DNA of 64,000 nt. It comes from Pseudoramibacter alactolyticus ATCC 23263. Its GTDB lineage: Bacteria > Bacillota > Clostridia > Eubacteriales > Eubacteriaceae. The stretch lies in assembly GCF_000185505.1 (NCBI RefSeq), contig NZ_GL622359.1, positions 585,308 to 649,307 of the forward strand, read 5' to 3'. The first letter of the stretch is position 1. Every line of letters starts with the position of its first letter. The notes beneath the pieces are model-generated. The model saw only the letters and a list, made by a program, of their open reading frames with translations. It was not told the DNA's origin and did not search any database. This document shows, piece after piece, positions 1 to 64,000 of the stretch. Position numbers and translations under genes: made by a program.

Positions 1-40
1 GGGGGGCACATCATTTTGCAGAGCTTTTTTTATTATATGT

Positions 41-2152
41 TTAAACGACACAGACTACATCCGTATCATCATTTTCCGGCGATAAATCCCGCATATTGTT
101 CAGACACAGCCCAATGGTTGAAGCATTATGCAAAATGGCTCCCGTTTGGGGAACGATGATGCCGGCAATGCCCCCGGCCAAAATACTTCCATTTAAAACA
201 TTGCCGATCACATACGTATGATGCATGCGCTTCATCAGCTGATCCGATATCTTTTTCAAAACCACCAGCTGATCCAAATCGGATCCAGAGATGGTTACAT
301 CCGCAATTTCCTGCGCGATATCCGCTCCCTCTTTAATCGCAACCCCGACATCCGCCGCTGATAGTGCCGGTGAATCGTTAATGCCGTCGCCGATCATGAT
401 TACTTTGCGCCCGGTGGCCCGTTGTTTTTCCACATAACGGGCCTTATCTTCCGGCAACACTTCAGAATAGTATTCTTCAATACCGGCCTGCGCGGCGATC
501 ACTTTTGCCGTTTTGTCGCTATCTCCTGTCATCATCACGATGTGATGGAATCCAACGGTTTTTAACGCTTGGATAATTTGCGGTGCTTCTGCTTTGATCG
601 GGTCAGAGATGCCGAGTGCCGCAACCAATTCTCCGCCGATCGCCATATAAAGATGACTGTATTCTGGCGGCATGGCTGCCAGTGATGCTTGAATGCTGTC
701 GCTCATCTTCACGCCTTCGTCTTCGAAAAGAAAATGATAAGAGCCGATCACCACTCGCTGATCGTCAATTTCCGCGGCAATACCATGTGCCACAATATAT
801 TCAGCCTTAGTGTGCATTTCTTTATGTTCAAGATTCTTTGCTGCGGCGGCTTTAACCACGGCATTGGCCAGAGAATGCGGGAAATGTTCCTCCAGACAGG
901 CGGCAATGCGCAGCATCTCATCTGGATCGCGGTCGCCGAATGTCATGACCTTTCGAACTACTGGCGTGGCTTTGGTTAAAGTGCCGGTTTTATCGAAAAT
1001 AATCGTGTCTGCTTTCGCAATGGATTCCAAAAACTTGCCGCCCTTAACCGTCATTTGATGGCGGCCGGCTTCCCGCATAGCGGAAAGCACGGCAATAGGC
1101 ATCGCCACCTCAACCGCGCAAGAGAAGTCCGCCATAAGCACCGATGCTGCTTTCATGACATCCCGGGTCAAGACGAATGCCAGAAGCGCGGCCCCAAAGG
1201 TCCAGGGCACCAATTTATCTGCAACCGAAACGGCTTTCATCTGGGTCAAAGCCGCCATGTTTTCCGACTGCTCAATCATTTTGACAATCTTGTCATAGCG
1301 CGTTTCCCCCGTGGCAGAGACCACCTGCACGGTCAATTCCCCCTCTTCCAAGACGGTGCCGGCATAAACCGTCACGCCGGGATATTTACTGACCGCTAAA
1401 GGTTCTCCCGTCAGCGCGGCTTGATTGACCAAAGCTTCCCCATCGGTCACCTTGCCGTCCAACGGAATCATGTTCCCCATGGTGATTCGGAATCGATCGC
1501 CGTTTTGCATATGGTTAAGGGAAACCTGATGTTCCGAACCATCTGCTTCGACTTTCCAAACCTTTTCAACATTCAGCGACAAAGACTGGGCCAAATCGTC
1601 CACAGACTTTTTATAAGTCCATTCTTCAAGAATTTCACCAATTTCCGTTAGGAAAACCACAGAGCTTGCCGTTTCAAATTCGCCAGTCAAAAGCGCTGCC
1701 AAAACGGCTGCTGCATGGATGATCTCCGCCGAAAAATTTTTCTGCCATAAATCCTTTAATCCGCGAAAAACAAAAGGCGTCGCGTGGATAATGGTCACAG
1801 CTGTCCGAATCGGCACCGGCAGACACAACGTTCTAAAGGCTTTTGAAATAATTTTATTGATGATTTTTTCTTTAAAATGTTCATTGGTTGCCCGAGATGA
1901 CACTGTCGGCACATTCTCTTTCAGTGCCGGATCATCTAAATCCATCGCCGAAATGTAATCCAATAGTGCTGAACGCACACCGTTATAAATCACCGCTAAT
2001 TGCGCCGTCCGCGTATAAACTTTCACATGCGTAACACCGGACATTTCAATCAAGGTGTAATAAAGCACGTCCGCTTCGCTTTCTGTCAAACGTTTTTTCG
2101 TTAAATCCAAATGAAAACGATTCGGGCTTTGATGAATCAGTCGAAATTTCAT
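41..2152 (-). CDS. P1B-type heavy-metal-translocating ATPase, atypical metal-site motif
   Basis: A 703-residue P-type ATPase, an ATP-driven metal cation exporter of the cytoplasmic membrane. Visible motifs are the actuator TGE (248-250), the phosphorylation loop DKTGT (Asp387) and the hinge GDGINDSPA. Residues 1-80 resemble a degenerate metal-binding HMA fold without a CxxC. The membrane-metal motif, normally CPC, SPC or TPC, reads Phe343-Ser344-Cys345 here, and the usual nucleotide-domain HP dipeptide appears as His-Ser in EEHFPHSLA. The metal therefore cannot be assigned; these features recall HMA-less exporters such as the mycobacterial CtpC type more than copper or cadmium pumps, which is inference. 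A small gene ends 18 nt upstream and is probably co-transcribed. No terminator is visible before the window edge. Confidence 0.9.
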   Translation of the reverse strand: MKFRLIHQSPNRFHLDLTKKRLTESEADVLYYTLIEMSGVTHVKVYTRTAQLAVIYNGVRSALLDYISAMDLDDPALKENVPTVSSRATNEHFKEKIINKIISKAFRTLCLPVPIRTAVTIIHATPFVFRGLKDLWQKNFSAEIIHAAAVLAALLTGEFETASSVVFLTEIGEILEEWTYKKSVDDLAQSLSLNVEKVWKVEADGSEHQVSLNHMQNGDRFRITMGNMIPLDGKVTDGEALVNQAALTGEPLAVSKYPGVTVYAGTVLEEGELTVQVVSATGETRYDKIVKMIEQSENMAALTQMKAVSVADKLVPWTFGAALLAFVLTRDVMKAASVLMADFSCAVEVAMPIAVLSAMREAGRHQMTVKGGKFLESIAKADTIIFDKTGTLTKATPVVRKVMTFGDRDPDEMLRIAACLEEHFPHSLANAVVKAAAAKNLEHKEMHTKAEYIVAHGIAAEIDDQRVVIGSYHFLFEDEGVKMSDSIQASLAAMPPEYSHLYMAIGGELVAALGISDPIKAEAPQIIQALKTVGFHHIVMMTGDSDKTAKVIAAQAGIEEYYSEVLPEDKARYVEKQRATGRKVIMIGDGINDSPALSAADVGVAIKEGADIAQEIADVTISGSDLDQLVVLKKISDQLMKRMHHTYVIGNVLNGSILAGGIAGIIVPQTGAILHNASTIGLCLNNMRDLSPENDDTDVVCVV

Positions 2153-2170
2153 GGCGCTACGCCCTTCCCA

Positions 2171-2416
2171 TCATTCGCTTACTTCTGCAGTTTTCTGAGC
2201 AATTTTTTCTGCCGATTCTTCAGCTTCTTTATCTGCATAATATTTTTCTGTGATCATATCGGCATCCGCCGCGATATCGCCATAACCAGCCTGACACTTT
2301 TCAATACCGTCTTTGATGACATTGACTGCAATTTTCGTGCCGGCAACCACATAGGCACTTGCTTTTTTAGCGCTCTTGCTTTTGGCCCAATTGGGAAGGC
2401 TACTGAATGTTTTCAC
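2171..2416 (-). CDS. Small protein preceding the metal ATPase (DUF6110-like)
   Basis: An 81-residue protein starting at GTG; an in-frame TAG only 9 nt upstream (2426-2428) limits any earlier start. The Shine-Dalgarno is weak. Residues 15-35 form a moderately hydrophobic, Ala/Val-rich segment that could be one membrane helix, followed by an acidic, Glu/Lys/Ala-rich C-terminal helix. There is one cysteine (CQAGYG) and no CxxC or His cluster. It sits 18 nt before the ATPase. Small proteins of this kind, which I recall as DUF6110, occur next to HMA-less metal ATPases in Firmicutes; the family name is from memory. A role as accessory subunit or regulator of the pump is inference. Confidence 0.6.
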   Translation of the reverse strand: MKTFSSLPNWAKSKSAKKASAYVVAGTKIAVNVIKDGIEKCQAGYGDIAADADMITEKYYADKEAEESAEKIAQKTAEVSE

Positions 2417-2487
2417 ATTTCTGGACTACCGACCAGAATCCAAAAGGATTGTGTTTTTATCTTTGATTTTAACTTTGCTGTATTCGC

Positions 2488-3453
2488 TCAGATTTGATCT
2501 GTGCTGCCCGTTTTACCCGCATAACAATCGGTCTCGACCGGTGTCAGATTATTGAGTTCATAAGGCGTTCCCTGATACATAAAATGGAGCCAATTGGTAT
2601 ACAGGCAATTAGAAACGGATCGCCAGCGTAAAAGCGGTCCCCGCGAGGGATCATCGTTGGGATAATAATTCACCGGGATATCCGGATCAAGTCCTGCCTT
2701 CATGTCGCGCTTATACTCTTTATCTAATTCCATCCGATCGTATTCAGTATGGCCTAAAACAAAAATCTGCCGAGAAGAATAAGCCAGAATAATGGTCGAT
2801 CCGACTTCTTCTCCGCTTGCGCAAACATAAAGTTCCGAATTTTGGGCAACAGCCGCTTCATCAATCCCCGTATAGCGCGAATGCGGGATATAAAAAACAT
2901 CGTCCATGCCGCGCATCAACATTTTTTTATGATGCAAAACCCGATGCTCATAAATCCCCGAAATTTTTTTCTCCAGCGCAACCTTTTGAATCCCGTGATG
3001 ATAATAAAGGCCGGCCTGAGCACCCCAACAAATATGAAACGTTGTGAAAACATGGGTTTTTGACCATGTCATAATGGCCGTAATCTCATCCCAGTACTCC
3101 ACTTTTTCAAAGGACATTTTTTCAACTGGCGCGCCAGTAATAACGAGTCCATCAAAGCGCTCGTTCTTTAACTCAGAAAAAGTCTGATAAAATTTATTGA
3201 GATGAGAGGTCGCCGTATGTGTTGGTTCATAACTTTCTGTTTTCATAAAAGTGATCTGCGTTTGAATCGGAAAATTGGACAGCACGCGCAGCAGATCCAG
3301 TTCCGTATCTTCTTTTAATGGCATCAGATTCAATATGCAAATTTGCAATGGCCGAATCTGCTGTGTGTGTGCACGCCGTTCATCCATCACAAAAATATTT
3401 TCGGATTCTAAAATTTTTTTTGCCGGCAAATCATTCTGAACTAAAATCGGCAT
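2488..3453 (-). CDS. metA: Homoserine O-acyltransferase MetA (predicted acetyl-CoA type)
   Basis: A 321-residue MetA-family enzyme (class I glutamine-amidotransferase-like fold) that acylates homoserine in the first committed step of methionine synthesis. The catalytic triad is at the canonical numbering: Cys142 in HICWGAQ, His235 and Glu237 in GHTEYDR. Residue 111, in TGAPVEKM, is Glu. In characterised MetA proteins Glu111 goes with acetyl-CoA and Gly111 with succinyl-CoA, so O-acetylhomoserine is the predicted product. The start has a clear AGGAGG. There is no SAM riboswitch in the short upstream region, and no terminator between this gene and the downstream ATPase pair. Confidence 0.95.
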   Translation of the reverse strand: MPILVQNDLPAKKILESENIFVMDERRAHTQQIRPLQICILNLMPLKEDTELDLLRVLSNFPIQTQITFMKTESYEPTHTATSHLNKFYQTFSELKNERFDGLVITGAPVEKMSFEKVEYWDEITAIMTWSKTHVFTTFHICWGAQAGLYYHHGIQKVALEKKISGIYEHRVLHHKKMLMRGMDDVFYIPHSRYTGIDEAAVAQNSELYVCASGEEVGSTIILAYSSRQIFVLGHTEYDRMELDKEYKRDMKAGLDPDIPVNYYPNDDPSRGPLLRWRSVSNCLYTNWLHFMYQGTPYELNNLTPVETDCYAGKTGSTDQI

Positions 3454-3488
3454 GACCTAACCTCCTGATAGTTTCGTAGTAGTTTTCT

Positions 3489-3497
3489 ATCATACCA
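3489..3497 (-). promoter_or_regulatory. Extended -10 promoter of metA
   Basis: On the minus strand the sequence TGGTATGAT carries an extended -10 (TGn plus TATGAT, 5/6 to consensus) about 35 nt before the metA start. No good -35 is seen, as is usual for extended -10 promoters. Confidence 0.4.
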
Positions 3498-3541
3498 TAT
3501 TTCTTATTTTACATGATTTTAAAGTTTATTTGCACTAAATT

Positions 3542-3576
3542 AAAAACAAGACTGCAGACATTCGTCTACAGCCTTG
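3542..3576 (-). terminator. Rho-independent terminator of groESL
   Basis: On the minus strand, 28 nt after groEL, a 13-bp stem (two G-U pairs) with a GAAT loop spans 3547-3576 and is followed by five T. Confidence 0.85.
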
Positions 3577-3604
3577 AATGATTTTTCAAATATATAATCA
3601 GCAA

Positions 3605-5251
<1,647 letters not shown>

Positions 5252-5283
5252 TTAAATTATAAATAGAACACGTTCTTTTTTCT

Positions 5284-5568
5284 TTATTCAACAATCGCTA
5301 AAACGTCGCTTTGTTTGATGATCAAAAATTGTTCACCTTCCACTTTGACTTCGTTGCCTGAATATTTGGAATAAATCACCTGATCACCGACCCGAACGTC
5401 CAGCGGCACTTTTTTCCCGTCGATCACTTCGCCGGAGCCGACAGCGATAACTTCTCCCTGTTGGGGTTTTTCCTGTGCGGAATCCGGCAAAACAATACCA
5501 GAACTGGTTTTTGCTTCTTCTTCCTTGACTTTAACGACGAGCTTATCACCCAAAGGTCTTAACTTCAT
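5284..5568 (-). CDS. groES: Co-chaperonin GroES
   Basis: A 94-residue 10-kDa co-chaperonin that caps GroEL. It starts [13 protein letters not shown] and has the family's [11 protein letters not shown] and the mobile-loop region around [16 protein letters not shown]. An in-frame ORF extends 16 codons upstream, but the AGGAGG lies directly before this ATG at 5568, and the longer version would run into the CIRCE element, so the shorter start is chosen. First gene of the groES-groEL operon. Confidence 0.97.
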
Positions 5569-5609
5569 ATTAATGCCTCCTAATAAATTAATAAAATAGC
5601 ATTTCTCTA

Positions 5610-5636
5610 TTAGCACTCAATATATCCGAGTGCTAA
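5610..5636 (-). promoter_or_regulatory. CIRCE operator (HrcA binding site)
   Basis: A perfect CIRCE inverted repeat: TTAGCACTC (5610-5618), a 9-nt spacer, GAGTGCTAA (5628-5636). It lies 42 nt before groES. In Firmicutes HrcA binds here and represses groESL until heat stress. The hrcA gene itself is outside the window. Confidence 0.97.
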
Positions 5637-5695
5637 TAGTATGTTAATCGATTGGCTGAATTTTTGCAATCATTTTTTCAGTTTTTTTATTTCTT

Positions 5696-6724
5696 TTAAG
5701 ATAAAGAATCGGCAAATTGCGCCGGCAGTTCCAATCCCGGTTCTGCATTTAAATCCCAACCGGACAGTCGGCCGGCTTTAAAATCATAGTAAGCGCGTGC
5801 CCCAATCATTGCGGCATTATCCGTGCACAACGTCAACGGTGGATAATACAGTTCCCATCCATTCTCCTGGCATGCCTGCTTCAAAGCGTCGCGAAGTCCC
5901 CGATTGGCAGACACGCCGCCGGCGACACAAATTTTATTCATTCCGGTTGATCTGACGCAGTCTATGGTTTTCTTCACAAGCACTTCAACCACAGACGCCT
6001 GAAAAGACGCGGCAATGTCCTCCGGCTTATAAGCGATATTTTTCATCTTGCAATGATTCAAATAGTTTAAAACGGCGGATTTTAATCCGGAAAAACTAAA
6101 ATCAAAGGTATCTTTTTCCAAAAAGACGCGTGGAAAATCCACAAAATCCGGATCACCCATTTCGGCGGCTCGGTCGATAGCTGGACCGCCGGGGTAAGGA
6201 TAGCCCAAAACACGAGCCACTTTGTCAAATGCTTCCCCAGCCGCATCATCCCTTGTTTGTCCCAAAATAATATTGCTCTCGTAATTTTCTACCAAAACCA
6301 AATTTGTATGACCGCCGGAAACCACCAACGCCAAAAACGGTGGTGTTAACGTAGGAAAAGCCAAATAATTGGCCGCAATATGCCCTTCGATATGATTGAC
6401 ACCAATCAACGGCTTTCCCAACGCGTAGGCCAGCGCCTTGGCTTCCGAAACCCCCACCAAAAGCGCCCCGACCAATCCCGGGCCGCGGGTCACGGCGATC
6501 GCGTCAACCGCTTCAAGGATTAAACCGATATCATCCAATGCATCTTGAATCACATAGGGCAGTTTAATAACGTGATTACGCGATGCAATCTCCGGAACCA
6601 CACCACCGTATTTGCGATGGATCGCGATTTGCGTATAAATTTGATCTGTCAAAATTTTTCGACCGTCTTCGACGATGGCAACAGATGTTTCGTCGCAAGA
6701 TGTTTCAATGCTCAAAATTTTCAT
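5696..6724 (-). CDS. tsaD: tRNA N6-adenosine threonylcarbamoyltransferase TsaD
   Basis: TsaD transfers the threonylcarbamoyl group to A37 of ANN-decoding tRNAs (t6A). It begins MKILSIETSCDETS and contains the metal-binding HIEGH, the ASKHA segment VVSGGHTNL and the C-terminal GGVSANRGLR. About 342 residues. A GTG two codons earlier (6730) is possible, but GGAA is better placed for the ATG at 6724. Third gene of a tsaB-rimI-tsaD cluster; the usual tsaE partner is not in the window. Confidence 0.95.
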   Translation of the reverse strand: MKILSIETSCDETSVAIVEDGRKILTDQIYTQIAIHRKYGGVVPEIASRNHVIKLPYVIQDALDDIGLILEAVDAIAVTRGPGLVGALLVGVSEAKALAYALGKPLIGVNHIEGHIAANYLAFPTLTPPFLALVVSGGHTNLVLVENYESNIILGQTRDDAAGEAFDKVARVLGYPYPGGPAIDRAAEMGDPDFVDFPRVFLEKDTFDFSFSGLKSAVLNYLNHCKMKNIAYKPEDIAASFQASVVEVLVKKTIDCVRSTGMNKICVAGGVSANRGLRDALKQACQENGWELYYPPLTLCTDNAAMIGARAYYDFKAGRLSGWDLNAEPGLELPAQFADSLS

Positions 6725-6745
6725 ATTCACATTCCATTTCTCTAT

Positions 6746-7225
6746 TCATAACGGGACCGACATCAGATAAGCGTTCGAGCCATCGGGATAATATTGCTCA
6801 CGCTTTCCAATTATTTCAAATCCCAGGTGACGATAAAGTTTAAGGGCTTGATGATTTTTTTGCTTGACTTCCAAAGTCATTTTTGTGCAGCCGTTTAGGC
6901 GTGCATGATCCATCATGACTTTCATCAATCGTCGACCGAGACCACGCTGCTGCCAATCCGGCAACACGGCAACCTTCATGATCTGCGCTTCATCCACCAC
7001 ACACCATTCACCGGCAAAGCCAACCATTTGCAACGCCTGTTCCTGCTCTGACGAATGCTCGATGACCATATAATGAGCCAATGGATTTTTAATCTCCTGC
7101 AAAAACGAGGTCTCCTTCCAGGGAATTAGCCCTGCGGCTCGGTCGATCGTCAAGACCTGAGCAATGTCACCACGAGTCATCGGTCGAAGGCTAAAAAAAG
7201 ACAGGCTCAAAACTTCATCTGCCAT
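6746..7225 (-). CDS. rimI: Ribosomal protein bS18 alanine N-acetyltransferase RimI
   Basis: A GNAT-family acetyltransferase of about 159 residues. The acetyl-CoA loop is in LPDWQQRGLGRRLM, followed by LEVKQKNHQALKLYRHLGFEIIG, the RimI pattern, and YYPDGSNAYLM at the end. RimI acetylates the N-terminus of ribosomal protein S18. It lies between tsaB and tsaD, its standard Firmicute location. A TTG start at 7237 would overlap tsaB by 8 nt; the ATG at 7225, just after the tsaB stop, is preferred. Confidence 0.85.
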   Translation of the reverse strand: MADEVLSLSFFSLRPMTRGDIAQVLTIDRAAGLIPWKETSFLQEIKNPLAHYMVIEHSSEQEQALQMVGFAGEWCVVDEAQIMKVAVLPDWQQRGLGRRLMKVMMDHARLNGCTKMTLEVKQKNHQALKLYRHLGFEIIGKREQYYPDGSNAYLMSVPL

Positions 7226-7229
7226 TTTA

Positions 7230-7916
7230 TTAGCCAAATCTTTCTTCCGCAGAGGATTTGCGAATATAATTTAACGTGGCCAGCATGCAATCTGTCGTTT
7301 GACCTGCAGTGATTTTCTGCATCCCGATTTGGGCTGCAGAAGAAGCTCGATTCATCCGTATAAATGGCGGTGCACAAATACCTTCGGATAGCAATTCACA
7401 TAAATGCTCGCCATATTTTTTTACACCGTCTCCCACAAAATAAATGGGGCCAGCATAATCCTTTAAGATATCCGCCAACACATCGACCGTACATACCCGT
7501 TCTGATAATACCGTTTGCAAACTATCGGCCGTCGACCGATAAGTCGCCGTGTACACTTGCTGCCGCTGTGCATCCAAAACGGGACAAACCAACCCATCCG
7601 CACAATACAAATTAGCCGCCAACGCCTCCAATGTCGAAACGGTTACCATCGGTTTGTGAAGAGCCTGAGCAAATCCCTTGACCGTCGCCATACCAATGCG
7701 CAAGCCGGTAAAAGAGCCGGGGCCGTTCACCACGCCGAAAACATCGATCTCTTGAATAGATAATCCAGAATCCTGCAGCATATGGTCAATCGCCGGCAAC
7801 ATTTTTTCGGAATGCTTTCTGCGATAATTGACAATCATTTCTGCCATCAAACGATCATCATCGATCACTGCAGCACTGGCCACAATCGTTGCCGTGTCCA
7901 CCATCAATAATTTCAT
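7230..7916 (-). CDS. tsaB: tRNA t6A biosynthesis protein TsaB
   Basis: The 228-residue ASKHA-fold partner that forms the TsaB-TsaD heterodimer needed for t6A synthesis. It shows the N-terminal MVDTATIVASAAV and the hallmark GPGSFTGLRIGMATVKG. The start has AAGGA at good spacing. It is the first gene of the cluster, under its own promoter, so TsaE (the ATPase of the complex) must be encoded elsewhere. Confidence 0.93.
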   Translation of the reverse strand: MKLLMVDTATIVASAAVIDDDRLMAEMIVNYRRKHSEKMLPAIDHMLQDSGLSIQEIDVFGVVNGPGSFTGLRIGMATVKGFAQALHKPMVTVSTLEALAANLYCADGLVCPVLDAQRQQVYTATYRSTADSLQTVLSERVCTVDVLADILKDYAGPIYFVGDGVKKYGEHLCELLSEGICAPPFIRMNRASSAAQIGMQKITAGQTTDCMLATLNYIRKSSAEERFG

Positions 7917-7933
7917 TATTATTCCTTTCAGTA

Positions 7934-7963
7934 CTTATATCCAATCAGACAATCAAAATTCAA
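7934..7963 (-). promoter_or_regulatory. Sigma-A promoter of the tsaB cluster
   Basis: On the minus strand a -35 TTGAAT (7958-7963), an 18-nt spacer and a -10 TATAAG (7934-7939), ending 17 nt before the tsaB start. Divergent from the gene at 8074. Confidence 0.5.
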
Positions 7964-8073
7964 GTTTACAATCTGTGATATAATAACAAATAATTGATGT
8001 TCTTACAATTTCACGAATAAAGCTGCTATATTTTTGCTTGGCAATTGGCCTAAATTAATGAAAGGACTCCCTT

Positions 8074-8340
8074 ATGTCTCGTCAATACAGTTATCCTGCC
8101 GTTTTTGATATTCATCCCACTTTTTTCACCATCACTTTTCCGGATCTGCCGATCGAACCAATCCGATTCGCGGCTGAGGAGATCGCTGAATCCTTCGATC
8201 ACGCCGCGACTGTTTTAGGGAATTACATTTCGGAATCCTTAATTTTTGGAACGCCACTCCCCGAACCAACACCTTTGACAGATCTCCCATTAACGTCAGC
8301 ACAAAAGGGTGTCATGATCACCATTTCGGAAGTTTTATAA
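8074..8340 (+). CDS. Orphan HicB-like antitoxin-fold protein
   Basis: An 88-residue protein with AAAGGA before its ATG. Residues 5-70 match the HicB/UPF0150 partial RNase-H fold: a YPAVF strand, TITFPDLP as the second strand, then a helix and an ending GTPLPEPTP, the usual HicB pattern. HicB proteins normally neutralise the HicA mRNA interferase. No HicA-like double-stranded-RNA-binding gene lies on either side, and there is no C-terminal DNA-binding domain. The glycine-rich loop between the first strands is replaced by IHPTFF. It may be a solitary regulator or a relic; neither is shown by the sequence. Confidence 0.7.
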   Translation: MSRQYSYPAVFDIHPTFFTITFPDLPIEPIRFAAEEIAESFDHAATVLGNYISESLIFGTPLPEPTPLTDLPLTSAQKGVMITISEVL

Positions 8341-8380
8341 TCTATTTTCCTTGCGCAGTTTTTCTAAATAAATTTCATTT

Positions 8381-8518
8381 TTATTCGCATAACACAATGG
8401 CATTCGCCATCGAATATATCTTTATTTGCTCTTCTAAGGTGTTCAAGCCCTGATCAAAATCTGCCTTCGATTTCACCTTACTTTTCTATGCATAATTTTT
8501 ATTCTGAATTTCTGCCAT
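8381..8518 (-). pseudogene. Short reading frame interrupted by TAG
   Basis: On the minus strand, a frame beginning MAEIQNKNYA at 8518 is broken by TAG (8486-8488) and then continues for 34 sense codons (ending MANAIVLCE) to TAA at 8381-8383. The second part has coding-like composition. There is no ribosome-binding site; the ATG lies just after the T-run of the nrdDG terminator. TAG is an ordinary stop elsewhere in this window (trmK), so this is most simply a decayed small gene or a chance frame. The rest of the 8341-8651 interval holds only the terminator. Confidence 0.25.
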
Positions 8519-8543
8519 AAAAAATGCCGCCACATCTGGCGGC
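8519..8543 (-). terminator. Rho-independent terminator of nrdDG
   Basis: On the minus strand a perfect 7-bp GC-rich stem (8526-8532 with 8537-8543), a 4-nt loop and six T after one A, about 108 nt downstream of nrdG. Confidence 0.8.
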
Positions 8544-8651
8544 TCCCAATCCGAGTATCTAAAGAAACACTTTACTTTATCGCAAGATTCTCTGATGAAA
8601 AGGATCAAATCATGACATTCTCAAATACCAATCCGTTTGAATTGACATCGC

Positions 8652-9194
8652 TCAGTACGCCTGATTGGAGATCGAAACGTTTCGGTCATCCCACAAAACC
8701 ACCTTCTGCTTTTGTCGAGAATTTTTAACGTCAATGATCCGCTGATTGGCACTGCCGCGGTACAATAAAGTAATGTCCTTTTGTTCTTGCATAAAACGAC
8801 CATCCACCAGCACATCCGTCAAGTCAAGGATCGCCTGTGTCGTTTCGGACGGATCCGTTGATAGCACCTCATAGGTAAACCCAGTGTAAATCCACAAATC
8901 CATCCGGGGGAAGACTTGTTTAAAACGCCTCAGAAAAGGAAGCAACGCTCGTTGATTCTCCGGTTCCATCGGCTCCCCGCCCAGCAACGTCAGGCCACGA
9001 TAGCAAGGTTCCCGGAGATCGGATAAAATCTTTTCATAAACCGGCTTCGAAAAGACTTCTCCGTAATTAAAATCCCAAGCCACTTGATTGAAACAACCCG
9101 GACATGCGTGACGACAGCCCGACACAAACAAGCTCAAACGAATGCCCGGGCCATTGGCAATATCATGCTCATGAATCGAAGCGTAATGCATCAT
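8652..9194 (-). CDS. nrdG: Anaerobic ribonucleoside-triphosphate reductase activating protein NrdG
   Basis: A radical-SAM activase of about 180 residues that installs the glycyl radical on NrdD. The CxxxCxxC motif is CRHACPGC, preceded by NGPGIRLSLFVSGC, and LLGGEPM follows. The start at 9194 is favoured because AGGA lies 7 nt upstream; a longer frame to 9221 lacks a site. It follows nrdD by about 40 nt, forming the standard operon. It works only under anoxia because of its 4Fe-4S cluster. Confidence 0.96.
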   Translation of the reverse strand: MMHYASIHEHDIANGPGIRLSLFVSGCRHACPGCFNQVAWDFNYGEVFSKPVYEKILSDLREPCYRGLTLLGGEPMEPENQRALLPFLRRFKQVFPRMDLWIYTGFTYEVLSTDPSETTQAILDLTDVLVDGRFMQEQKDITLLYRGSANQRIIDVKNSRQKQKVVLWDDRNVSISNQAY

Positions 9195-9236
9195 TTTTTT
9201 CCTGACTTCCCAAATCCTCAATAAAATTCATGCGGG

Positions 9237-11414
9237 TTACAAATGCAGCACGCGTTCCTTAATCTCCTGCGTTCGTCCCTGATTAAAGCCCGTCGCACCA
9301 CCGAGATAACCGCAAACACGCCGCACCACTGACATTTTATTTAATTCGCGATTGCCGCAATTAGGGCATTCCCAGATAAGTTTACCGGCTTCGTTTTCCA
9401 CAGCTTTAATTTCACCATCGTAGCCACACACTTCGCAAAAGTCACTCTTCGTGTTTAATTCAGCATAGGTAATATGATTGTAAATATGCTTCATCACTTC
9501 CAAAACTGCCGGAATGTTATTCTGCATGTTCGGCACCTCCACGTAGGAGATAGCGCCTCCCGGCGACAAACGCTGAAAATCCGCTTCAAACGTTAATTTG
9601 CTGAAAGCGTCAATGGGTTCTGTCACATGGACATGATAAGAATTGGTGATGTAGTTTTTATCCGTCACCCCTTCGATGATTCCAAATCGTTTTTGCAAAC
9701 ACTTGGCAAATTTATAGGTCGTTGATTCCATCGGCGTCCCATAAACCGAATAGGCAATGTTTTCTTCTGCCCGCCACTCTTGACATTTATCATTCAACTT
9801 TTGCATCACGGCCAATGCGAAGTTTTTCGCTTGATCGTCCGTGTGCGATTTACCCGTCATATAACGACACATTTCATACAACCCGGCATATCCCAAGGAA
9901 ATCGTGCTGTAACCACCATAAAGCAGTGCATCAATCGTTTCTCCCGACTTTAGTCGCGCCAACGCACCATGCTGCCATAAAATCGGCGCCACATCAGAAG
10001 GCGTTCCCAAAAGCCGTTCGTGACGGCAGCGCAAAGCTTTGTGACAAAGTTCCAGCCTTTCGTCTAAGATCTCCCAGAATTGGGCCATATCCCCGCCGGA
10101 TGAACACGCTACATCCACCAAATTAACCGTCACCACGCCTTGATTGAAGCGACCGTAAAATTTGTGGCTGCCATCTGAATTGCGCTGTGAATCTTCCACC
10201 GTTAAAAAACTGCGACATCCCATGCAGGTATAGACATTGCCTTGTTTGAGTTGTTTCATGATTTTAGCCGAAATATAGTCCGGCACCATGCGTTTGGCCG
10301 TGCATCGCGCCGCCAAATCGGTCAAATACCAATACGGGGCTGATTCGTAAATATTGTCTTCATCCAGCACATAAATCAACTTGGGGAATGTCGGTGTAAC
10401 CCAGACATCCTGTTCATTTTTAACGCCTGTGATGCGCTGATTGAGCACTTCTTCAATGATAAGGGCCAGATCCTTACGCACCTGCCCGTCCGGCACTTCA
10501 TCCAAATACATAAACATTGTAACAAACGGCGCCTGCCCATTACAGGTCATCAATGTGATCAATTGGTACTGAATGGTTTGAATACCGCTTTTAATTTCTT
10601 CTTTTAAGCGTGCAAAAACGATTTTTTCGATAATTTCACGATTCATAACTTCACCGCAGAGCCTGCGTTCTTCAATCACTTGCTGACGGATTTTTTGCCG
10701 GCTCACGTCGACAAATGGCGCCAGATGTGAAAGTGTAAAGGATTGCCCACCATATTGGTTGGACGCTACCTGCGCTACAATCTGCGTAGTAATATTGCAT
10801 GCGGTATAAAAACTATGAGGTTTATCAATCTTCGTGCCGGAAATAACCGTCCCATTTTGCAGCATATCTTCCAGGTTGATCAAATCGCAGTTATGCTCGC
10901 GCATGGCAAAATAATCAGCGTCGTGAAAATGGATAATCCCTTCTTCGTGGGCTTTCACCACATCTTCCGGCAAGAAAAGCCGTTTGGATAAATCCTTGCT
11001 GACTTCCCCGGCGATATAGTCCCGCTGCGTAGAATTAATTGTGGGATTTTTATTGGCATTCTCCTGTTTGACCAATTCATTTTCACGATTAATCAACGCT
11101 AAAATTTTGCGATCTGTTGTATTTGACCGGCGGAGGGCCGTCCGCTTATCCCGGTAATGCATATACGCCTGGGCCACCTCATACCCACGCATTTCCATAA
11201 TGCCCGTTTCGACCAAATCCTGAATATCTTCAACACCGGCCGCATGCTGATAGGCAGAAATTTGTTTTTCCACATTGTCAGCTACCGCCTGAATTTGGGC
11301 CGCATTTAACTGACGAATGGGTTTCACTTCTGCATTGGCTTTCGTAATCGCGTTAACGATTTTATCGATATTGAATAAAACTTCTTCGCCGTTTCGCTTA
11401 ATCACATTCTTCAT
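9237..11414 (-). CDS. nrdD: Anaerobic (class III) ribonucleoside-triphosphate reductase NrdD
   Basis: A 725-residue glycyl-radical enzyme reducing ribonucleoside triphosphates to dNTPs without oxygen. An N-terminal ATP-cone (about 1-90, VIKRNGEEVLFNIDKI) provides allosteric control. The C-terminal zinc site has CEVCGY and CPNCGN, and the glycyl-radical motif RVCGYLG puts the radical on Gly702. The ATG at 11414 has GGAG 9 nt upstream; an upstream extension to 11456 is unlikely. Upstream are a consensus-like promoter and two NrdR-box sequences. A class II enzyme (nrdJ) lies about 29 kb away. Confidence 0.97.
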   Translation of the reverse strand: MKNVIKRNGEEVLFNIDKIVNAITKANAEVKPIRQLNAAQIQAVADNVEKQISAYQHAAGVEDIQDLVETGIMEMRGYEVAQAYMHYRDKRTALRRSNTTDRKILALINRENELVKQENANKNPTINSTQRDYIAGEVSKDLSKRLFLPEDVVKAHEEGIIHFHDADYFAMREHNCDLINLEDMLQNGTVISGTKIDKPHSFYTACNITTQIVAQVASNQYGGQSFTLSHLAPFVDVSRQKIRQQVIEERRLCGEVMNREIIEKIVFARLKEEIKSGIQTIQYQLITLMTCNGQAPFVTMFMYLDEVPDGQVRKDLALIIEEVLNQRITGVKNEQDVWVTPTFPKLIYVLDEDNIYESAPYWYLTDLAARCTAKRMVPDYISAKIMKQLKQGNVYTCMGCRSFLTVEDSQRNSDGSHKFYGRFNQGVVTVNLVDVACSSGGDMAQFWEILDERLELCHKALRCRHERLLGTPSDVAPILWQHGALARLKSGETIDALLYGGYSTISLGYAGLYEMCRYMTGKSHTDDQAKNFALAVMQKLNDKCQEWRAEENIAYSVYGTPMESTTYKFAKCLQKRFGIIEGVTDKNYITNSYHVHVTEPIDAFSKLTFEADFQRLSPGGAISYVEVPNMQNNIPAVLEVMKHIYNHITYAELNTKSDFCEVCGYDGEIKAVENEAGKLIWECPNCGNRELNKMSVVRRVCGYLGGATGFNQGRTQEIKERVLHL

Positions 11415-11461
11415 GAAAATTCTCCATCTTTTCATTTTCTCCAAAGTTTGGGACAAGTGTT

Positions 11462-11490
11462 ATTATACGCCCGCCATGATTGAGATTCAA
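11462..11490 (-). promoter_or_regulatory. Sigma-A promoter of nrdDG
   Basis: Minus-strand -35 TTGAAT (11485-11490), a 17-nt spacer and a perfect -10 TATAAT (11462-11467), about 48 nt before nrdD. Confidence 0.75.
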
Positions 11491-11506
11491 GTAAAATCGA
11501 AACTGA

Positions 11507-11522
11507 ACTCTATATTTTGTGT
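11507..11522. promoter_or_regulatory. NrdR box 1 upstream of nrdD
   Basis: ACTCTATATTTTGTGT matches the 16-bp NrdR consensus (acaCwAtATaTwGtgt) at 14 of 16 positions, including all six most conserved ones. It lies 16 bp upstream of the nrdD -35. NrdR is a zinc-finger/ATP-cone repressor of ribonucleotide reductase genes; its gene is not in the window. Confidence 0.7.
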
Positions 11523-11537
11523 TTGTAGATTTGAAAA

Positions 11538-11553
11538 CATCAATATTTGGGGC
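11538..11553. promoter_or_regulatory. NrdR box 2 upstream of nrdD
   Basis: A weaker copy centred on CAATATTTGG keeps all six strongly conserved NrdR positions but has divergent flanks (9 of 16 overall). It starts 31 bp from box 1, about three helical turns, which is the spacing known for paired NrdR boxes; that supports it despite the low flank match. Confidence 0.5.
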
Positions 11554-11663
11554 TTATTTTCTCGAAGCAAAGATGACATAATTGTCATTTTATATTCTTC
11601 CGAAGTTATTAAGCAGATTCAATTGTTTTTTACTAACAAAAAAAGCCACTTACCAGCGGCTCA

Positions 11664-12167
11664 TTATAACGATAATATCGATCGATATGCATCGATCAAA
11701 TCCTCCAGGTGCATTTTGGCATTGGCCGGACTGGTGGACGGGAGCCCCAAATGCGACAGTCTACTGATCTGTGGATTTAAGCCCCAATGCTCTCGGAATA
11801 ATTTTGTCGCTTTTCCCCCGGTAGTAACAATTCCCCGAATGGAAGTTTGTGATACGATCGTCGTCAAATCATTGTAATGTACATTTTTGATAGATGCATC
11901 CGATGCCCCTCGAATATCACAACTGCCAATCACATCCCACAATGCCAGTGAATGTTTTTTGAGAAATAACTGTTTCTGCTCGATACTCTCCGGTATCGTT
12001 TCCTGATAAACACCGGCCAACGTTTTCCAAAAGCGATTGCGCGGATGACCATAATAAAATCCGGCTTCCCGCGATTTGGGAGATGGCAAAGAACCTAAGA
12101 TTAAAATCTGTGAGTGCGCATCGTAAAAAGGAACCAACGTGTGCTCAATATGTTCATACGCGGCCAT
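11664..12167 (-). CDS. DNA-deoxyinosine glycosylase-like protein (uracil-DNA glycosylase superfamily)
   Basis: A 167-residue protein of the UDG superfamily. ILILGSLPSPKSREAGFYYGHPRNRFWKTL (read in two pieces, ILILGSLPS and YYGHPRNRFW) carries the N-terminal catalytic region of the deoxyinosine-glycosylase branch. ALWDVIGSCDIRGASDASI and LPSTSPANA complete the usual motifs, the last being the minor-groove loop. Enzymes of this branch excise hypoxanthine and related deaminated bases. The ATG at 12167 has AAGGTGG upstream and overlaps the preceding gene by 14 nt; longer starts read through that gene. Substrate preference is inferred from the family. Confidence 0.78.
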   Translation of the reverse strand: MAAYEHIEHTLVPFYDAHSQILILGSLPSPKSREAGFYYGHPRNRFWKTLAGVYQETIPESIEQKQLFLKKHSLALWDVIGSCDIRGASDASIKNVHYNDLTTIVSQTSIRGIVTTGGKATKLFREHWGLNPQISRLSHLGLPSTSPANAKMHLEDLIDAYRSILSL

Positions 12168-12954
12168 GTAAAAATGCCACCTTTCTTTTTTCCGGCGGAT
12201 ACGGCCGATGATTGGCCATCCAAAAATCGAACCGCCGAAGCAATCTTGTTGCAAAATCCATCCCAAAAATCAGAATCGGCAGCACGACGAGCCAATAATA
12301 AGGAGCCGCAATTGCGCTGATTACCGGGACCCCCCTTGCATTGCGCATCAAAAGATAATTTGCATTAAAAAATGTCGACGCCCAAAAAGCAACCGCCAAA
12401 ATAATACCCATGCCGATCAGTCGCTTTCCCATCTGTTTGAGAGAACGATGATACCCCTGCTTTGACGACATCGGCATACTCAGCGCAATGGTAACCATTA
12501 AACCATGGGAAACCATGCTCTGAACGGACATCACATGAATACCAGCGTAATCGTAAAAGACCCAAAGCGGATAAATCAATACCGCAACACCACCAAGAAA
12601 TGCTGCCACATCAACATAAGGATAGAGTTTTTCAATCCGAAACATTGCTATAAACGGCAAAACCATGCAAATTTGATTGCACCAATCGAAACGAAAATTC
12701 GTCCAATGCATACCGTAGTAATGCGTGCGCCATACAATTCGGAACAATTCCAACAACAGCATCAAAACGCCCAAAACTATCAAAATTTTTTGGCTAAAAT
12801 AGGGATTCTGCTTTCGTTTCTGAACGGCCATAATGGTCACAATCGCGCAGACAATCAGTGTTGCCAGCACAATATGTGCTTGGGAAAACACGCGATTCTG
12901 CCGAATGACATCCTGCGGCTTAAAATAATGATTGTAAAAATAGTTTATACCCAT
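12154..12954 (-). CDS. Multi-pass membrane protein, YwaF/TIGR02206-like
   Basis: A 266-residue integral membrane protein with about six hydrophobic segments (near residues 27-45, 56-72, 96-107, 117-133, 143-160 and 176-195, plus a late one near 225-240). FDWCNQICMVLPF and HGLMVTIALSMP recall the YwaF family of unknown function; the assignment is from memory of these motifs. It overlaps the start of the glycosylase gene, so the two are probably translated together. No enzymatic motif is evident. Confidence 0.55.
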   Translation of the reverse strand: MGINYFYNHYFKPQDVIRQNRVFSQAHIVLATLIVCAIVTIMAVQKRKQNPYFSQKILIVLGVLMLLLELFRIVWRTHYYGMHWTNFRFDWCNQICMVLPFIAMFRIEKLYPYVDVAAFLGGVAVLIYPLWVFYDYAGIHVMSVQSMVSHGLMVTIALSMPMSSKQGYHRSLKQMGKRLIGMGIILAVAFWASTFFNANYLLMRNARGVPVISAIAAPYYWLVVLPILIFGMDFATRLLRRFDFWMANHRPYPPEKRKVAFLHGRV

Positions 12955-13012
12955 AAGCTCATTCCGTTCCGTTTTATTAATTCGATCCTTTTGATCTGTT
13001 GATCATCATAAC

Positions 13013-13052
13013 AAAAAGACCTGAAAAGCGCAAACACGCTCTCAGGTCTTTT
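13013..13052 (-). terminator. Terminator after plsY
   Basis: An 11-bp stem (AAAAGACCTGA with TCAGGTCTTTT) with a 17-nt loop and A/T flanks, 25 nt after plsY. The symmetric A and T ends could work in both directions. Confidence 0.75.
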
Positions 13053-13076
13053 ATGCAGCGGTAATCGAATGAAATA

Positions 13077-13706
13077 TTATTTTTTCATGTCCACACGCTG
13101 ACCAATTTTGCTTTCAGTGCCGTTCAAAATTCGTTTGATGTTGCTGCGATGCTGAATGTCTGTTGACAATGCCATAAAAATTGTCAGTGCCAAAGCCGGA
13201 AGATTATGCGCGCCAAAAAAGCCGAGGGCTACAAACGGCAAAATGGTCATCCCCATCATTGATGAAAGAGAAACCATTTTAAAAATGACCAATAAAATCA
13301 ATCCAACCGCAATGCAAATAAGCGCAATGCGCCAATCGTAGACGAGAAATAAACCGATAGACGTCGCGGTTCCTTTACCGCCGCGAAATTTTAAAAGCGC
13401 CGGCCAATTGTGGCCGCATAAAACAGCAATACCCGTTCCGGCGGTCCACCAAGGACTTAATCCCAGATGGCTTTCCAATAAACGTGCTATCACAATGCAT
13501 AATGACCCTTTCAAAGCATCCAACAGTAAAACTAAACCAGCGTATTTGAGTCCCATTGTCCTCAGAACATTTGTTGTACCGGCATTACCGCTGCCAAAAT
13601 TTCGAATATCCTCACCGCGAACAGCTTTAACAACGATATAGGCAAAATCGAGATTGCCCACAAAATAAGATGCTATGAGCAACAACACACCCCACGCGAC
13701 ATTCAT
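13077..13706 (-). CDS. plsY: Glycerol-3-phosphate acyltransferase PlsY
   Basis: A 209-residue membrane acyltransferase that moves the acyl group of acyl-phosphate to glycerol-3-phosphate, making lysophosphatidate, the first step of phospholipid synthesis. Family motifs are visible: GSGNAGTTNVLRTMG, the CGHNWP and FRGGKGTAT loop, and the C-terminal HRSNIKRILNGTE. Hydrophobic segments agree with the five-helix topology of PlsY. AAGGAGG precedes the start. It follows the Cys-rich gene by 35 nt and may be read from the iorAB promoter as well. Confidence 0.96.
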   Translation of the reverse strand: MNVAWGVLLLIASYFVGNLDFAYIVVKAVRGEDIRNFGSGNAGTTNVLRTMGLKYAGLVLLLDALKGSLCIVIARLLESHLGLSPWWTAGTGIAVLCGHNWPALLKFRGGKGTATSIGLFLVYDWRIALICIAVGLILLVIFKMVSLSSMMGMTILPFVALGFFGAHNLPALALTIFMALSTDIQHRSNIKRILNGTESKIGQRVDMKK

Positions 13707-13741
13707 CTGTTATCCTCCTTCAATTCTCCCGATAACGGATT

Positions 13742-14041
13742 TTATTCTTTTTTCTGATCTTTCTGCATTGATGCTAAGTTTGCTTGCTTCATTCGTTCCA
13801 AAAGTGTCATCAATTTTTGAATGACACGATCGTAATTTTGCCGATAATGCGGAAAACAACAATTGGTACAGATCTTTACCCCTTTATCCGAAATAGTATA
13901 ATTACCTCCGCAGTCTTTGCCCAAGGCATAAAGAGGACAATAACAAAACAGACAATTAAAATCCTCCAAGTTCTCCATTGGATGGCATGGAAAGTATTCG
14001 CATTCCCGATGCTGAAAAAATTTATAATGGTCTGTCTTCAA
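13742..14041 (-). CDS. Cysteine-rich small-domain protein coupled to iorB
   Basis: A 99-residue protein starting at TTG, overlapping the iorB stop (TTGA). Ten cysteines within the first 65 residues are arranged as CEYFPCH, NCLFCYCPLY, KDCGG and KICTNCCFPH. This matches what I recall as the Cys-rich small domain (PF04071), proposed to bind metal or Fe-S. The C-terminus is a charged helix. No function is established to my knowledge. Translational coupling to the ferredoxin-dependent oxidoreductase suggests a redox or cluster role, which is inference. Confidence 0.75.
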   Translation of the reverse strand: MKTDHYKFFQHRECEYFPCHPMENLEDFNCLFCYCPLYALGKDCGGNYTISDKGVKICTNCCFPHYRQNYDRVIQKLMTLLERMKQANLASMQKDQKKE

Positions 14042-14628
14042 TGGCTGGCTCGTTCTGCAACCAAGGCCATGCCTTTGGCCATTGCCGCTTTGTTTAATTC
14101 AACAAATTTCGGTTTAACATTATCTTCGATAATCCGGTTCCAATCGATATGTTCCAGGCCCATTGCCTTAACGATTGTTCCCAACAGGATCACATTTGTC
14201 ACTTTTTCATTGCCCATTTGCGTCGCAATATCTGAAGCCGGAATCACTTTTGCATCAGCGATTTTAGCAAGTTCCCCCAAAATATCCGGATGATATTCCG
14301 CCTGGCCGATCACGACCGGCATCGGCCAGATTTCCGTGTCATTAACAATCACTTTACCATCTGCTTTCAGATAATTGATGTAGCGCATGGCTTCCATCTT
14401 TTCAAAGGCAACAAGGATATCGGCCGTTCCCAATTCGATAACCGGAGACTGCACTTCATCCCCATAGCGCACCTGCGAACTGACCGAACCGCCTCGCTGG
14501 CTCATCCCATGGATTTCACTCATCTTGACGTCGTAGCCGGCCTGCATTAAGCCCGTCGTCAGCAATTTGGCTGCCGTGATCGTTCCCTGTCCGCCGACAC
14601 CTGCCAATAAAATATTTTTTGTCTTCAT
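14038..14628 (-). CDS. iorB: Indolepyruvate:ferredoxin oxidoreductase, beta subunit
   Basis: A 196-residue gamma-type domain of the 2-oxoacid:ferredoxin oxidoreductases. NILLAGVGGQGTITAAKLL and the MSQRGGSVSSQVRYG signature are typical of IorB. It pairs with IorA to oxidise aryl pyruvates from aromatic amino acid breakdown to aryl-acetyl-CoA, reducing ferredoxin. A GTG at 14637 would overlap the iorA stop; the ATG at 14628 gives the usual N-terminus. Neither has a strong Shine-Dalgarno, as expected for coupled translation. Confidence 0.93.
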   Translation of the reverse strand: MKTKNILLAGVGGQGTITAAKLLTTGLMQAGYDVKMSEIHGMSQRGGSVSSQVRYGDEVQSPVIELGTADILVAFEKMEAMRYINYLKADGKVIVNDTEIWPMPVVIGQAEYHPDILGELAKIADAKVIPASDIATQMGNEKVTNVILLGTIVKAMGLEHIDWNRIIEDNVKPKFVELNKAAMAKGMALVAERASH

Positions 14629-14633
14629 GATAA

Positions 14634-16409
14634 TCACGCTTTCTTAACAATTGCATCGACCGGACAAACCTGGCCACAAACGCCGCAGCCCACACAGGCA
14701 TTGGTAATGGTCATTTTTTGGTCTTCAATGCGGCCAAATTCCAACGCCGGACAGCCCGTTCCGATGCATTGCTTGCATCCGATGCACTTATCCATGAGGA
14801 CTTCGTATTTTTCGGTAAATACCTGAGGAAATTCTTTCTTGTCTTCCATTGAAAGCCGTTTTAAAGCGCAGGGCCAACGCGTGATGATAACCGCCGGTCC
14901 TTCGCAGGCAATCCCCCATTCCAGCGCGGCCTTGGTTTCTTCCAAATTGTTGGGATCGATGGTTCGAATATTCTCGATATTTAAAGCCCGGCAAACCGCT
15001 TCAATATCGACAATCGGCGCTGCATTGCCCTTTAAATCGTAACCGCTTCCCGGATTTTCCTGATGACCGGTCATGCCGGTAATGCGGTTATCCAAAATCA
15101 CGGTCAAATAAGAGCTCTTATTATAAGCCGCATCCATCAAGGATGTGATGCCGGAATGAAAGAAAGTAGAATCCCCGATTACGGAGACGACTTTTTTGTC
15201 TTCGCCTTTTATTTTAAAGGCCTGCGCCACGCCGTGTCCGCCAGAGATTGAAGCACCCATGCAGATCAGCGCATCCGTTGCATTATACGGCGCGGAAAGC
15301 CCTAAAGTATAGCAACCGATGTCGCCAAAAATCATGGTGTTCTTCAATTTGCCTAATTCATAGAAAAAACCACGATGCGGGCAGCCCGCACAAAGTGCCG
15401 GCGGTCGGCCGACAACGGTTTTTTCGTTCGGCGCCAATACTTCCTGGCTTTTACCAAAGGCAGCCTCGCGAATCTTTTCCGGGAGCAGTTCTCCCATCTG
15501 CGGGAACAAGTCTTTCCCAATGCAGTCAATCCCGGCTGCTTTGATCTCCGTTTCCATGATGGGATCATTTTCTTCCAAAACATAAATCGTCTTGACCTTG
15601 GAAGCAAATGCCTTAATCATGTCCATCGGCATAGGATAAGAAAAACCAATCTTGCAATAGGATGCCTGATCGCCAAAGACTTCTTTCGCATAGCGATATG
15701 AAACCCCGGATGCAATGATCCCGATATCTTGATGATTATCTTCATAATAATTCCACTTACATTCATTGGTGAATGTTTTTAAGCGTTCAAAATTTTGGGC
15801 TAACTTTTGCTGCATTCCCGGTGTGAACGCCGGCAGCGGGCAATATTTTTGAATATTTTTTTCGTAAGGCTTATCGGCAACCTCCGTGCGATCTGAGCAT
15901 TCAACAATGCTCTTGGAATGGTCAACACGGGTGGTCATTCTGAACAACACAGGGATGTCGAAAGTTTCAGACACATCATAAGCATCCTTCATCATATCTT
16001 TGGTCTCCTGTGAATCCGAAGGTTCAAACATGGCCAATTTGGCATGGCGCGCATACCGGCGATTGTCCTGTTCATTTTGAGACGAGAACATTCCGGGTTC
16101 GTCGGCCGTCAAAATAACGGATCCTCCGTTGACACCCAAATACGCAAAAGTAAACATGGGATCGGCGGCCACGTTCATGCCCACATGCTTCATGCAGGCC
16201 AAGGTTCTAATGCCGGCGATAGAGGCCCCAGCAACCGCTTCCACGGCCACTTTCTCGTTAGGCGCCCATTCCGTCTGAACTTCATCATAAAGTGCCAGAT
16301 TCTCCAGGATCTCTGTACTGGGAGTGCCCGGATAAGCCGATGCAAATTTTACCCCAGCTTCCCACGCACCGCGCGCGGCGGCTTCGTTGCCCGTAAATAA
16401 TTTTTTCAT
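14634..16409 (-). CDS. iorA: Indolepyruvate:ferredoxin oxidoreductase, alpha subunit
   Basis: A 591-residue thiamine-diphosphate enzyme. The N-terminal half is the pyrimidine domain (GNEAAARGAWEAGVKFASAYPGTPS, read as GNEAAARG and SAYPGTPST). The TPP domain includes PALCAGCPHRG, GDIGCYTLG and GDSTFFHSG. The C-terminus carries two 4Fe-4S motifs, CIGCKQCIGTGCP and CVGCGVCGQVCP. With IorB it converts indolepyruvate and related acids plus CoA to acyl-CoA, CO2 and reduced ferredoxin in the cytosol of anaerobes. A GGAGGAC site precedes the ATG. A palindrome overlaps the -35 of its promoter. Confidence 0.96.
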   Translation of the reverse strand: MKKLFTGNEAAARGAWEAGVKFASAYPGTPSTEILENLALYDEVQTEWAPNEKVAVEAVAGASIAGIRTLACMKHVGMNVAADPMFTFAYLGVNGGSVILTADEPGMFSSQNEQDNRRYARHAKLAMFEPSDSQETKDMMKDAYDVSETFDIPVLFRMTTRVDHSKSIVECSDRTEVADKPYEKNIQKYCPLPAFTPGMQQKLAQNFERLKTFTNECKWNYYEDNHQDIGIIASGVSYRYAKEVFGDQASYCKIGFSYPMPMDMIKAFASKVKTIYVLEENDPIMETEIKAAGIDCIGKDLFPQMGELLPEKIREAAFGKSQEVLAPNEKTVVGRPPALCAGCPHRGFFYELGKLKNTMIFGDIGCYTLGLSAPYNATDALICMGASISGGHGVAQAFKIKGEDKKVVSVIGDSTFFHSGITSLMDAAYNKSSYLTVILDNRITGMTGHQENPGSGYDLKGNAAPIVDIEAVCRALNIENIRTIDPNNLEETKAALEWGIACEGPAVIITRWPCALKRLSMEDKKEFPQVFTEKYEVLMDKCIGCKQCIGTGCPALEFGRIEDQKMTITNACVGCGVCGQVCPVDAIVKKA

Positions 16410-16450
16410 AGCGTCCTCCTACTTTGATGCTGTGCTAAAGTCCCCATCTA

Positions 16451-16478
16451 TTTATACGCCACCTTAGCAGTTTGTAAA
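16451..16478 (-). promoter_or_regulatory. Promoter of iorAB with palindrome over the -35
   Basis: Minus-strand -35 TTTACA (16473-16478), 16-nt spacer, -10 TATAAA (16451-16456), each 5/6 to consensus. The inverted repeat GTTTGT-AA-ACAAAC (16470-16483) covers the -35 and could be an operator. Confidence 0.6.
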
Positions 16479-16485
16479 CAAACCA

Positions 16486-17616
16486 TTAATGGATTTCCAA
16501 AAAATCACACATTTTTTCTGAAATAATCGTTTCGACACCCGGGCAGTTAGCCGCAATCATTTCTTTTAAAAGAAGCACTACCTGGTGCTCTGTTCCATAA
16601 TGCCCGGCATCCACCACCCAAAGATGATTTTCATGTGCGCTTTGGGCCTCATGGTATTTGAGATCTCCGGTTACATAAACATCGGCATTCCGCACTTTGG
16701 CCAATCCCATAAATTCAGCACCGGCACCAGTGCAAAGAGCGATGCGTTTAATTACCTGGGGTGGTTTTCCGGCCGTGCGAACAAGCTTCAAGCCCAAAGC
16801 AGATTTTAGTTTTTCCAAAAAATCCTGGGGTAATAATGCCGTTGACAAATCGCCAATTTTTCCCGGACCGTTGGCCTCTTTTGTCAATGATTCATCCATA
16901 GGATAAAGATCATAGGCCATGGTCTCATAGGGATGAACCGCTTTGATCTTTTGAATCAAAGATTTCGCCATTTCATTATCAATAACGGTCTCGATGCGAT
17001 CTTCTGCTACGGTTTCCACTTGATTTTCACTGCCGATGAATGGTTTCGATTCCGAAAGGGGCTTAAAGGTTCCCTTGCCGACCGCACGGAATGAACAATG
17101 GCTGTATTTCCCGACATAGCCGGCGCCATTATCGCCCATTACTTGAAGAATGGCCTCCGTATGTGACTCCGGTACAAAAACCACTAATTTATACAATCGA
17201 TCCTTGGGGCTGTTAGAAAGCGGACGCATTTCCTCTAAGCCCAACGCTTTCGCGATAAAATAATTGAGCCCATATTCGGCGGCATCTAAATTGGTATGCG
17301 CCGAATAAACGGATATTTTATGGGCGATCAATGCGTCAATGAGCTGACCCTTGCCATCATCCACACAAATAGACTTCACACCGTTAAACAAAAAAGGATG
17401 ATGGGAAACGATCAAATCAATATCTTTTTCAATCGCCTCTTCCACAACATCGGGTGTCACATCCAAGGTCAGAAGAACTCGGCAAACCGGATGTGAATAA
17501 GACCCGACCTGAAGTCCCACATTATCCCATTTTTCTGCCAAGTATCGCGGCGCATTTCGCTCAATAGCTTTAAAAATATCACTGTTTCGGTATTGTTCTT
17601 TCTTAACGCTATCCAC
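16486..17616 (-). CDS. Nif3-like dinuclear metal centre protein (YqfO type)
   Basis: A Nif3/GCH-I type 1-like protein of 376 residues, the long form with a PII/CutA-like insertion in the middle (about 130-235). The N-terminal metal motif is in DLIVSHHPFLF and the C-terminal one in ITG/VTGDLKYHEA and DAGHYGTEHQ. A hexamer binding two metals is known for the family; the biochemical role is not settled. The GTG at 17616 has AAGGAGG 9 nt upstream and overlaps trmK by 8 nt, the conserved Firmicute arrangement. Confidence 0.88.
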   Translation of the reverse strand: MDSVKKEQYRNSDIFKAIERNAPRYLAEKWDNVGLQVGSYSHPVCRVLLTLDVTPDVVEEAIEKDIDLIVSHHPFLFNGVKSICVDDGKGQLIDALIAHKISVYSAHTNLDAAEYGLNYFIAKALGLEEMRPLSNSPKDRLYKLVVFVPESHTEAILQVMGDNGAGYVGKYSHCSFRAVGKGTFKPLSESKPFIGSENQVETVAEDRIETVIDNEMAKSLIQKIKAVHPYETMAYDLYPMDESLTKEANGPGKIGDLSTALLPQDFLEKLKSALGLKLVRTAGKPPQVIKRIALCTGAGAEFMGLAKVRNADVYVTGDLKYHEAQSAHENHLWVVDAGHYGTEHQVVLLLKEMIAANCPGVETIISEKMCDFLEIH

Positions 17617-18292
17617 GAGCAACAACCTCCTTTAGCATATCAAGCATTCCTTGAGACTGATGCCACTTGCGTCGGGCACCATCCGTATTAATGGCAGACA
17701 CCTGAACCAAGATATGTTTTTCCTTTTGAATCAAGTGATGCACAAATTCCTCAAAAGTTTTATTTTCCTCGCGAATATCGGCAAGGCCAATCCAATAATC
17801 GATGGGCGTTGAAATTTGCATTTTTCCCGGTTCTGCCGCCATAATCTGATAATAATGACCATCTTCAAAAACCATTTTTTCAAGAATAAGACGAGCGCCG
17901 ATGGCTTCAAGCGCTAAGCGCACAGTCTGAACATTATTCATAGGTTGCAAAACCAAATGAAAATGATGTCCTAATTTTATTTTGCCTTTCAGCAAAATGT
18001 CGGCCATCAGCAAGCCGCCCATTCCTGCTATCACAATCGCATCGCATTCTCCTGGAGCGATAATATCCAAACCAAATCCTAACCGAGTTTCAATACCAGT
18101 CATTCCGCGGTGAGTAATTTGCTTCTTCGTCTTTTGGAGTGAAGATATTGAAATATCTGAAGCAATGGCACGTTCTGATTGTCCGTTTTGAATCAACGCG
18201 ATCGGCACATAACCGTGATCCGTTCCGACGTCTAAAACGCATTCGGCCCTGCCGACAGCTTCAACAATACACTGCAGCCGTTCTGATAACAT
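17609..18292 (-). CDS. trmK: tRNA (adenine(22)-N1)-methyltransferase TrmK
   Basis: A 227-residue SAM-dependent methyltransferase. The SAM site is in VLDVGTDHGYVPIALI, followed by AIASDIS and AIVIAGMGGLLMADIL, the TrmK/YqfN signature. It methylates N1 of A22 in the D-arm of some bacterial tRNAs. The ATG follows the rpoD stop directly (TAAATG), and the C-terminus overlaps nif3, as in the dnaG-rpoD-trmK-nif3 block of Bacillus and Clostridia. It ends with TAG. Confidence 0.92.
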   Translation of the reverse strand: MLSERLQCIVEAVGRAECVLDVGTDHGYVPIALIQNGQSERAIASDISISSLQKTKKQITHRGMTGIETRLGFGLDIIAPGECDAIVIAGMGGLLMADILLKGKIKLGHHFHLVLQPMNNVQTVRLALEAIGARLILEKMVFEDGHYYQIMAAEPGKMQISTPIDYWIGLADIREENKTFEEFVHHLIQKEKHILVQVSAINTDGARRKWHQSQGMLDMLKEVVARG

Positions 18293-19483
18293 TTAGGTCA
18301 GGTAGTCCTTTAATTTTTTACTTCTGCTGGGATGACGAAGCTTCCGCAGCGCTTTTGCTTCGATTTGTCGAATTCTTTCCCGCGTGACATCGAATTCTTT
18401 GCCAACCTCTTCGAGTGTTCTTGCACGGCCGTCATCCAAACCGAAGCGCAGCCGCAACACTTTTTCTTCCCGGTCGGTTAACGTGCTCAAAACATCAATC
18501 AACTGTTCTTTTAATAGGGCATACGATGCCGCTTCTGATGGCGCCGGCGCTTCATCGTCCGGAATAAAATCACCTAAATGGCTGTCTTCTTCTTCACCAA
18601 TCGGCGTTTCAAGCGAAACCGGATCTTGGGCAATTTTTTGAATTTCCCGCACTTTATCTTCCGAAAAGCCCATTTCCTTGCCAATTTCAGCCGGAGTTGG
18701 CTCTCTTCCATATTCCTGCAGAAGTTGCCGAGAAACGCGAATCAATTTATTGATGGTTTCAACCATGTGCACCGGGATGCGGATGGTTCTCGCCTGATCG
18801 GCAATGGCTCTTGTAATGGCCTGGCGGATCCACCAAGTCGCATAGGTAGAGAATTTAAAGCCCTTGGTATAATCAAATTTTTCAACCGCCTTGATGAGAC
18901 CCAGGTTCCCTTCTTGAATTAAATCAAGAAACGACATTCCCCGCCCCACATAACGCTTAGCGATGGAGACTACCAGGCGCAAATTAGCTTCTGCCAATTC
19001 CTTTTTGGCATCTTCATCTCCGGCGGCCATCCGTTTGGCGATAGCCATTTCTTCGTCAGCTGTCAATAGCGACACACGACCGATTTCCTTTAGATACAGC
19101 CGCACCGGATCATTCACATTGACATTTTCCGTCAGATCTTCTTTTTTGTTCGTCTTTTCGTCTTTTTCGATGGAACGTAATTCTGCGATACTGGCATCGT
19201 CCAAATCCGTCATATCCATATCTTTAAATGTCAAACGAATATTTTGTTTTTGAAGATACAGATACACTGCATCGATCTCATCGGAGTCAAAATCCTTTTC
19301 TGATAGGGCGTGCTCAATGTCTTCGCTATTAAGAATCCCTTTTTGTTTGCCTCTTTCGATCAAGGATTGAATTTCGGGCAAATTCTGGATTTCTGGGGTG
19401 ACTTCCTCTTCCGACAAAGACTGAAGGGTATCCATTTGTTTCAGGACACCGTCTTTTGTCAGTGTGTTTTTTTTATCTGCCAT
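18293..19483 (-). CDS. rpoD: RNA polymerase primary sigma factor
   Basis: The 396-residue housekeeping sigma-70. An acidic N-terminal region 1.1-like domain (1-100) precedes region 1.2 ([14 protein letters not shown]), region 2 with the -10-binding helix ([18 protein letters not shown], in two parts), region 3 with [12 protein letters not shown], and region 4 with [24 protein letters not shown] for the -35. It directs transcription from the TTGACA/TATAAT-type promoters seen in the window. It overlaps dnaG by 11 nt and abuts trmK. Confidence 0.98.
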
Positions 19484-21251
19484 CTTCCACCTCCTGCATG
19501 CTATCTTTTCGTTTTTTCAATTCCATTAATGCATTCAATGTCCGTGCAACTTCTGGATCGCTCGGATCCAATGTTTTAAGTTTCTTCTGCAGTGCACGCA
19601 TCGCTGCAGCATCTTTGTATTGCTTAAGCACGCGAATGCTTTCTTTGGGACTTGCTTCGCCATTCGAACTTTCCATGATGAGCGCGGTTAATGCTTGCTG
19701 CGCTTCTGGCTGATCAAGAGCGGCAATAACCGTGGCCCCTGTCATGGGTTTTCTTTCCTGATAACATTTTTTGATTTCGTGAAAAGCTTGTCGAAACATC
19801 GCATCAGAAAAATGTGATTCTGTTAAATCAAGCGCATTAAAAGGGATGGTTTGGTTTAAAAGACCAATAATGATATTCTTTTCAGCTTGGAGCACAGCCT
19901 TGGGCGTTTTTTTCTTTTGTTCCGCTAAATATTTTTTAAAAGCCGGCATTATCTGATCTTCTGAATATCCGATGTTTTTAATTGCAGCATTATAAATCAT
20001 TTTAGCAGAAATTCCTGTGCTCTGCGCGACCAATTTGGAAAAAAAGTTTTTTTCAATATCAGACCTCGCTTCCCGAATAATGGGAACAGCCTGACTCACA
20101 TAGGTCAAGCGATCATCATTCGTTTTTAATGGATTATCCTTCTTCAGACAGGTCAGCTGATATTCAATGGCTGTTTGGGCTTCCCGCACTTGTTGTCTGA
20201 AAGCGTCAACGCCATTTCTGCGAATATAAGAATCCGGGTCATCCTCGGCATTGAGCCGCACCACTTTAATTTTAAGCGGTGAATTTTTTAGAATCGCGAT
20301 CGCTTTATTCGTTGCGTTTTCTCCGGCCTGATCGCCGTCAAAGCACAAAACGATTTCGTCGACATAGCGGCTTAAAAGTTTGGCATGATGGGATGTAAAG
20401 GCCGTTCCCAATGCCGCCACTGTATTTTTAATGCCGCGCTGATACAGGGCAATAACATCCATATAGCCTTCTACCACCACCAACTGATTGTCGACGATGT
20501 TTTTCTTGGCCCGATTTAAATTAAAAAGTTCCGTCCCCTTAGAAAAAATCAGCGACTCGGGAGAATTCAAATATTTCGGGCCATGTTCCTCATTGGAAAG
20601 AATGCGGCCTCCAAATCCAATGATCTTGTCTCTGGCGTTTTGAATGGGTATCATCAATCGATTGCGAAAGCGATCGTAAAATCGCCCACGGTCATTTTTA
20701 ATTTCCACACCACTATCGACAATATCGTCAATTTTAAATTGCCTTGCCGTCAGATACTGGCACGCTTCGCGCCACTGGTCCGCTGCGTATCCCAATCCGA
20801 AGGTCTTAATAGTTCGGATATCAATGCCTCTTTCTTTAAGATATGCCAGAGCATCGGGTTGATGCTTGAGCAGTGTATAATAATGGTTGGCCAACACACG
20901 GTTTAACTCATAGAGCGTTTCTTTTCTTTGATATTTCGCATCGTCTTCGGAAGTGCTTTTAGGTAAATGAATATTGGCTCGTTCCGCCAGATATTGGATC
21001 GCTTCCGGAAAGCTCATATTCTCTTTGTCCATTACAAAGGAAATGACATTTCCCCCCACACCACAGCCAAAGCAATGATACAGCTGTTTATCTTGCGACA
21101 CTGAAAATGATGGTGTTCGTTCATTGTGAAATGGACAACATCCCATATATGAATGGCCTGATTTTTTCAGTTGAACGTATTGGGAGACCACATCGATAAT
21201 ATCATTGGCTTCTATGACACGCTGAATGATCTCTTCCGAATATTTCGGCAT
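19473..21251 (-). CDS. dnaG: DNA primase DnaG
   Basis: A 592-residue primase synthesising RNA primers at the replication fork. The N-terminal zinc finger shows [11 protein letters not shown] and HCFGCGVGG. The core follows with GFGGR and the TOPRIM signatures [14 protein letters not shown] and [12 protein letters not shown]. The C-terminal helicase-binding region is less conserved. Length is typical. It heads the dnaG-rpoD-trmK-nif3 gene block, with ribF ending just upstream. Confidence 0.97.
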
Positions 21252-21289
21252 TCAATCATCCCCTTTCGCCCTCTATTTAAAGAATCCTT

Positions 21290-22201
21290 TTATTTTTTGC
21301 GATACATTTGGTCTATAAAATGGATATCGTGCTTGATACGCGCAATAAGTGCATCCACAGACTCAAACTTAATTTCATCCCGGATCTTTTTTAAAAATGA
21401 CACCTTCAGATGATGTCCGTAAATATTTTGATTAAAATCATAAATATAGGTTTCAATGCTGTATGGATGTTTATCAAATGTTGGATTATATCCTAAATTG
21501 GTCAATCCGTCATACTGCTTGCCGTCAAGTTCCACTTTTGTAAAATAAACACCGGTGCTTGGCATAATAACGGAAACATCCGACTGCAAATTAGCTGTTG
21601 GCACATCGAAGGTATGTCCAAGGCGTTTCCCGGTCACAATCTTTCCCTCGACGGCATAAGGTCGGCCCAAAAGCGGCGGCACATCCTCCACTTTCCCCGT
21701 GGCAACTAATTCGCGAATGCGCGTTGAACTTACTGTTTCCCCCCCGATGACACACGGCGGCATCACAGAAACCGTAAAGCCGTATTCACTTCCAAAATCC
21801 ACCAGATCCTTAGTCATTCCGGCACCTTTATAGCCGAAAGTATAATTAAAGCCGACCACCAAATGCCTAACATTGTATTTCAGCAATAAATAATCGCGAA
21901 TAAAAGCTTCCGGCGATAGGTTCATCAATTCTTCCGTGAATTGATTGATAAAGATTCGATCAATCCCCATGGCCTTCATCGCAGCTGTCTTTTGAGCATT
22001 GGTTGTAATCATTTTGGGCGCATAGGCCGGGAAGATCAACTTGAGCGGGTGACTTTCAAAGGTCATCACACCGGACAGCCAATGATTTGCTTCGGCAATG
22101 ACCATCGTCTTTTCTAAAAGCTTTTGATGTCCCTTGTGAACGCCGTCAAAGAAACCTAAAGCTAATGCAATTTCCTGATTTATATATTCTTCTGTCATCA
22201 T
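21290..22201 (-). CDS. ribF: Bifunctional riboflavin kinase / FAD synthetase
   Basis: A 303-residue two-domain enzyme making FMN and FAD from riboflavin and ATP. The N-terminal FMN adenylyltransferase half has ALGFFDGVHKGHQKLL and SSTRIRELV. The C-terminal kinase half has GKRLGHTFDVPTANL and TGVYF, with the substrate residues in NLGYNPTF. It starts 1 nt after the truB stop, in the usual truB-ribF order. Confidence 0.96.
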   Translation of the reverse strand: MMTEEYINQEIALALGFFDGVHKGHQKLLEKTMVIAEANHWLSGVMTFESHPLKLIFPAYAPKMITTNAQKTAAMKAMGIDRIFINQFTEELMNLSPEAFIRDYLLLKYNVRHLVVGFNYTFGYKGAGMTKDLVDFGSEYGFTVSVMPPCVIGGETVSSTRIRELVATGKVEDVPPLLGRPYAVEGKIVTGKRLGHTFDVPTANLQSDVSVIMPSTGVYFTKVELDGKQYDGLTNLGYNPTFDKHPYSIETYIYDFNQNIYGHHLKVSFLKKIRDEIKFESVDALIARIKHDIHFIDQMYRKK

Positions 22202-22202
22202 A

Positions 22203-23150
22203 TTATTCTGAATTCATCATTTTCAGCGGACGCACGCAAGGTTCAGTCGGCTGGACTTTACCGTTTAATCTAAATTGGCCGATTCCTTTAAATCTGCCTT
22301 GGCTATCGTAGATACGCAGCAATTGGTCGGCTTCCAATTTTTCAAAACCGGTCATACTGTTCCAAGCGTAAAGTTCTGCGCCGTTTCCAATAAAGCGATC
22401 GCCCCATGCATTGCTTTGCACCGAATCATATTGATCTAAAAAGCGTTCAGCTGACTGAAGCCTTTCGAAACGCTCTGCCATCGACATTTTTTCAAGGTTG
22501 CTCAAGGTATGCGCATTTTCAATACGCCACCGCCCGACCGCCGTGCGTCTCAAATCACCCATACAAGCACAGGTATTCATCACCGTTCCCAGATCATGAC
22601 ACAAGCTGCGGATGTAGGTTCCCGACGAACAGTGGACCAAAAATTCGCAGCGCTGGGGCAATGCATCGATTTTTCGAATTTCTATTTGATAAATACGGAT
22701 CGCTCTCTCCGGCATCTCAACCATTCGGCCGGCTCGCGCATAATCGTAATATTTTTTTCCGTCTTTTTTTAAAGCCGAATAAATCGGCGGTTTTTGCATT
22801 AAATCGCCCTTAAATTGCTGCAACGCGTGATGCAATGCAGCAATAGAAAAATCCGGTGTGCATACTCGGAGCACTTTCCCTGTCGCATCATAAGTATCTG
22901 TTTCCAAACCAAAAATTACTTCGGCCTGATAGGTTTTATCTGTATCTGTAAAATATTGAATAAATTTGGTAGCCGGCCCAAAACACACCAGCATCACACC
23001 AGACGCATTAGGATCCAACGTGCCAGTATGTCCGATTTTTTTGAATTGGTAAAGTCGACGCAGACTATTGATAACATCATGAGAGGTCACTCCCTTGGGT
23101 TTATCCACAATCAATACGCCGTTTGGCTGTTTCACTGATTTATTCGTCAT
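22203..23150 (-). CDS. truB: tRNA pseudouridine(55) synthase TruB
   Basis: A 315-residue pseudouridine synthase modifying U55 in the T-loop of tRNAs. The N-terminus GVLIVDKPKGVTSHDV is typical, and the catalytic Asp lies in HTGTLDPNASGV. PPIYSALKKDGKKYYDYARAG is the next family block, read here in parts. Its ATG overlaps the nrnA stop (ATGA). Confidence 0.96.
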   Translation of the reverse strand: MTNKSVKQPNGVLIVDKPKGVTSHDVINSLRRLYQFKKIGHTGTLDPNASGVMLVCFGPATKFIQYFTDTDKTYQAEVIFGLETDTYDATGKVLRVCTPDFSIAALHHALQQFKGDLMQKPPIYSALKKDGKKYYDYARAGRMVEMPERAIRIYQIEIRKIDALPQRCEFLVHCSSGTYIRSLCHDLGTVMNTCACMGDLRRTAVGRWRIENAHTLSNLEKMSMAERFERLQSAERFLDQYDSVQSNAWGDRFIGNGAELYAWNSMTGFEKLEADQLLRIYDSQGRFKGIGQFRLNGKVQPTEPCVRPLKMMNSE

Positions 23151-24112
23151 CTGTCAATGCTACCGGCCACCAAATCAATCAATGCGTTTTGGATTTCCAT
23201 CAAATCACCGGCAAATGTCAACCCGGCCGCTCGTTTATGACCACCGCCTCCATAACGCTTGGCAATAACCGAAACATCAATATCAAACGGAGAACGCGAT
23301 CTGAGCGAAATGCGGTATTGCCCCGGCGTGATTTCTTTAATGGTTGCAGCCACCATGATTCCCAAGGTATTCATGCCGATATTGGCAATGTCATCTGTGA
23401 TATTAATATCACCGCCATATTTTTGAATCGTTGCATGATCAAGCAATACCCATCCAATCCGGCCGTTGTCCAAGACTTTCAGCACCGAAGCCGCCGCCCC
23501 GTACATTTTCATTTGATCGTAGGATTTTTCACAATGCAACTGTTTCGATAGAACGGCGAAGTCATTCCGATAAGCGTAAAGCTGCGCTACAATTTCATGG
23601 GTCTCAGCTGTCACATTTGAAAATTGAAACGAGCCGGTATCCGTCGAAATACCGGCGAAAACAGCATCTGCAATTTCTGCGTCCAATTCAATATTCATTT
23701 GCATCAACAGCCGAAAAACCAATTCGGCTGTCGCCGAGGTAATTTCCACATGATTGAGAACGCCATAGCCCTCATTGCTTTGATGATGGTCTATGACGAT
23801 ACTGCAATCATGAGGGGGCAATTCCTTTGGTTTAAAAGCAAAGGACAAAGTCGAACAGTCCACAAAAACCAGTGCGTCATAGTGATCAGCCATGTTGCGA
23901 TTAAAGCAGTTGATTTCTGGCAACCCGGCAAGCTTTTGCTCCACTGGCGTCTGTACATAATAATCGACTTTTTTACGACATTTTTTCAACCCCAGTCCCA
24001 AAGCAATGGCGGAACCAATAGCATCGCCATCCGGTTTTTGATGAGCCATGATCAAAAAACGATCATGAGTTTTCAGATAATCTGCAATTTCCTGTGAGAT
24101 GGGTCTGATCAT
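23147..24112 (-). CDS. nrnA: Bifunctional oligoribonuclease / pAp phosphatase NrnA (DHH family)
   Basis: A 321-residue DHH/DHHA1 phosphoesterase. Metal-ligand motifs are HQKPDGDAIGSA, FVDCS and VIDHHQSNEG; the C-terminal substrate domain has RYGGGGHKRAAG. NrnA degrades nanoRNA and dephosphorylates 3'-phosphoadenosine 5'-phosphate. It overlaps rbfA and truB by ATGA on both sides, showing tight coupling in the infB operon. Confidence 0.93.
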   Translation of the reverse strand: MIRPISQEIADYLKTHDRFLIMAHQKPDGDAIGSAIALGLGLKKCRKKVDYYVQTPVEQKLAGLPEINCFNRNMADHYDALVFVDCSTLSFAFKPKELPPHDCSIVIDHHQSNEGYGVLNHVEITSATAELVFRLLMQMNIELDAEIADAVFAGISTDTGSFQFSNVTAETHEIVAQLYAYRNDFAVLSKQLHCEKSYDQMKMYGAAASVLKVLDNGRIGWVLLDHATIQKYGGDINITDDIANIGMNTLGIMVAATIKEITPGQYRISLRSRSPFDIDVSVIAKRYGGGGHKRAAGLTFAGDLMEIQNALIDLVAGSIDR

Positions 24113-24474
24113 GCCTTTTCACTTTCCTGCTGATGCAGTTCATTTAAAATGGCATCAATGTGCATGCCGTAAGCAACCGATTCATCCCGTTTAAAGTGCA
24201 GTTCCGGAATCATATGTGTTTTCATGATTTTTCCAAGGCTGCTGCGCAAAAATCCCTTCGCCTTTTTCAGGGCCTCCATAACACCTTGCGCATCCTCTTC
24301 CGATCCAAGCACACTGATGTACACTGTGGCCACTTTTAAATCAGGTGTTGCCTTGACGCCAGTAATACTTAAAGTATTGTTGTGCAGGCGTTTATCTTTC
24401 GTTTTCTGTCGAATGATCAAACTCAGTTCTCTTTGAATCTGAGCGTCAATCTTTTCTTTTCTATGAGAAGCCAT
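24109..24474 (-). CDS. rbfA: Ribosome-binding factor A
   Basis: A 121-residue KH-fold factor for 30S maturation and 16S rRNA 5'-end processing. Family features are REKIDAQIQRELSLII at the N-terminus and the strand-helix core ATVYISVLGSEEDAQGVMEAL with GFLRSSLGK. It lies between infB and nrnA as in other Firmicutes. Confidence 0.94.
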   Translation of the reverse strand: MASHRKEKIDAQIQRELSLIIRQKTKDKRLHNNTLSITGVKATPDLKVATVYISVLGSEEDAQGVMEALKKAKGFLRSSLGKIMKTHMIPELHFKRDESVAYGMHIDAILNELHQQESEKA

Positions 24475-24525
24475 CTTGATTAGCCCTTTCTATTTTTGAT
24501 TTTCAGTCCCAATGAGGGTAAAACT

Positions 24526-26904
24526 CTAAAGTTCGCGCTTAACAGCTTCATTGACAAAAGTTTCGATCACATCGCCTTCTTTAATATCGTTGTAGTTTTC
24601 GATACCGATACCGCATTCGTAACCTTGGTTGACTTCTTTCACATCGTCTTTGAATCGGCGCAGTGAAGCGATCTTCCCTTCAAAAACAACAATGCCGTCT
24701 CGTGCGACACGCACTTCATCGGAGCGACTGATCTTCCCGTCTGTAACATAAGCACCGGCGATAATGACGCCTCCCGGAATTCTGAAGGTAGAGCGCACTT
24801 CCGCATCTCCGGTTACTTTTTCCACAAACTCCGGATCGAGCAGCCCTTCCATGGCTTTCTTCACATCGTCAATCGCATCGTAAATAACACGATAGAGGTG
24901 AATATCGATTTTTTCATTTTCAGCAGCCGCCAATGCATTTTTATCCGGACGCACATTAAATCCAATAATAATCGCGTCGGAGGTGGTCGCCAGCAATACG
25001 TCTGATTCATTGACCGCACCAACAGCACCATGAATGACATTGACTTTAACTTCGTCATTACTCAATTTTTGAAGCGATTGCGACAATGCTTCAACCGATC
25101 CCTGAACATCCGCTTTTACAATCAGATTGATATCTTTGACATCGCCTTCCTGAATTCGAGAGAACAGATCATCCAACGAAACTTTCGCTTTTGCCTGACG
25201 GTTGTTCTTTTCCTGTTCGAGGCGCTGTTCCGCCATTTGTCTTGCTTCCTTGTCTGACGGCATAACGATAAAGTCATCGCCGGCCTCCGGTGTTCCGGAA
25301 AGGCCTGAAATTTCAACGGGTCTCGACGGACCTGCCTTTTTGATTCGACGGCCTTTATCATCAACCATGGTTCGCACGCGGCCATAGGTCGTTCCAGAGA
25401 GGATCGCATCGCCGAGGTGAAGCGTCCCCTGCTGAACCAAAATGGAAGCGGTTGAGCCTTTGCCCTTTTTCACCCGCGCTTCAATCACACAACCGCGCGC
25501 CGGCCGATCGGGATCTGCCTTCAATTCTTCGATTTCGGCAACCAACAAAATGTTTTCTAACAATTCGTCGATATTTTTGCCTTTTTTGGCCGAAACCGGA
25601 ACCGCGATAACATCACCGCCCCATTCTTCAACAATCACACCTTGATCGACCAACTCCTGCTTGACGCGTTCGGGATTGGCACCTTCTTTATCGATTTTAT
25701 TGATTGCAACAATGATCGGCACTTTTGCCGCCTTGGCATGATTGATGGCTTCTATCGTCTGCGGCATCACACCATCATCCGCAGCCACAACCAAAACAGC
25801 AATGTCCGTCATTTGAGCACCGCGTGAGCGCATGGCCGTAAACGCGGCGTGGCCCGGGGTGTCAATAAAAGTGATCGACTTCCCTTGAATCTTAACCGTG
25901 TACGCCCCAATATGCTGGGTGATGCCGCCGGCTTCACCCGCTGTTACATGTGATTTCCGGATACGGTCAAGCAGCGATGTTTTACCGTGATCAACATGCC
26001 CCATGACGGTGACAACTGGCGGTCGGATTTCTTCATTACCCGTTTCCTCTTCGTCATATTCCTCGAGCATTTTTTCAAAAACATCTTCAACTTTAACGGC
26101 TTCAACTTCATACCCCAGTTCATCACAAACCAATTGCGCTGTATCAAAGTCGATCCTTTGATTGATCGTGGCCATGGTTCCGGCGAGCATCAAAATTTTA
26201 ATGATTTCGGTCGCTGCAACATCTAATGTCTCAGCCAGCTCACTAACTGTAATGTTTTCCGGGATGGCATAGACTTTATTTTTTGCCTGTTCCGTTTTCT
26301 TTTCGTCTTTTTTCTTTTTGTAGACCGCGTGAGAGGTTTTTCCCTTTTTACTGTGATCTTTCACCTTAAGAGCCGGCTCATTTTGGCGGTTGGCGCGATC
26401 CTTTTTATTTTTCTTTTTGCGATTTTTTTTATTTTCGCCATTTTGTTTCGGCAATGCCTCCGCACCATTTTTCTTTTTTAATCCCGACGCATGTTCTTGA
26501 GGCCCTGATTGTTTTGGCTTAGCCGATTTCTGCTTTATATCAGCTGTTTTTTTCTTTTCAGTACGCTTTTTATCCGCACCCTGAGCTTTTTCCGAATGAT
26601 CTGCGTGCGATTGTTTTATCTTTTGTTTCGGAACTTGTTTTGATTTTTGTGATGCCGTCTTGGCTTCTTCTTTTGCAGCGGAGGTTTTCTTAGAAGGCAC
26701 TTTTTTCTTTTTAGCCGGCGTCTGTTCTTCAGTGCGCCGGTCCTTCTCGGGATCAAATTGTTTTTTAAAATTTTCAACTTGTTGATCTGTCAGCGCACTC
26801 ATATGATTTTTAACCGGGATTTCAAATCGGTTTAAGATCTGGACAAATTCTCTGCTTGGAATATCATACTGACTTGCTAATTGATATACTCTCAATTTTG
26901 CCAT
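24526..26904 (-). CDS. infB: Translation initiation factor IF-2
   Basis: A 792-residue GTPase that brings initiator tRNA to the 30S subunit. The ATG at 26904 has AAAGGAGG; a longer frame to 26958 is rejected. Domains: IF2-N at 1-45, a very Lys-rich, Ala/Gln/Glu linker of about 180 residues with no fold, a second IF2-N ([17 protein letters not shown]), the GTPase with [17 protein letters not shown] and NKID, then domains II-IV. The long lysine-rich linker is at the upper end for the family. Confidence 0.97.
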
Positions 26905-26926
26905 ATAATTTCCTCCTTTATTATAT

Positions 26927-27199
26927 TTACATGGGCTGTATTTCCTTACGTAATGCAACTATCAGTTGGTCAAACGCTTCATTACTGATCGACTGTTTTA
27001 AAGCCGATTGAAGGGTTTCTTTTTTTAATTTATCAAGACACTGCAAGTTCCGACAGATATAGGCTCCCCGACCGTTCTTCTTCCCTGTCAGATCATATGT
27101 CAACCCTTCGGTTTCGTTATATACGATTCGAATTAAATCTTTCTTGGGTTGTTTCTCTTTACATGCAATGCATGTTCGCATCGGTATTTTTTTCATCAT
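26927..27199 (-). CDS. ylxR: YlxR/RnpM-family RNA-binding protein
   Basis: A small protein of about 90 residues with [21 protein letters not shown] and [15 protein letters not shown], the conserved YlxR blocks. YlxR (renamed RnpM in recent work) binds RNA and has been linked to RNase P activity. It starts one nucleotide after the nusA stop, at the first of two tandem ATGs (27199 or 27196). The frame extends upstream inside nusA, but that part is a shadow. The ylxQ gene that often follows is absent; infB is only 22 nt away. Confidence 0.9.
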
Positions 27200-27200
27200 T

Positions 27201-28436
27201 TCAATCGTTCGGAAGCGTTTCTGCTTCAATAGGATCATCTGCCAAAACATCGGTCTCTGTATCTGAATCGTCGTCCAGCAATCCAGCGCCGGCATCATCA
27301 CTGAGCACTTCATCCATCTCTTGCAGGATATCATCCACCAATTTCTCGGTTTCTTTTTCCTGGGAAAATTCCTCTCTCAAATTCGGATTTTCATCCAGCA
27401 TCGCCTGAAAATCACTGGCACTTTTAATATCAATCTTCCAGCCAGTCAATCGAACCGCCAAGCGAACATTTTGTCCTTCTTTGCCAATCGCCAACGAAAA
27501 TTGAAAATCGTCAACCACAGCATACGCCTGTTTATCGCGAGGATTAGCCAAAACCTCAATAACGTTGGCCGGACTCAAAGCGTTGGCGATAAATTCATGA
27601 ATATCTTCGTTATAGCGAATGACATCAATTTTTTCACCGCCCAATTCATCAATAATATTTTGGATGCGCGTGCCACGGTATCCCACACAGGATCCAACCG
27701 GATCAACCGTGCTGTCATTCGATTTAACCGCAATTTTTGAACGTGAACCCGCTTCTCGAGCGATGCTTTCAACATCGACCACGCCATCGTAAATTTCCGG
27801 TACCTCCTCTTCGAGAAGCCGTTTAAGCAATCCGGAATGCGTTCTGGACACCATAATTTCCGGTCCTTTGCTCGTTTCCTTGACTGAAGTAATGTAAACA
27901 CGAATGCGCTGTCCCGCTTTATAATGCTCGGTCGGAATCTGCTCGGAAAGCGGCATCAACCCCGTCGCATCGCCGATATCCACATAGACCATTCGGCGAT
28001 CCACATGATCAATTTTTCCTGTCACAACTTCATCTTGGCGTTCAATAAATGTGTCGTAAATATTTTTACGTTCCTGCTCCTTAATCTTTTGATAAATCAT
28101 TTGTTTGGCATTTTGGGCTGCAATGCGGCCAAAATGCCTCGGTGCAATTTTTTTCTCAATCATTTGACCGATTTCCGCCGCTTCATCAATCGCCAAGGCC
28201 TCTGCCAATGTCTTTTCCTTATCGGGATCCATCACCTCATCGACAACCAGCCAGGTAGTGTATACCTGAATCTCACCAGAAGACCGGTCAAACCTCACCT
28301 CAACATTTTGTTCAGACCCATAATTCTTGCGATAAGCCTGTTCAATCGAGCTTTCGATTGCCTCTATCAATTCTTCTTTATTAATGCCCTTTTCCTTTTC
28401 TAAAACGTCCAGGGCCGCTAAAAATTCTGCATTCAT
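27201..28436 (-). CDS. nusA: Transcription termination/antitermination factor NusA
   Basis: A 411-residue elongation factor. It has the RNAP-binding N-terminal domain (1-130), an S1 domain ([19 protein letters not shown]), and two KH domains ([17 protein letters not shown] and [18 protein letters not shown]). The last 50 residues form an acidic tail ([10 protein letters not shown] type) rather than the AR repeats of E. coli NusA. It follows rimP in the classic operon. Confidence 0.97.
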
Positions 28437-28445
28437 TTTCTACTC

Positions 28446-28901
28446 CTAAAATTCAAAATGAAGAGATGCTTTTGCAATTGATTTAAACGGGATCGTTAAC
28501 GGCTCAGCGTCACCCTCTTGAACCACAATTTTTTCATCATCAACAAAGCGCAAAACAGCACATAATTGTTTTTGCCCATCGATGGCCTCAAAAAGTTTTA
28601 AATCAATCATTTCGCCGACAACTGCCCGATAATGTTTCAATCTCGTCAGTTTACGTTCTAATCCCGGCGAAGACACCTGAAGGGTATATGTTTCAGCGAT
28701 TGGATCCGCTGCGTCCAAAAACGCACTGATTTCTCGGCTGACTTTTTCGCAGTCTTCCAAGCTGATCCCTTCCTTCCGATCAATGTAGACCGTTAAAATG
28801 CGTTTTTTCCCGGCCTTTTCAAAATCCACATCGTAAAGTTCATAGCCCAAAGTCGTCACCTGTGGCTTGAGCAACTCATAAATCGCGTCTTTCCTTGCCA
28901 T
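28446..28901 (-). CDS. rimP: Ribosome maturation factor RimP
   Basis: A 151-residue 30S assembly factor. GYELYDVDFEKAGKKRILTVYIDR and the SPGLERKLTRLKHY block are diagnostic (read in parts). The ATG at 28901 has AAAGGAG upstream; a longer frame to 28955 would run through the promoter region and is rejected. First gene of the rimP-nusA-ylxR-infB operon. Confidence 0.93.
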   Translation of the reverse strand: MARKDAIYELLKPQVTTLGYELYDVDFEKAGKKRILTVYIDRKEGISLEDCEKVSREISAFLDAADPIAETYTLQVSSPGLERKLTRLKHYRAVVGEMIDLKLFEAIDGQKQLCAVLRFVDDEKIVVQEGDAEPLTIPFKSIAKASLHFEF

Positions 28902-28912
28902 TTTTCTCCTTT

Positions 28913-28932
28913 GAGAATATTGTATCATTCTC
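28913..28932 (-). promoter_or_regulatory. Possible rimP operon promoter inside an inverted repeat
   Basis: A minus-strand -10-like TACAAT (28919-28924) lies inside the repeat GAGAAT-N8-ATTCTC. The -35 region (CTCTTG at 17 bp) is poor, and the transcript leader would be only about 10 nt, so support is weak. Confidence 0.3.
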
Positions 28933-28934
28933 AT

Positions 28935-28965
28935 AAAAACACAAGAGCGGGTCACCCCACTCTTG
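28935..28965 (-). terminator. Rho-independent terminator after frr
   Basis: A 10-bp stem (28942-28951 with 28956-28965, one G-U pair), a GTGA loop on the minus strand and a short T-run separate pyrH-frr from rimP. Confidence 0.75.
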
Positions 28966-28990
28966 AACCAGATCTATTTGGTTTTATCCG

Positions 28991-29548
28991 TTATACCGCC
29001 AGAATTTCTTCTTCCTTAGCTTTCAGAACCGCATCGATCTCTTTGATCTTTTTGTCGGTTAATTTCTGAACAGAATTCTGGCCATCGTGCATTTCGTCTT
29101 CGCTGATGTCCCCGTCCTTTTGCGCCGTTTTAAGTTTTTGATCTGACTTGCGACGGATGTTGCGCATGGCGACCTTGCATTCTTCTCCATATTTTTTGGT
29201 GAGTTTGACCAATTCTTTTCGGCGTTCTTCGGTTAATTGCGGCACCGCTAAACGAATAATCTTGCCGTCGTTGGATGGATTAAATCCCAAATCTGCTGTA
29301 AGAATGGCCTTTTCGATCGCCGGCAGCGCTGTTGTGTCATAAGGCTGAACTGTGATCAGTCGTGCTTCCGGTGCCGCAACCGTGGCCAGCTGATTAATCG
29401 CTGTTGGTGCCCCATAATAGTCGACGGTCACTTTATCGAGAATATGCGCATTGGCCCGTCCCGCACGCAAAGTGTTCAAACTGCCGCTCAAATTTTCTAA
29501 TGCCTTATTCATTTTTTCTTCGGCACGCTGCATCATTTCATTAACCAT
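28991..29548 (-). CDS. frr: Ribosome recycling factor
   Basis: A 185-residue RRF, exactly the usual length, that with EF-G splits post-termination ribosomes. GSLNTLRAGRANAHILDKV and PSNDGKIIRLAVPQLTEERRKEL (in parts) are the conserved blocks. The ATG at 29548 is preceded by GAGGGGGG; a TTG six codons earlier would place that site within the coding region. It follows pyrH by one nucleotide. Confidence 0.96.
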   Translation of the reverse strand: MVNEMMQRAEEKMNKALENLSGSLNTLRAGRANAHILDKVTVDYYGAPTAINQLATVAAPEARLITVQPYDTTALPAIEKAILTADLGFNPSNDGKIIRLAVPQLTEERRKELVKLTKKYGEECKVAMRNIRRKSDQKLKTAQKDGDISEDEMHDGQNSVQKLTDKKIKEIDAVLKAKEEEILAV

Positions 29549-29549
29549 C

Positions 29550-30263
29550 TTAGTTTCCCCCCTCAATTAATGTGCCAATCTGTTCGCCATTAACTGCGCG
29601 CAAAATATTATCCGGATTATCCAAACCGAAAACCAAAATTGGAATATCATTATCCATACAAAGGGTGATGGCCGTCGAATCCATTACTTTAAGCCCTTTG
29701 TTAATCACATCCAAATAACTCAGATGATCAAATTTCTGAGCATTTGGATTGATCGCCGGATCAGAATCATAAACAGCATCTACATTTTTCGCCAGCAGGA
29801 TGATATCGGCATCAATTTCTGCTGCTCTAAGCGCCGCCGTAGTATCTGTGGTGAAAAATGGATTCCCAGTTCCCGCCGCAAAAATAACGACGCGCCTCTT
29901 TTCAAGGTGACGCATAGCCTTACGCTTGATATAGGGTTCCGCAATTTCCTTCATTTCGATGGCTGTCTGAACGCGGACCGGAACGCCCATTTGTTCTAAT
30001 GCATCCTGCAACGCTAAAGCATTCAACACGGTTGATAACATTCCCATATAATCGGCTGTCGATTTATCCATACCGAATCCCTGACGACCGCGCCAAAAAT
30101 TGCCGCCACCAACAACAACAGAGATTTCCACATCATGAACATAGACTTCTTTTACGGATTCACTGATTTGCTGAACGGTTGCCGGATCAATTCCGAATTC
30201 CTGCTCACCAGCCAAGGCTTCACCAGAGAGCTTGATCATAACCCTTTTATACTTTGCGTCCAA
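29550..30263 (-). CDS. pyrH: UMP kinase PyrH
   Basis: A 237-residue amino-acid-kinase-fold enzyme phosphorylating UMP to UDP. Motifs: [24 protein letters not shown], and [20 protein letters not shown] (in parts), all canonical. Translation appears to begin at TTG (30263), 5 nt after GGGAGG. In most Firmicutes rpsB-tsf precede pyrH; here the upstream gene is an unrelated 80-residue ORF, so pyrH-frr form a separate unit with its own promoter and a hairpin-containing leader. Confidence 0.96.
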
Positions 30264-30298
30264 AAGAACCTCCCAAATTTAAAGATGGTGTTTGTCTC

Positions 30299-30359
30299 CA
30301 GATAAAATCGGAAAAGTGAACGAGACTTTATCTGAAAAAAAAGAACACAAAATGTGCCC
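30299..30359 (-). terminator. Hairpins in the pyrH leader, possible attenuator
   Basis: On the minus strand a GGGCACA-TTT-TGTGTTC hairpin (30343-30359, two G-U pairs) is followed by eight T (30335-30342), and then an 8-bp inverted repeat CAGATAAA/TTTATCTG (30299-30334). Both lie between the TATAAT promoter and the pyrH start, so early termination of the pyrH-frr message is possible; a plain terminator of the upstream gene is the alternative. Confidence 0.5.
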
Positions 30360-30414
30360 TTCCCGAAATTTTTCGTGTTTTATTGCGCGCTAAAACCACA
30401 CAACGATTATTTTT

Positions 30415-30442
30415 ATTATACACGATATTCAAAAAAAGTAAA
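30415..30442 (-). promoter_or_regulatory. Sigma-A promoter of pyrH-frr
   Basis: Minus-strand -35 TTTACT (30437-30442), 16-nt spacer, perfect -10 TATAAT (30415-30420), about 150 nt upstream of pyrH. Confidence 0.6.
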
Positions 30443-30453
30443 GAAGAAACTCG

Positions 30454-30696
30454 TTAACTTGAAGGATTTCGGATCATATCGATTCGATTGACGCGATAAT
30501 GCCTGTTTCCCCGCAAAACCACGTCTCCCACTTTTACATTAACCAATTGGGCCAAAAATGGATCTTGACGCACCGCGTCAATCACAATTTTGCAATTGAA
30601 ACGAACGTTATGATCGCTTGAGATCACAACGGTCTTTCCGTAGTTCACCCCCGATGGAATTTGATAATGTTTCTTTGGCTGCTGGTCTTCCTGCAT
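30454..30696 (-). CDS. Unassigned 80-residue protein
   Basis: I do not recognise this protein. It has a good AAGGAG before its ATG and its own promoter. It is basic, with alternating hydrophobic residues (YGKTVVISSDHNVRFNCKIV, then LVNVKVGDVVLRGNRHYRVNRI), suggesting a small beta-barrel such as an OB or SH3-like fold. There is no signal peptide or membrane helix, and one cysteine. It sits between pyrH-frr and a divergent parvulin gene. An RNA- or ribosome-linked role is possible but only guessed from fold impression and neighbours. Confidence 0.65.
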   Translation of the reverse strand: MQEDQQPKKHYQIPSGVNYGKTVVISSDHNVRFNCKIVIDAVRQDPFLAQLVNVKVGDVVLRGNRHYRVNRIDMIRNPSS

Positions 30697-30740
30697 GGCG
30701 TTCTCCTTAACAAATGTATCGTTTCTGAATAATTCCTTTC

Positions 30741-30769
30741 ACTTTAACATCTCCAGCGCGCTTTTGCAA
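30741..30769 (-). promoter_or_regulatory. Promoter of the 80-residue gene
   Basis: Minus-strand -35 TTGCAA (30764-30769), 17-nt spacer, -10 TAAAGT (30741-30746). Confidence 0.4.
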
Positions 30770-30835
30770 GCCGTTTACACTTAGCTTCTTAAAAAACGCG
30801 CCTATTTATCCTGATTCTTGCTTATTAATCGCAGC

Positions 30836-30864
30836 TTGACAAAAAAAAACGCAAACGATAGACT
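30836..30864 (+). promoter_or_regulatory. Promoter of the parvulin gene
   Basis: A perfect -35 TTGACA (30836-30841), an A-rich 17-nt spacer and -10 TAGACT (30859-30864), ending 35 nt before the start codon. Confidence 0.65.
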
Positions 30865-30899
30865 AAATGGCATTAAATCACCGATCACAGGAGGATCAC

Positions 30900-31667
30900 A
30901 TGTCAGAAAAGGATCAAGTCCTTGCCACTGTTGAAGGCAAAGAAATCACGCAGAGCCAACTGGATTTGCTCATTGAACAGGCGCCGCAGGATCAGCAAAT
31001 GCAATTTCGCACCCATGAAGGCCGCCGTCAACTGCTCAACGAGATGATTGCGCAAGAACTTTTTTATTTAAAAGGCAAAGCTGAAAAAATCGAAGAAACG
31101 GAAGAATATCAAAAAGAATTTGCAGAAATGACTGAAAAATTTTTAAAATCATACATGATTTCACATTTTATGTCTTCCGTAAAAGTTGAAGAAGACGAGC
31201 TTCGCCAGTATTACAATGAAAACCAGGACAAATTTATCGCGCCGGATTCCGTTCGCTGCAGTCACATTTTAGTTCCGGCCAAACAGCAGGCCATCGATAT
31301 CATTGAAGAAATCGATACTGGCGGAAAAACCTTTGAACAGGCGGCAAAGGCTTATTCTGCCGACGCTTCCAATAAAGACCGCGGCGGTGATCTCGGCTAT
31401 TTCCATAAAGGACAAATGGTTGCCGAATTTGAAATGGCTGCCTTTTCGCTGAACCCCGGAGAGATGACCAGCGCCCCCGTCCAAACGCAGTTCGGCTGGC
31501 ACATCATTCAATGCACTGATCACAAGACAAACGAGATAGTTCCCTATGAAGCCGCCCGCGACAGTCTTCATCGTTTCCTTCTAGGACAAAAGCAAAATCG
31601 CCGTTACGTTGCAGAGGCAGAAGATCTGAAAAAACAGTATCACGTCAATATCAAATTGGGCTTATAA
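30900..31667 (+). CDS. Cytoplasmic parvulin-type peptidylprolyl isomerase
   Basis: A 255-residue PpiC/SurA-family protein. The N-terminal half is a helical chaperone-like domain (ITQSQLDLLIEQ to VEEDELRQYYNEN). The parvulin domain (about 112-210) has VRCSHILVPAK, GGDLGYFHKGQMVAEFE and FGWHIIQ. It starts at 30900, 5 nt after AGGAGG. Unlike PrsA it has no signal peptide or lipobox, so it should act in the cytosol on proline isomerisation or folding. It is one of few plus-strand genes and is monocistronic, ending at a strong terminator. Confidence 0.92.
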   Translation: MSEKDQVLATVEGKEITQSQLDLLIEQAPQDQQMQFRTHEGRRQLLNEMIAQELFYLKGKAEKIEETEEYQKEFAEMTEKFLKSYMISHFMSSVKVEEDELRQYYNENQDKFIAPDSVRCSHILVPAKQQAIDIIEEIDTGGKTFEQAAKAYSADASNKDRGGDLGYFHKGQMVAEFEMAAFSLNPGEMTSAPVQTQFGWHIIQCTDHKTNEIVPYEAARDSLHRFLLGQKQNRRYVAEAEDLKKQYHVNIKLGL

Positions 31668-31674
31668 AAATCTT

Positions 31675-31720
31675 CAAAATAGAGATCTCGAGAACTTTCG
31701 AGATCTCTATTTTGTTTTTT
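31675..31720 (+). terminator. Strong terminator after the parvulin gene
   Basis: A 17-bp perfect stem (31675-31691 with 31698-31714) with a 6-nt loop and six T. It may also serve the convergent helicase gene. Confidence 0.9.
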
Positions 31721-31745
31721 GCACTTGCGTCTCTTGGTCATTGTC

Positions 31746-34142
31746 TTATGACCAAAAATGGCCGACCACTTGTCGCAGTGCTTCTGCATTTTGAACCAAA
31801 TGAATTTTTTGATCTGCAACTGGCAGCAGACTTCGATAAGCCTTTTGGGAAAACCGGGAATCAATTAGAAGCGCCATGCCGCGATCCCTTTCCGCCCGGA
31901 TCACCCGCCCCATGGCCTGAATTACTTTATTCATCCCCGGATACCGATAGGCATAATCAAATCCGGACTGCAATTGTTCATCAAAATACCGTTTGAGCAG
32001 ATCATTTTCCGGGCAAACCATGGGCAATCCCACACCGACAATCACCGTGCCGATCAGTCGATCCCCGCTGAGATCAATCCCCTCGCCAAAAAATCCTCCA
32101 AGCACGCAAAACCCAACCAAAGTCTTCTTGCTTTTTTCCTGAAACCGCGATAAGAAAACTTCCCGTTTATCAACCGTCATTGCCGGATCCTGCACTAAAA
32201 GTTCAAACGAGTTATCTTCGCCCAAACGATCAACCATTAGTGTCAGATAAGCATACGACGGTAAAAAAACCAAATAATTGCCGCTTCTGCCGGACACAAA
32301 GGTTTTGATCAGTTGGGCAACTGCCTCTGCACTCGCTTCCCGATCGCGATATTTGGTCGAAATATGATTAGCCACGACAACGCCAAAACGGTCGGCATCA
32401 AAGGGTGAAGGCAGCTGGATCGCCGCCGTCTCCCGGCCGCTGCCCAGAAAATAAGCATAATAATCCTTGGGCACCAATGTCGCCGAAAAATAAATCACCG
32501 TTCGAAGCATGGCCGCTTTTTCACCAATATGCCTGGAAGGATCCAGACACCTTTGCGTGATGATCAGATTTTTTCTTTTCTTTTCACAGGTGACAACACT
32601 TTCCGCACCCGCTATTTCCGCCAGATCAAGATACCTTCTGGCGTTAAAATACCAATCCATGACCGAATCCTCCACGACATTCCCATGTTCCCGCGCCGAT
32701 TTTGTATAGGCTTCGCAGGCAAAGCAAGCGTATTGCAGGCTTTCATTCAGAGGCGCAATTTGGGAGGATGACACCACCTCAAAATCTGATTCCTGACTTT
32801 GAAGTAAGGCTAAAAACGCATTGTTGAGTTTGGTCAATGCTTTTCGGAAAGACGAATCCTGTCTGGAAATTGTCCTGCGTACTGCCAGAGCGTCTGCTTT
32901 ATAAATCGCTGCGGAAAACATTCCGCGAGCTCTATCCGGCAGATTATGCGCTTCATCAATTAAGGCAATCGTCTGTCCAAAATCATTTTTCGGACCGGAC
33001 AAGCGCTCCAAAGCGATATGCGGATCAAAGAGATAGTTATAATCGCCGATGATCATGTCGCACCAATCCGCCAAATCAAGGGACAGCTCAAAAGGACATA
33101 ATGCATAATCTCTTGCCAGAGCTTCAATCTGAGAGCGGTCAAAATGGTCATGCCGGTGCAATGCTTCATAAACCACGACTCCTGCCCGATCATAATAATG
33201 TGCCGCGTAGGGACACGCATCCGGATTACATTCACGTTTTTCCAAAAAACAAACGGCATCCTTTGCCGTGAGTGTCACCGATTTGAAAACGGCTCCCCGC
33301 TGCCGAAGCAAATACGCCGCTTTTTCTGCCGCGAAGGCATTCGTCGTTTTAGCCGTCGCGTAAAAAATGCGCTCGCCCTTTTCCTGACCAATGGCGGCCA
33401 ACGCACCGTATAAAACGGCTAAGGTTTTGCCAATACCCGTCGGTGCCTGACAAAGCAGCGCACGTTTCTGCAATACTGAGCGATAAACGGCAATGGCCAT
33501 TTCCCGCTGACCGCTCCGCCACCGGGCAAAGGGAAACGGCAAATGCGAAAGACTGCGGTTTCTTGCAATCACATTCTCCGTACGCAGCCGCACCCACTTC
33601 ATAAAATCCGCCAAAAGCGTTTTGGTGAAAGTCTCGAGTTCTTCTCGCGTAAAATCTTGGCGAAGGGTGCGGAAGGTCCCGGAGGGCACCTGATAATACG
33701 TCAATTGCGTTCCAATCGATTCAAGGTCTTCTTCCTCGGCAACCATCCAGCCATAAAGCTTAACTTGAGCCCAAAAGTCCGGATCGTCGGCTTCCGTCAA
33801 CGCCATCACGTCCTTTGAAACGGTCTTAATTTCATCGATAAGAACGGCTCCTGCCTCGCGGATAATCCCGTCCGCACGGCCCTGCAGATCAAAACGATAG
33901 GATTCAAAACGGACACATCTGCGCAAGGTGACTTCCGGCTCGTAATGTTCCCCCGCCATCTTCTGAAGACGACGATGTATCGCTGCCCCTTCCTGGGCTC
34001 GATCAAAACCGCCGAAGCGATTGTCGATGCTGCCGCTTCGAAGAACTAACGCCACCAGATCTTTCACCGACAGATGAATCGTGCGCGCATCTTCTTCAGA
34101 CGAATCCGCCGGTCGTATCATTTCCTGATTTTGAACGGTCAT
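31746..34142 (-). CDS. XPD/DinG-like helicase with N-terminal PD-(D/E)XK nuclease domain
   Basis: A 798-residue superfamily 2 DNA helicase. Residues 20-190 carry a nuclease-like domain with GRAD (Asp91) and IDEIK (Glu104, Lys106). The helicase begins with a Q-motif-like region, Walker A APTGIGKT (233-240), four cysteines fitting a 4Fe-4S cluster (298, 305, 310, 349), and DEAH (396-399). The C-terminal half shows GEGIDL and QAMGRVIRAERDRG. It should unwind DNA 5'-3' by family analogy and may cut it; repair is the likely setting. It overlaps the upstream DUF551-like gene by ATGA. Confidence 0.88.
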   Translation of the reverse strand: MTVQNQEMIRPADSSEEDARTIHLSVKDLVALVLRSGSIDNRFGGFDRAQEGAAIHRRLQKMAGEHYEPEVTLRRCVRFESYRFDLQGRADGIIREAGAVLIDEIKTVSKDVMALTEADDPDFWAQVKLYGWMVAEEEDLESIGTQLTYYQVPSGTFRTLRQDFTREELETFTKTLLADFMKWVRLRTENVIARNRSLSHLPFPFARWRSGQREMAIAVYRSVLQKRALLCQAPTGIGKTLAVLYGALAAIGQEKGERIFYATAKTTNAFAAEKAAYLLRQRGAVFKSVTLTAKDAVCFLEKRECNPDACPYAAHYYDRAGVVVYEALHRHDHFDRSQIEALARDYALCPFELSLDLADWCDMIIGDYNYLFDPHIALERLSGPKNDFGQTIALIDEAHNLPDRARGMFSAAIYKADALAVRRTISRQDSSFRKALTKLNNAFLALLQSQESDFEVVSSSQIAPLNESLQYACFACEAYTKSAREHGNVVEDSVMDWYFNARRYLDLAEIAGAESVVTCEKKRKNLIITQRCLDPSRHIGEKAAMLRTVIYFSATLVPKDYYAYFLGSGRETAAIQLPSPFDADRFGVVVANHISTKYRDREASAEAVAQLIKTFVSGRSGNYLVFLPSYAYLTLMVDRLGEDNSFELLVQDPAMTVDKREVFLSRFQEKSKKTLVGFCVLGGFFGEGIDLSGDRLIGTVIVGVGLPMVCPENDLLKRYFDEQLQSGFDYAYRYPGMNKVIQAMGRVIRAERDRGMALLIDSRFSQKAYRSLLPVADQKIHLVQNAEALRQVVGHFWS

Positions 34143-34462
34143 TGCGCTTTCGGTTCATAGGGATCGGGCAACCGCATCCAAGCCGTAATCTCTGCGATAC
34201 ACCCGCCATCATCCGTTAAAATTTTGCTGTCGTTAAAAAGCACATTGTTCATATCCTCGCTGGTGGAATGGGTTAAAAAGATTGTCTGGCCACCCTGTTT
34301 AAAGGCAGGAATAAACGTCGCCAATGCGATTTCGCGCTTAGCTTCGCCGGCTGCCCCGCCGATGGTCTGTGCCATGGGATAATGCACTACGCTGACCAGA
34401 CAATTTATTTGACGATCCGGCAGTTCTGAACCCACCAGGATCCATTGCAGCTTTTCAATCAT
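34139..34462 (-). CDS. DUF551-like small protein
   Basis: A 107-residue protein with AAGGAGG before its start. It opens with QWILVGSELPDRQINCLV and ends AEITAWMRLPDPYEPK. The pairing of an N-terminal Trp...LPD segment with a C-terminal AWMPLP-like segment is the pattern of DUF551, mostly known from phage and prophage genes and of unknown function. The middle is longer than usual for DUF551. It is translationally coupled to the helicase-nuclease gene (ATGA), which suggests a shared process; nothing further can be said from sequence. Confidence 0.5.
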   Translation of the reverse strand: MIEKLQWILVGSELPDRQINCLVSVVHYPMAQTIGGAAGEAKREIALATFIPAFKQGGQTIFLTHSTSEDMNNVLFNDSKILTDDGGCIAEITAWMRLPDPYEPKAQ

Positions 34463-34482
34463 AATAGCCTCCTTTTGTGTTG

Positions 34483-34501
34483 ATTATAACACGAATGTGT
34501 T
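34483..34501 (-). promoter_or_regulatory. -10 element with adjacent inverted repeat
   Basis: Minus-strand TATAAT (34483-34488) lies directly beside AACAC-GAAT-GTGTT (34488-34501), upstream of the DUF551-like gene and helicase. No clear -35. It does not match a CGAAC-N4-GTTCG LexA box. Confidence 0.4.
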
Positions 34502-34512
34502 GAAAGGCTGCA

Positions 34513-35217
34513 TTAATGATTGTCGACGCCGACTTCCGGATTCTTTTCTCCAAAATTTTCTTTTAATTTCATCACGATCTCAGCGCGCGCAGTCCCTTTG
34601 GATTCTTCCGATTTGATGAACTTATAAGCGCGAAACAACGCCGAAGGTCCGATTTCTGATGAAAAATGGCCAATGCCTTGGTTCCAGGCAAGCAATTCAA
34701 ACACATCGTCCAACGCGCGGACATCCAAACCATGGGCGTAGGCCTTCACCAATTCCCGGCCGGCCTGGCGCATTCTGCCCGCCCCCACAGCATTCGCCAG
34801 CGATAAAAGCAAGCGCATTTCATAGGGGAGATAACGCTTTTCATCGTTCCAGGTTAAATCCCAAAAATCAACGGCAACTTGACCGAGCTTTTCGTCAATC
34901 ATCGGATAATTGAGCAGTGCCAGCGGCGCATAGGGAGCCGGCGTATCCTCCGACGGGATGGCCTCGCGGTAAAAATAAGTCTTAAAGCAATTGGGCTCCG
35001 GCGTTTCAACCCAATAATCAAACCCCATCTTTTTCAGCGCCAAGCAAAGCGGATGCGGCTCAAAAGTCTGCAGCACAATCAAGCCTTCGCCAACGGCGAG
35101 ATCGGCCGCTTTCCTGCGAATTCCCGGAAAAAAATTTCCTGTTTTGTGGCGGACATCAATCACTTGAAATGTCTCGGCCTGACGCAGCCAATCTTTTTGT
35201 TCCTTTGCATATTGCAT
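34513..35217 (-). CDS. DUF2249-like domain fused to a helical AhpD-like domain
   Basis: A 234-residue protein. Residues 15-90 look like DUF2249: an initial VIDVRHKTG, the helix, GEGLIVLQTFEPHPLCLALKKMGFD (in parts) and the final strands. Residues 125-215 are all-helical and recall the AhpD/carboxymuconolactone-decarboxylase fold (LLSLANAVGAGRMRQAGRELVKAYAHG), but without the CxxC that gives AhpD its peroxidase activity. DUF2249 proteins are often linked to anaerobic redox and nitrogen-oxide genes. Both domain calls are from pattern recognition. It is probably a single-gene unit with a TATAAT at 35253-35258. Confidence 0.55.
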   Translation of the reverse strand: MQYAKEQKDWLRQAETFQVIDVRHKTGNFFPGIRRKAADLAVGEGLIVLQTFEPHPLCLALKKMGFDYWVETPEPNCFKTYFYREAIPSEDTPAPYAPLALLNYPMIDEKLGQVAVDFWDLTWNDEKRYLPYEMRLLLSLANAVGAGRMRQAGRELVKAYAHGLDVRALDDVFELLAWNQGIGHFSSEIGPSALFRAYKFIKSEESKGTARAEIVMKLKENFGEKNPEVGVDNH

Positions 35218-35338
35218 TGCTTTTACTCCAATCTTTTTATTCGTTAGTCTTTATTATATGCCAATGGTTTAAAAAGAATGTTGTCTGTCCAACACACTAC
35301 AAAATAATTATTTTTTATTTTCATATGCAAGACCGAAC

Positions 35339-35364
35339 AAAAAAAGAGGCCCGTGTCCGGGCCC
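35339..35364 (-). terminator. Terminator after azlCD
   Basis: On the minus strand a GC-rich stem with a GACA loop (about 35348-35364) followed by TCT and seven T. Confidence 0.8.
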
Positions 35365-35388
35365 TAAATAAAAAAAGCGATTAAAAAA

Positions 35389-35721
35389 CTAAAAAACCAA
35401 TTGCAGCAACAGCATATAGCAAATGGTGCCGCCGGCAATGGATAAAAGCATCTGCTTTTGCCATCGATGCAGCCCGATGACCACCAAAATGGCAATAAAT
35501 TCCGGCAAACCGTGGGAACCCGCCAATACATTCACATCCTTCAGGCAGTACACCACCAATAAACCAAATACCGCGGCAGGCAACACTTTTCCGAGATACT
35601 GAATGTATTTGGGGGTCGGCTTTCCAGAAGGAAAAGCCACGAAGGGCAAAAAGCGGGTCATTAAAGTGCCGAGCACCACCATGCCGATGGTGATGCATTG
35701 CTGGACCAGTGTCATCTTCAT
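35389..35721 (-). CDS. azlD: Branched-chain amino acid export protein, AzlD family
   Basis: A 110-residue membrane protein with about four hydrophobic helices, the small subunit that pairs with Azl[16 protein letters not shown] and [23 protein letters not shown] (in parts) are the family blocks. It follows azlC by 4 nt. AzlCD exports branched-chain amino acids or analogues in Bacillus and Corynebacterium (there BrnFE). No Lrp/AzlB-like regulator is next to it. Confidence 0.9.
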
Positions 35722-35725
35722 TCGT

Positions 35726-36505
35726 TCAGTCCTTCTTTCCCAGCTCCTGACGCTCCAGAGGATTTCGCAACAAACTTAACAGGCCTAAAATCGCCGCCAT
35801 CGCCGGAATGATAAAATGGTCTGCGCCAAAGAGCAGCAAACAAATCAGCGACACGGCAATGCCCGTCAGAGAACTGACGTGATTTTTTTCTTTTCCCCAT
35901 TGATCCATAAAGATTACGACAAACATGGCCGTCATCACAAATGCAAGTCCTTTGGTATTAAAATGCAGCAGCGATCCAAAAAGGCCTCCCAACGTCGCCC
36001 CGGAAAACCAATAGCCATGATTGAGCAGCGTCACAAAAAACATAAACCAACCGGCATCCACATCCTCTGGAATATCCGCCGTATAATTAATTGAAAAGCT
36101 TTCGTCACACAGCCCAAAAATCAAATAATATTTTTTAATCCCCACATCACGGTAACGATCCAGCATGGCAATGCCGTAAAACAGATGGCGGGCGTTCACC
36201 ATCAAGGTCATCACCAGCGCCGACAGCGGATGAAAAGGCGCAAGCAGCATCGATACGGTTACAAACTCAATGCTGCCGGCAAAAATCACCAAGCTCATCA
36301 CCATCGGATACCAAAAAGAAAAACCCGATGCGCGCATGTAAATGCCGTAGGTCAGGCCTAAAAACCAAAACCCCGCAAAAATAGGAATGGTGTGCGGAAA
36401 TGCCGCCTTGAACGCTTTCAGTTTGACCGATGTCCCCTCAGGTGCCGATAATTTCGGCACCGTTTTATTTTTAGAATTTGTCGGCATAGACGTCTCAGAT
36501 TTCAA
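35726..36505 (-). CDS. azlC: Branched-chain amino acid export protein, AzlC family
   Basis: A 259-residue inner-membrane protein. After a polar 30-residue N-terminus come [24 protein letters not shown] (in parts) and [17 protein letters not shown], then [12 protein letters not shown], the standard AzlC signatures, with seven to eight hydrophobic segments. Forms a two-component exporter with AzlD. It is the fourth gene of a probable unit starting with two HAD phosphatases and a PAP2 gene; gaps are short and no terminator intervenes. Confidence 0.92.
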
Positions 36506-36533
36506 AAATACCTCCCCTGCTTTCCTATTGCCC

Positions 36534-37037
36534 TTATAAAATCAGAAAAATAAAAAGGCCGGCCAGCACGCCGCTCAGATAACCGGCGGCCACATCCGTC
36601 GGATAGTGCACGCCCCCGATCACTCGAATCGTCGCATCCAAAAGCGTAAGGCTCAACATCACAATTCCCATCGCAGTATGATAATGAAGCCAGGCCATCG
36701 CGATAACCGCTGCCGAAAAAATATGGCGGCTGGGCATGCCGTGCCCTTTGGTTGTTTTATGAATCAGCGGATCCAACTCGTAAGTTTCGTAGGGCCTTTG
36801 ACGATTGATCTTCGCCCGGACAAAAGAAAGCAGCACAAACGTCGCCGCCGGCACTGCCAAACTGATTGGAAGATCTCCGCGCTGAAAACACCACAAAAGC
36901 ACGCATAACAGGCCATAGGATCCAAAAACAAACCATTTCAGCCCTTCGTTGAGCACATTCAAGCCTCGCACGCGAGCGGGCTTTTCCCGAAACCAAGTCG
37001 TCAGCTGCTGATAAAAAATGGGATAGTCTGTGCGCAC
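36534..37037 (-). CDS. PAP2-family membrane phosphatase
   Basis: A 167-residue membrane phosphatase with four to five hydrophobic helices. The three PAP2 motifs are present as KINRQRPYE, GMPSRH and RVIGGVHYPTD; the catalytic histidines are in PSRH (where PSGH is commoner) and GGVHYP. It may act on undecaprenyl diphosphate or phosphatidate; the substrate is not shown. It starts 3 nt after the upstream HAD gene. Confidence 0.88.
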   Translation of the reverse strand: MRTDYPIFYQQLTTWFREKPARVRGLNVLNEGLKWFVFGSYGLLCVLLWCFQRGDLPISLAVPAATFVLLSFVRAKINRQRPYETYELDPLIHKTTKGHGMPSRHIFSAAVIAMAWLHYHTAMGIVMLSLTLLDATIRVIGGVHYPTDVAAGYLSGVLAGLFIFLIL

Positions 37038-37040
37038 GGA

Positions 37041-37700
37041 TCACCTCAGAAGTCGATCCATGATCTCCCGATGGGATTCCACCACATCGTTTGCCAGAGA
37101 AGCATCCGCTATCCCTTCCGCCGCCGAAGCAAAAAGCCAGCAATCCATACCGGCGCGTTGAGCGGCTTTTAGACCATTGGTCGCATCGTCGATCACCAAG
37201 CACGTCTCCGGCATTACTCCCATATTTTGAGCGGACTGCAGCATGATGGCGGGATGCGGTTTGCCATCAGCCACATCCTCCGACGTCAAAAAACCGTCGA
37301 TCCAATCGGAAACACCCAAAAGCGCCACGACTTTCTCGACGACTTTTCGCGCCGATCCTGAAGCGATGGCCAAATGGTATCCTGTTTTGTAAAGCGACTC
37401 AAAGCAGCGCCGGACATCTGGAAAAAGCGCCGGCCTCCGAACGGGATCTTCCAAATGAGCGAGATAAAACGCAGTTTCTTTTTCCGCTTGAACCGCAGGA
37501 TCGATCTCCAGATGATACCAGTCTTTTAAATCGCGCCACCAATTTTCACAGCCCCGCCCCATGCTCTTTCGAATCATTTCCGGTGTCGGAGCAATCCCCA
37601 GCGATCGATACATCTCGTCCTCAATGGTTTTATACATGGGTTCGGAATCAATTAACACACCATCCATATCAAAGATGATTCCCCGGTATTTTTCATGCAT
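37041..37700 (-). CDS. HAD-superfamily phosphatase, beta-phosphoglucomutase-like
   Basis: A 219-residue HAD subfamily IA hydrolase. Motif I is IIFDMDGVLIDSEP, motif II LAIASGSARKVV, and motifs III/IV are KPHPAIML and CLVIDDATNGLKAA. The helical cap sits after motif I. DMDGVLIDSEP is the pattern of the beta-phosphoglucomutase/sugar-phosphate-phosphatase clade. It overlaps the preceding HAD gene by 8 nt. Substrate unknown. Confidence 0.85.
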   Translation of the reverse strand: MHEKYRGIIFDMDGVLIDSEPMYKTIEDEMYRSLGIAPTPEMIRKSMGRGCENWWRDLKDWYHLEIDPAVQAEKETAFYLAHLEDPVRRPALFPDVRRCFESLYKTGYHLAIASGSARKVVEKVVALLGVSDWIDGFLTSEDVADGKPHPAIMLQSAQNMGVMPETCLVIDDATNGLKAAQRAGMDCWLFASAAEGIADASLANDVVESHREIMDRLLR

Positions 37701-38376
37701 CGGCTTCTCCTTTATGCTTTTCGTCTAAAATCAGGGCCAAAACAGCCTGCGGCGTATCGGCAAAAACTTTCGCGCCGCAGGATTTTAAAAAAGGCTTATC
37801 ACGAAAGCCCCATGTCACCAAAATATGATCCATGCCCGCGTTTCGCGCCGTTGCCAGATCCACATCCGAATCGCCGATATAAACCGCGCTTGCCCGGTCC
37901 AATCCCAACGCGTCAAGCGCGGCATCCACCGAATCCGGAGCCGGCTTGCGGCGGACGCCGGCTGCTTCGTTTTCGCCGATGGCGATGTCGAACAATCCGT
38001 CAAAATATTGAACGGCAAGTTTTTTCACCGCGGCATCCGGCTTATTGGAGACCACGGCTGTTTTAACACCGTTTGTCCGCAAATCCCGAAGCAGTGTTTC
38101 AACGCCCGAGTAAGCTTTTGTCTTGATATCCGCATGCGCCTGATAATACGGGCCAAACCATTTAAACACCGTTTCAATATCGGCTTCTGATATGTTTAGC
38201 GGCGCTGCCTGTTCGATCAACCTGCGGGTGCCATTGCCCACAAATTGTCGGACCTCATCCACGCTACGCTTTGGATAGCCAAAATGCGCCAAGGCCGCAT
38301 TGGTCGCATCGGCCAGATCGTCCAGAGTGTTAAGAATCGTTCCGTCCATATCAAAAATTGCTGCTTTATATTTCAT
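37693..38376 (-). CDS. HAD-superfamily phosphatase, phosphoglycolate-phosphatase-like
   Basis: A 227-residue HAD subfamily IA hydrolase with FDMDGTILNTLDDL, TAVVSNKPD, KPAPDSVDAAL and YIGDSDVDLATARNAGMD, which is the Gph pattern. AAGGAG precedes the ATG. First gene of the HAD-HAD-PAP2-azlC-azlD series. Phosphoglycolate as the substrate is inferred only from similarity. Confidence 0.87.
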   Translation of the reverse strand: MKYKAAIFDMDGTILNTLDDLADATNAALAHFGYPKRSVDEVRQFVGNGTRRLIEQAAPLNISEADIETVFKWFGPYYQAHADIKTKAYSGVETLLRDLRTNGVKTAVVSNKPDAAVKKLAVQYFDGLFDIAIGENEAAGVRRKPAPDSVDAALDALGLDRASAVYIGDSDVDLATARNAGMDHILVTWGFRDKPFLKSCGAKVFADTPQAVLALILDEKHKGEADA

Positions 38377-38433
38377 TTCGCACTCCTTAAGTCATCTCAT
38401 TTCTCTTTTTATCTCTTCAAAAAGAACGGCTTC

Positions 38434-38462
38434 ATTATATCATCTTCCGATGGGATTGAAAA
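38434..38462 (-). promoter_or_regulatory. Promoter of the HAD-HAD-PAP2-azlCD unit
   Basis: Minus-strand -35 TTTTCA (38457-38462), 17-nt spacer ending in TGA (extended -10) and a perfect TATAAT (38434-38439). Confidence 0.6.
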
Positions 38463-38483
38463 CTGAGGAAATTTCAGCGCATC

Positions 38484-38515
38484 AAAAAAGACATCCCCAA
38501 GGGAATGTCTTTTTT
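38484..38515 (-). terminator. Terminator after the peptidoglycan hydrolase gene
   Basis: An AAAAAAGACAT...ATGTCTTTTTT hairpin with a CCC/GGG top, 10 nt past the stop codon. Confidence 0.8.
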
Positions 38516-38525
38516 AATATCGTGA

Positions 38526-39530
38526 TTAATTTCCTGTATAACGCAACGCATAGGAATATGAACTGCTCGGCTTCCACGATTTGCCAACATTCGACTCCCT
38601 ACCCGAGGAATCTCCCGACCTTCCATCATAATCTCGATGAAATTCCGCCGTTTGGCCATTTCCCAAATACAAGGCCGCATGCGAAGAGCATACTAAAATA
38701 TCGCCTCTGCCCGCAGAAGATGAAGAAATCTTTTTCCAACCGTACCTGCAAAGCACGTCCATATTGCCTGTATAGTTTGCCGACCCAGTTTGCAATCCTG
38801 CCATCCGCAACGAGTAGATAATCGAAGAAGAACAGTCAAAATTCGGACCCCAGCGATTACTCTGAGAGTAGCCATGCGAGTTGTCATTGCAAAGCGCAAT
38901 CATAATGCTGATAAATTTCTGCAGCTTGGGACTGTTCGACGATGCAATATTGGAAATATCCGCGCCAGGGGCAAAAGCTCCTGCACTGCTGGCCGCCGAA
39001 TTCAATTCTGAAACTTGCTTTGCCAACTTTGATTGCTGAGACACTTTGATCTTGGCAAGCGCCGCCTTTTGCGCCTCCAGTTTCTTGGCGTTGGTTTCGA
39101 TCGCTTTAGTCGATGCTTCCAGTTCTTCCTTGGCTTTTCTTTGCTCAGTCAGCACCTTTTTCTTATTCACCTGCACATAGCGCATGCTCTGCATGTTGGA
39201 GAGGGCCTGAATCGGCGTCTTGGCCGAAAATAAGCAAACCAAAAGGGAATCCCCGCCCGATTCGTATTCATTGCGCATCAAAGCCGCCAATTGTTTCTCG
39301 CTTTTTTCATATTCGGCCTGCCTTTGCGGCAACAATGCCTTATTAATGGTCAGCTCCTGGTTGGCTTTGTCAATCTCCTTTTGAATATCTGTCAATTGTT
39401 TTTCCGTGGCTGATAATGCCTGCTTTGATTTTGTAATGTCTTGTTGTGTAACCGCCAATGCCGGCGTCGTCGGGAGCAATAGGGACAACACCAGAACTCC
39501 GGCCGCTATCTTTTTAAAAGATGGCAACAA
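38526..39530 (-). CDS. Secreted peptidoglycan hydrolase, coiled coil plus NlpC/P60-like domain
   Basis: About 334 residues. The AGGAGG lies inside the longest frame, so translation most likely begins at TTG 39530 or 39527, giving a clean signal peptide (FKKIAAGVLVLSLLLPTTPALA, in parts) cleaved after ALA. Residues 30-170 form a long coiled coil (CwlO/PcsB-like). The C-terminal domain (about 210-334) has the cysteine in FDCSSS, the His in SSHAALYLG and DGRSGDSSGRES, which recalls phage-type Amidase_5 endolysins. It should cleave cell-wall peptides outside the membrane. Confidence 0.85.
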   Translation of the reverse strand: MLPSFKKIAAGVLVLSLLLPTTPALAVTQQDITKSKQALSATEKQLTDIQKEIDKANQELTINKALLPQRQAEYEKSEKQLAALMRNEYESGGDSLLVCLFSAKTPIQALSNMQSMRYVQVNKKKVLTEQRKAKEELEASTKAIETNAKKLEAQKAALAKIKVSQQSKLAKQVSELNSAASSAGAFAPGADISNIASSNSPKLQKFISIMIALCNDNSHGYSQSNRWGPNFDCSSSIIYSLRMAGLQTGSANYTGNMDVLCRYGWKKISSSSAGRGDILVCSSHAALYLGNGQTAEFHRDYDGRSGDSSGRESNVGKSWKPSSSYSYALRYTGN

Positions 39531-39564
39531 AGCTTCCCTCCTTTTTCTCAAAATGATAGAATAT

Positions 39565-39593
39565 ATTTTACATAATTTTTACACTTTTATCAA
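39565..39593 (-). promoter_or_regulatory. Sigma-A promoter of the hydrolase gene
   Basis: Minus-strand -35 TTGATA (39588-39593), 17-nt spacer, -10 TAAAAT (39565-39570), both 5/6 to consensus. Confidence 0.65.
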
Positions 39594-39713
39594 ATTTTCC
39601 TGCCTTTTTCCCTTTTGATTTCAAAATCACTAAAGAAATAATACCCTTTTCGTTTCTCCGTCATTTTATCAGCTTGAATTCAGTCCTACAAAAATAAAAG
39701 CTCCTAATGAGAA

Positions 39714-39893
39714 TCAATCCGCAGGCAAACGACCGCATTCTGACACCGATGAGCCCTGTTTATTAAAGCGCATCCTTTCTTTATTCGCAAACACGCCATC
39801 GGCAAAACCCGCGGGCTCATCGTCCAGAAATTTTCCGGTATCTGCATCAAAATGAATAAGCCTCGCTTCTTGCTTTTGATACCAAAATGAATT
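39714..39893 (-). pseudogene. Start-less coding remnant in a long intergenic gap
   Basis: The 39594-39958 stretch holds no complete gene. On the minus strand a 59-codon frame after TAA (39894-39896) reads through FWYQKQEARLIHFDADTG, KFLDDEPAGFADGVFANKER and ends SECGRLPAD before TGA. The composition is protein-like, but there is no ATG until codon 41 and no ribosome-binding site. It looks like the 3' end of a decayed gene; a chance frame remains possible. I do not recognise the family. Confidence 0.35.
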
Positions 39894-39958
39894 TTAAAAA
39901 TTTCAACGATATTTTTGAAGGACGCATGCCAAAGCATAATCTATAAAATCTCACAAGC

Positions 39959-39990
39959 AAAAAAGGCTCGAAATAAACACACGAGCCTTT
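39959..39990 (-). terminator. Terminator after nrdJ
   Basis: A 9-bp stem AAAGGCTCG/CGAGCCTTT with an 11-nt loop and six T on the minus strand, 18 nt after the gene. Confidence 0.8.
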
Positions 39991-40007
39991 ATTTTGTTCT
40001 GAAGCAA

Positions 40008-42962
40008 TCAACTGCAGCCGGTGGTCGTTCCGCAATCCAGACAAACCTTGCACGTCCCGTTGCGAACCAAGCGGTCAGAGCCGCAACTTGAACAGATTTC
40101 ACCGTACACATGCTCCAGTGATTCATCATCCAAATCAATCGGTGCTTCCGCAATCTGCGCCACCTGCGCCATTTCGATTTGGTGCGGCTGGCTTTCGGAG
40201 CGCTTATAATGATGCGCCGGCTTCACCTGGCAGCGGGAATAATCCCCGCATTCGATGTCAATAATTTTCGAGATCAAATCCGATATCGAACTCGCATTTT
40301 TGATATACGGATGGCGAGACACGAACCCCGAAGGCTCATACTTCTGGCCGCGGAGCATCGTCGCGATATCCTGAGGCGAAATGCCGTATTGCAACATGTG
40401 CGAAATCGATTTGGATAACGAAGCCAATAATCCTTTGATCACCGTGCCCTCCCGATCGGTCGAAACAAAAAGTTCCGAAATGCGATCGTCATCATAAAAC
40501 GAAATGGTAATATAAAGCTCGATGTCGCCAATTTTGGCTGTATGCGTGCGGCTGTTGCGAATGCCCCGCGGCTTTCTACGCTCCGGCACGCCGATTTCCC
40601 GCTGCTTGGCATAAGCAAGCAGTTCCTGATAGGTCAGGTCTTCAAGGTCGCGGTCACCCTGGCTGTCACTGCCGCTCGACAGCGGCTGTGCCGCCTTGCA
40701 GCCGTCGCGGTAGGTGGCAATCGCCTTGGCGCCGGTGCGGTATGCCAGCAAATGGATATCGGCAATATCCTGCACCGTGGCCGCATTGGGCAGATTGACC
40801 GTTTTGCTTACCGAGCCAGAAATCATCGGTGTGATAGAACTGACCATCAGCACATGGCCTTCCGGGCGGATGGTATTAGCCGTGTCAAAAATCGGCAGAT
40901 GCTCTTTTTTAATATGCGGAGCATCTTCAAGCCCCTGGTGCAACGTCATGCCGTTTTCATCCTTTTCGAGCATGTAGGCCATGACGTCTTGAATCTGGGG
41001 CTTAGTATAACCCAAATTTTTCAACGCCATTTCCATCACCGGATTGACGATTTCAATCGATCCGCCGCCAACCAACTTCTTAAAAACCACATGGCTGTAA
41101 AAGGGTTCGATGGATGTCGCACCACAGTCCATCGCAAAGGAAATGGTCCCCGTCGGGGCAATCACAGACACCTGCGCATTGCGATACCCATAGACTTCGC
41201 CATAGTCAAGAGCTTCCTGCCAGGCATCCTTGATGCGCATCGACAGATTTTTAAAGCCCATGCGCTTTAAAATCGGGTGATCAATAATATAAGGATCGTA
41301 ATCCAATCCCTCAAAAGCATCGGTCAAGGTACCGGCAATTCGGGCATGATTGCGCATCACCCGCATCATATAGGGCTCGTTGATCTTGTAACATTCAAAG
41401 GCCCCGACTTTGCTCGCCATCAGTGCCGAAACAAAATAGGAATGGCCGGTCATCAGTCCGGCAAGAGCCGCCGTCAGATTGCGCGCTTCATCTGAATCGT
41501 AGGGATAGCCCAACGCCAGAATCAAAGAAGCGGTGTTGGCAATGCCAAGCCCCGTCGTCCGAAATTTATAACTCTTCTCCGCCACGTCTTCTGTGGGAAA
41601 CTGCCCCCAATAAATGGAAGCTTCCAAAACCAACTGAATGAGTCCTGCCAAATGGCTGAAGCGTTCGATGTCAATCTTTTTCGTTTTTGGATCAAAAAAG
41701 CGAAAAATATTAATAGATGCAAGATTGCATGCCGTATCGTCGAGAAAAGCGTATTCCGAGCAGGGATTCGTCGCGTTGATACGGTTGTGCTTCGCCCCGA
41801 CGTCTCCGTCTTCCCCCGCCGGACAGGTGTGCCAATTATTAAAGATGTTGTCAAACTGAAGTCCGGGATCTGCACATGCCCAAGCCGCTTCATTGATTTC
41901 ATCCCACAATTTGCTCACTTTGATTTTACGATCGACCTTGTGATCTTTTCGGCCCGTCAAGGTGATTGTGGCTTCCGGATCTTCATCCAAATGCATCACT
42001 TTATCCATAAATTCACGGTCAACACGTACCGAATTATTCGCATTTTGACCGGCAACCGTCTGGTAGGCTTCGCCATCCATGCCCATGTCGTAGCCCATTT
42101 TCCCCAGTGCGCGCACTTTTTCTTCTTCTTTGACTTTCCAATTGATGTAATCTTCAATCTCTGGGTGATCAACATCAACGATCACCATCTTTGCCGCGCG
42201 GCGGGTTGTTCCGCCGGATTTGATCGCGCCAGCATTCCGATCGAGCCCTTGCAGAAAGCTCATCATCCCGGAGGATTTCCCTCCGGAAGACAAAGCTTCA
42301 TTTTCTCCCCGCAGGGGTGAAAAATTCGTGCCGACACCGGAGCCGCCTTTAAATAATTTCGTTTCTGAAACGTAATGGTCCGATATGGAACGATGTCCCA
42401 AAAGCTGATCCTTGATCGACAGAATAAAACACGCCGATGCCTGCGTTCTTGTGTAACGATCTCGAGATTCTACCACTTTTTTCAAGGCCGGATCATAATA
42501 ATAAAGGGCATCCGATTCCGCACCGATGTGATAATTGCGTTCAATGCCGGTGTTAAACCACTGGGGTGAATTAGGCGCCCACATTTGTGCCAACAATGCA
42601 AAAACCAGTTCATCGTAAAATGTCTGCCATTGATCGTTCGTCTCGATCAAGCCTTCTTCTTTAAGCGCATCCGCCCAAAATCCCACCATGCGATCCGTGA
42701 CCTGGCGCATCGAATATTCATAACCGCGTCCGGGTACACCACTTTTACGAAAATATTTACTGGCAATGATGTTGCAGGCGTTTTGAGAATAATTGGCTGG
42801 AAACTCCAAATCATTCATTTCCAACAGGGTTTCCCCCGTTCGATAATTGGTCATCACCACGTCAACCGTTTGCCATTCAAACAAGTCGTAAACCGTTTTG
42901 GTGCCATTCGCCAAATCACCTGTAAAATGACGCATAAATAAATCCGAAATTTGTTTCACCAT
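40008..42962 (-). CDS. nrdJ: Adenosylcobalamin-dependent (class II) ribonucleotide reductase NrdJ
   Basis: A 984-residue B12-dependent reductase making dNDPs or dNTPs with or without oxygen. Class II features include PNSPQWFNTG, FSPLRGENEALSSGGKSSG (in parts), the active-site NPCSEYAFLDDTACNLASINI segment and APTGTISFAMDCGATSIEPF. The C-terminus ends in a zinc-ribbon with CSSCGSD and CKVCLDCG plus a final Cys-Ser tail for thioredoxin-type reduction. No B12 riboswitch is visible in the 274-nt upstream gap, but an NrdR box overlaps the -35. It coexists with nrdDG. Confidence 0.97.
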   Translation of the reverse strand: MVKQISDLFMRHFTGDLANGTKTVYDLFEWQTVDVVMTNYRTGETLLEMNDLEFPANYSQNACNIIASKYFRKSGVPGRGYEYSMRQVTDRMVGFWADALKEEGLIETNDQWQTFYDELVFALLAQMWAPNSPQWFNTGIERNYHIGAESDALYYYDPALKKVVESRDRYTRTQASACFILSIKDQLLGHRSISDHYVSETKLFKGGSGVGTNFSPLRGENEALSSGGKSSGMMSFLQGLDRNAGAIKSGGTTRRAAKMVIVDVDHPEIEDYINWKVKEEEKVRALGKMGYDMGMDGEAYQTVAGQNANNSVRVDREFMDKVMHLDEDPEATITLTGRKDHKVDRKIKVSKLWDEINEAAWACADPGLQFDNIFNNWHTCPAGEDGDVGAKHNRINATNPCSEYAFLDDTACNLASINIFRFFDPKTKKIDIERFSHLAGLIQLVLEASIYWGQFPTEDVAEKSYKFRTTGLGIANTASLILALGYPYDSDEARNLTAALAGLMTGHSYFVSALMASKVGAFECYKINEPYMMRVMRNHARIAGTLTDAFEGLDYDPYIIDHPILKRMGFKNLSMRIKDAWQEALDYGEVYGYRNAQVSVIAPTGTISFAMDCGATSIEPFYSHVVFKKLVGGGSIEIVNPVMEMALKNLGYTKPQIQDVMAYMLEKDENGMTLHQGLEDAPHIKKEHLPIFDTANTIRPEGHVLMVSSITPMISGSVSKTVNLPNAATVQDIADIHLLAYRTGAKAIATYRDGCKAAQPLSSGSDSQGDRDLEDLTYQELLAYAKQREIGVPERRKPRGIRNSRTHTAKIGDIELYITISFYDDDRISELFVSTDREGTVIKGLLASLSKSISHMLQYGISPQDIATMLRGQKYEPSGFVSRHPYIKNASSISDLISKIIDIECGDYSRCQVKPAHHYKRSESQPHQIEMAQVAQIAEAPIDLDDESLEHVYGEICSSCGSDRLVRNGTCKVCLDCGTTTGCS

Positions 42963-43035
42963 TGTCTCCCTGTCTTTTATCCTTTAAATTTCTCTTGCCT
43001 CAACAATAGATTATCTTATTTTTTATTTGCCTAAA

Positions 43036-43063
43036 ATTGTATATTTCAGTTTATAAAACACAA
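43036..43063 (-). promoter_or_regulatory. Promoter of nrdJ
   Basis: Minus-strand -35 TTGTGT (43058-43063, weak), 16-nt spacer, -10 TACAAT (43036-43041, 5/6). The NrdR box covers the -35. Confidence 0.55.
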
Positions 43064-43073
43064 TATCTTGTTG
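43058..43073. promoter_or_regulatory. NrdR box at the nrdJ promoter
   Basis: ACACAATATCTTGTTG matches the NrdR consensus at 13 of 16 positions with all six core positions kept. No good second box is found 31-32 bp away on either side. Confidence 0.6.
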
Positions 43074-43106
43074 TTGAAAGCTTCTATATCTTATCACGGA
43101 AAGCGA

Positions 43107-43120
43107 TTGATGTAAATCAC
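43107..43120. promoter_or_regulatory. FNR/CRP-like palindrome upstream of nrdJ
   Basis: TTGAT-GTAA-ATCAC resembles the TTGAT-N4-ATCAA site of FNR-family regulators (9 of 10). It is about 44 bp upstream of the -35. No regulator of this family is in the window. Confidence 0.3.
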
Positions 43121-43192
43121 CAAAAAATATTCTCATTAAAATCTCAAACATTATAATCCGTCCACGTGTCAAACGTATGGTTTTCAGCATAT

Positions 43193-43219
43193 AAAAAGGC
43201 GCCGAGATTGGCGCCTTTA
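43193..43219 (-). terminator. Terminator after the cytidylate-kinase-like gene
   Basis: A 9-bp AAAGGCGCC/GGCGCCTTT stem with a 6-nt loop followed by TT, on the minus strand 17 nt past the gene. Confidence 0.8.
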
Positions 43220-43236
43220 TAAAAGTAATTATCATG

Positions 43237-43836
43237 CTACATTGTTTCATAAACTTCTGTCAAAATGCCAATAATATCTTGCATCGAAAAAATGGAACTG
43301 TCGAGTGACAGATCATAATTTCGCAAATCGTTCCAATTGCGATCTGTGTAAAAATTATAATATAGCCGGCGTCGCTTATCGACTTTTTTGATGACGCTTC
43401 GAGCTTTTTTTTCATCCAGATTATCGCGGTTCATCACCACGCTCAAACGATAATTGAGGGGTGCATAGACGAAAACATGGCGACTGTCAATTTTATCTTT
43501 TAACACGTAATCCGAACATCGGCCGACAATAATACAGTTTTCTGATTCAGCCACATCGCGAATCACCGAAGCTTCTGCCTGATAAAGCAAATCGTTAATG
43601 GGCTCGACTGTTGTGTAGCCGCTGCCAACCTGATACCCCACTGAAGAATAAATCCAAGGATTGGCGCGCGTTTCATCAATTTCTGCCAGATCCTCATCTG
43701 ATAACTTACTTTTTTTAGCTGCCATCTCAATGAGTTCTTTATCATAAAACTGGATGCCAAGCGCTTCTGACAATTCCCGAGCAATTGCGCGGCCATTACT
43801 GCCGAATTCCCTTCCGATTGTTATGACTTTACCCAT
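43237..43836 (-). CDS. Cytidylate kinase-like family protein
   Basis: A 199-residue P-loop-type protein of the cytidylate-kinase-like family (AAA_26). The N-terminal VITIGREFGSNGRAIARELSEAL (in parts) holds the altered nucleotide loop; FYDKELIEMAA and CIIVGRCSDYVL, then VFVYAP, follow. This family is distinct from Cmk and its substrate is not established. GGAGG precedes the start. A TATAAT at 43868-43873 (minus) gives a promoter divergent from that of trpEG. Confidence 0.85.
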   Translation of the reverse strand: MGKVITIGREFGSNGRAIARELSEALGIQFYDKELIEMAAKKSKLSDEDLAEIDETRANPWIYSSVGYQVGSGYTTVEPINDLLYQAEASVIRDVAESENCIIVGRCSDYVLKDKIDSRHVFVYAPLNYRLSVVMNRDNLDEKKARSVIKKVDKRRRLYYNFYTDRNWNDLRNYDLSLDSSIFSMQDIIGILTEVYETM

Positions 43837-43932
43837 AATGCCGCCTCCTATCTACTAATTTTAAATTATTATAACACAATTCGTAAACTTTTTCATTAAT
43901 GACTTTTCTTTATTATGTTCTACTGAAAAAAC

Positions 43933-43961
43933 TTGACATTTATTTTCGAAAGGTCTACTGT
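43933..43961 (+). promoter_or_regulatory. Promoter of the trpEG leader
   Basis: Perfect -35 TTGACA (43933-43938), 17-nt spacer and a weak -10 TACTGT (43956-43961); TGTAAT at 43959 is an alternative at longer spacing. Confidence 0.5.
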
Positions 43962-43984
43962 AATCGTAAATAAACTGACGATCA

Positions 43985-44255
43985 GGAGCAAGTAAGAGCG
44001 CGCGTGCATGACAGAGATCTGCCGGCTGGTGTAAGGCAGAATGTGAAGCGTTTCCCAATGGACCTGTGAGGGTTATCTGAAGCGATATTATCGTTGTAAG
44101 ATGAACGGGCTTCCCGCCGTTATCACGGGAAAGCGTGTGTTGGCACGCTGCTGAGCGGGTATTTTTGAATACCAATTTGGGTGGCACCGCAGAAGCTGAT
44201 TTTTGATTCTCTGAGCTTTTGTCCCTTGTAAAATATTGGAACAAAGGCTTTTTTC
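43985..44255 (+). promoter_or_regulatory. Tryptophan T-box riboswitch
   Basis: A T-box leader. Stem I has the distal CTGCCGGCTGGTGTAAGGCAG region (in parts) and the specifier UGG (44059-44061) followed by ACC, so uncharged tRNA-Trp is the ligand. The T-box proper, TTTGGGTGGCACCGC (about 44176-44190), pairs with the tRNA acceptor end. A terminator hairpin of about 11 bp (44214-44249) with six T (44249-44254) forms when the tRNA is charged. Transcription of trpEG should rise when charged tRNA-Trp is scarce. Confidence 0.93.
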
Positions 44256-44297
44256 TTTGTCCAAAATCAACATTTATGAAAGAGAGGCTTCATCCCG

Positions 44298-45764
44298 ATG
44301 ATTCCCAGTGTTGAACAAATCAAAAAATTATCGCAGGAATACACCACCATTCCTCTATGCTGTGAAATTTATGCCGATATTATTACGCCCATCACCCTGC
44401 TGCGCCGCATTCAGGCTCAGTCCCAACACTTTTTTCTTCTCGAAAGCGTAGAAGGCGGCGAGGCCTGGGGGCGCTATTCCTTCTTAGGCTTTGATCCGAA
44501 AATACGCATCCAATTAAAAAACCACCAAGTTACAGTTGAAAATTATGCCAAGCGAGAGGTGCATTCGGAAACGACAACGGATCCCATCGCGGCCGTTCGC
44601 CAGATCCTCGCCGCGCACCGATCCCCGCGCATTGAAGGTTTGCCGCCTTTTACCGGTGGTTTCGTTGGCTACTTTGCTTACGCCATGATCGGCTATAGCG
44701 AACCGACGATTCAAATCAAAAACAGCGCCTGGAATGATTACGATCTTCTGTTTTTTAACAAAATCATCGCCTACGATCATTTAAAGCAAAAAATACAGCT
44801 GATTGTCAACATGGAAACCGAAAATATCATGGCTGCCTATGGCCAAGCTTGTGCCGAAATCGAAAAGATGAAAAAATTGGTCTGCGATGTGTCGCCCCTG
44901 CCCAAAGCGCATCCCGACCGTCACGTTCATTTTGAGTGTCCCGTTTCCGAGGCCAATTATGCGCAGATGGTCGAGCAGACCAAAGCGTTGATTCGAGACG
45001 GCGATATTTTTCAGGCCGTTCAAAGCCGGCCCTTTTCAAGTTCTTATCGCGGCAGCTTACTCAGCGCCTATCGCGTGTTGCGCACGACCAATCCTTCGCC
45101 TTATATGGTTTTCATGAGCATCGATGATGACGAAATTATCTGCTCGTCTCCCGAAACCCTGGTCCGGCTTCAAAACGGCCATTTAACAACCTTCCCCGTC
45201 GCCGGCTCGCGCCCCCGGGGCAAAACCCAAACAGAGGATTTCGCCCTTGAAAAGGAACTGCTGAGCGACGAGAAAGAACTGTCTGAACACAACATGCTTG
45301 TCGATCTTGGCCGCAACGATATCGGCCGCATCGCTAAAATCAACTCGGTGATGGTTACCAAATACATGATGATCCACCGCTATTCCAAAATCATGCACAT
45401 CTGCTCCCAGGTGGAGGGCGATCTGCGAGAGGATCTTGATGCCTGCGATGCCATTTTGTCCGTTTTGCCCGCCGGCACTTTATCCGGTGCGCCGAAAATT
45501 CGTGCCTGCGAAATCATCGAGGCTTTCGAAAAGACGCCCCGCGGTATTTACGGCGGCGCACTGGGTTATCTGGATTTCACCGGCAACATGGACACTTGCA
45601 TCGCCATTCGCATGGCGTCCAAGAAAAACGATGTGGTCACGGTCCAAGCCGGCGGCGGCATCGTCGCCGATTCTATACCGCATAATGAATTTATGGAAAG
45701 TGCCAATAAAGCCAGGGCCGTCATTGACGCCATTGAACATGCCTGGGAGGTTGACCAACAATGA
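44298..45764 (+). CDS. trpE: Anthranilate synthase component I
   Basis: A 488-residue chorismate-using enzyme that makes anthranilate with TrpG. The N-terminal LLES motif (FLLESVEGGEAWGRYSFLG, read in parts) marks the tryptophan feedback site and separates TrpE from PabB. Catalytic blocks include IRDGDIFQAVQSRPF, GSRPRGKT, DLGRNDIGR, and PAGTLSGAPKIRA with GGALGYLDFTGNMDTCIAIR (in parts). The T-box upstream supports the tryptophan assignment. It overlaps trpG by ATGA. No trpDCFBA genes follow. Confidence 0.97.
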   Translation: MIPSVEQIKKLSQEYTTIPLCCEIYADIITPITLLRRIQAQSQHFFLLESVEGGEAWGRYSFLGFDPKIRIQLKNHQVTVENYAKREVHSETTTDPIAAVRQILAAHRSPRIEGLPPFTGGFVGYFAYAMIGYSEPTIQIKNSAWNDYDLLFFNKIIAYDHLKQKIQLIVNMETENIMAAYGQACAEIEKMKKLVCDVSPLPKAHPDRHVHFECPVSEANYAQMVEQTKALIRDGDIFQAVQSRPFSSSYRGSLLSAYRVLRTTNPSPYMVFMSIDDDEIICSSPETLVRLQNGHLTTFPVAGSRPRGKTQTEDFALEKELLSDEKELSEHNMLVDLGRNDIGRIAKINSVMVTKYMMIHRYSKIMHICSQVEGDLREDLDACDAILSVLPAGTLSGAPKIRACEIIEAFEKTPRGIYGGALGYLDFTGNMDTCIAIRMASKKNDVVTVQAGGGIVADSIPHNEFMESANKARAVIDAIEHAWEVDQQ

Positions 45765-46324
45765 TTTTACTCATTGATAACTATGATTCTTTTTCCTATA
45801 ATGTGTACCAGCAAATCGCAGCTTTAAATAAGGATATTATCGTTTATCGCAACGATGCCATAACACCCGACGTTATTGAACAGCTCGCACCAGCCAAAAT
45901 CGTGCTGTCCCCGGGACCCAAATATCCGTCGGATGCCGGCATCTGCGAAGCTGTCATTCGCCGGTTCGGTCCGCGAATTCCCATTCTGGGCATTTGTCTC
46001 GGACATCAGGCCATCTGCGAGGTCTATGGCGCGACCATCCGTCACGCCAAACAGCTCATGCACGGGAAACAAAGTACGATTCAGATACAGGCCCGCGATC
46101 CTTTGTTCGTCGGTCTATCAAACACCATTAAGGTAGCTCGATATCATTCGCTTATCGCAGATCATTTGCCGGAAATACTTATCGTCACCGCTACCGATGA
46201 TCTGGGGGAAGTGATGGCCGTCCGCCATCGGGAGTATCCCGTTTTTGGCGTCCAATTTCATCCGGAATCCATTTTAACGCCAGATGGCAGCACCATTATG
46301 GAAAATTTCATTTGCAAACTTTAA
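45761..46324 (+). CDS. trpG: Anthranilate synthase component II (glutamine amidotransferase)
   Basis: A 187-residue class I glutamine amidotransferase giving ammonia to TrpE. It begins MILLIDNYDSFSYNVYQ and has LSPGPKYPSDAG, the nucleophile in GICLGHQAICE and the His/Glu in VQFHPESILTPDG. In some bacteria the same subunit also serves folate synthesis (PabA), which cannot be excluded. It ends 4 nt before a terminator, so the operon is trpE-trpG only. Confidence 0.95.
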   Translation: MILLIDNYDSFSYNVYQQIAALNKDIIVYRNDAITPDVIEQLAPAKIVLSPGPKYPSDAGICEAVIRRFGPRIPILGICLGHQAICEVYGATIRHAKQLMHGKQSTIQIQARDPLFVGLSNTIKVARYHSLIADHLPEILIVTATDDLGEVMAVRHREYPVFGVQFHPESILTPDGSTIMENFICKL

Positions 46325-46328
46325 ACAC

Positions 46329-46359
46329 AAAAAAGGCAACTGCAAACAGCTGCCTTTTT
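46329..46359 (+). terminator. Bidirectional terminator between trpG and prfA
   Basis: AAAAAGGCA-A-CTG-CAAA-CAG-C-TGCCTTTTT hairpin with A and T runs on both sides; serves trpG and probably prfA. Confidence 0.85.
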
Positions 46360-46370
46360 AATTGCGTGTT

Positions 46371-47441
46371 TTATCCGGCCTGTTCTAATTTTTTGGCTTG
46401 ATCCGTCGTAATCAACGCATTGATCATTTCATCAATCTCTCCGTCGAGAAAAGCCTCCAGCTGATGCACGGTTTGCCCGATGCGGTGATCGGTAATGCGC
46501 CCCTGCGGAAAATTATAGGTCCGAATGCGTTCACTGCGGTCACCGGTCCCCACCTGGCTTTTGCGTTCTTCTGAAATCGCACTTTGCTGCTTTTGCATTT
46601 CCAAATCGTACAACCGCGCTTTAAGCACCTTCATCGCCTTCGCCTTGTTTTTAATTTGGGACTTTTCATCCTGACAGGTTACCACCAGACCGGAAGGAAT
46701 ATGCGTCAGGCGGACAGCCGAATCCGTCGTGTTGACACATTGTCCACCGTTGCCGGAGCTGCGATACACATCCACGCGAATATCGTTGGGATTGAGATCC
46801 ACCTCCACATCGTCTGCCTCCGGCAACACCGCCACCGTTGCCGTCGACGTATGAATACGCCCGCCGGATTCTGTTTCCGGCACGCGCTGCACCCGATGAA
46901 CGCCGCTTTCGTATTTCAGGCGGCTGTACGCTCCCTGTCCCTGAATCGCAAAGTTGATTTCCTTAATGCCGCCAAGATCCAGGATATTGGAGCTTAAAAT
47001 TTCGATCTTCCAGCTCTGCCGCTCGGCATAGCGGGAGTACATCCGGAATAAATCGCCCGCAAACAACGCTGCCTCATCGCCGCCGGCTCCGGCGCGAATT
47101 TCCACAATAACATTGCGTTCATCATTGGGATCCTTTGGCAGGAGCAAGATCTTCAGTTCTTCTTCCAATGTTGCCAATTGTGCCGTTTGCTCGGCCAGCT
47201 CGTCTTCGCACATGGCCTTGAATTCAGGATCGATGGACTTATCGGCCAACATTTCCTTGCTGTCGGCGATCGCTTGATCCGCTTCCCGATAGGCTTTGTA
47301 TTTTTGAATGATCGGCTCCATATGGGCATGCTCTTTCATCAAATCCTGCCATTTGGCCTGGTCGGCAATCACCGCCGGATCCGAAATTTCCTGATTTAAC
47401 TTTTGATATTTTTCTTCTAAAAAATCCAATTTTTCTAACAT
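46371..47441 (-). CDS. prfA: Peptide chain release factor 1
   Basis: A 356-residue RF1 decoding UAA and UAG. The GGQ loop is in [18 protein letters not shown], the variant with Cys after GGQ that I recall from other clostridia; the codon-reading PxT-type region is in [17 protein letters not shown] (in parts). The ATG at 47441 has AAGGAG; an earlier start at 47465 has none. The prmC methyltransferase gene that often follows is not here. UAG recognition by this factor fits the ordinary use of TAG as stop in the window. Confidence 0.97.
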
Positions 47442-47587
47442 CTTGTTCTCCTTTTCGGTGAGCAAAACCTTGATCTTGCTTCATTACATTGCACGTCTGC
47501 ATTTTTTCTCCCATTGCCAGCGATTCTTCGAGAAATCAAATGCTTTTCTAAAATGAACGTGCATCCAACGACCAATTCGCATCGCTG

Positions 47588-48454
47588 CTACAAAGGATTT
47601 TCATCAAAAAAGAAAACTGTCATCGAGCCGGGACCAATATGCGTTCCGATCACCGGTGCCAAGGTTGTCTGTTCAAAATTGGTATTGCCGGTTTTTTTCG
47701 TGATCATGGCCTGCAGCGCATCGACCAATGGCTGTTGAACCGCGTCTACAAAATATATTTTCTGATGCGCCAGATCATAAGTATGTGTTTCCATATAAGA
47801 CACAAATTTCTTCAGCAAGCGCTTTTCGCCCCGACATTTATCCGTGATCTGCAATTTGCCATCGCGATCCACCTCCATAAAAGGGTGAATCTTTAACGCA
47901 TTGCCTAATACCGCCGACGTTTTACTCAGCCGACCGCCGCGATACACATAATCCAGATTGGTCACCGTAAAAATATGGTGAATATGAGCGGTGCACCGCT
48001 GCGTCAGTGTGATCAATTCGTTCATTGAACGTCCTTTTTGCGCTTCAAGAGCCACCACATCCACAATCATCCCGAGGCCGCCGGTCACTGCCTTGGTATC
48101 AATCACGCGAATATCAGCATCCGGATAGCATTCACACACATCGTGACAGGCCAGCTGGGCCGTTTGAAAAGTTCCCGACAATCCACTGGAAAAGCAAAGG
48201 TATAAAGCCGGCTGTTTTGCCTGGGCATGCCGCTCAAAACATTGGAAATAATCCATATAAGGAATCTGCGACGTTTTGTAAATAACCCCTTCTGCCATCT
48301 GCCGGTAAATGGTTTCCGGCAAAATATCAATACCATCGCGGAAGATGATCTCCCCCTGGGTAACATACAGCGGCAATACTTCAACGTCATACGAACGCAG
48401 GCGCTCTACGGGCAGATCGCAGGCCGAATCTGTTATAATGTGAATTTTTTTCAT
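47588..48454 (-). CDS. DegV family fatty-acid-binding protein
   Basis: A 289-residue DegV protein. IHIITDSACDLPVE, YKTSQIP and SSGLSGTFQTAQLA are the family blocks; the Ser/Thr residues there bind the lipid head group. In other Firmicutes such proteins (FakB) present fatty acids to the kinase FakA; no fakA is nearby. The ATG at 48454 has AAGGA; longer frames are rejected. It follows hprK by 28 nt and is likely in its operon. Confidence 0.88.
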   Translation of the reverse strand: MKKIHIITDSACDLPVERLRSYDVEVLPLYVTQGEIIFRDGIDILPETIYRQMAEGVIYKTSQIPYMDYFQCFERHAQAKQPALYLCFSSGLSGTFQTAQLACHDVCECYPDADIRVIDTKAVTGGLGMIVDVVALEAQKGRSMNELITLTQRCTAHIHHIFTVTNLDYVYRGGRLSKTSAVLGNALKIHPFMEVDRDGKLQITDKCRGEKRLLKKFVSYMETHTYDLAHQKIYFVDAVQQPLVDALQAMITKKTGNTNFEQTTLAPVIGTHIGPGSMTVFFFDENPL

Positions 48455-48482
48455 ATTCATCCTTTTATCTAAACCATCCAGA

Positions 48483-49562
48483 TTACGAATGCTCTTCAGC
48501 GCTCTGTTTCTGCGCAAGCTTTTTCAAATCTGCTTGAAGATCCTCCGTTTTCTCACGCGCCTTTTCTTCAAGTTTCTGCATCGTCTCCCTTTCTTTTTGC
48601 CGCGCGGCTTCCCGTTCCTTTTTTTCGCCTTCTTTTTTGTTGTGTTTGGCAATATTATCGACAAAAATTTGTGCCGAGCGGTATCCGGCGTCTTTTAATC
48701 GCGCATTAATGGCTGCTGTTTCAATAATTGCCGCTAAATTGCGTCCGCTGGAAACGGGAATGGTCACCAACGGCACCTCCACACCTAAAATATTCGTCGT
48801 TTGTTCATCCAAACCCAGCCGATCATAGGGCGAATGATCATCCCAATTTTCCAGGCGAATCACCAAATCGATATTGACTTCCCGCTTAACCGATTTCGCT
48901 CCGTAGAGCATACGGACATCGATGATGCCGATCCCGCGGACCTCCATATAATAGCGTAACATCTCCGGCGCTTCGCCAATGAGCTCATGTCCGTGATGAC
49001 AGGTGATCTCTACAACGTCATCAGCCACAAAATTGCTGCCGCGCTTCAGCAGCTCCAAAGCTGTTTCACTTTTGCCGATGCCGCTGGCGCCCGTAATCAC
49101 AACACCAACGCCGTGCACTTCTACCAATACCCCGTGAATACCCGTTTTAGGAGCCGTTATATCATCGATATAATCCACCAAACGATAAACCAAGGAAGTC
49201 GTTTTTTCCTTGCTTCTCAACAACACACGATGATATTTAGCTGCCGCCTTCTCAAAGAGCGCCGCTTCCGGCAAATCCCAGCACACAATCAAACACGGTA
49301 TATCATAGCTGAACAAATCGTCAACACGTTTTTCTCGCAGCCTTGGGTCGAGCGATATCAAATACGATGTTTCAACCTTGCCAACCAATTGGATCCGGCT
49401 TTCATCGAAATATTCATAGTATCCGTGCAATTGCAGCCCGGGTCTGTTTGTCCCCGAATCCCATAAATCAAAGTCCTCACTTGGACTGTATAATTTTTCC
49501 AACTCCAGCGCTTTGCAAAACGCATCCACATTGATGGTGCATAATGGCTTTTTTTCACTCAT
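48483..49562 (-). CDS. hprK: HPr kinase/phosphorylase with extended C-terminal tail
   Basis: A 359-residue bifunctional sensor kinase for Ser46 of HPr in carbon catabolite control. The N-terminal domain (1-130) is followed by the catalytic domain with P-loop GASGIGKS (158-165), His143, and the HprK signature MEVRGIGIIDVRMLYG (206-221). The family normally ends near residue 310; here a further 50-55 residues (305-359), almost only Lys, Glu, Arg, Gln and Ala, form a predicted coiled coil. The start at 49562 has AAGGG upstream. Neighbours are uvrC and degV. Confidence 0.95.
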   Translation of the reverse strand: MSEKKPLCTINVDAFCKALELEKLYSPSEDFDLWDSGTNRPGLQLHGYYEYFDESRIQLVGKVETSYLISLDPRLREKRVDDLFSYDIPCLIVCWDLPEAALFEKAAAKYHRVLLRSKEKTTSLVYRLVDYIDDITAPKTGIHGVLVEVHGVGVVITGASGIGKSETALELLKRGSNFVADDVVEITCHHGHELIGEAPEMLRYYMEVRGIGIIDVRMLYGAKSVKREVNIDLVIRLENWDDHSPYDRLGLDEQTTNILGVEVPLVTIPVSSGRNLAAIIETAAINARLKDAGYRSAQIFVDNIAKHNKKEGEKKEREAARQKERETMQKLEEKAREKTEDLQADLKKLAQKQSAEEHS

Positions 49563-49586
49563 GTCACGCTTTCCCTTTCCCATCGT

Positions 49587-51509
49587 TCATTCTTCTTCCT
49601 TCGTTTGATTCTCTGCAGCCCGGCGACTGAAAAAATCGACAACCGCTTCTGCCGATTTTTGGTTCATCCCATTCACAGCACACATTTCATCCACAGTCGC
49701 ATTGCGAATATTTTGAATATTGCCATAATAGCGCATCAACGCTTCCCGTCGTTTTTTGCCAATGCCCGGAATGCTCTCCAACTGGGATGCCAACATTCCT
49801 TTTTTACGAAGCGTCCGATGGTAACCAATCGCAAACCGATGCACTTCTTCTGAAATCTCATTCATTAACGTGCTTAACGGCGTTCCTTTAACGACTTTGT
49901 ATTCCTCGTCCCGATAAACCAATCCGCGAAGCTGATGATGATCGTCTTTGACCAAACCGCAGACAGCGCTTTTAATTTCAGGATACATTGCGAGGATCGC
50001 CTTTGCCGCATCCACATGGGTCTTGCCGCCATCGATCATAAAAATTTCCGGAAAGGGCAGAAAAGAGCTCGCGCCGGAATCCTTTCCTTCTTTCATTTCA
50101 CGAATCCCATGTTCAATGCGGCGAAACAGCATCTCTTGCATACTGCCGTAATCATTTTGTCCTTCGACCGTTTTGATTTTAAAGCGCCGATAAGCCTTTC
50201 GCTGAGGGCGCCCCTCTTCAAAAACGACCATGCCCCCCACATTGTCACTCCCGGAAATATTTGAAATATCATAGGCCTCGATGCGATGGGGAATCGCGTC
50301 GATATCCAACAGATCCCGCAGCGAATCCAAGCGGCTTTTCTTTTTCTCCTCTTTCTGATGCTTTTCGAGCAAATACTGGCTCAACGCCAAATCTGCATTC
50401 TTTTGCACCATGGCAATCAACCGCTGCTTATCGCCCTTTTGCGGCACCGTCAAGGTCACCCTGCTGCCGCGCTGGCTGGACAGCCACGCCTGAATGGTTT
50501 TTGCTTCATCGACTGCCAAATCACCCGATAAAACAATTTCTTTCGGAATAAAATGCGCTCCCGCATAATATTGTTTAACGATATTGGTCATGATACTCTC
50601 CGATGATTCACCGGCCACGCCCGTCATCATCGAAGGATGCCGGCCCAAAAGCTTGCCATCTCTGACGTTAAAAATCTGAACGCTTGCCAGCCCCTCTGCC
50701 GCTTTCGCATCATTTTTTTCCGGCGTTTCCTGCACCGCGTAAGCAATGAAATCCTGATCCTGTTCATTTTCTGAGATGATCTTCTGCCGGGATACCACCA
50801 TCTGGATTCCCTGAATTTGATCGCGTTTGCTCGCCGCTGTTTCAAAATCCAGGCGCTTACTGGCCGCCGCCATCTCTTGTGACAACCGATCAATCAGCTC
50901 TTTTTCTTTCCCGTTGAGGATATCAAGTACGGCATTTACATTCTCGCGATAAGCTTCTTCCGTGAGCTTCCCGGTACAAGGAGCCGTGCATTGCCCGATA
51001 TGGTAATACATGCAGGGACGCCCACGGCGAACGCCATAAGCGAGCTTACGATTGCACCGATGCAGCGGATAAACCTTCTGAAGGGCTTCGATGGTTTGGC
51101 GCACGGCCATGCTATTGGTGAACGGGCCGAAATATTTCCCCCCGTCCCTTTTGTGATTTCGGGTCATAAAAATCTTGGGAAATCTGTCCTGAACCGTCAC
51201 TTTAATATAGGGATAACTTTTATCATCCTTCAGCATGATATTGTAACGCGGCCGATGCTCCTTGATCAAATTGCATTCTAAGATCAAAGCCTCCATTTCT
51301 GTATCGACCACAATGGTTTCAATCGATTCAACATGGGAAACCTGGATTTGCGTCTTGAGCGGCAGCTTCTTAGGATTTTGAAAGTATTGATGCACCCGGT
51401 TGAAAAGATTTTTCGCCTTTCCCACATAAATAATATCCCCGGCGTGGTTGTGCATAATGTAAATGCCCGGGCGCTTGGGAATATTTTTCAAATTATCACG
51501 ATTATACAT
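49587..51509 (-). CDS. uvrC: Excinuclease ABC subunit C
   Basis: A 640-residue nuclease of nucleotide excision repair making both incisions with UvrAB. The GIY-YIG domain is at the start (KRPGIYIMHNHAGDIIYVGKAKNL, in parts), the UvrB-binding UVR motif near residue 200 (RLDFETAASKRDQI), then the RNase-H-like half with EAYDISNISG and MIDGGKTHVD, and a helix-hairpin-helix end (LESIPGIGKKRREALMRYYG, in parts). The ATG at 51509 has GAGGA. First gene of uvrC-hprK-degV. Confidence 0.96.
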   Translation of the reverse strand: MYNRDNLKNIPKRPGIYIMHNHAGDIIYVGKAKNLFNRVHQYFQNPKKLPLKTQIQVSHVESIETIVVDTEMEALILECNLIKEHRPRYNIMLKDDKSYPYIKVTVQDRFPKIFMTRNHKRDGGKYFGPFTNSMAVRQTIEALQKVYPLHRCNRKLAYGVRRGRPCMYYHIGQCTAPCTGKLTEEAYRENVNAVLDILNGKEKELIDRLSQEMAAASKRLDFETAASKRDQIQGIQMVVSRQKIISENEQDQDFIAYAVQETPEKNDAKAAEGLASVQIFNVRDGKLLGRHPSMMTGVAGESSESIMTNIVKQYYAGAHFIPKEIVLSGDLAVDEAKTIQAWLSSQRGSRVTLTVPQKGDKQRLIAMVQKNADLALSQYLLEKHQKEEKKKSRLDSLRDLLDIDAIPHRIEAYDISNISGSDNVGGMVVFEEGRPQRKAYRRFKIKTVEGQNDYGSMQEMLFRRIEHGIREMKEGKDSGASSFLPFPEIFMIDGGKTHVDAAKAILAMYPEIKSAVCGLVKDDHHQLRGLVYRDEEYKVVKGTPLSTLMNEISEEVHRFAIGYHRTLRKKGMLASQLESIPGIGKKRREALMRYYGNIQNIRNATVDEMCAVNGMNQKSAEAVVDFFSRRAAENQTKEEE

Positions 51510-51585
51510 CGCGTCACTTCCTCTATTCAATTCGTCTGTTTTAATCGTCATTATATAAAATAATTATTTATAATATAGTCAATAA

Positions 51586-51601
51586 ATTGCCTTTTGGCAA
51601 T
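51586..51601. repeat. Small inverted repeat between divergent operons
   Basis: ATTGCC-TTTT-GGCAAT in an AT-rich gap between uvrC (minus) and the small-ORF/HAD/malQ unit (plus). Too short for firm function; a T-rich stretch follows on the plus strand. Confidence 0.35.
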
Positions 51602-51658
51602 CTTTTAAAATTTTTTTGCCCTTAAATGACAAAACCTTTCGGCAGCAGCTTTTATTTT

Positions 51659-51667
51659 TGCTATAAT
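51659..51667 (+). promoter_or_regulatory. Extended -10 promoter of the malQ unit
   Basis: TGCTATAAT: extended TGn plus perfect TATAAT, 28 nt before the first start codon. The -35 region is weak. Confidence 0.6.
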
Positions 51668-51694
51668 GGACAGGTATTCACAAAGGAGATTATT

Positions 51695-51952
51695 ATGTTT
51701 GAAAAAATAGACAAACGCGGCGCCAGCATATTGGTGTCCGACGATCATTTTGAAGTTGAAGTTACCCCCAAAATCTATGACGACGGCTACACACTTACCA
51801 AGCGCGTCCTCGATTATCCGCTGGAGATCATTGAGATTCGAGACATCCGTCTGCCACTGTCCGAAAAAGAGATCTTGAAAGAGGCAAAGAAATTATTGAA
51901 AACTGAATATGAATCTTTTTCCTGGCAGGGATGGCGTCTCCCAACGGCATGA
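51695..51952 (+). CDS. Unassigned 85-residue protein heading the malQ unit
   Basis: I do not recognise the family. The ATG at 51695 is preceded by AAAGGAG. Strand-like segments (ASILVSDDHFEVEVTPKIYD, in parts) are followed by an amphipathic helix rich in Lys and Glu (SEKEILKEAKKLL) and a Trp-containing tail (WQGWRLP). No signal or membrane segment, and no cysteine. Its stop overlaps the HAD gene start by ATGA, so it is translated with a phosphatase and malQ. A carbohydrate-related role is inferred from context only. Confidence 0.65.
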   Translation: MFEKIDKRGASILVSDDHFEVEVTPKIYDDGYTLTKRVLDYPLEIIEIRDIRLPLSEKEILKEAKKLLKTEYESFSWQGWRLPTA

Positions 51953-52656
51953 ACACATTTCAATACCGCACAGTGCTTTTCGATCTCGACGGCACTTTGA
52001 TGGATACCGGCCCCGGCATCTTTGCCGCCTTTCGCCATGTTCAGCAAAGCATGAAGTGGCCGGCCTTGACCGACAAGCAGCTCCGTGCGCTCGTCGGCCC
52101 CCCTTTGATCGACTCTTATGTTAAGACGTTTGGGCTTACGCCGGAAGAGGGGCGTCAAGCGGCCATCATGCATCGCCGGTTTCAAATCCAAAAGAGTTAT
52201 CGGCTTGCTTCGCCTTATCCTGGCATCGCCAGTTTTCTCCAAAGTCTGAAAGATGCCCGCTGCAAACTTGGTGTCACAACGCTCAAGGGCGAAGCCATCG
52301 CCCGGAAAACACTCGAAACCGGCCATCTTGCGCATTACTTCGATTGTATTCACGGTGTGCAACACGATGGGAGTAACCCGACAAAAGCAGCCATCATCGA
52401 TCGCGCCCTTCACACATTAAAAACACAGCCGCAGGAAGCGCTGCTCATCGGCGACAGCCATTACGACGCTATCGGCGCCTGGGAAACCCATGTCACATTT
52501 GCCGCCGTAACCTATGGCTACGGTTTCGCCAATTACGAAGCAGCCGAAAAATATCATCCGCTCTTTATTGCCCGGTCCGTCAGCGACCTTTCGGATTTTG
52601 TCGCATCAGCAGCGGATAAATTACGCACGCATCATCAAAAGGAGGGACTCCATTGA
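51949..52656 (+). CDS. HAD-superfamily phosphatase, Gph-like
   Basis: A 235-residue HAD subfamily IA hydrolase. Motif I is VLFDLDGTLMDTGPG; the cap region has LVGPPLIDSY; motif II LGVTTLKGEAIA; motif IV LLIGDSHYDAIGAWE. The ATG at 51949 overlaps the small-ORF stop, while an in-frame start at 51931 would overlap it more. Similar phosphatases hydrolyse phosphoglycolate or pyrophosphate; the substrate here is not determined. It is coupled to malQ by a TTGA overlap. Confidence 0.87.
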   Translation: MNTFQYRTVLFDLDGTLMDTGPGIFAAFRHVQQSMKWPALTDKQLRALVGPPLIDSYVKTFGLTPEEGRQAAIMHRRFQIQKSYRLASPYPGIASFLQSLKDARCKLGVTTLKGEAIARKTLETGHLAHYFDCIHGVQHDGSNPTKAAIIDRALHTLKTQPQEALLIGDSHYDAIGAWETHVTFAAVTYGYGFANYEAAEKYHPLFIARSVSDLSDFVASAADKLRTHHQKEGLH

Positions 52657-54251
52657 AGCACTTAATAAATAAAATTAATACCGTTGTTTCAACGCAACCG
52701 GCTATTCAAAAACCGCCGCAATTCGGCCGTGCTTCCGGAATTCTAATGCACATTGCCTCTCTTCCCGGACCCTACGGCATCGGCACTTTGGGCCAATCCG
52801 CCAAAGATTTCGTTGATTTCTTAGATCATTGCGGCTGTGCGTATTGGCAGGTCTTACCCCTCGGCCCTATCGATGGATTTAATTCGCCCTATCAAAGCCT
52901 GTCCGCCTTTGCCGGCAACCCTTATTTCATCGATCCTGATGCGCTGCACACCGCAGGACTGCTCACAGAGCAAGAAATCGCTGACGCCCGATACGATGGT
53001 TCCCCCTGGGCCACCGCCTACAATTGGATTAAAGACACGCGGCCCGCTTTGTTTCATAAAGCTTTTTCTCGTGTTGACACGGCCCTTCAGCAAAAAATCG
53101 ACGCTTTTACCGCTGATCAGCCCTGGCTCGAAGACTATGCGCTTTATACGGCAATTGCCAAAGACTTCGGCATTGCCTGCTGGGCGGACTGGCCAAATAA
53201 AACGCTTCGCAAACGCGACCCCAAGACGCTTGACACAATCAAAGAAAAATTAGCTGATGCCATTGCCTATGAAATTTTTTTGCAGTATCTTTTTTTCACA
53301 CAGTGGCAAGATATCAAATCCTATGCGAATCAGAAAGGAATTGCCATTATCGGCGATATGCCCATCTATGTCGCTTTGGGTTCTGCCGACGTCTGGGCCC
53401 ATCCGGAACTTTTCGATTTAGATCAAAACGGTCGGCCACGCCGCGTCGCCGGTGTTCCGCCGGATTATTTTTCCGAAACCGGTCAACTTTGGGGCAACCC
53501 CCTTTACGACTGGCAGGCAATGAAAAGAGATCGCTATCGTTGGTGGCTTGATCGGCTGGGCATGGCTTTAACGTTGTTCGACACGGTTCGCATCGACCAT
53601 TTTCGGGCATTTTCTGCCTATTGGGCCGTCCCCGCAGATGAAGAAACCGCCCAGAATGGCAAGTGGCTTCCCGGCCCTGGTATGGACTTTTTCAATGAAG
53701 TTTATGCCGCTTTTAATTTTGCGACGCCGCGTATCATTGCGGAGGATCTTGGCGTATTGGATGACGACGTTCTTCAACTGCTTGGGGATAGCGGTTTTCC
53801 CGGCATGCGCGTCATGCAGTTTGCTTTTATCGACACCGGCGACGGCATCCACTGGCCCCACAATTATTTGCCCAACACCGTCGCTTACACCGGCACTCAC
53901 GACAATAACACCCTCCTGGGCTACCTCTGGGATCTCAACGACGGCGCCAGACAATTCGCCTTTGAATATATCAATTATCTTTGCGAAGATGACGCCTGGC
54001 AACAGGGCGGTCCGAAAAGTCCGGTTTGCCACGCCTTTATCCGCCATTTGTGGATGAGTGCCGCAAAACTGACCATTGTCCCCATGCAGGATTTCCTGGG
54101 CTACGGCGCTGACACGCGCATGAATCGTCCGGGCGAAGCCGGCGGCAATTGGTGTTTCCGGATTCCTCAGGAGGCTTTGGACAGTGCCGACAGCCATTGG
54201 CTCTTTGAAATGAATCGCATCTATAAACGCCTGAAACCTCAGAAGCAATAA
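52653..54251 (+). CDS. malQ: 4-alpha-glucanotransferase (amylomaltase)
   Basis: A 532-residue GH77 enzyme that transfers alpha-1,4-glucan chains in maltodextrin and glycogen metabolism. RASGILMHIASLPGPYGIGTLG (in parts) and YWQVLPLGP are the N-terminal blocks. The nucleophile Asp is in TVRIDHFRAF, the acid/base Glu in IIAEDLG and the third carboxylate in YTGTHDNNT. It starts at TTG, 7 nt after GGAGG, overlapping the HAD stop. No glycogen phosphorylase or maltose transporter is alongside. Confidence 0.96.
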   Translation: MKHLINKINTVVSTQPAIQKPPQFGRASGILMHIASLPGPYGIGTLGQSAKDFVDFLDHCGCAYWQVLPLGPIDGFNSPYQSLSAFAGNPYFIDPDALHTAGLLTEQEIADARYDGSPWATAYNWIKDTRPALFHKAFSRVDTALQQKIDAFTADQPWLEDYALYTAIAKDFGIACWADWPNKTLRKRDPKTLDTIKEKLADAIAYEIFLQYLFFTQWQDIKSYANQKGIAIIGDMPIYVALGSADVWAHPELFDLDQNGRPRRVAGVPPDYFSETGQLWGNPLYDWQAMKRDRYRWWLDRLGMALTLFDTVRIDHFRAFSAYWAVPADEETAQNGKWLPGPGMDFFNEVYAAFNFATPRIIAEDLGVLDDDVLQLLGDSGFPGMRVMQFAFIDTGDGIHWPHNYLPNTVAYTGTHDNNTLLGYLWDLNDGARQFAFEYINYLCEDDAWQQGGPKSPVCHAFIRHLWMSAAKLTIVPMQDFLGYGADTRMNRPGEAGGNWCFRIPQEALDSADSHWLFEMNRIYKRLKPQKQ

Positions 54252-54253
54252 AA

Positions 54254-54296
54254 ATCCTCCACGATGATCATTATGACCATCGTGGAGGATCTTTCT
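54254..54296 (+). terminator. Terminator between malQ and lepA
   Basis: A perfect 13-bp stem (54254-54266 with 54278-54290) and 11-nt loop followed by CTTTCTT; its position between convergent genes could serve both. Confidence 0.8.
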
Positions 54297-54309
54297 TATT
54301 CTCTCATTC

Positions 54310-56118
54310 CTAACTGTCAAGCTTCAATACCGCCATAAAGGCTTCCTGGGGCACTTCCACGCTGCCAACCTGCCGCATTCGTTTTTTCCCGGCTTTTTGT
54401 TTTTCCAGCAGCTTGCGTTTGCGGGTGATATCTCCGCCATAGCATTTGGCCAAGACGTCCTTTCGCAAAGCGGAAAGCGTCTGCCGCGCGACAATTTTAT
54501 TGCCGATAGCAGCCTGAATCGGAATCTCAAACATTTGTCTCGGAATGGTTTCCTTGAGTTTTTTGCAAATGACGCGGCCTCTGGTAATGGCTTTTTCTTT
54601 GGGGAAAATAAACGACAAGGCGTCCACAATATCTCCGTTGAGCAAAATATCCATTTTCACCAAATCAGCTTCGCGGTATTCTTTCACCTCATAATCCAGC
54701 GAGGCATAGCCCCGGGTTCGCGATTTGAGCGCATCAAAAAAGTCGTAGACAATTTCGTTCAGCGGCAATTCATAATGCACCGAAACCCGTGTTTCCTCCA
54801 GATATTCTATATTGATATAGATTCCTCGGCGCTCCTGGCACAGTTCCATCACCGTCCCCAGATAATCGCTGGGCACCATGATCGTCGCATTGACAATCGG
54901 CTCTTCCATGTGTTCAATCTCCGAGGGATCCGGCAAATTGGCAGGATTATCCACCCAAAGCAATTCACCGTCGGTTTTAAGCACTTTATAAATCACGGAA
55001 GGTGCCGTCGTCACTAAATCCAAATTAAATTCCCGCTCTAACCGTTCCTGGATGACATCCATGTGCAGAAGTCCCAAAAAACCGCAACGGAAACCAAACC
55101 CCAAAGCGATAGACGTTTCTGCTTCGTACAGCAGTGACGCGTCGTTGAGCTGGAGCCTTGCCAATGCTTCTTTGAGATCTTCATATTTGGCACCATCTGC
55201 CGGATAAATCCCGCAATATACCATAGGAATCACTTTTTTATATCCGGGAAGCGGATCTGCTGCCGGGCGCGTCACTTCCGTGATGGTATCACCGACACCA
55301 ATATCACCGACGGTTTTAACGCCGGCCACCACATAGCCGACATCGCCGGCCTGCAATCTATCTCCCGGATACAATTGATTTTCAAAAAAACCGACTTCTT
55401 CTACATCAAACTGCAAATTTCCGGCCATCAAATGACAGCGCATACCGGCTTTGATGGTCCCCTCGACAATGCGCACCGAGGCAATCACACCGCGATATTG
55501 ATCGTAATACGAGTCGAAAATCAAAGCCTTTAATGGGGCGTCGACATCTCCGGTCGGTGCCGGCACATTGTGAACAATATCTTCAAGTACTTCGTCAATA
55601 TTGATATCGGCTTTTGCAGAAATCAGCGGCGCATCTTCTGCCGGCAGACCAACGATGTCCTCAATTTCCCCTTTAACGCGGTCCGGTTCAGCCGATGCCA
55701 AATCAATTTTATTGATCACCGGCAGAATTTCCAGATCATTGTCCAATGCCAAATAGACGTTGGCAATGGTTTGTGCCTCAATCCCCTGAGAAGCATCCAC
55801 CACCAAAACGGCTCCCTCACAAGCTGCGAGTGACCGGGAAACTTCATAGGTAAAGTCAACGTGACCCGGCGTGTCGATCAGATTCAAGATATACTCATTG
55901 CCGTCTTTTGCTTTGTACAAAAGGCGAATGGCCTGCAGCTTGATGGTGATTCCGCGTTCCCGTTCCAATTCCATATTGTCCAAAAGCTGATCTTCCATAT
56001 CATGGGCCGAGATCAGTCCTGTCTTTTCGATAAGCCGATCGGCCAGCGTCGATTTGCCGTGATCGATATGTGCAATAATCGAAAAATTGCGCGTTCTTTC
56101 CTGTTGTGTCAAAGACAT
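54310..56118 (-). CDS. lepA: Elongation factor 4 (LepA)
   Basis: A 602-residue ribosomal back-translocase GTPase. G-motifs are [17 protein letters not shown] and NKIDL. LepA-specific blocks are [14 protein letters not shown] and the C-terminal [22 protein letters not shown] (in parts). Length matches the family. AAGGA precedes the ATG. It is divergent from rpsT, a common Firmicute layout. Confidence 0.97.
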
Positions 56119-56269
56119 GTATCAATCCTTCTTTTAATTTTTTTCTACATCCGAATGGGCGTTGTTATCTTAACACAGAGCCGCTTTCGCTTGCAAATAC
56201 CCCCTCTCCGGCTCACAAATATACTTGATGAAAGTCATTTGTAAATCCAGGGGCGATTGAAAATTTTTC

Positions 56270-56298
56270 TTGTTTTCAATAACGGCCTGTGCTATACT
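56270..56298 (+). promoter_or_regulatory. Promoter of rpsT
   Basis: -35 TTGTTT (56270-56275), 17-nt spacer, -10 TATACT (56293-56298, 5/6). Confidence 0.6.
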
Positions 56299-56336
56299 TT
56301 TCACGTTAACAATAAATGAGGAGGTACGGTACTTCA

Positions 56337-56603
56337 ATGGCTAATATCAAATCAGCAATGAAGAGAGCAAAAACCAACGAAATTGCCCGCATGCGCAACA
56401 AAGCTGTTCGCACGAACCTAAAGACAGTCGAAAAGCAATTTAAGGCTGTTATTTCAGAAGGCGACGCGGCAAGGGCTCAGGATGCATTCAACACAGCTGC
56501 AAAGCGTTTGGATCAGGCTGTTGCCAAACATGTCATTCACAAAAATGCGGCATCGCGCAAAAAGAGCCAGTTGGCAAAAGCGCTCAACAAAGTCACTGCC
56601 TAA
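56337..56603 (+). CDS. rpsT: Ribosomal protein bS20
   Basis: An 88-residue basic small-subunit protein. ANIKSAMKRAKTNEIARMRN and the C-terminal HKNAASRKKSQLAKALN are the S20 pattern. The start at 56337 follows GAGGAGG by 12 nt, a rather long spacing; seven extra upstream codons are not supported. Monocistronic, with its own promoter and terminator. Confidence 0.97.
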   Translation: MANIKSAMKRAKTNEIARMRNKAVRTNLKTVEKQFKAVISEGDAARAQDAFNTAAKRLDQAVAKHVIHKNAASRKKSQLAKALNKVTA

Positions 56604-56632
56604 TCTCGTTTATTCCCTAACACGTGTCTCGG

Positions 56633-56654
56633 GCGGCCGTTCGGCCGCTTTTTT
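56633..56654 (+). terminator. Terminator after rpsT
   Basis: GCGGCC-GTTC-GGCCGC hairpin and six T, 30 nt past the stop codon. Confidence 0.9.
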
Positions 56655-56668
56655 ATTTGTCCGTTTTC

Positions 56669-57685
56669 CTATGCCAGGCGCATCATAAACAGTTCGATGC
56701 CCAGTTCCGGATCGATGGCACCGGTTTTCATTGACAGATCCAGGTCTCCGAGTGCAATCATCAATCCCCGAAGCTTGTTAAAACCGTATTTTCTGGAGCG
56801 GTCGGCCATCTTTTTGACCACAAAAACCGGACGCCCCACTTTTTTGGCAATCATGTTCACCGGCATACGCCGATGCGACAGTAAACACACCTGCATCATC
56901 GTCCGGATTTGCCCTGCCAATAATCCAAAAACCCCAAAAGGCGATTCCCCCTGAAGATAAAAACGCCCGAGCATTTCAATCGCTCCGGCCATATTGCCTC
57001 CCAGCGCATGATCAATCATTTTAAAAATATTATCATCAACGGCGTCCGGCACCACCTCTGCCACATCCTGGTGTTGTACCAGCTCTTCAGCTCCCAGATA
57101 GTCAATCAACTGGGCCACGCGGTTATCGATCATCGCCATGTCACAGGCATCACTGGTGAGATATCGGGTCCTTTCGATCAGATTTCGCAGCGTGCGTGTG
57201 CCGATTTTTTTATGCGCGCGTTTAAAGCGCATCGCAATCCAGTTTTCAAGTTCCACCATATTCAGCTTTTCATAATCGACAACCGCAGCGACCTTTTTAA
57301 GTGTTTTATAAACTTTTTTTCGTTTATCCGGTTTGCTGTCGTGCACGATCAAAATCGTCGACGGCTCCGGATTCTCCAGATACGCACAGAAAGCATCCGC
57401 GGTTTTGGTGTCCGAGCTGTGACAAAGTCCGGTCTCTTCTCGCAGCACAACAACACGATGCTCGCTCATCATCGGCAGCTGGCGGCAACTGGCAATCACT
57501 TCCCCGATTTCAAAATCTTTATTTTTAAAATACATGACGTTCAGCTGGTTAAGTCCCTCGGGAATAACCGTTTGAATCAGCTGTTTTTCCATCATTTTAG
57601 CAATGTATTCTTCCGGGCCGGTAAACAAATAGATATTGGCCGGCTGGCCGCTGCGCATTTGCTTCATCAATTCTTGATATTTCAT
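56669..57685 (-). CDS. holA: DNA polymerase III subunit delta
   Basis: A 338-residue clamp-loader subunit that opens the sliding clamp. NIYLFTGPEEYIAKMMEKQL (in parts) and the C-terminal helical collar (LLAGQIRTMMQVCLL, KKMADRSRKYGFNKL) fit HolA. The ATG at 57685 has AAGGA 6 nt upstream; an alternative ATG at 57733 overlaps the comEC stop but has no site. It follows comEC, the typical Firmicute order. Confidence 0.92.
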   Translation of the reverse strand: MKYQELMKQMRSGQPANIYLFTGPEEYIAKMMEKQLIQTVIPEGLNQLNVMYFKNKDFEIGEVIASCRQLPMMSEHRVVVLREETGLCHSSDTKTADAFCAYLENPEPSTILIVHDSKPDKRKKVYKTLKKVAAVVDYEKLNMVELENWIAMRFKRAHKKIGTRTLRNLIERTRYLTSDACDMAMIDNRVAQLIDYLGAEELVQHQDVAEVVPDAVDDNIFKMIDHALGGNMAGAIEMLGRFYLQGESPFGVFGLLAGQIRTMMQVCLLSHRRMPVNMIAKKVGRPVFVVKKMADRSRKYGFNKLRGLMIALGDLDLSMKTGAIDPELGIELFMMRLA

Positions 57686-57729
57686 ATATTTCCTTTTGAT
57701 GCTGTTTAATCTTTCTTGAAACTTTTTAT

Positions 57730-59925
57730 TCATTCGTAGGTTTTAATTTTAAGTGCTTTCCCATTTGTGATCAATTCGACAGCACCGTTTTGATCCGTTC
57801 GATAACATTGTGCCCCTGATCGGCGGATTCTTTTAAGCACTGCCGATGTCGGATGCCCGTACCAATTGTGCTGTCCCACAGAGATGACCGCAATCACCGG
57901 CGTGACAGACTTTAAAAAAGCGGCAGATGTCGCGCTGGCACTCCCATGATGCCCGACCTTCAACACGTCCACATCAATGGCCTGCGGATCCAATCGGAGC
58001 TCCGTTTCAATACCGGCATCGCCTGTAAATAAAAATGATCGCCGCCCATACTGCAGACGCAAAATCATTGAAACTTCATTTTGTTGGTCATCAGGAACCG
58101 CTTCAATATTGCGCTCCGGCCACAGCACCGCCACCTGCAAGCCATCTTTCGTCTTTAAATCGTCGCCTTGGGCCAACACAGCCACCGGAATTTTCTTTTG
58201 ACGCCTCAACCATCCATTGTATTTCGTCGAAACATAAATCTTATCAATCGGAATCTTCCAAGCCAGCTCCTCAATCCCCTGGGCGTGGTCGGCGTGATTG
58301 TGAGAAATAAACGCGCCATCCAGATGCGTAATTCCCTTGCTGTAAAGTGCCGGCAAGAGCACCTGTTCGGATATGGGCGTTCGCTCTGCATTTTCCCCCG
58401 GAATTCTGTCTTCATATCCGCCGCCATCAATCAGATAAGCGCCGCCGGCCGGCGTTTCAATCAATGCGGCGTCGCCCTGCCCCACATCCAAATAGGTAAT
58501 CTTTAACCCCTGCGGCAGCCATCCCGGCAATAAGGTCAAAAAAATTAAAAGCGGCAGCCCGATCGAAACCACCATAACCTGCCGATAATGCCGAAGGTTA
58601 AAATAGCCCGCAGCGAGCAACGCAAACATGACAATCAAAAGAAATGCCGCAAGCGACAGTGCTCCACCGTGAAAGTTGAAAAAAGCCAATGCACGCAACC
58701 GATCAGTCAACGCAAAAATGAACTTTGCCAATAGCGATGGCAAAATGACCATCACCTGTGCCAGCTCCGGAAACACCATCAGGAAAGGAATCACAACAAA
58801 GGCCAGGATTAATAAAATGCCGACAAGCGGCACCACAAGCAGATTTCCCACGAGCCCAATCACATTCACCGTTTGAAAATAATATAACGTCGCCGGCAAG
58901 GTGCCGATCGTGGCTGCTATTGTCAAGCCGATAGACTGAACGAGCCATTTCCCGCAACGTGACCGAATGTCCAAGCCGCGGGTCACGCGATAAACCAACG
59001 GTCGGTACAGCAGAATGATCCCCAACACCGCCCCGAAGCTCATCTGAAAGCTGACACTCCAGAGTTGATACGGCGCAACGGCAAGAATGATCATCGCCGC
59101 CACACACAAAGCCGAAAGCCGATCCACATGACGTTTTGTTATCCGTCCCCAAAACGGAATCATCAGCATGATTGCCGCCCGAACCACGGATACCGCAAAG
59201 CCGGTCAATACAATATAAAAGCCAACGGCCACAGCGGTCATCGCCATGACCTGTGCTTCTTTGCGCCCCATCGCCTTGAACAACCACCAGACGGCTACAC
59301 ATAGATAACCAACATGCAGTCCCGAAACAGCTAACACATGCGCAATCCCAGCATCAGCAAATGTTTCCCGCAATTGGGTATCTCCCTGAAGATCACCAAA
59401 AAGAATGCCTGTTAACAAATGAGCCACGCGTTGATTAAAATATTGATTACAAGCCGCTGTCAAACTTTTTCTTAATTTCAATATCGAAAAAATCGGTGAA
59501 TACCATTGCCCCGCGATGGTCACTTTATGTTTATATGGCACATAAATTTGTGCTGAAATCCCCCTTGATTTTAAATAGCGTCGGTAATCAAAACCGCCGG
59601 GATTCCGACGTCCATTTGGAAGCGTCAGCGCTCCTTCGGTTCTGACGATATCTCCAGGCTGCAGCGTCTTTAAATAGCCTTTTCTGCCAAAACATGACAC
59701 AGATGTCATGACCTTGCCATGAATCCGTTCCCCATTGATAACCGGTTTGCCCAATACAAAGCGCACCTGCTGTCTATGACGAGTCGGGAGCGTTTCAACA
59801 ACCCCAGTAATTCGAATTGTTTTCCCGATATAGGCATCATAAACCGTTGATTTTCCATCAAAAAAACCGACACAAAGGATCATAAATATCATGCCTGCTA
59901 TGATCCAAATGGCCGGTCTTTTCAT
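57730..59925 (-). CDS. comEC: DNA-uptake channel protein ComEC/Rec2
   Basis: A 731-residue polytopic membrane protein moving single-stranded DNA into the cell. Domains: an N-terminal DUF4131-like OB region (about 20-160), the Competence domain with HVLAVSGLHVGYLC and several membrane helices (170-450), and a C-terminal metallo-beta-lactamase domain (about 480-731) with VGQGDAALI, DGGG and SHNHADHAQGI, the metal ligands of the putative DNA nuclease. It appears intact. comEA, normally just upstream, is not present, so competence is not shown by this gene alone. Confidence 0.95.
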   Translation of the reverse strand: MKRPAIWIIAGMIFMILCVGFFDGKSTVYDAYIGKTIRITGVVETLPTRHRQQVRFVLGKPVINGERIHGKVMTSVSCFGRKGYLKTLQPGDIVRTEGALTLPNGRRNPGGFDYRRYLKSRGISAQIYVPYKHKVTIAGQWYSPIFSILKLRKSLTAACNQYFNQRVAHLLTGILFGDLQGDTQLRETFADAGIAHVLAVSGLHVGYLCVAVWWLFKAMGRKEAQVMAMTAVAVGFYIVLTGFAVSVVRAAIMLMIPFWGRITKRHVDRLSALCVAAMIILAVAPYQLWSVSFQMSFGAVLGIILLYRPLVYRVTRGLDIRSRCGKWLVQSIGLTIAATIGTLPATLYYFQTVNVIGLVGNLLVVPLVGILLILAFVVIPFLMVFPELAQVMVILPSLLAKFIFALTDRLRALAFFNFHGGALSLAAFLLIVMFALLAAGYFNLRHYRQVMVVSIGLPLLIFLTLLPGWLPQGLKITYLDVGQGDAALIETPAGGAYLIDGGGYEDRIPGENAERTPISEQVLLPALYSKGITHLDGAFISHNHADHAQGIEELAWKIPIDKIYVSTKYNGWLRRQKKIPVAVLAQGDDLKTKDGLQVAVLWPERNIEAVPDDQQNEVSMILRLQYGRRSFLFTGDAGIETELRLDPQAIDVDVLKVGHHGSASATSAAFLKSVTPVIAVISVGQHNWYGHPTSAVLKRIRRSGAQCYRTDQNGAVELITNGKALKIKTYE

Positions 59926-59970
59926 TTGTTCAATCCCTACGATTCAAAATACAAACTCAATTATTTTTTA

Positions 59971-59979
59971 ATTATATCA
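59971..59979 (-). promoter_or_regulatory. Extended -10 promoter of comEC
   Basis: Minus-strand TGATATAAT: TGn plus TATAAT, about 45 nt before comEC. Weak -35. Confidence 0.5.
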
Positions 59980-60043
59980 TCGTCTGCCTTTCATCGCCAC
60001 AAAAGATTCTATATTTATTGTAAAAATCCTTTTAAAATCAAAT

Positions 60044-60076
60044 AAAAAGGGAAATGCAATTCTGCATTCCCCTTTT
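60044..60076 (-). terminator. Terminator after rpsU-yqeY
   Basis: An AAAAGGGGAATGCA / TGCATTTCCCTTTTT hairpin with a GAAT loop, just after yqeY on the minus strand. Confidence 0.8.
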
Positions 60077-60081
60077 ATCAC

Positions 60082-60528
60082 TTAGGCTAATTTTGCTCGG
60101 ACAATCTGATTGACAATCTTCCCGTCAGCTGCACCTTTGATTTTTGGCATCAGTGCTTTCATGACATTTCCCATATCTTTCATGCTCGCGGCACCGACTT
60201 CCTGAATGGTTTCATCAACAATTGCTGCAATTTCCGCTTGCGACAATTGTTTTGGAAGGTAGGCTTCAATGATTGCCATTTCGGCCCTTGTCTGTTCGAT
60301 TAAATCATCTCGTCCAGCTTTTGTAAACTCGTCCAGCGCATCTTTGCGCTGTTTGTACTGTTTGCTGATGATGGCCCGAATATCCGTTTCCGGCAATACA
60401 TCAACACGTTGATCCTTCTCTTTCTGAAGAATCGCCGCGCGCATCATTGTAATTGTCGATTTGCGGACTTTATCCTTGGCTTTCATCGCTGTTTTCAGAT
60501 CAGCAAGAAGCTGCTCTTTTAATGCCAA
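60082..60528 (-). CDS. yqeY: GatB/YqeY domain protein
   Basis: A 148-residue helical protein of the YqeY family, related to the tail domain of the GatB amidotransferase subunit. MRAAILQKEKDQRV, IEAYLPKQLSQAEI and the C-terminal MGNVMKALMPKIKGAADGKIVN (in parts) are family features. Its function is unknown; tRNA-related roles are suggested by the fold. It seems to start at TTG, with GGATG rather far upstream. It follows rpsU by 16 nt, as in other Firmicutes. Confidence 0.9.
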   Translation of the reverse strand: MALKEQLLADLKTAMKAKDKVRKSTITMMRAAILQKEKDQRVDVLPETDIRAIISKQYKQRKDALDEFTKAGRDDLIEQTRAEMAIIEAYLPKQLSQAEIAAIVDETIQEVGAASMKDMGNVMKALMPKIKGAADGKIVNQIVRAKLA

Positions 60529-60544
60529 ACTTATGCCACATCCT

Positions 60545-60730
60545 TTATCTGTGTTTCTTCATTTTTCTTTTTCTGGCCGCTTCAGACTTCTTTTTGCGCT
60601 TAACACTCGGTTTTTCGTAGTGCTCACGTTTGCGAATTTCAGACATGACACCTGCCATGGCCGTCTTTCTTTTGAAACGTCTTAACGCGCTTTCCAGAGA
60701 TTCATTCTCACGTACTCTAACTTCTGACAT
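60545..60730 (-). CDS. rpsU: Ribosomal protein bS21
   Basis: A 61-residue, very basic small-subunit protein. [19 protein letters not shown] (in parts), [14 protein letters not shown] and the Arg/Lys-rich end are the S21 pattern. GGAAGGGGGG precedes the ATG. It is transcribed from a full-consensus promoter together with yqeY. Confidence 0.96.
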
Positions 60731-60796
60731 TCTTATCCCCCCTTCCTTGGTTAAAACTACCCTTGGAAATCAGTTGATATGGGTTGGGCAATAGAC

Positions 60797-60825
60797 ATTA
60801 TATTTCAATCCTTAAATTTTGTCAA
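60797..60825 (-). promoter_or_regulatory. Full-consensus sigma-A promoter of rpsU-yqeY
   Basis: Minus-strand TTGACA (60820-60825), exactly 17 nt, TATAAT (60797-60802): a perfect match to consensus. The T-run of the preceding terminator adjoins the -35. Confidence 0.85.
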
Positions 60826-60826
60826 T

Positions 60827-60850
60827 AAAAAAGGGCAATTTCTTGCCCTT
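60827..60850 (-). terminator. Terminator after the prmA-rsmE-mtaB-HIT operon
   Basis: A perfect 8-bp stem AAGGGCAA/TTGCCCTT with a 4-nt loop and a T-run on the minus strand, 12 nt past the HIT gene. Confidence 0.85.
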
Positions 60851-60862
60851 CGTTCAACCGAA

Positions 60863-61207
60863 TTAGCCTGGTGGCCAAGCCATATTTCTGCCCGCCAGAA
60901 AATGAAAATGCACATGCGGCACCGTTTGTCCGCCAGCCTCTCCGCAATTGTTAACAACCCGAAAACCATCTTCCGCCACACCAAATTTAATCGCCAAACG
61001 GCTGATCACGGTTTGAATCTTTCCCATGATGGCATCTCCTGCCGGAATTGCCAAAATTGAAGTGTAATGCTTTCTGGGAATGATCACAATATGAATCGGT
61101 GCCTGAGGACTCACATCCTTAAAAGCGATAATATCTTTGTCTTCATAAACAATTTCTGACGGAATCTCGCCTTCAGCGATTCTGCAAAAAATGCAATCTT
61201 CTGCCAT
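60863..61207 (-). CDS. HIT-family nucleotide-binding protein (HINT type)
   Basis: A 114-residue histidine-triad protein. DCIFCRIAEGEIPSEIVYED (in parts) is the HINT start with a CxxC, and HVHFHFLAGR is the HIT motif. HINT enzymes hydrolyse adenosine phosphoramidates or acyl-adenylates. It follows mtaB by 15 nt and ends the operon. Confidence 0.93.
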   Translation of the reverse strand: MAEDCIFCRIAEGEIPSEIVYEDKDIIAFKDVSPQAPIHIVIIPRKHYTSILAIPAGDAIMGKIQTVISRLAIKFGVAEDGFRVVNNCGEAGGQTVPHVHFHFLAGRNMAWPPG

Positions 61208-61222
61208 GGGTCATTCTCCCCT

Positions 61223-62521
61223 CTATTCACCCACCATATAGGCTTGATCTTTTGAATATTGTAACATCAATTCTTGAATTTGTCCTATTTTTTTTCCGTC
61301 GGCGAACATCCGCACCGGAATATAATTAGGGGTGTGTCCTTCGATGCGGTGATTCGCTTGCAATTGCTCGAACAGCACTGGCATGCGCTCACCCGCATTC
61401 TCTTTAAGAAATGCTTGTTCTTGCTCGCGGGACAAAGCAATAAGGTCCTGACTGCGCCGGTGCTTCGTTGTCTCATCCACTTGACCTTCGAAATCGGCCG
61501 CCGGGGTTCCATGCCGCTTAGAATATTTAAAAACGTGCACCTTATAAAAATTAACAGCAGTCATAAAATCTTTTGTCGCTTGGAATTCTTCATCGGTTTC
61601 GCCCGGAAAACCGACGATAACATCTGTCGTAATGGCCGGCTTTGAAAAATACCGGCGGATCCGTTGGACAATTTCGAAATACTGCTCCGTCGTATAATGG
61701 CGATTCATACGTCGGAGCACGGCATCGCAGCCGCTTTGCAGCGACAAATGAAAATGAGGACAAAAGCTTTTAATCTCACTGAGCCCCGCGACAAAAGTCT
61801 CCGTCATCAAAAGCGGTTCAATGGATCCCAGACGAATGCGCGCCACACCGGGAATCGCATCCACGGCGCGAATCAAGGTGAGTAAATCGGGGCCTCCCGG
61901 CATATCCTTGCCGTAGGACGCAATGTGAATGCCCGAAAGCACAAACTCTTTAAATCCATCCGAAGCCAAAAGCTGGACTTCCTCACAAACAGAATCGATC
62001 CTGCGGCTGCGGATGCGCCCGCGGGCGTAGGGCACGATGCAATAGGTGCAGAATTGATTGCAGCCGTCCTGTACTTTTAAAAACGCCCGCGTATGCCGAC
62101 GGTGTTCGGCAATGGGCATATCCTCGAAAATATGCTGTTCACTAATATCCGACACATAAACTTGACGATGATGGTCTTCTTGGAACCGCGCCACCTCATC
62201 GACCACACGATTACGATGGGCCGTGCCCAAAATCAAATCCACCTCTTCAATTTTTGATATTTCTTCGGGGGCAACCTGGGCATAACAGCCAGCAGCGACA
62301 ATAACCGCATTGGGATTTTTTCGCCGCGCCTTGCGCAACATCTGCCGGCTCTTACGATCGCCGAGATGGGTCACAGTGCAGGTGTTCACCACATATACGT
62401 CCGCCGCTGTATCAAAAGGAACCACTTCATAACCGACTTTTAAAAAGCAGGCTTTCATCGATTCGGTATCAAAATCGTTAACTTTACATCCCAAATTATA
62501 AAATGCAACTTTTTTTTTCAT
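61223..62521 (-). CDS. mtaB: tRNA t6A37 methylthiotransferase MtaB
   Basis: A 432-residue radical-SAM methylthiotransferase turning t6A37 into ms2t6A37. The N-terminal UPF0004 domain holds three cluster cysteines (LGCKVNDFD, VNTCTVTH, AAGCYAQ); the radical-SAM motif is CNQFCTYC; a C-terminal TRAM domain follows. LGCKVN and the CNQFCTYCIVPYARG form are those of MtaB rather than MiaB. Its substrate is the product of the TsaB/TsaD pathway also encoded in this window. Confidence 0.94.
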   Translation of the reverse strand: MKKKVAFYNLGCKVNDFDTESMKACFLKVGYEVVPFDTAADVYVVNTCTVTHLGDRKSRQMLRKARRKNPNAVIVAAGCYAQVAPEEISKIEEVDLILGTAHRNRVVDEVARFQEDHHRQVYVSDISEQHIFEDMPIAEHRRHTRAFLKVQDGCNQFCTYCIVPYARGRIRSRRIDSVCEEVQLLASDGFKEFVLSGIHIASYGKDMPGGPDLLTLIRAVDAIPGVARIRLGSIEPLLMTETFVAGLSEIKSFCPHFHLSLQSGCDAVLRRMNRHYTTEQYFEIVQRIRRYFSKPAITTDVIVGFPGETDEEFQATKDFMTAVNFYKVHVFKYSKRHGTPAADFEGQVDETTKHRRSQDLIALSREQEQAFLKENAGERMPVLFEQLQANHRIEGHTPNYIPVRMFADGKKIGQIQELMLQYSKDQAYMVGE

Positions 62522-62547
62522 ATTCTCTTTTATTACTCATCCGCTTA

Positions 62548-63285
62548 TTATTGGCCAAATGCATAATTGATTTGAGCCAGTAAGACCATGCCGGCTGTTT
62601 CCGTTCTCAAGATGCGCCTGCCCAACGAAACGCTCTTTGCACCCGCTGCCTCCAGCCTTTCGACTTCTTCACGGGAAAATCCACCTTCCGATCCCACAAT
62701 CACGGCGATGTTTCGGTACTGTGTTCGCCCTTCAAGCACGGTTTGAAGAGGCCTGTCCATCTCGTGTTCATAGGCTATGATCACCAAATCAAAATCTGCC
62801 GCGATCTCACACATTCTTTGAAAGGCGACAGGCTCGTGCACCTGTGGTATTTTCCCTCGTTTGGATTGCTTAGCCGCCTCAAAGGCTATGCGCTGCCACC
62901 GACCGCATTTCCTGGCCACCTTATCCGGCTCCTCCAGTTTGGCCACACAAAAGGCCGAAACAAAAGGCACTACGCTGCTGATTCCCAATTCTGTGTTTTT
63001 CTGGACGATTTCATCCATTTTCTGACCTTTGGGCAATCCTTGAAACAACGTCACCGTGTAGGGCAATTCACCCGCAGACGGCCGTTTCTCTTGAATCACC
63101 GCCGTTAATTGTTCCTTTTCCCGACAGGTGATCAAACAATGATAGTCAAAACCGCTGCCATCACACACTTCAAAAAGCTCATTGTCGCGAATCCGCACCG
63201 CCTTAGCAGCATGTTTAAATTCTTCGCCGTCAATTATAATTTGATCGCCGTGAATCTGTTCCGGCTTCACAAAAAAACGATGCAT
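62548..63285 (-). CDS. rsmE: 16S rRNA (uracil(1498)-N3)-methyltransferase RsmE
   Basis: A 245-residue SPOUT methyltransferase for U1498 of 16S rRNA. An N-terminal PUA-like domain (MHRFFVKPEQI, FKHAAKAVRIRDNE) is followed by the knot region with VGSEGGFSREEVE and LGRRILRTETA, the SAM-binding loops. The ATG at 63285 overlaps the prmA stop by one nucleotide (TAATG); the longer in-frame ORF to 63321 lies within prmA and is rejected. Confidence 0.95.
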   Translation of the reverse strand: MHRFFVKPEQIHGDQIIIDGEEFKHAAKAVRIRDNELFEVCDGSGFDYHCLITCREKEQLTAVIQEKRPSAGELPYTVTLFQGLPKGQKMDEIVQKNTELGISSVVPFVSAFCVAKLEEPDKVARKCGRWQRIAFEAAKQSKRGKIPQVHEPVAFQRMCEIAADFDLVIIAYEHEMDRPLQTVLEGRTQYRNIAVIVGSEGGFSREEVERLEAAGAKSVSLGRRILRTETAGMVLLAQINYAFGQ

Positions 63286-64000
63286 TATTGGACCAGCTTC
63301 CGCGCGACCACCACGTCCCATTCGCCCATCGCGTCTGTCGCCACGATGTCAAATGCCCTGATCTTCAAAGCATTTTTTACTTCATTCAAATGCTCGTGAA
63401 TAATGCCGGATGCGATAAAAATGCCATCGTCTTTCAGATACAGCCGAATGGAATCCGCCAGACGAATGATCACTTCTGCCAGAATATTCGAAACGACAAG
63501 ATCTGCCTGATGATCCTGGGAAATGACCTCGAGCAAATCTCCTTCTTCAATGCCAACCTGTTCACTCAAATCATTGAGGGCCACATTGGATCGAGCGGCA
63601 TCCACCGCAACCGGATCAAAATCCACGCCCACGACTTTTTGCGCCCCTAATTTCCCGGCCACAATGGACAAAATTCCCGAACCACAGCCAACATCATACA
63701 CCAGGTCATCCGGATGCAGATATTTTTCTAATGCGAGCACGCAAAGCTGCGTTGTTTCGTGTGTTCCGGTGCCGAAGGCCATCCCCGGATCCATATTGAC
63801 AATCATTTCACCGGCTTGCGCCGTATAAGGCTCCCAGGTCGGTTTAATCACAATTTTATCGCCGATTTTGGTCGGTTTGTAAAATTGTTTCCAGGAATTG
63901 GCCCAATCTTCTTCAGCCATCTCCCGCACCGTGACGGTGCGTGCGCCGGGATCCAGTCCCCATTCCAAAAGATGGCTCAGCCCTTGCTTAATCTGCCGCA
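63285..64000 (-). CDS. prmA: Ribosomal protein L11 methyltransferase PrmA (5' end beyond the window)
   Basis: A partial gene: the reading frame stays open to the right edge, past the TTG at 63968, with residues RQIKQGLSHLLEWGLDPG that belong to the N-terminal domain. The visible part has the linker WANSWKQFYKPTKIGDKIVIKPTW (in parts), DPGMAFGTGTHETTQLC and the SAM site VYDVGCGSGILSIVA, then LVVSNILAEVI. PrmA trimethylates ribosomal protein L11. It heads prmA-rsmE-mtaB-HIT in the window; dnaJ often precedes it in Firmicutes. Confidence 0.95.
   Translation of the reverse strand, partial: RQIKQGLSHLLEWGLDPGARTVTVREMAEEDWANSWKQFYKPTKIGDKIVIKPTWEPYTAQAGEMIVNMDPGMAFGTGTHETTQLCVLALEKYLHPDDLVYDVGCGSGILSIVAGKLGAQKVVGVDFDPVAVDAARSNVALNDLSEQVGIEEGDLLEVISQDHQADLVVSNILAEVIIRLADSIRLYLKDDGIFIASGIIHEHLNEVKNALKIRAFDIVATDAMGEWDVVVARKLVQ

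Follow-up and report, generated by a model that had tools for sequence, protein, structure and literature searches.

A predicted NrdR operator upstream of the -35 hexamer of nrdDG in Pseudoramibacter alactolyticus

The repressor NrdR, as described in excerpts of PMC9110341 and PMC12051234, forms a tetramer with dATP and ATP that occupies two DNA boxes separated by about three helical turns, and it kinks each box by about 90 degrees; with ATP alone, binding is absent or far weaker. According to excerpts of PMC12051234, these boxes carry paired C.A.AT.T.G cores and are spaced by whole helical turns (about 31-32 or 41-42 bp), with a usual gap of 15-16 bp between them. They generally overlap the RNA polymerase site, as stated in part of PMC12176259.

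Our literature search on Pseudoramibacter and ribonucleotide reductase found no paper. Here, we analyzed a 64,000-nucleotide stretch of P. alactolyticus DNA (the window, 64 kb) in which a pair of such boxes precedes nrdDG. Judged from sequence comparisons, this pair is very probably an NrdR operator at which NrdR would bind and repress nrdDG. It combines the core, integer-turn spacing and RNR-operon position of an NrdR operator with a cognate NrdR in the genome and conservation in relatives.

Layout of the boxes, the promoter and the flanking genes

The gene for the class III anaerobic ribonucleoside-triphosphate reductase, nrdD, lies at 9237-11414 on the minus strand and matches the profiles NF006732 (905.5 bits; cut-off, 657) and TIGR02487 (464.3 bits; cut-off, 326.35). 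Its start codon is uncertain, with an in-frame alternative start further upstream. On its 3' side is the activating enzyme gene nrdG (8652-9194, minus strand; TIGR02491, 177.5 bits against a cut-off of 126.1), and the gene on its 5' side belongs to the deoxyinosine glycosylase family by an above-cut-off profile match. After the glycosylase gene, a terminator scan placed a hairpin followed by a T run at 11643-11662 on the minus strand, which would insulate nrdD from transcription arriving from upstream. Two terminator-like sites were found in 11400-11700, compared with a shuffle mean of 0.1.

NrdR boxes follow the consensus acaCwAtATaTwGtgt. The sequence-only reading had proposed two 16-bp boxes with starts 31 bp apart, one a 14/16 match and the other with a full core, and we confirmed both on the minus strand. 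The promoter-proximal predicted box (box B; 11522-11507, minus strand) reads ACACAAAATATAGAGT, with the core CAAAATATAG, and matches the consensus at 14 of 16 positions. The promoter-distal predicted box (box A; 11553-11538, minus strand) reads GCCCCAAATATTGATG, with the core CCAAATATTG; it matches at 9 of 16 positions and keeps all six core bases. The core C.A.AT.T.G is thus intact in both. A start-to-start distance of 31 bp leaves a gap of 15 bp, three turns, so that the spacing agrees, as had been claimed, with that of known NrdR operators (15-16 bp, in the relevant excerpt of PMC12051234).

Downstream of the boxes, a promoter scan and alignment identified a -35 hexamer, TTGAAT (11490-11485, minus strand), and a -10 hexamer, TATAAT (11467-11462, minus strand), separated by a 17-bp spacer. 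This promoter, also part of the sequence-only reading, was the best minus-strand candidate of the intergenic region, scoring 14.4 compared with 8.5 for the runner-up and with 7.8 and 7.7 for the best minus-strand candidates under the boxes. Box B ends 16 bp before the -35, and neither box touches the -35 or the -10. The nrdDG start site would lie near 11455, which would put box B between about -67 and -52 (centre near -60) and box A between about -98 and -83. In a consensus scan, the region held 3 promoter-like sites against 1.5 expected. On the plus strand, a consensus match, TTGAAA-18-TATTTT (9/12), runs across the boxes at 11531-11560.

The sequence-only reading had named a lack of nrdR as evidence against it; the genome encodes a single nrdR gene, whose product scores 200.9 bits against TIGR00244 (cut-off, 124.65). 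In an alignment with solved NrdR chains, the protein retains D15, R17, R26-R29 and R37, and at position 12 it has K instead of R, as does the solved chain 9fvr_A. DNA-contact roles of these residues are described in an excerpt of PMC9110341. Judged from the translations as read, nrdR belongs to a row of genes that includes ftsZ-like and NUDIX-like ones.

Statistical standing and conservation of the box pair

We scored box pairs with a matrix built from 52 pairs at other nrdD loci, excluding the window's own locus; the matrix is partly circular, since the training pairs were picked by the same six-base core. The nrdD pair was the top pair of the window at spacings of 30-33 bp, with a score of 27.3, and the next independent pair, at nrdJ, reached 11.9. 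In 3,000 dinucleotide shuffles, the 249-bp intergenic region never reached a pair score of 27.2 (maximum, 15.8) and never contained a double-core pair at 30-33 bp. The two boxes contribute unequally. As a single box, box B scored 17.5, second in the window behind the nrdJ box, and on the box-2 matrix it scored 15.2, close to that set's median of 15.6; box A scored 6.7 on the box-1 matrix, under the 5th percentile of the training boxes (11.6).

The claim that such a pair is unlikely by chance held within the intergenic region, as the shuffles show, but not for the double-core pattern taken genome-wide. Searching spacings of 31 and 32 bp, we found three exact double-core pairs at 31 and one at 32; a simple estimate from the density of cores in the window gives about 0.11 pairs per spacing, fewer than the genome contains. 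When up to one mismatch was allowed, the pattern and its reversed control gave 4 and 2 pairs at 31 bp and 2 and 2 at 32 bp in this genome, and 3 and 4, 3 and 4, 2 and 3, and 6 and 5 at 32 bp in four congeners. The double-core pattern alone is not selective, and the case is carried by position before nrdD together with conservation.

Several exact pairs elsewhere in the genome were considered as NrdR targets and set aside. A 31-bp pair in a CRISPR leader (L121, 3077-3117) was not accepted and is probably due to chance; at L121 2900-3117 (G000:C1 near 1495576), a CRISPR-like repeat array lies beside cas-like genes, with the pair situated between array and genes, going by the repeats and translations as read. 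A 31-bp pair upstream of an aldehyde dehydrogenase gene (L122/L143; L122 2966-3006), whose double core touches a TTGACA, had no counterpart upstream of the best matches in the congeners G002, G003 and G004; the G001 match was a fragment and was excluded from this comparison. A 32-bp pair (L142, 3168-3209) in a phage-like repressor region, judged from translations as read, was likewise not accepted. It sits where a small HTH repressor-like gene begins, and its pair score of 29.9 exceeds the 27.3 of the nrdD pair.

The window also encodes a class II RNR, nrdJ (40008-42962), the sole PF02867 match in the genome. An NrdR-like box upstream of it (43058-43073, minus strand) is the strongest single box of the 64 kb (18.2); it has no exact-core partner at 30-33 bp, and its best pair is the one scoring 11.9. 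A promoter-like pair, TTTACA-17-TAAGAT (43116-43088), lies upstream of this box. In the 5-kb stretches upstream of nrdJ in three congeners, pair scores never exceeded 5 and single-box scores never exceeded 11; in G004, about 60 bp upstream of nrdJ fell between the scanned stretches. Separately, a pair scan found a long perfect inverted repeat at 31672-31717, consisting of CAAAATAGAGATCTCGA, a 6-base loop and TCGAGATCTCTATTTTG.

We compared the nrdD operator region with those of four congener genomes: G001, G002, G003 (P. porci, also locus L050) and G004. All four have a box pair before nrdD, at a spacing of 32 bp instead of the 31 bp seen here. Both cores are exact in G002 and G004, and one core base is missing from box 2 in G001 and P. 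porci. Box 1, the spacer and the promoter align with those of the window: in the five-sequence alignment the TTGAAT of the window corresponds to TTGATT in all four congeners (TTGATT-17-TATAAT), and TATAAT is invariant. Counted from the box start, box A with its flank agrees with box 1 in P. porci and G001 at 23 of 33 bases, more than at any other ungapped offset in the intergenic region (next best, 18); with G002 and G004 the match is 18 of 33, and other offsets are just as good.

The placement of the promoter differs. Box 2 overlaps the -35 in 4/4 congeners, whereas the -35 of the window is clear of it. The distance from the box 1 core to the -35 measures 39 bp in all four congeners; in the window it is 60 bp, longer by 21 bp, or two turns, and the alignment places the extra bases between the 5' part of box 2 and the -35. 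Because this distance is 21 bp longer in the present lineage, box 2 no longer covers the -35. The displacement is most likely a lineage-specific shift.

Beyond the genus, we surveyed 90 regions upstream of nrdD (80 from genome contigs and 10 from whole genomes, window included). The contig loci were the 80 top-scoring among at least 590 matches, and the whole-genome loci were the 10 nearest (L082-L091), the more distant L092-L111 being excluded. Regions extended up to 400 bp; 5 of the 90 were shorter (minimum, 129 bp). An exact core pair at 30-33 bp was present in 49 of the 90 regions, which are not independent, as they come from related species and L050 and L086 represent one genome; 2 more had a pair solely at 40-43 bp, and 39 had neither. 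First-order Markov resampling (200 sets) gave 0.015 loci per set with a pair at 30-33 bp. With core mismatches allowed, 75 of the 90 regions reached a matrix pair score of at least 20. Together with the counterparts in all four congeners, the 49 exact pairs support the NrdR reading first made from the sequence alone.

The survey also bears on the position of the boxes relative to the promoter. Promoter scores came from a simple purpose-written matrix that is uncalibrated against mapped start sites. At a promoter score of at least 8, reached in 54 of these 75 regions, the -35 lay wholly downstream of box 2 in 10, overlapped it in 6 and lay upstream in 38. At a score of at least 12 (28 regions), it lay wholly downstream in 7 (the window and loci L063, L066, L067, L073, L076 and L087), overlapped in 6 and lay upstream in 15. 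Boxes wholly upstream of the -35 are predicted at six other loci and reported for Streptococcus pneumoniae nrdHEF (PMC12051234), so that the placement is uncommon, not new. That the boxes stand upstream of the -35, as the sequence-only reading had remarked, is real, but it is less unusual than was implied, since parallels exist.

Competing explanations

Several observations count against an operator at this site. Box A is a weak match, the double-core pattern is about as common genome-wide as its reversed control, and 41 of the 90 surveyed loci are without an exact-core pair at 30-33 bp. The overlap with the -35 and -10 that usually underlies repression is absent here, and NrdR has K in place of R at contact position 12. 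One explanation is that the operator is weakened or a relic, the 21-bp change having distanced the promoter, such that NrdR may bind and yet hardly repress nrdDG. The clearance between box B and the -35 fits this account, as does the weakness of box A, which falls in the lowest part of the box-1 training range. We nevertheless consider it unlikely. Both cores are intact at 31 bp, and they are more complete here than in P. porci and G001, where box 2 is short of a core base despite overlapping the -35; moreover, a change of 21 bp would leave the boxes on the same helical face.

The pair might instead be an AT-rich palindromic site for another regulator, its NrdR-like core being incidental. The genome does encode four clear Crp/Fnr-type HTH proteins, along with weaker partial matches. 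This explanation appears extremely unlikely, as nrdD loci repeatedly show C.A.AT.T.G cores paired at 31-32 bp, in the manner described for NrdR in an excerpt of PMC12051234, and the Fnr-type pattern TTGAT-N4-ATCAA was not found at nrdD with up to one mismatch. Across the window that pattern had 10 matches at this tolerance, compared with 6.3 expected, and 7 of 100 shuffles had as many, a count that does not exceed chance. Chance resemblance, finally, draws some support from the exact pairs elsewhere in the genome, two at 31 bp and one at 32 bp, from the reversed control being about equally frequent with one mismatch, and from the aldehyde dehydrogenase pair, whose absence in three congeners with upstream DNA suggests that chance pairs do occur. 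It is hardly credible for the nrdD pair: four exact pairs (31 and 32 bp) in 2.36 Mb translate into odds of about 4 in 10,000 for this 249-bp region, the shuffles never produced such a pair and the congeners have counterparts.

Mode of control and comparison with known operators

If the pair is an NrdR operator, as we favor, its control of nrdDG could proceed as follows. When dATP is plentiful, NrdR carrying dATP and ATP would form its tetramer, and two Zn-ribbon pairs of the tetramer would hold boxes A and B across their spacing of three helical turns. The sharp bend produced just upstream of the -35 would hinder RNA polymerase, probably at contacts between its alpha subunit and upstream DNA, and nrdDG expression would fall; we infer this as the polymerase step that is blocked. 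Once dATP drops, NrdR would let go and nrdDG would be transcribed. With the boxes at about -98 to -52, repression would thus work through distorted upstream DNA, not through occlusion of the -35.

Many class I activators bind near -60 of the start site. Because the pair lies wholly upstream of the -35, with box B centred near -60, NrdR could conceivably modulate nrdDG other than by promoter occlusion, even as a dual regulator, although we regard this as very unlikely. Were it true, the genus would offer a natural set of similar promoters in which an NrdR operator is displaced by exactly two helical turns. In any case, the two distances between box 1 and the -35, 39 and 60 bp, provide a clean natural comparison with which to ask whether repression by NrdR requires it to cover the promoter. 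For Pseudoramibacter, the analysis indicates NrdR control of the anaerobic ribonucleotide reductase; otherwise it is routine annotation.

Among described operators, as far as the excerpts of PMC12051234 and PMC12176259 go, those of nrdDG in Listeria monocytogenes and Escherichia coli are alike in having two boxes before a class III RNR operon, with gaps of 16 bp and 15 bp, respectively. The L. monocytogenes boxes overlap the RNA polymerase site, whereas both boxes here lie at least 16 bp upstream of the -35. The nrdHEF operon of Streptococcus pneumoniae, in an excerpt of PMC12051234, encodes a class Ib rather than a class III RNR, and its boxes are separated by 26 bp (four turns between centres) instead of 15 bp (three turns); as at the present locus, however, box 2 precedes both its -35 and its -10. 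The pair upstream of nrdDG is most likely a standard dATP/ATP-NrdR repressor site, an ordinary new case of a known operator type.
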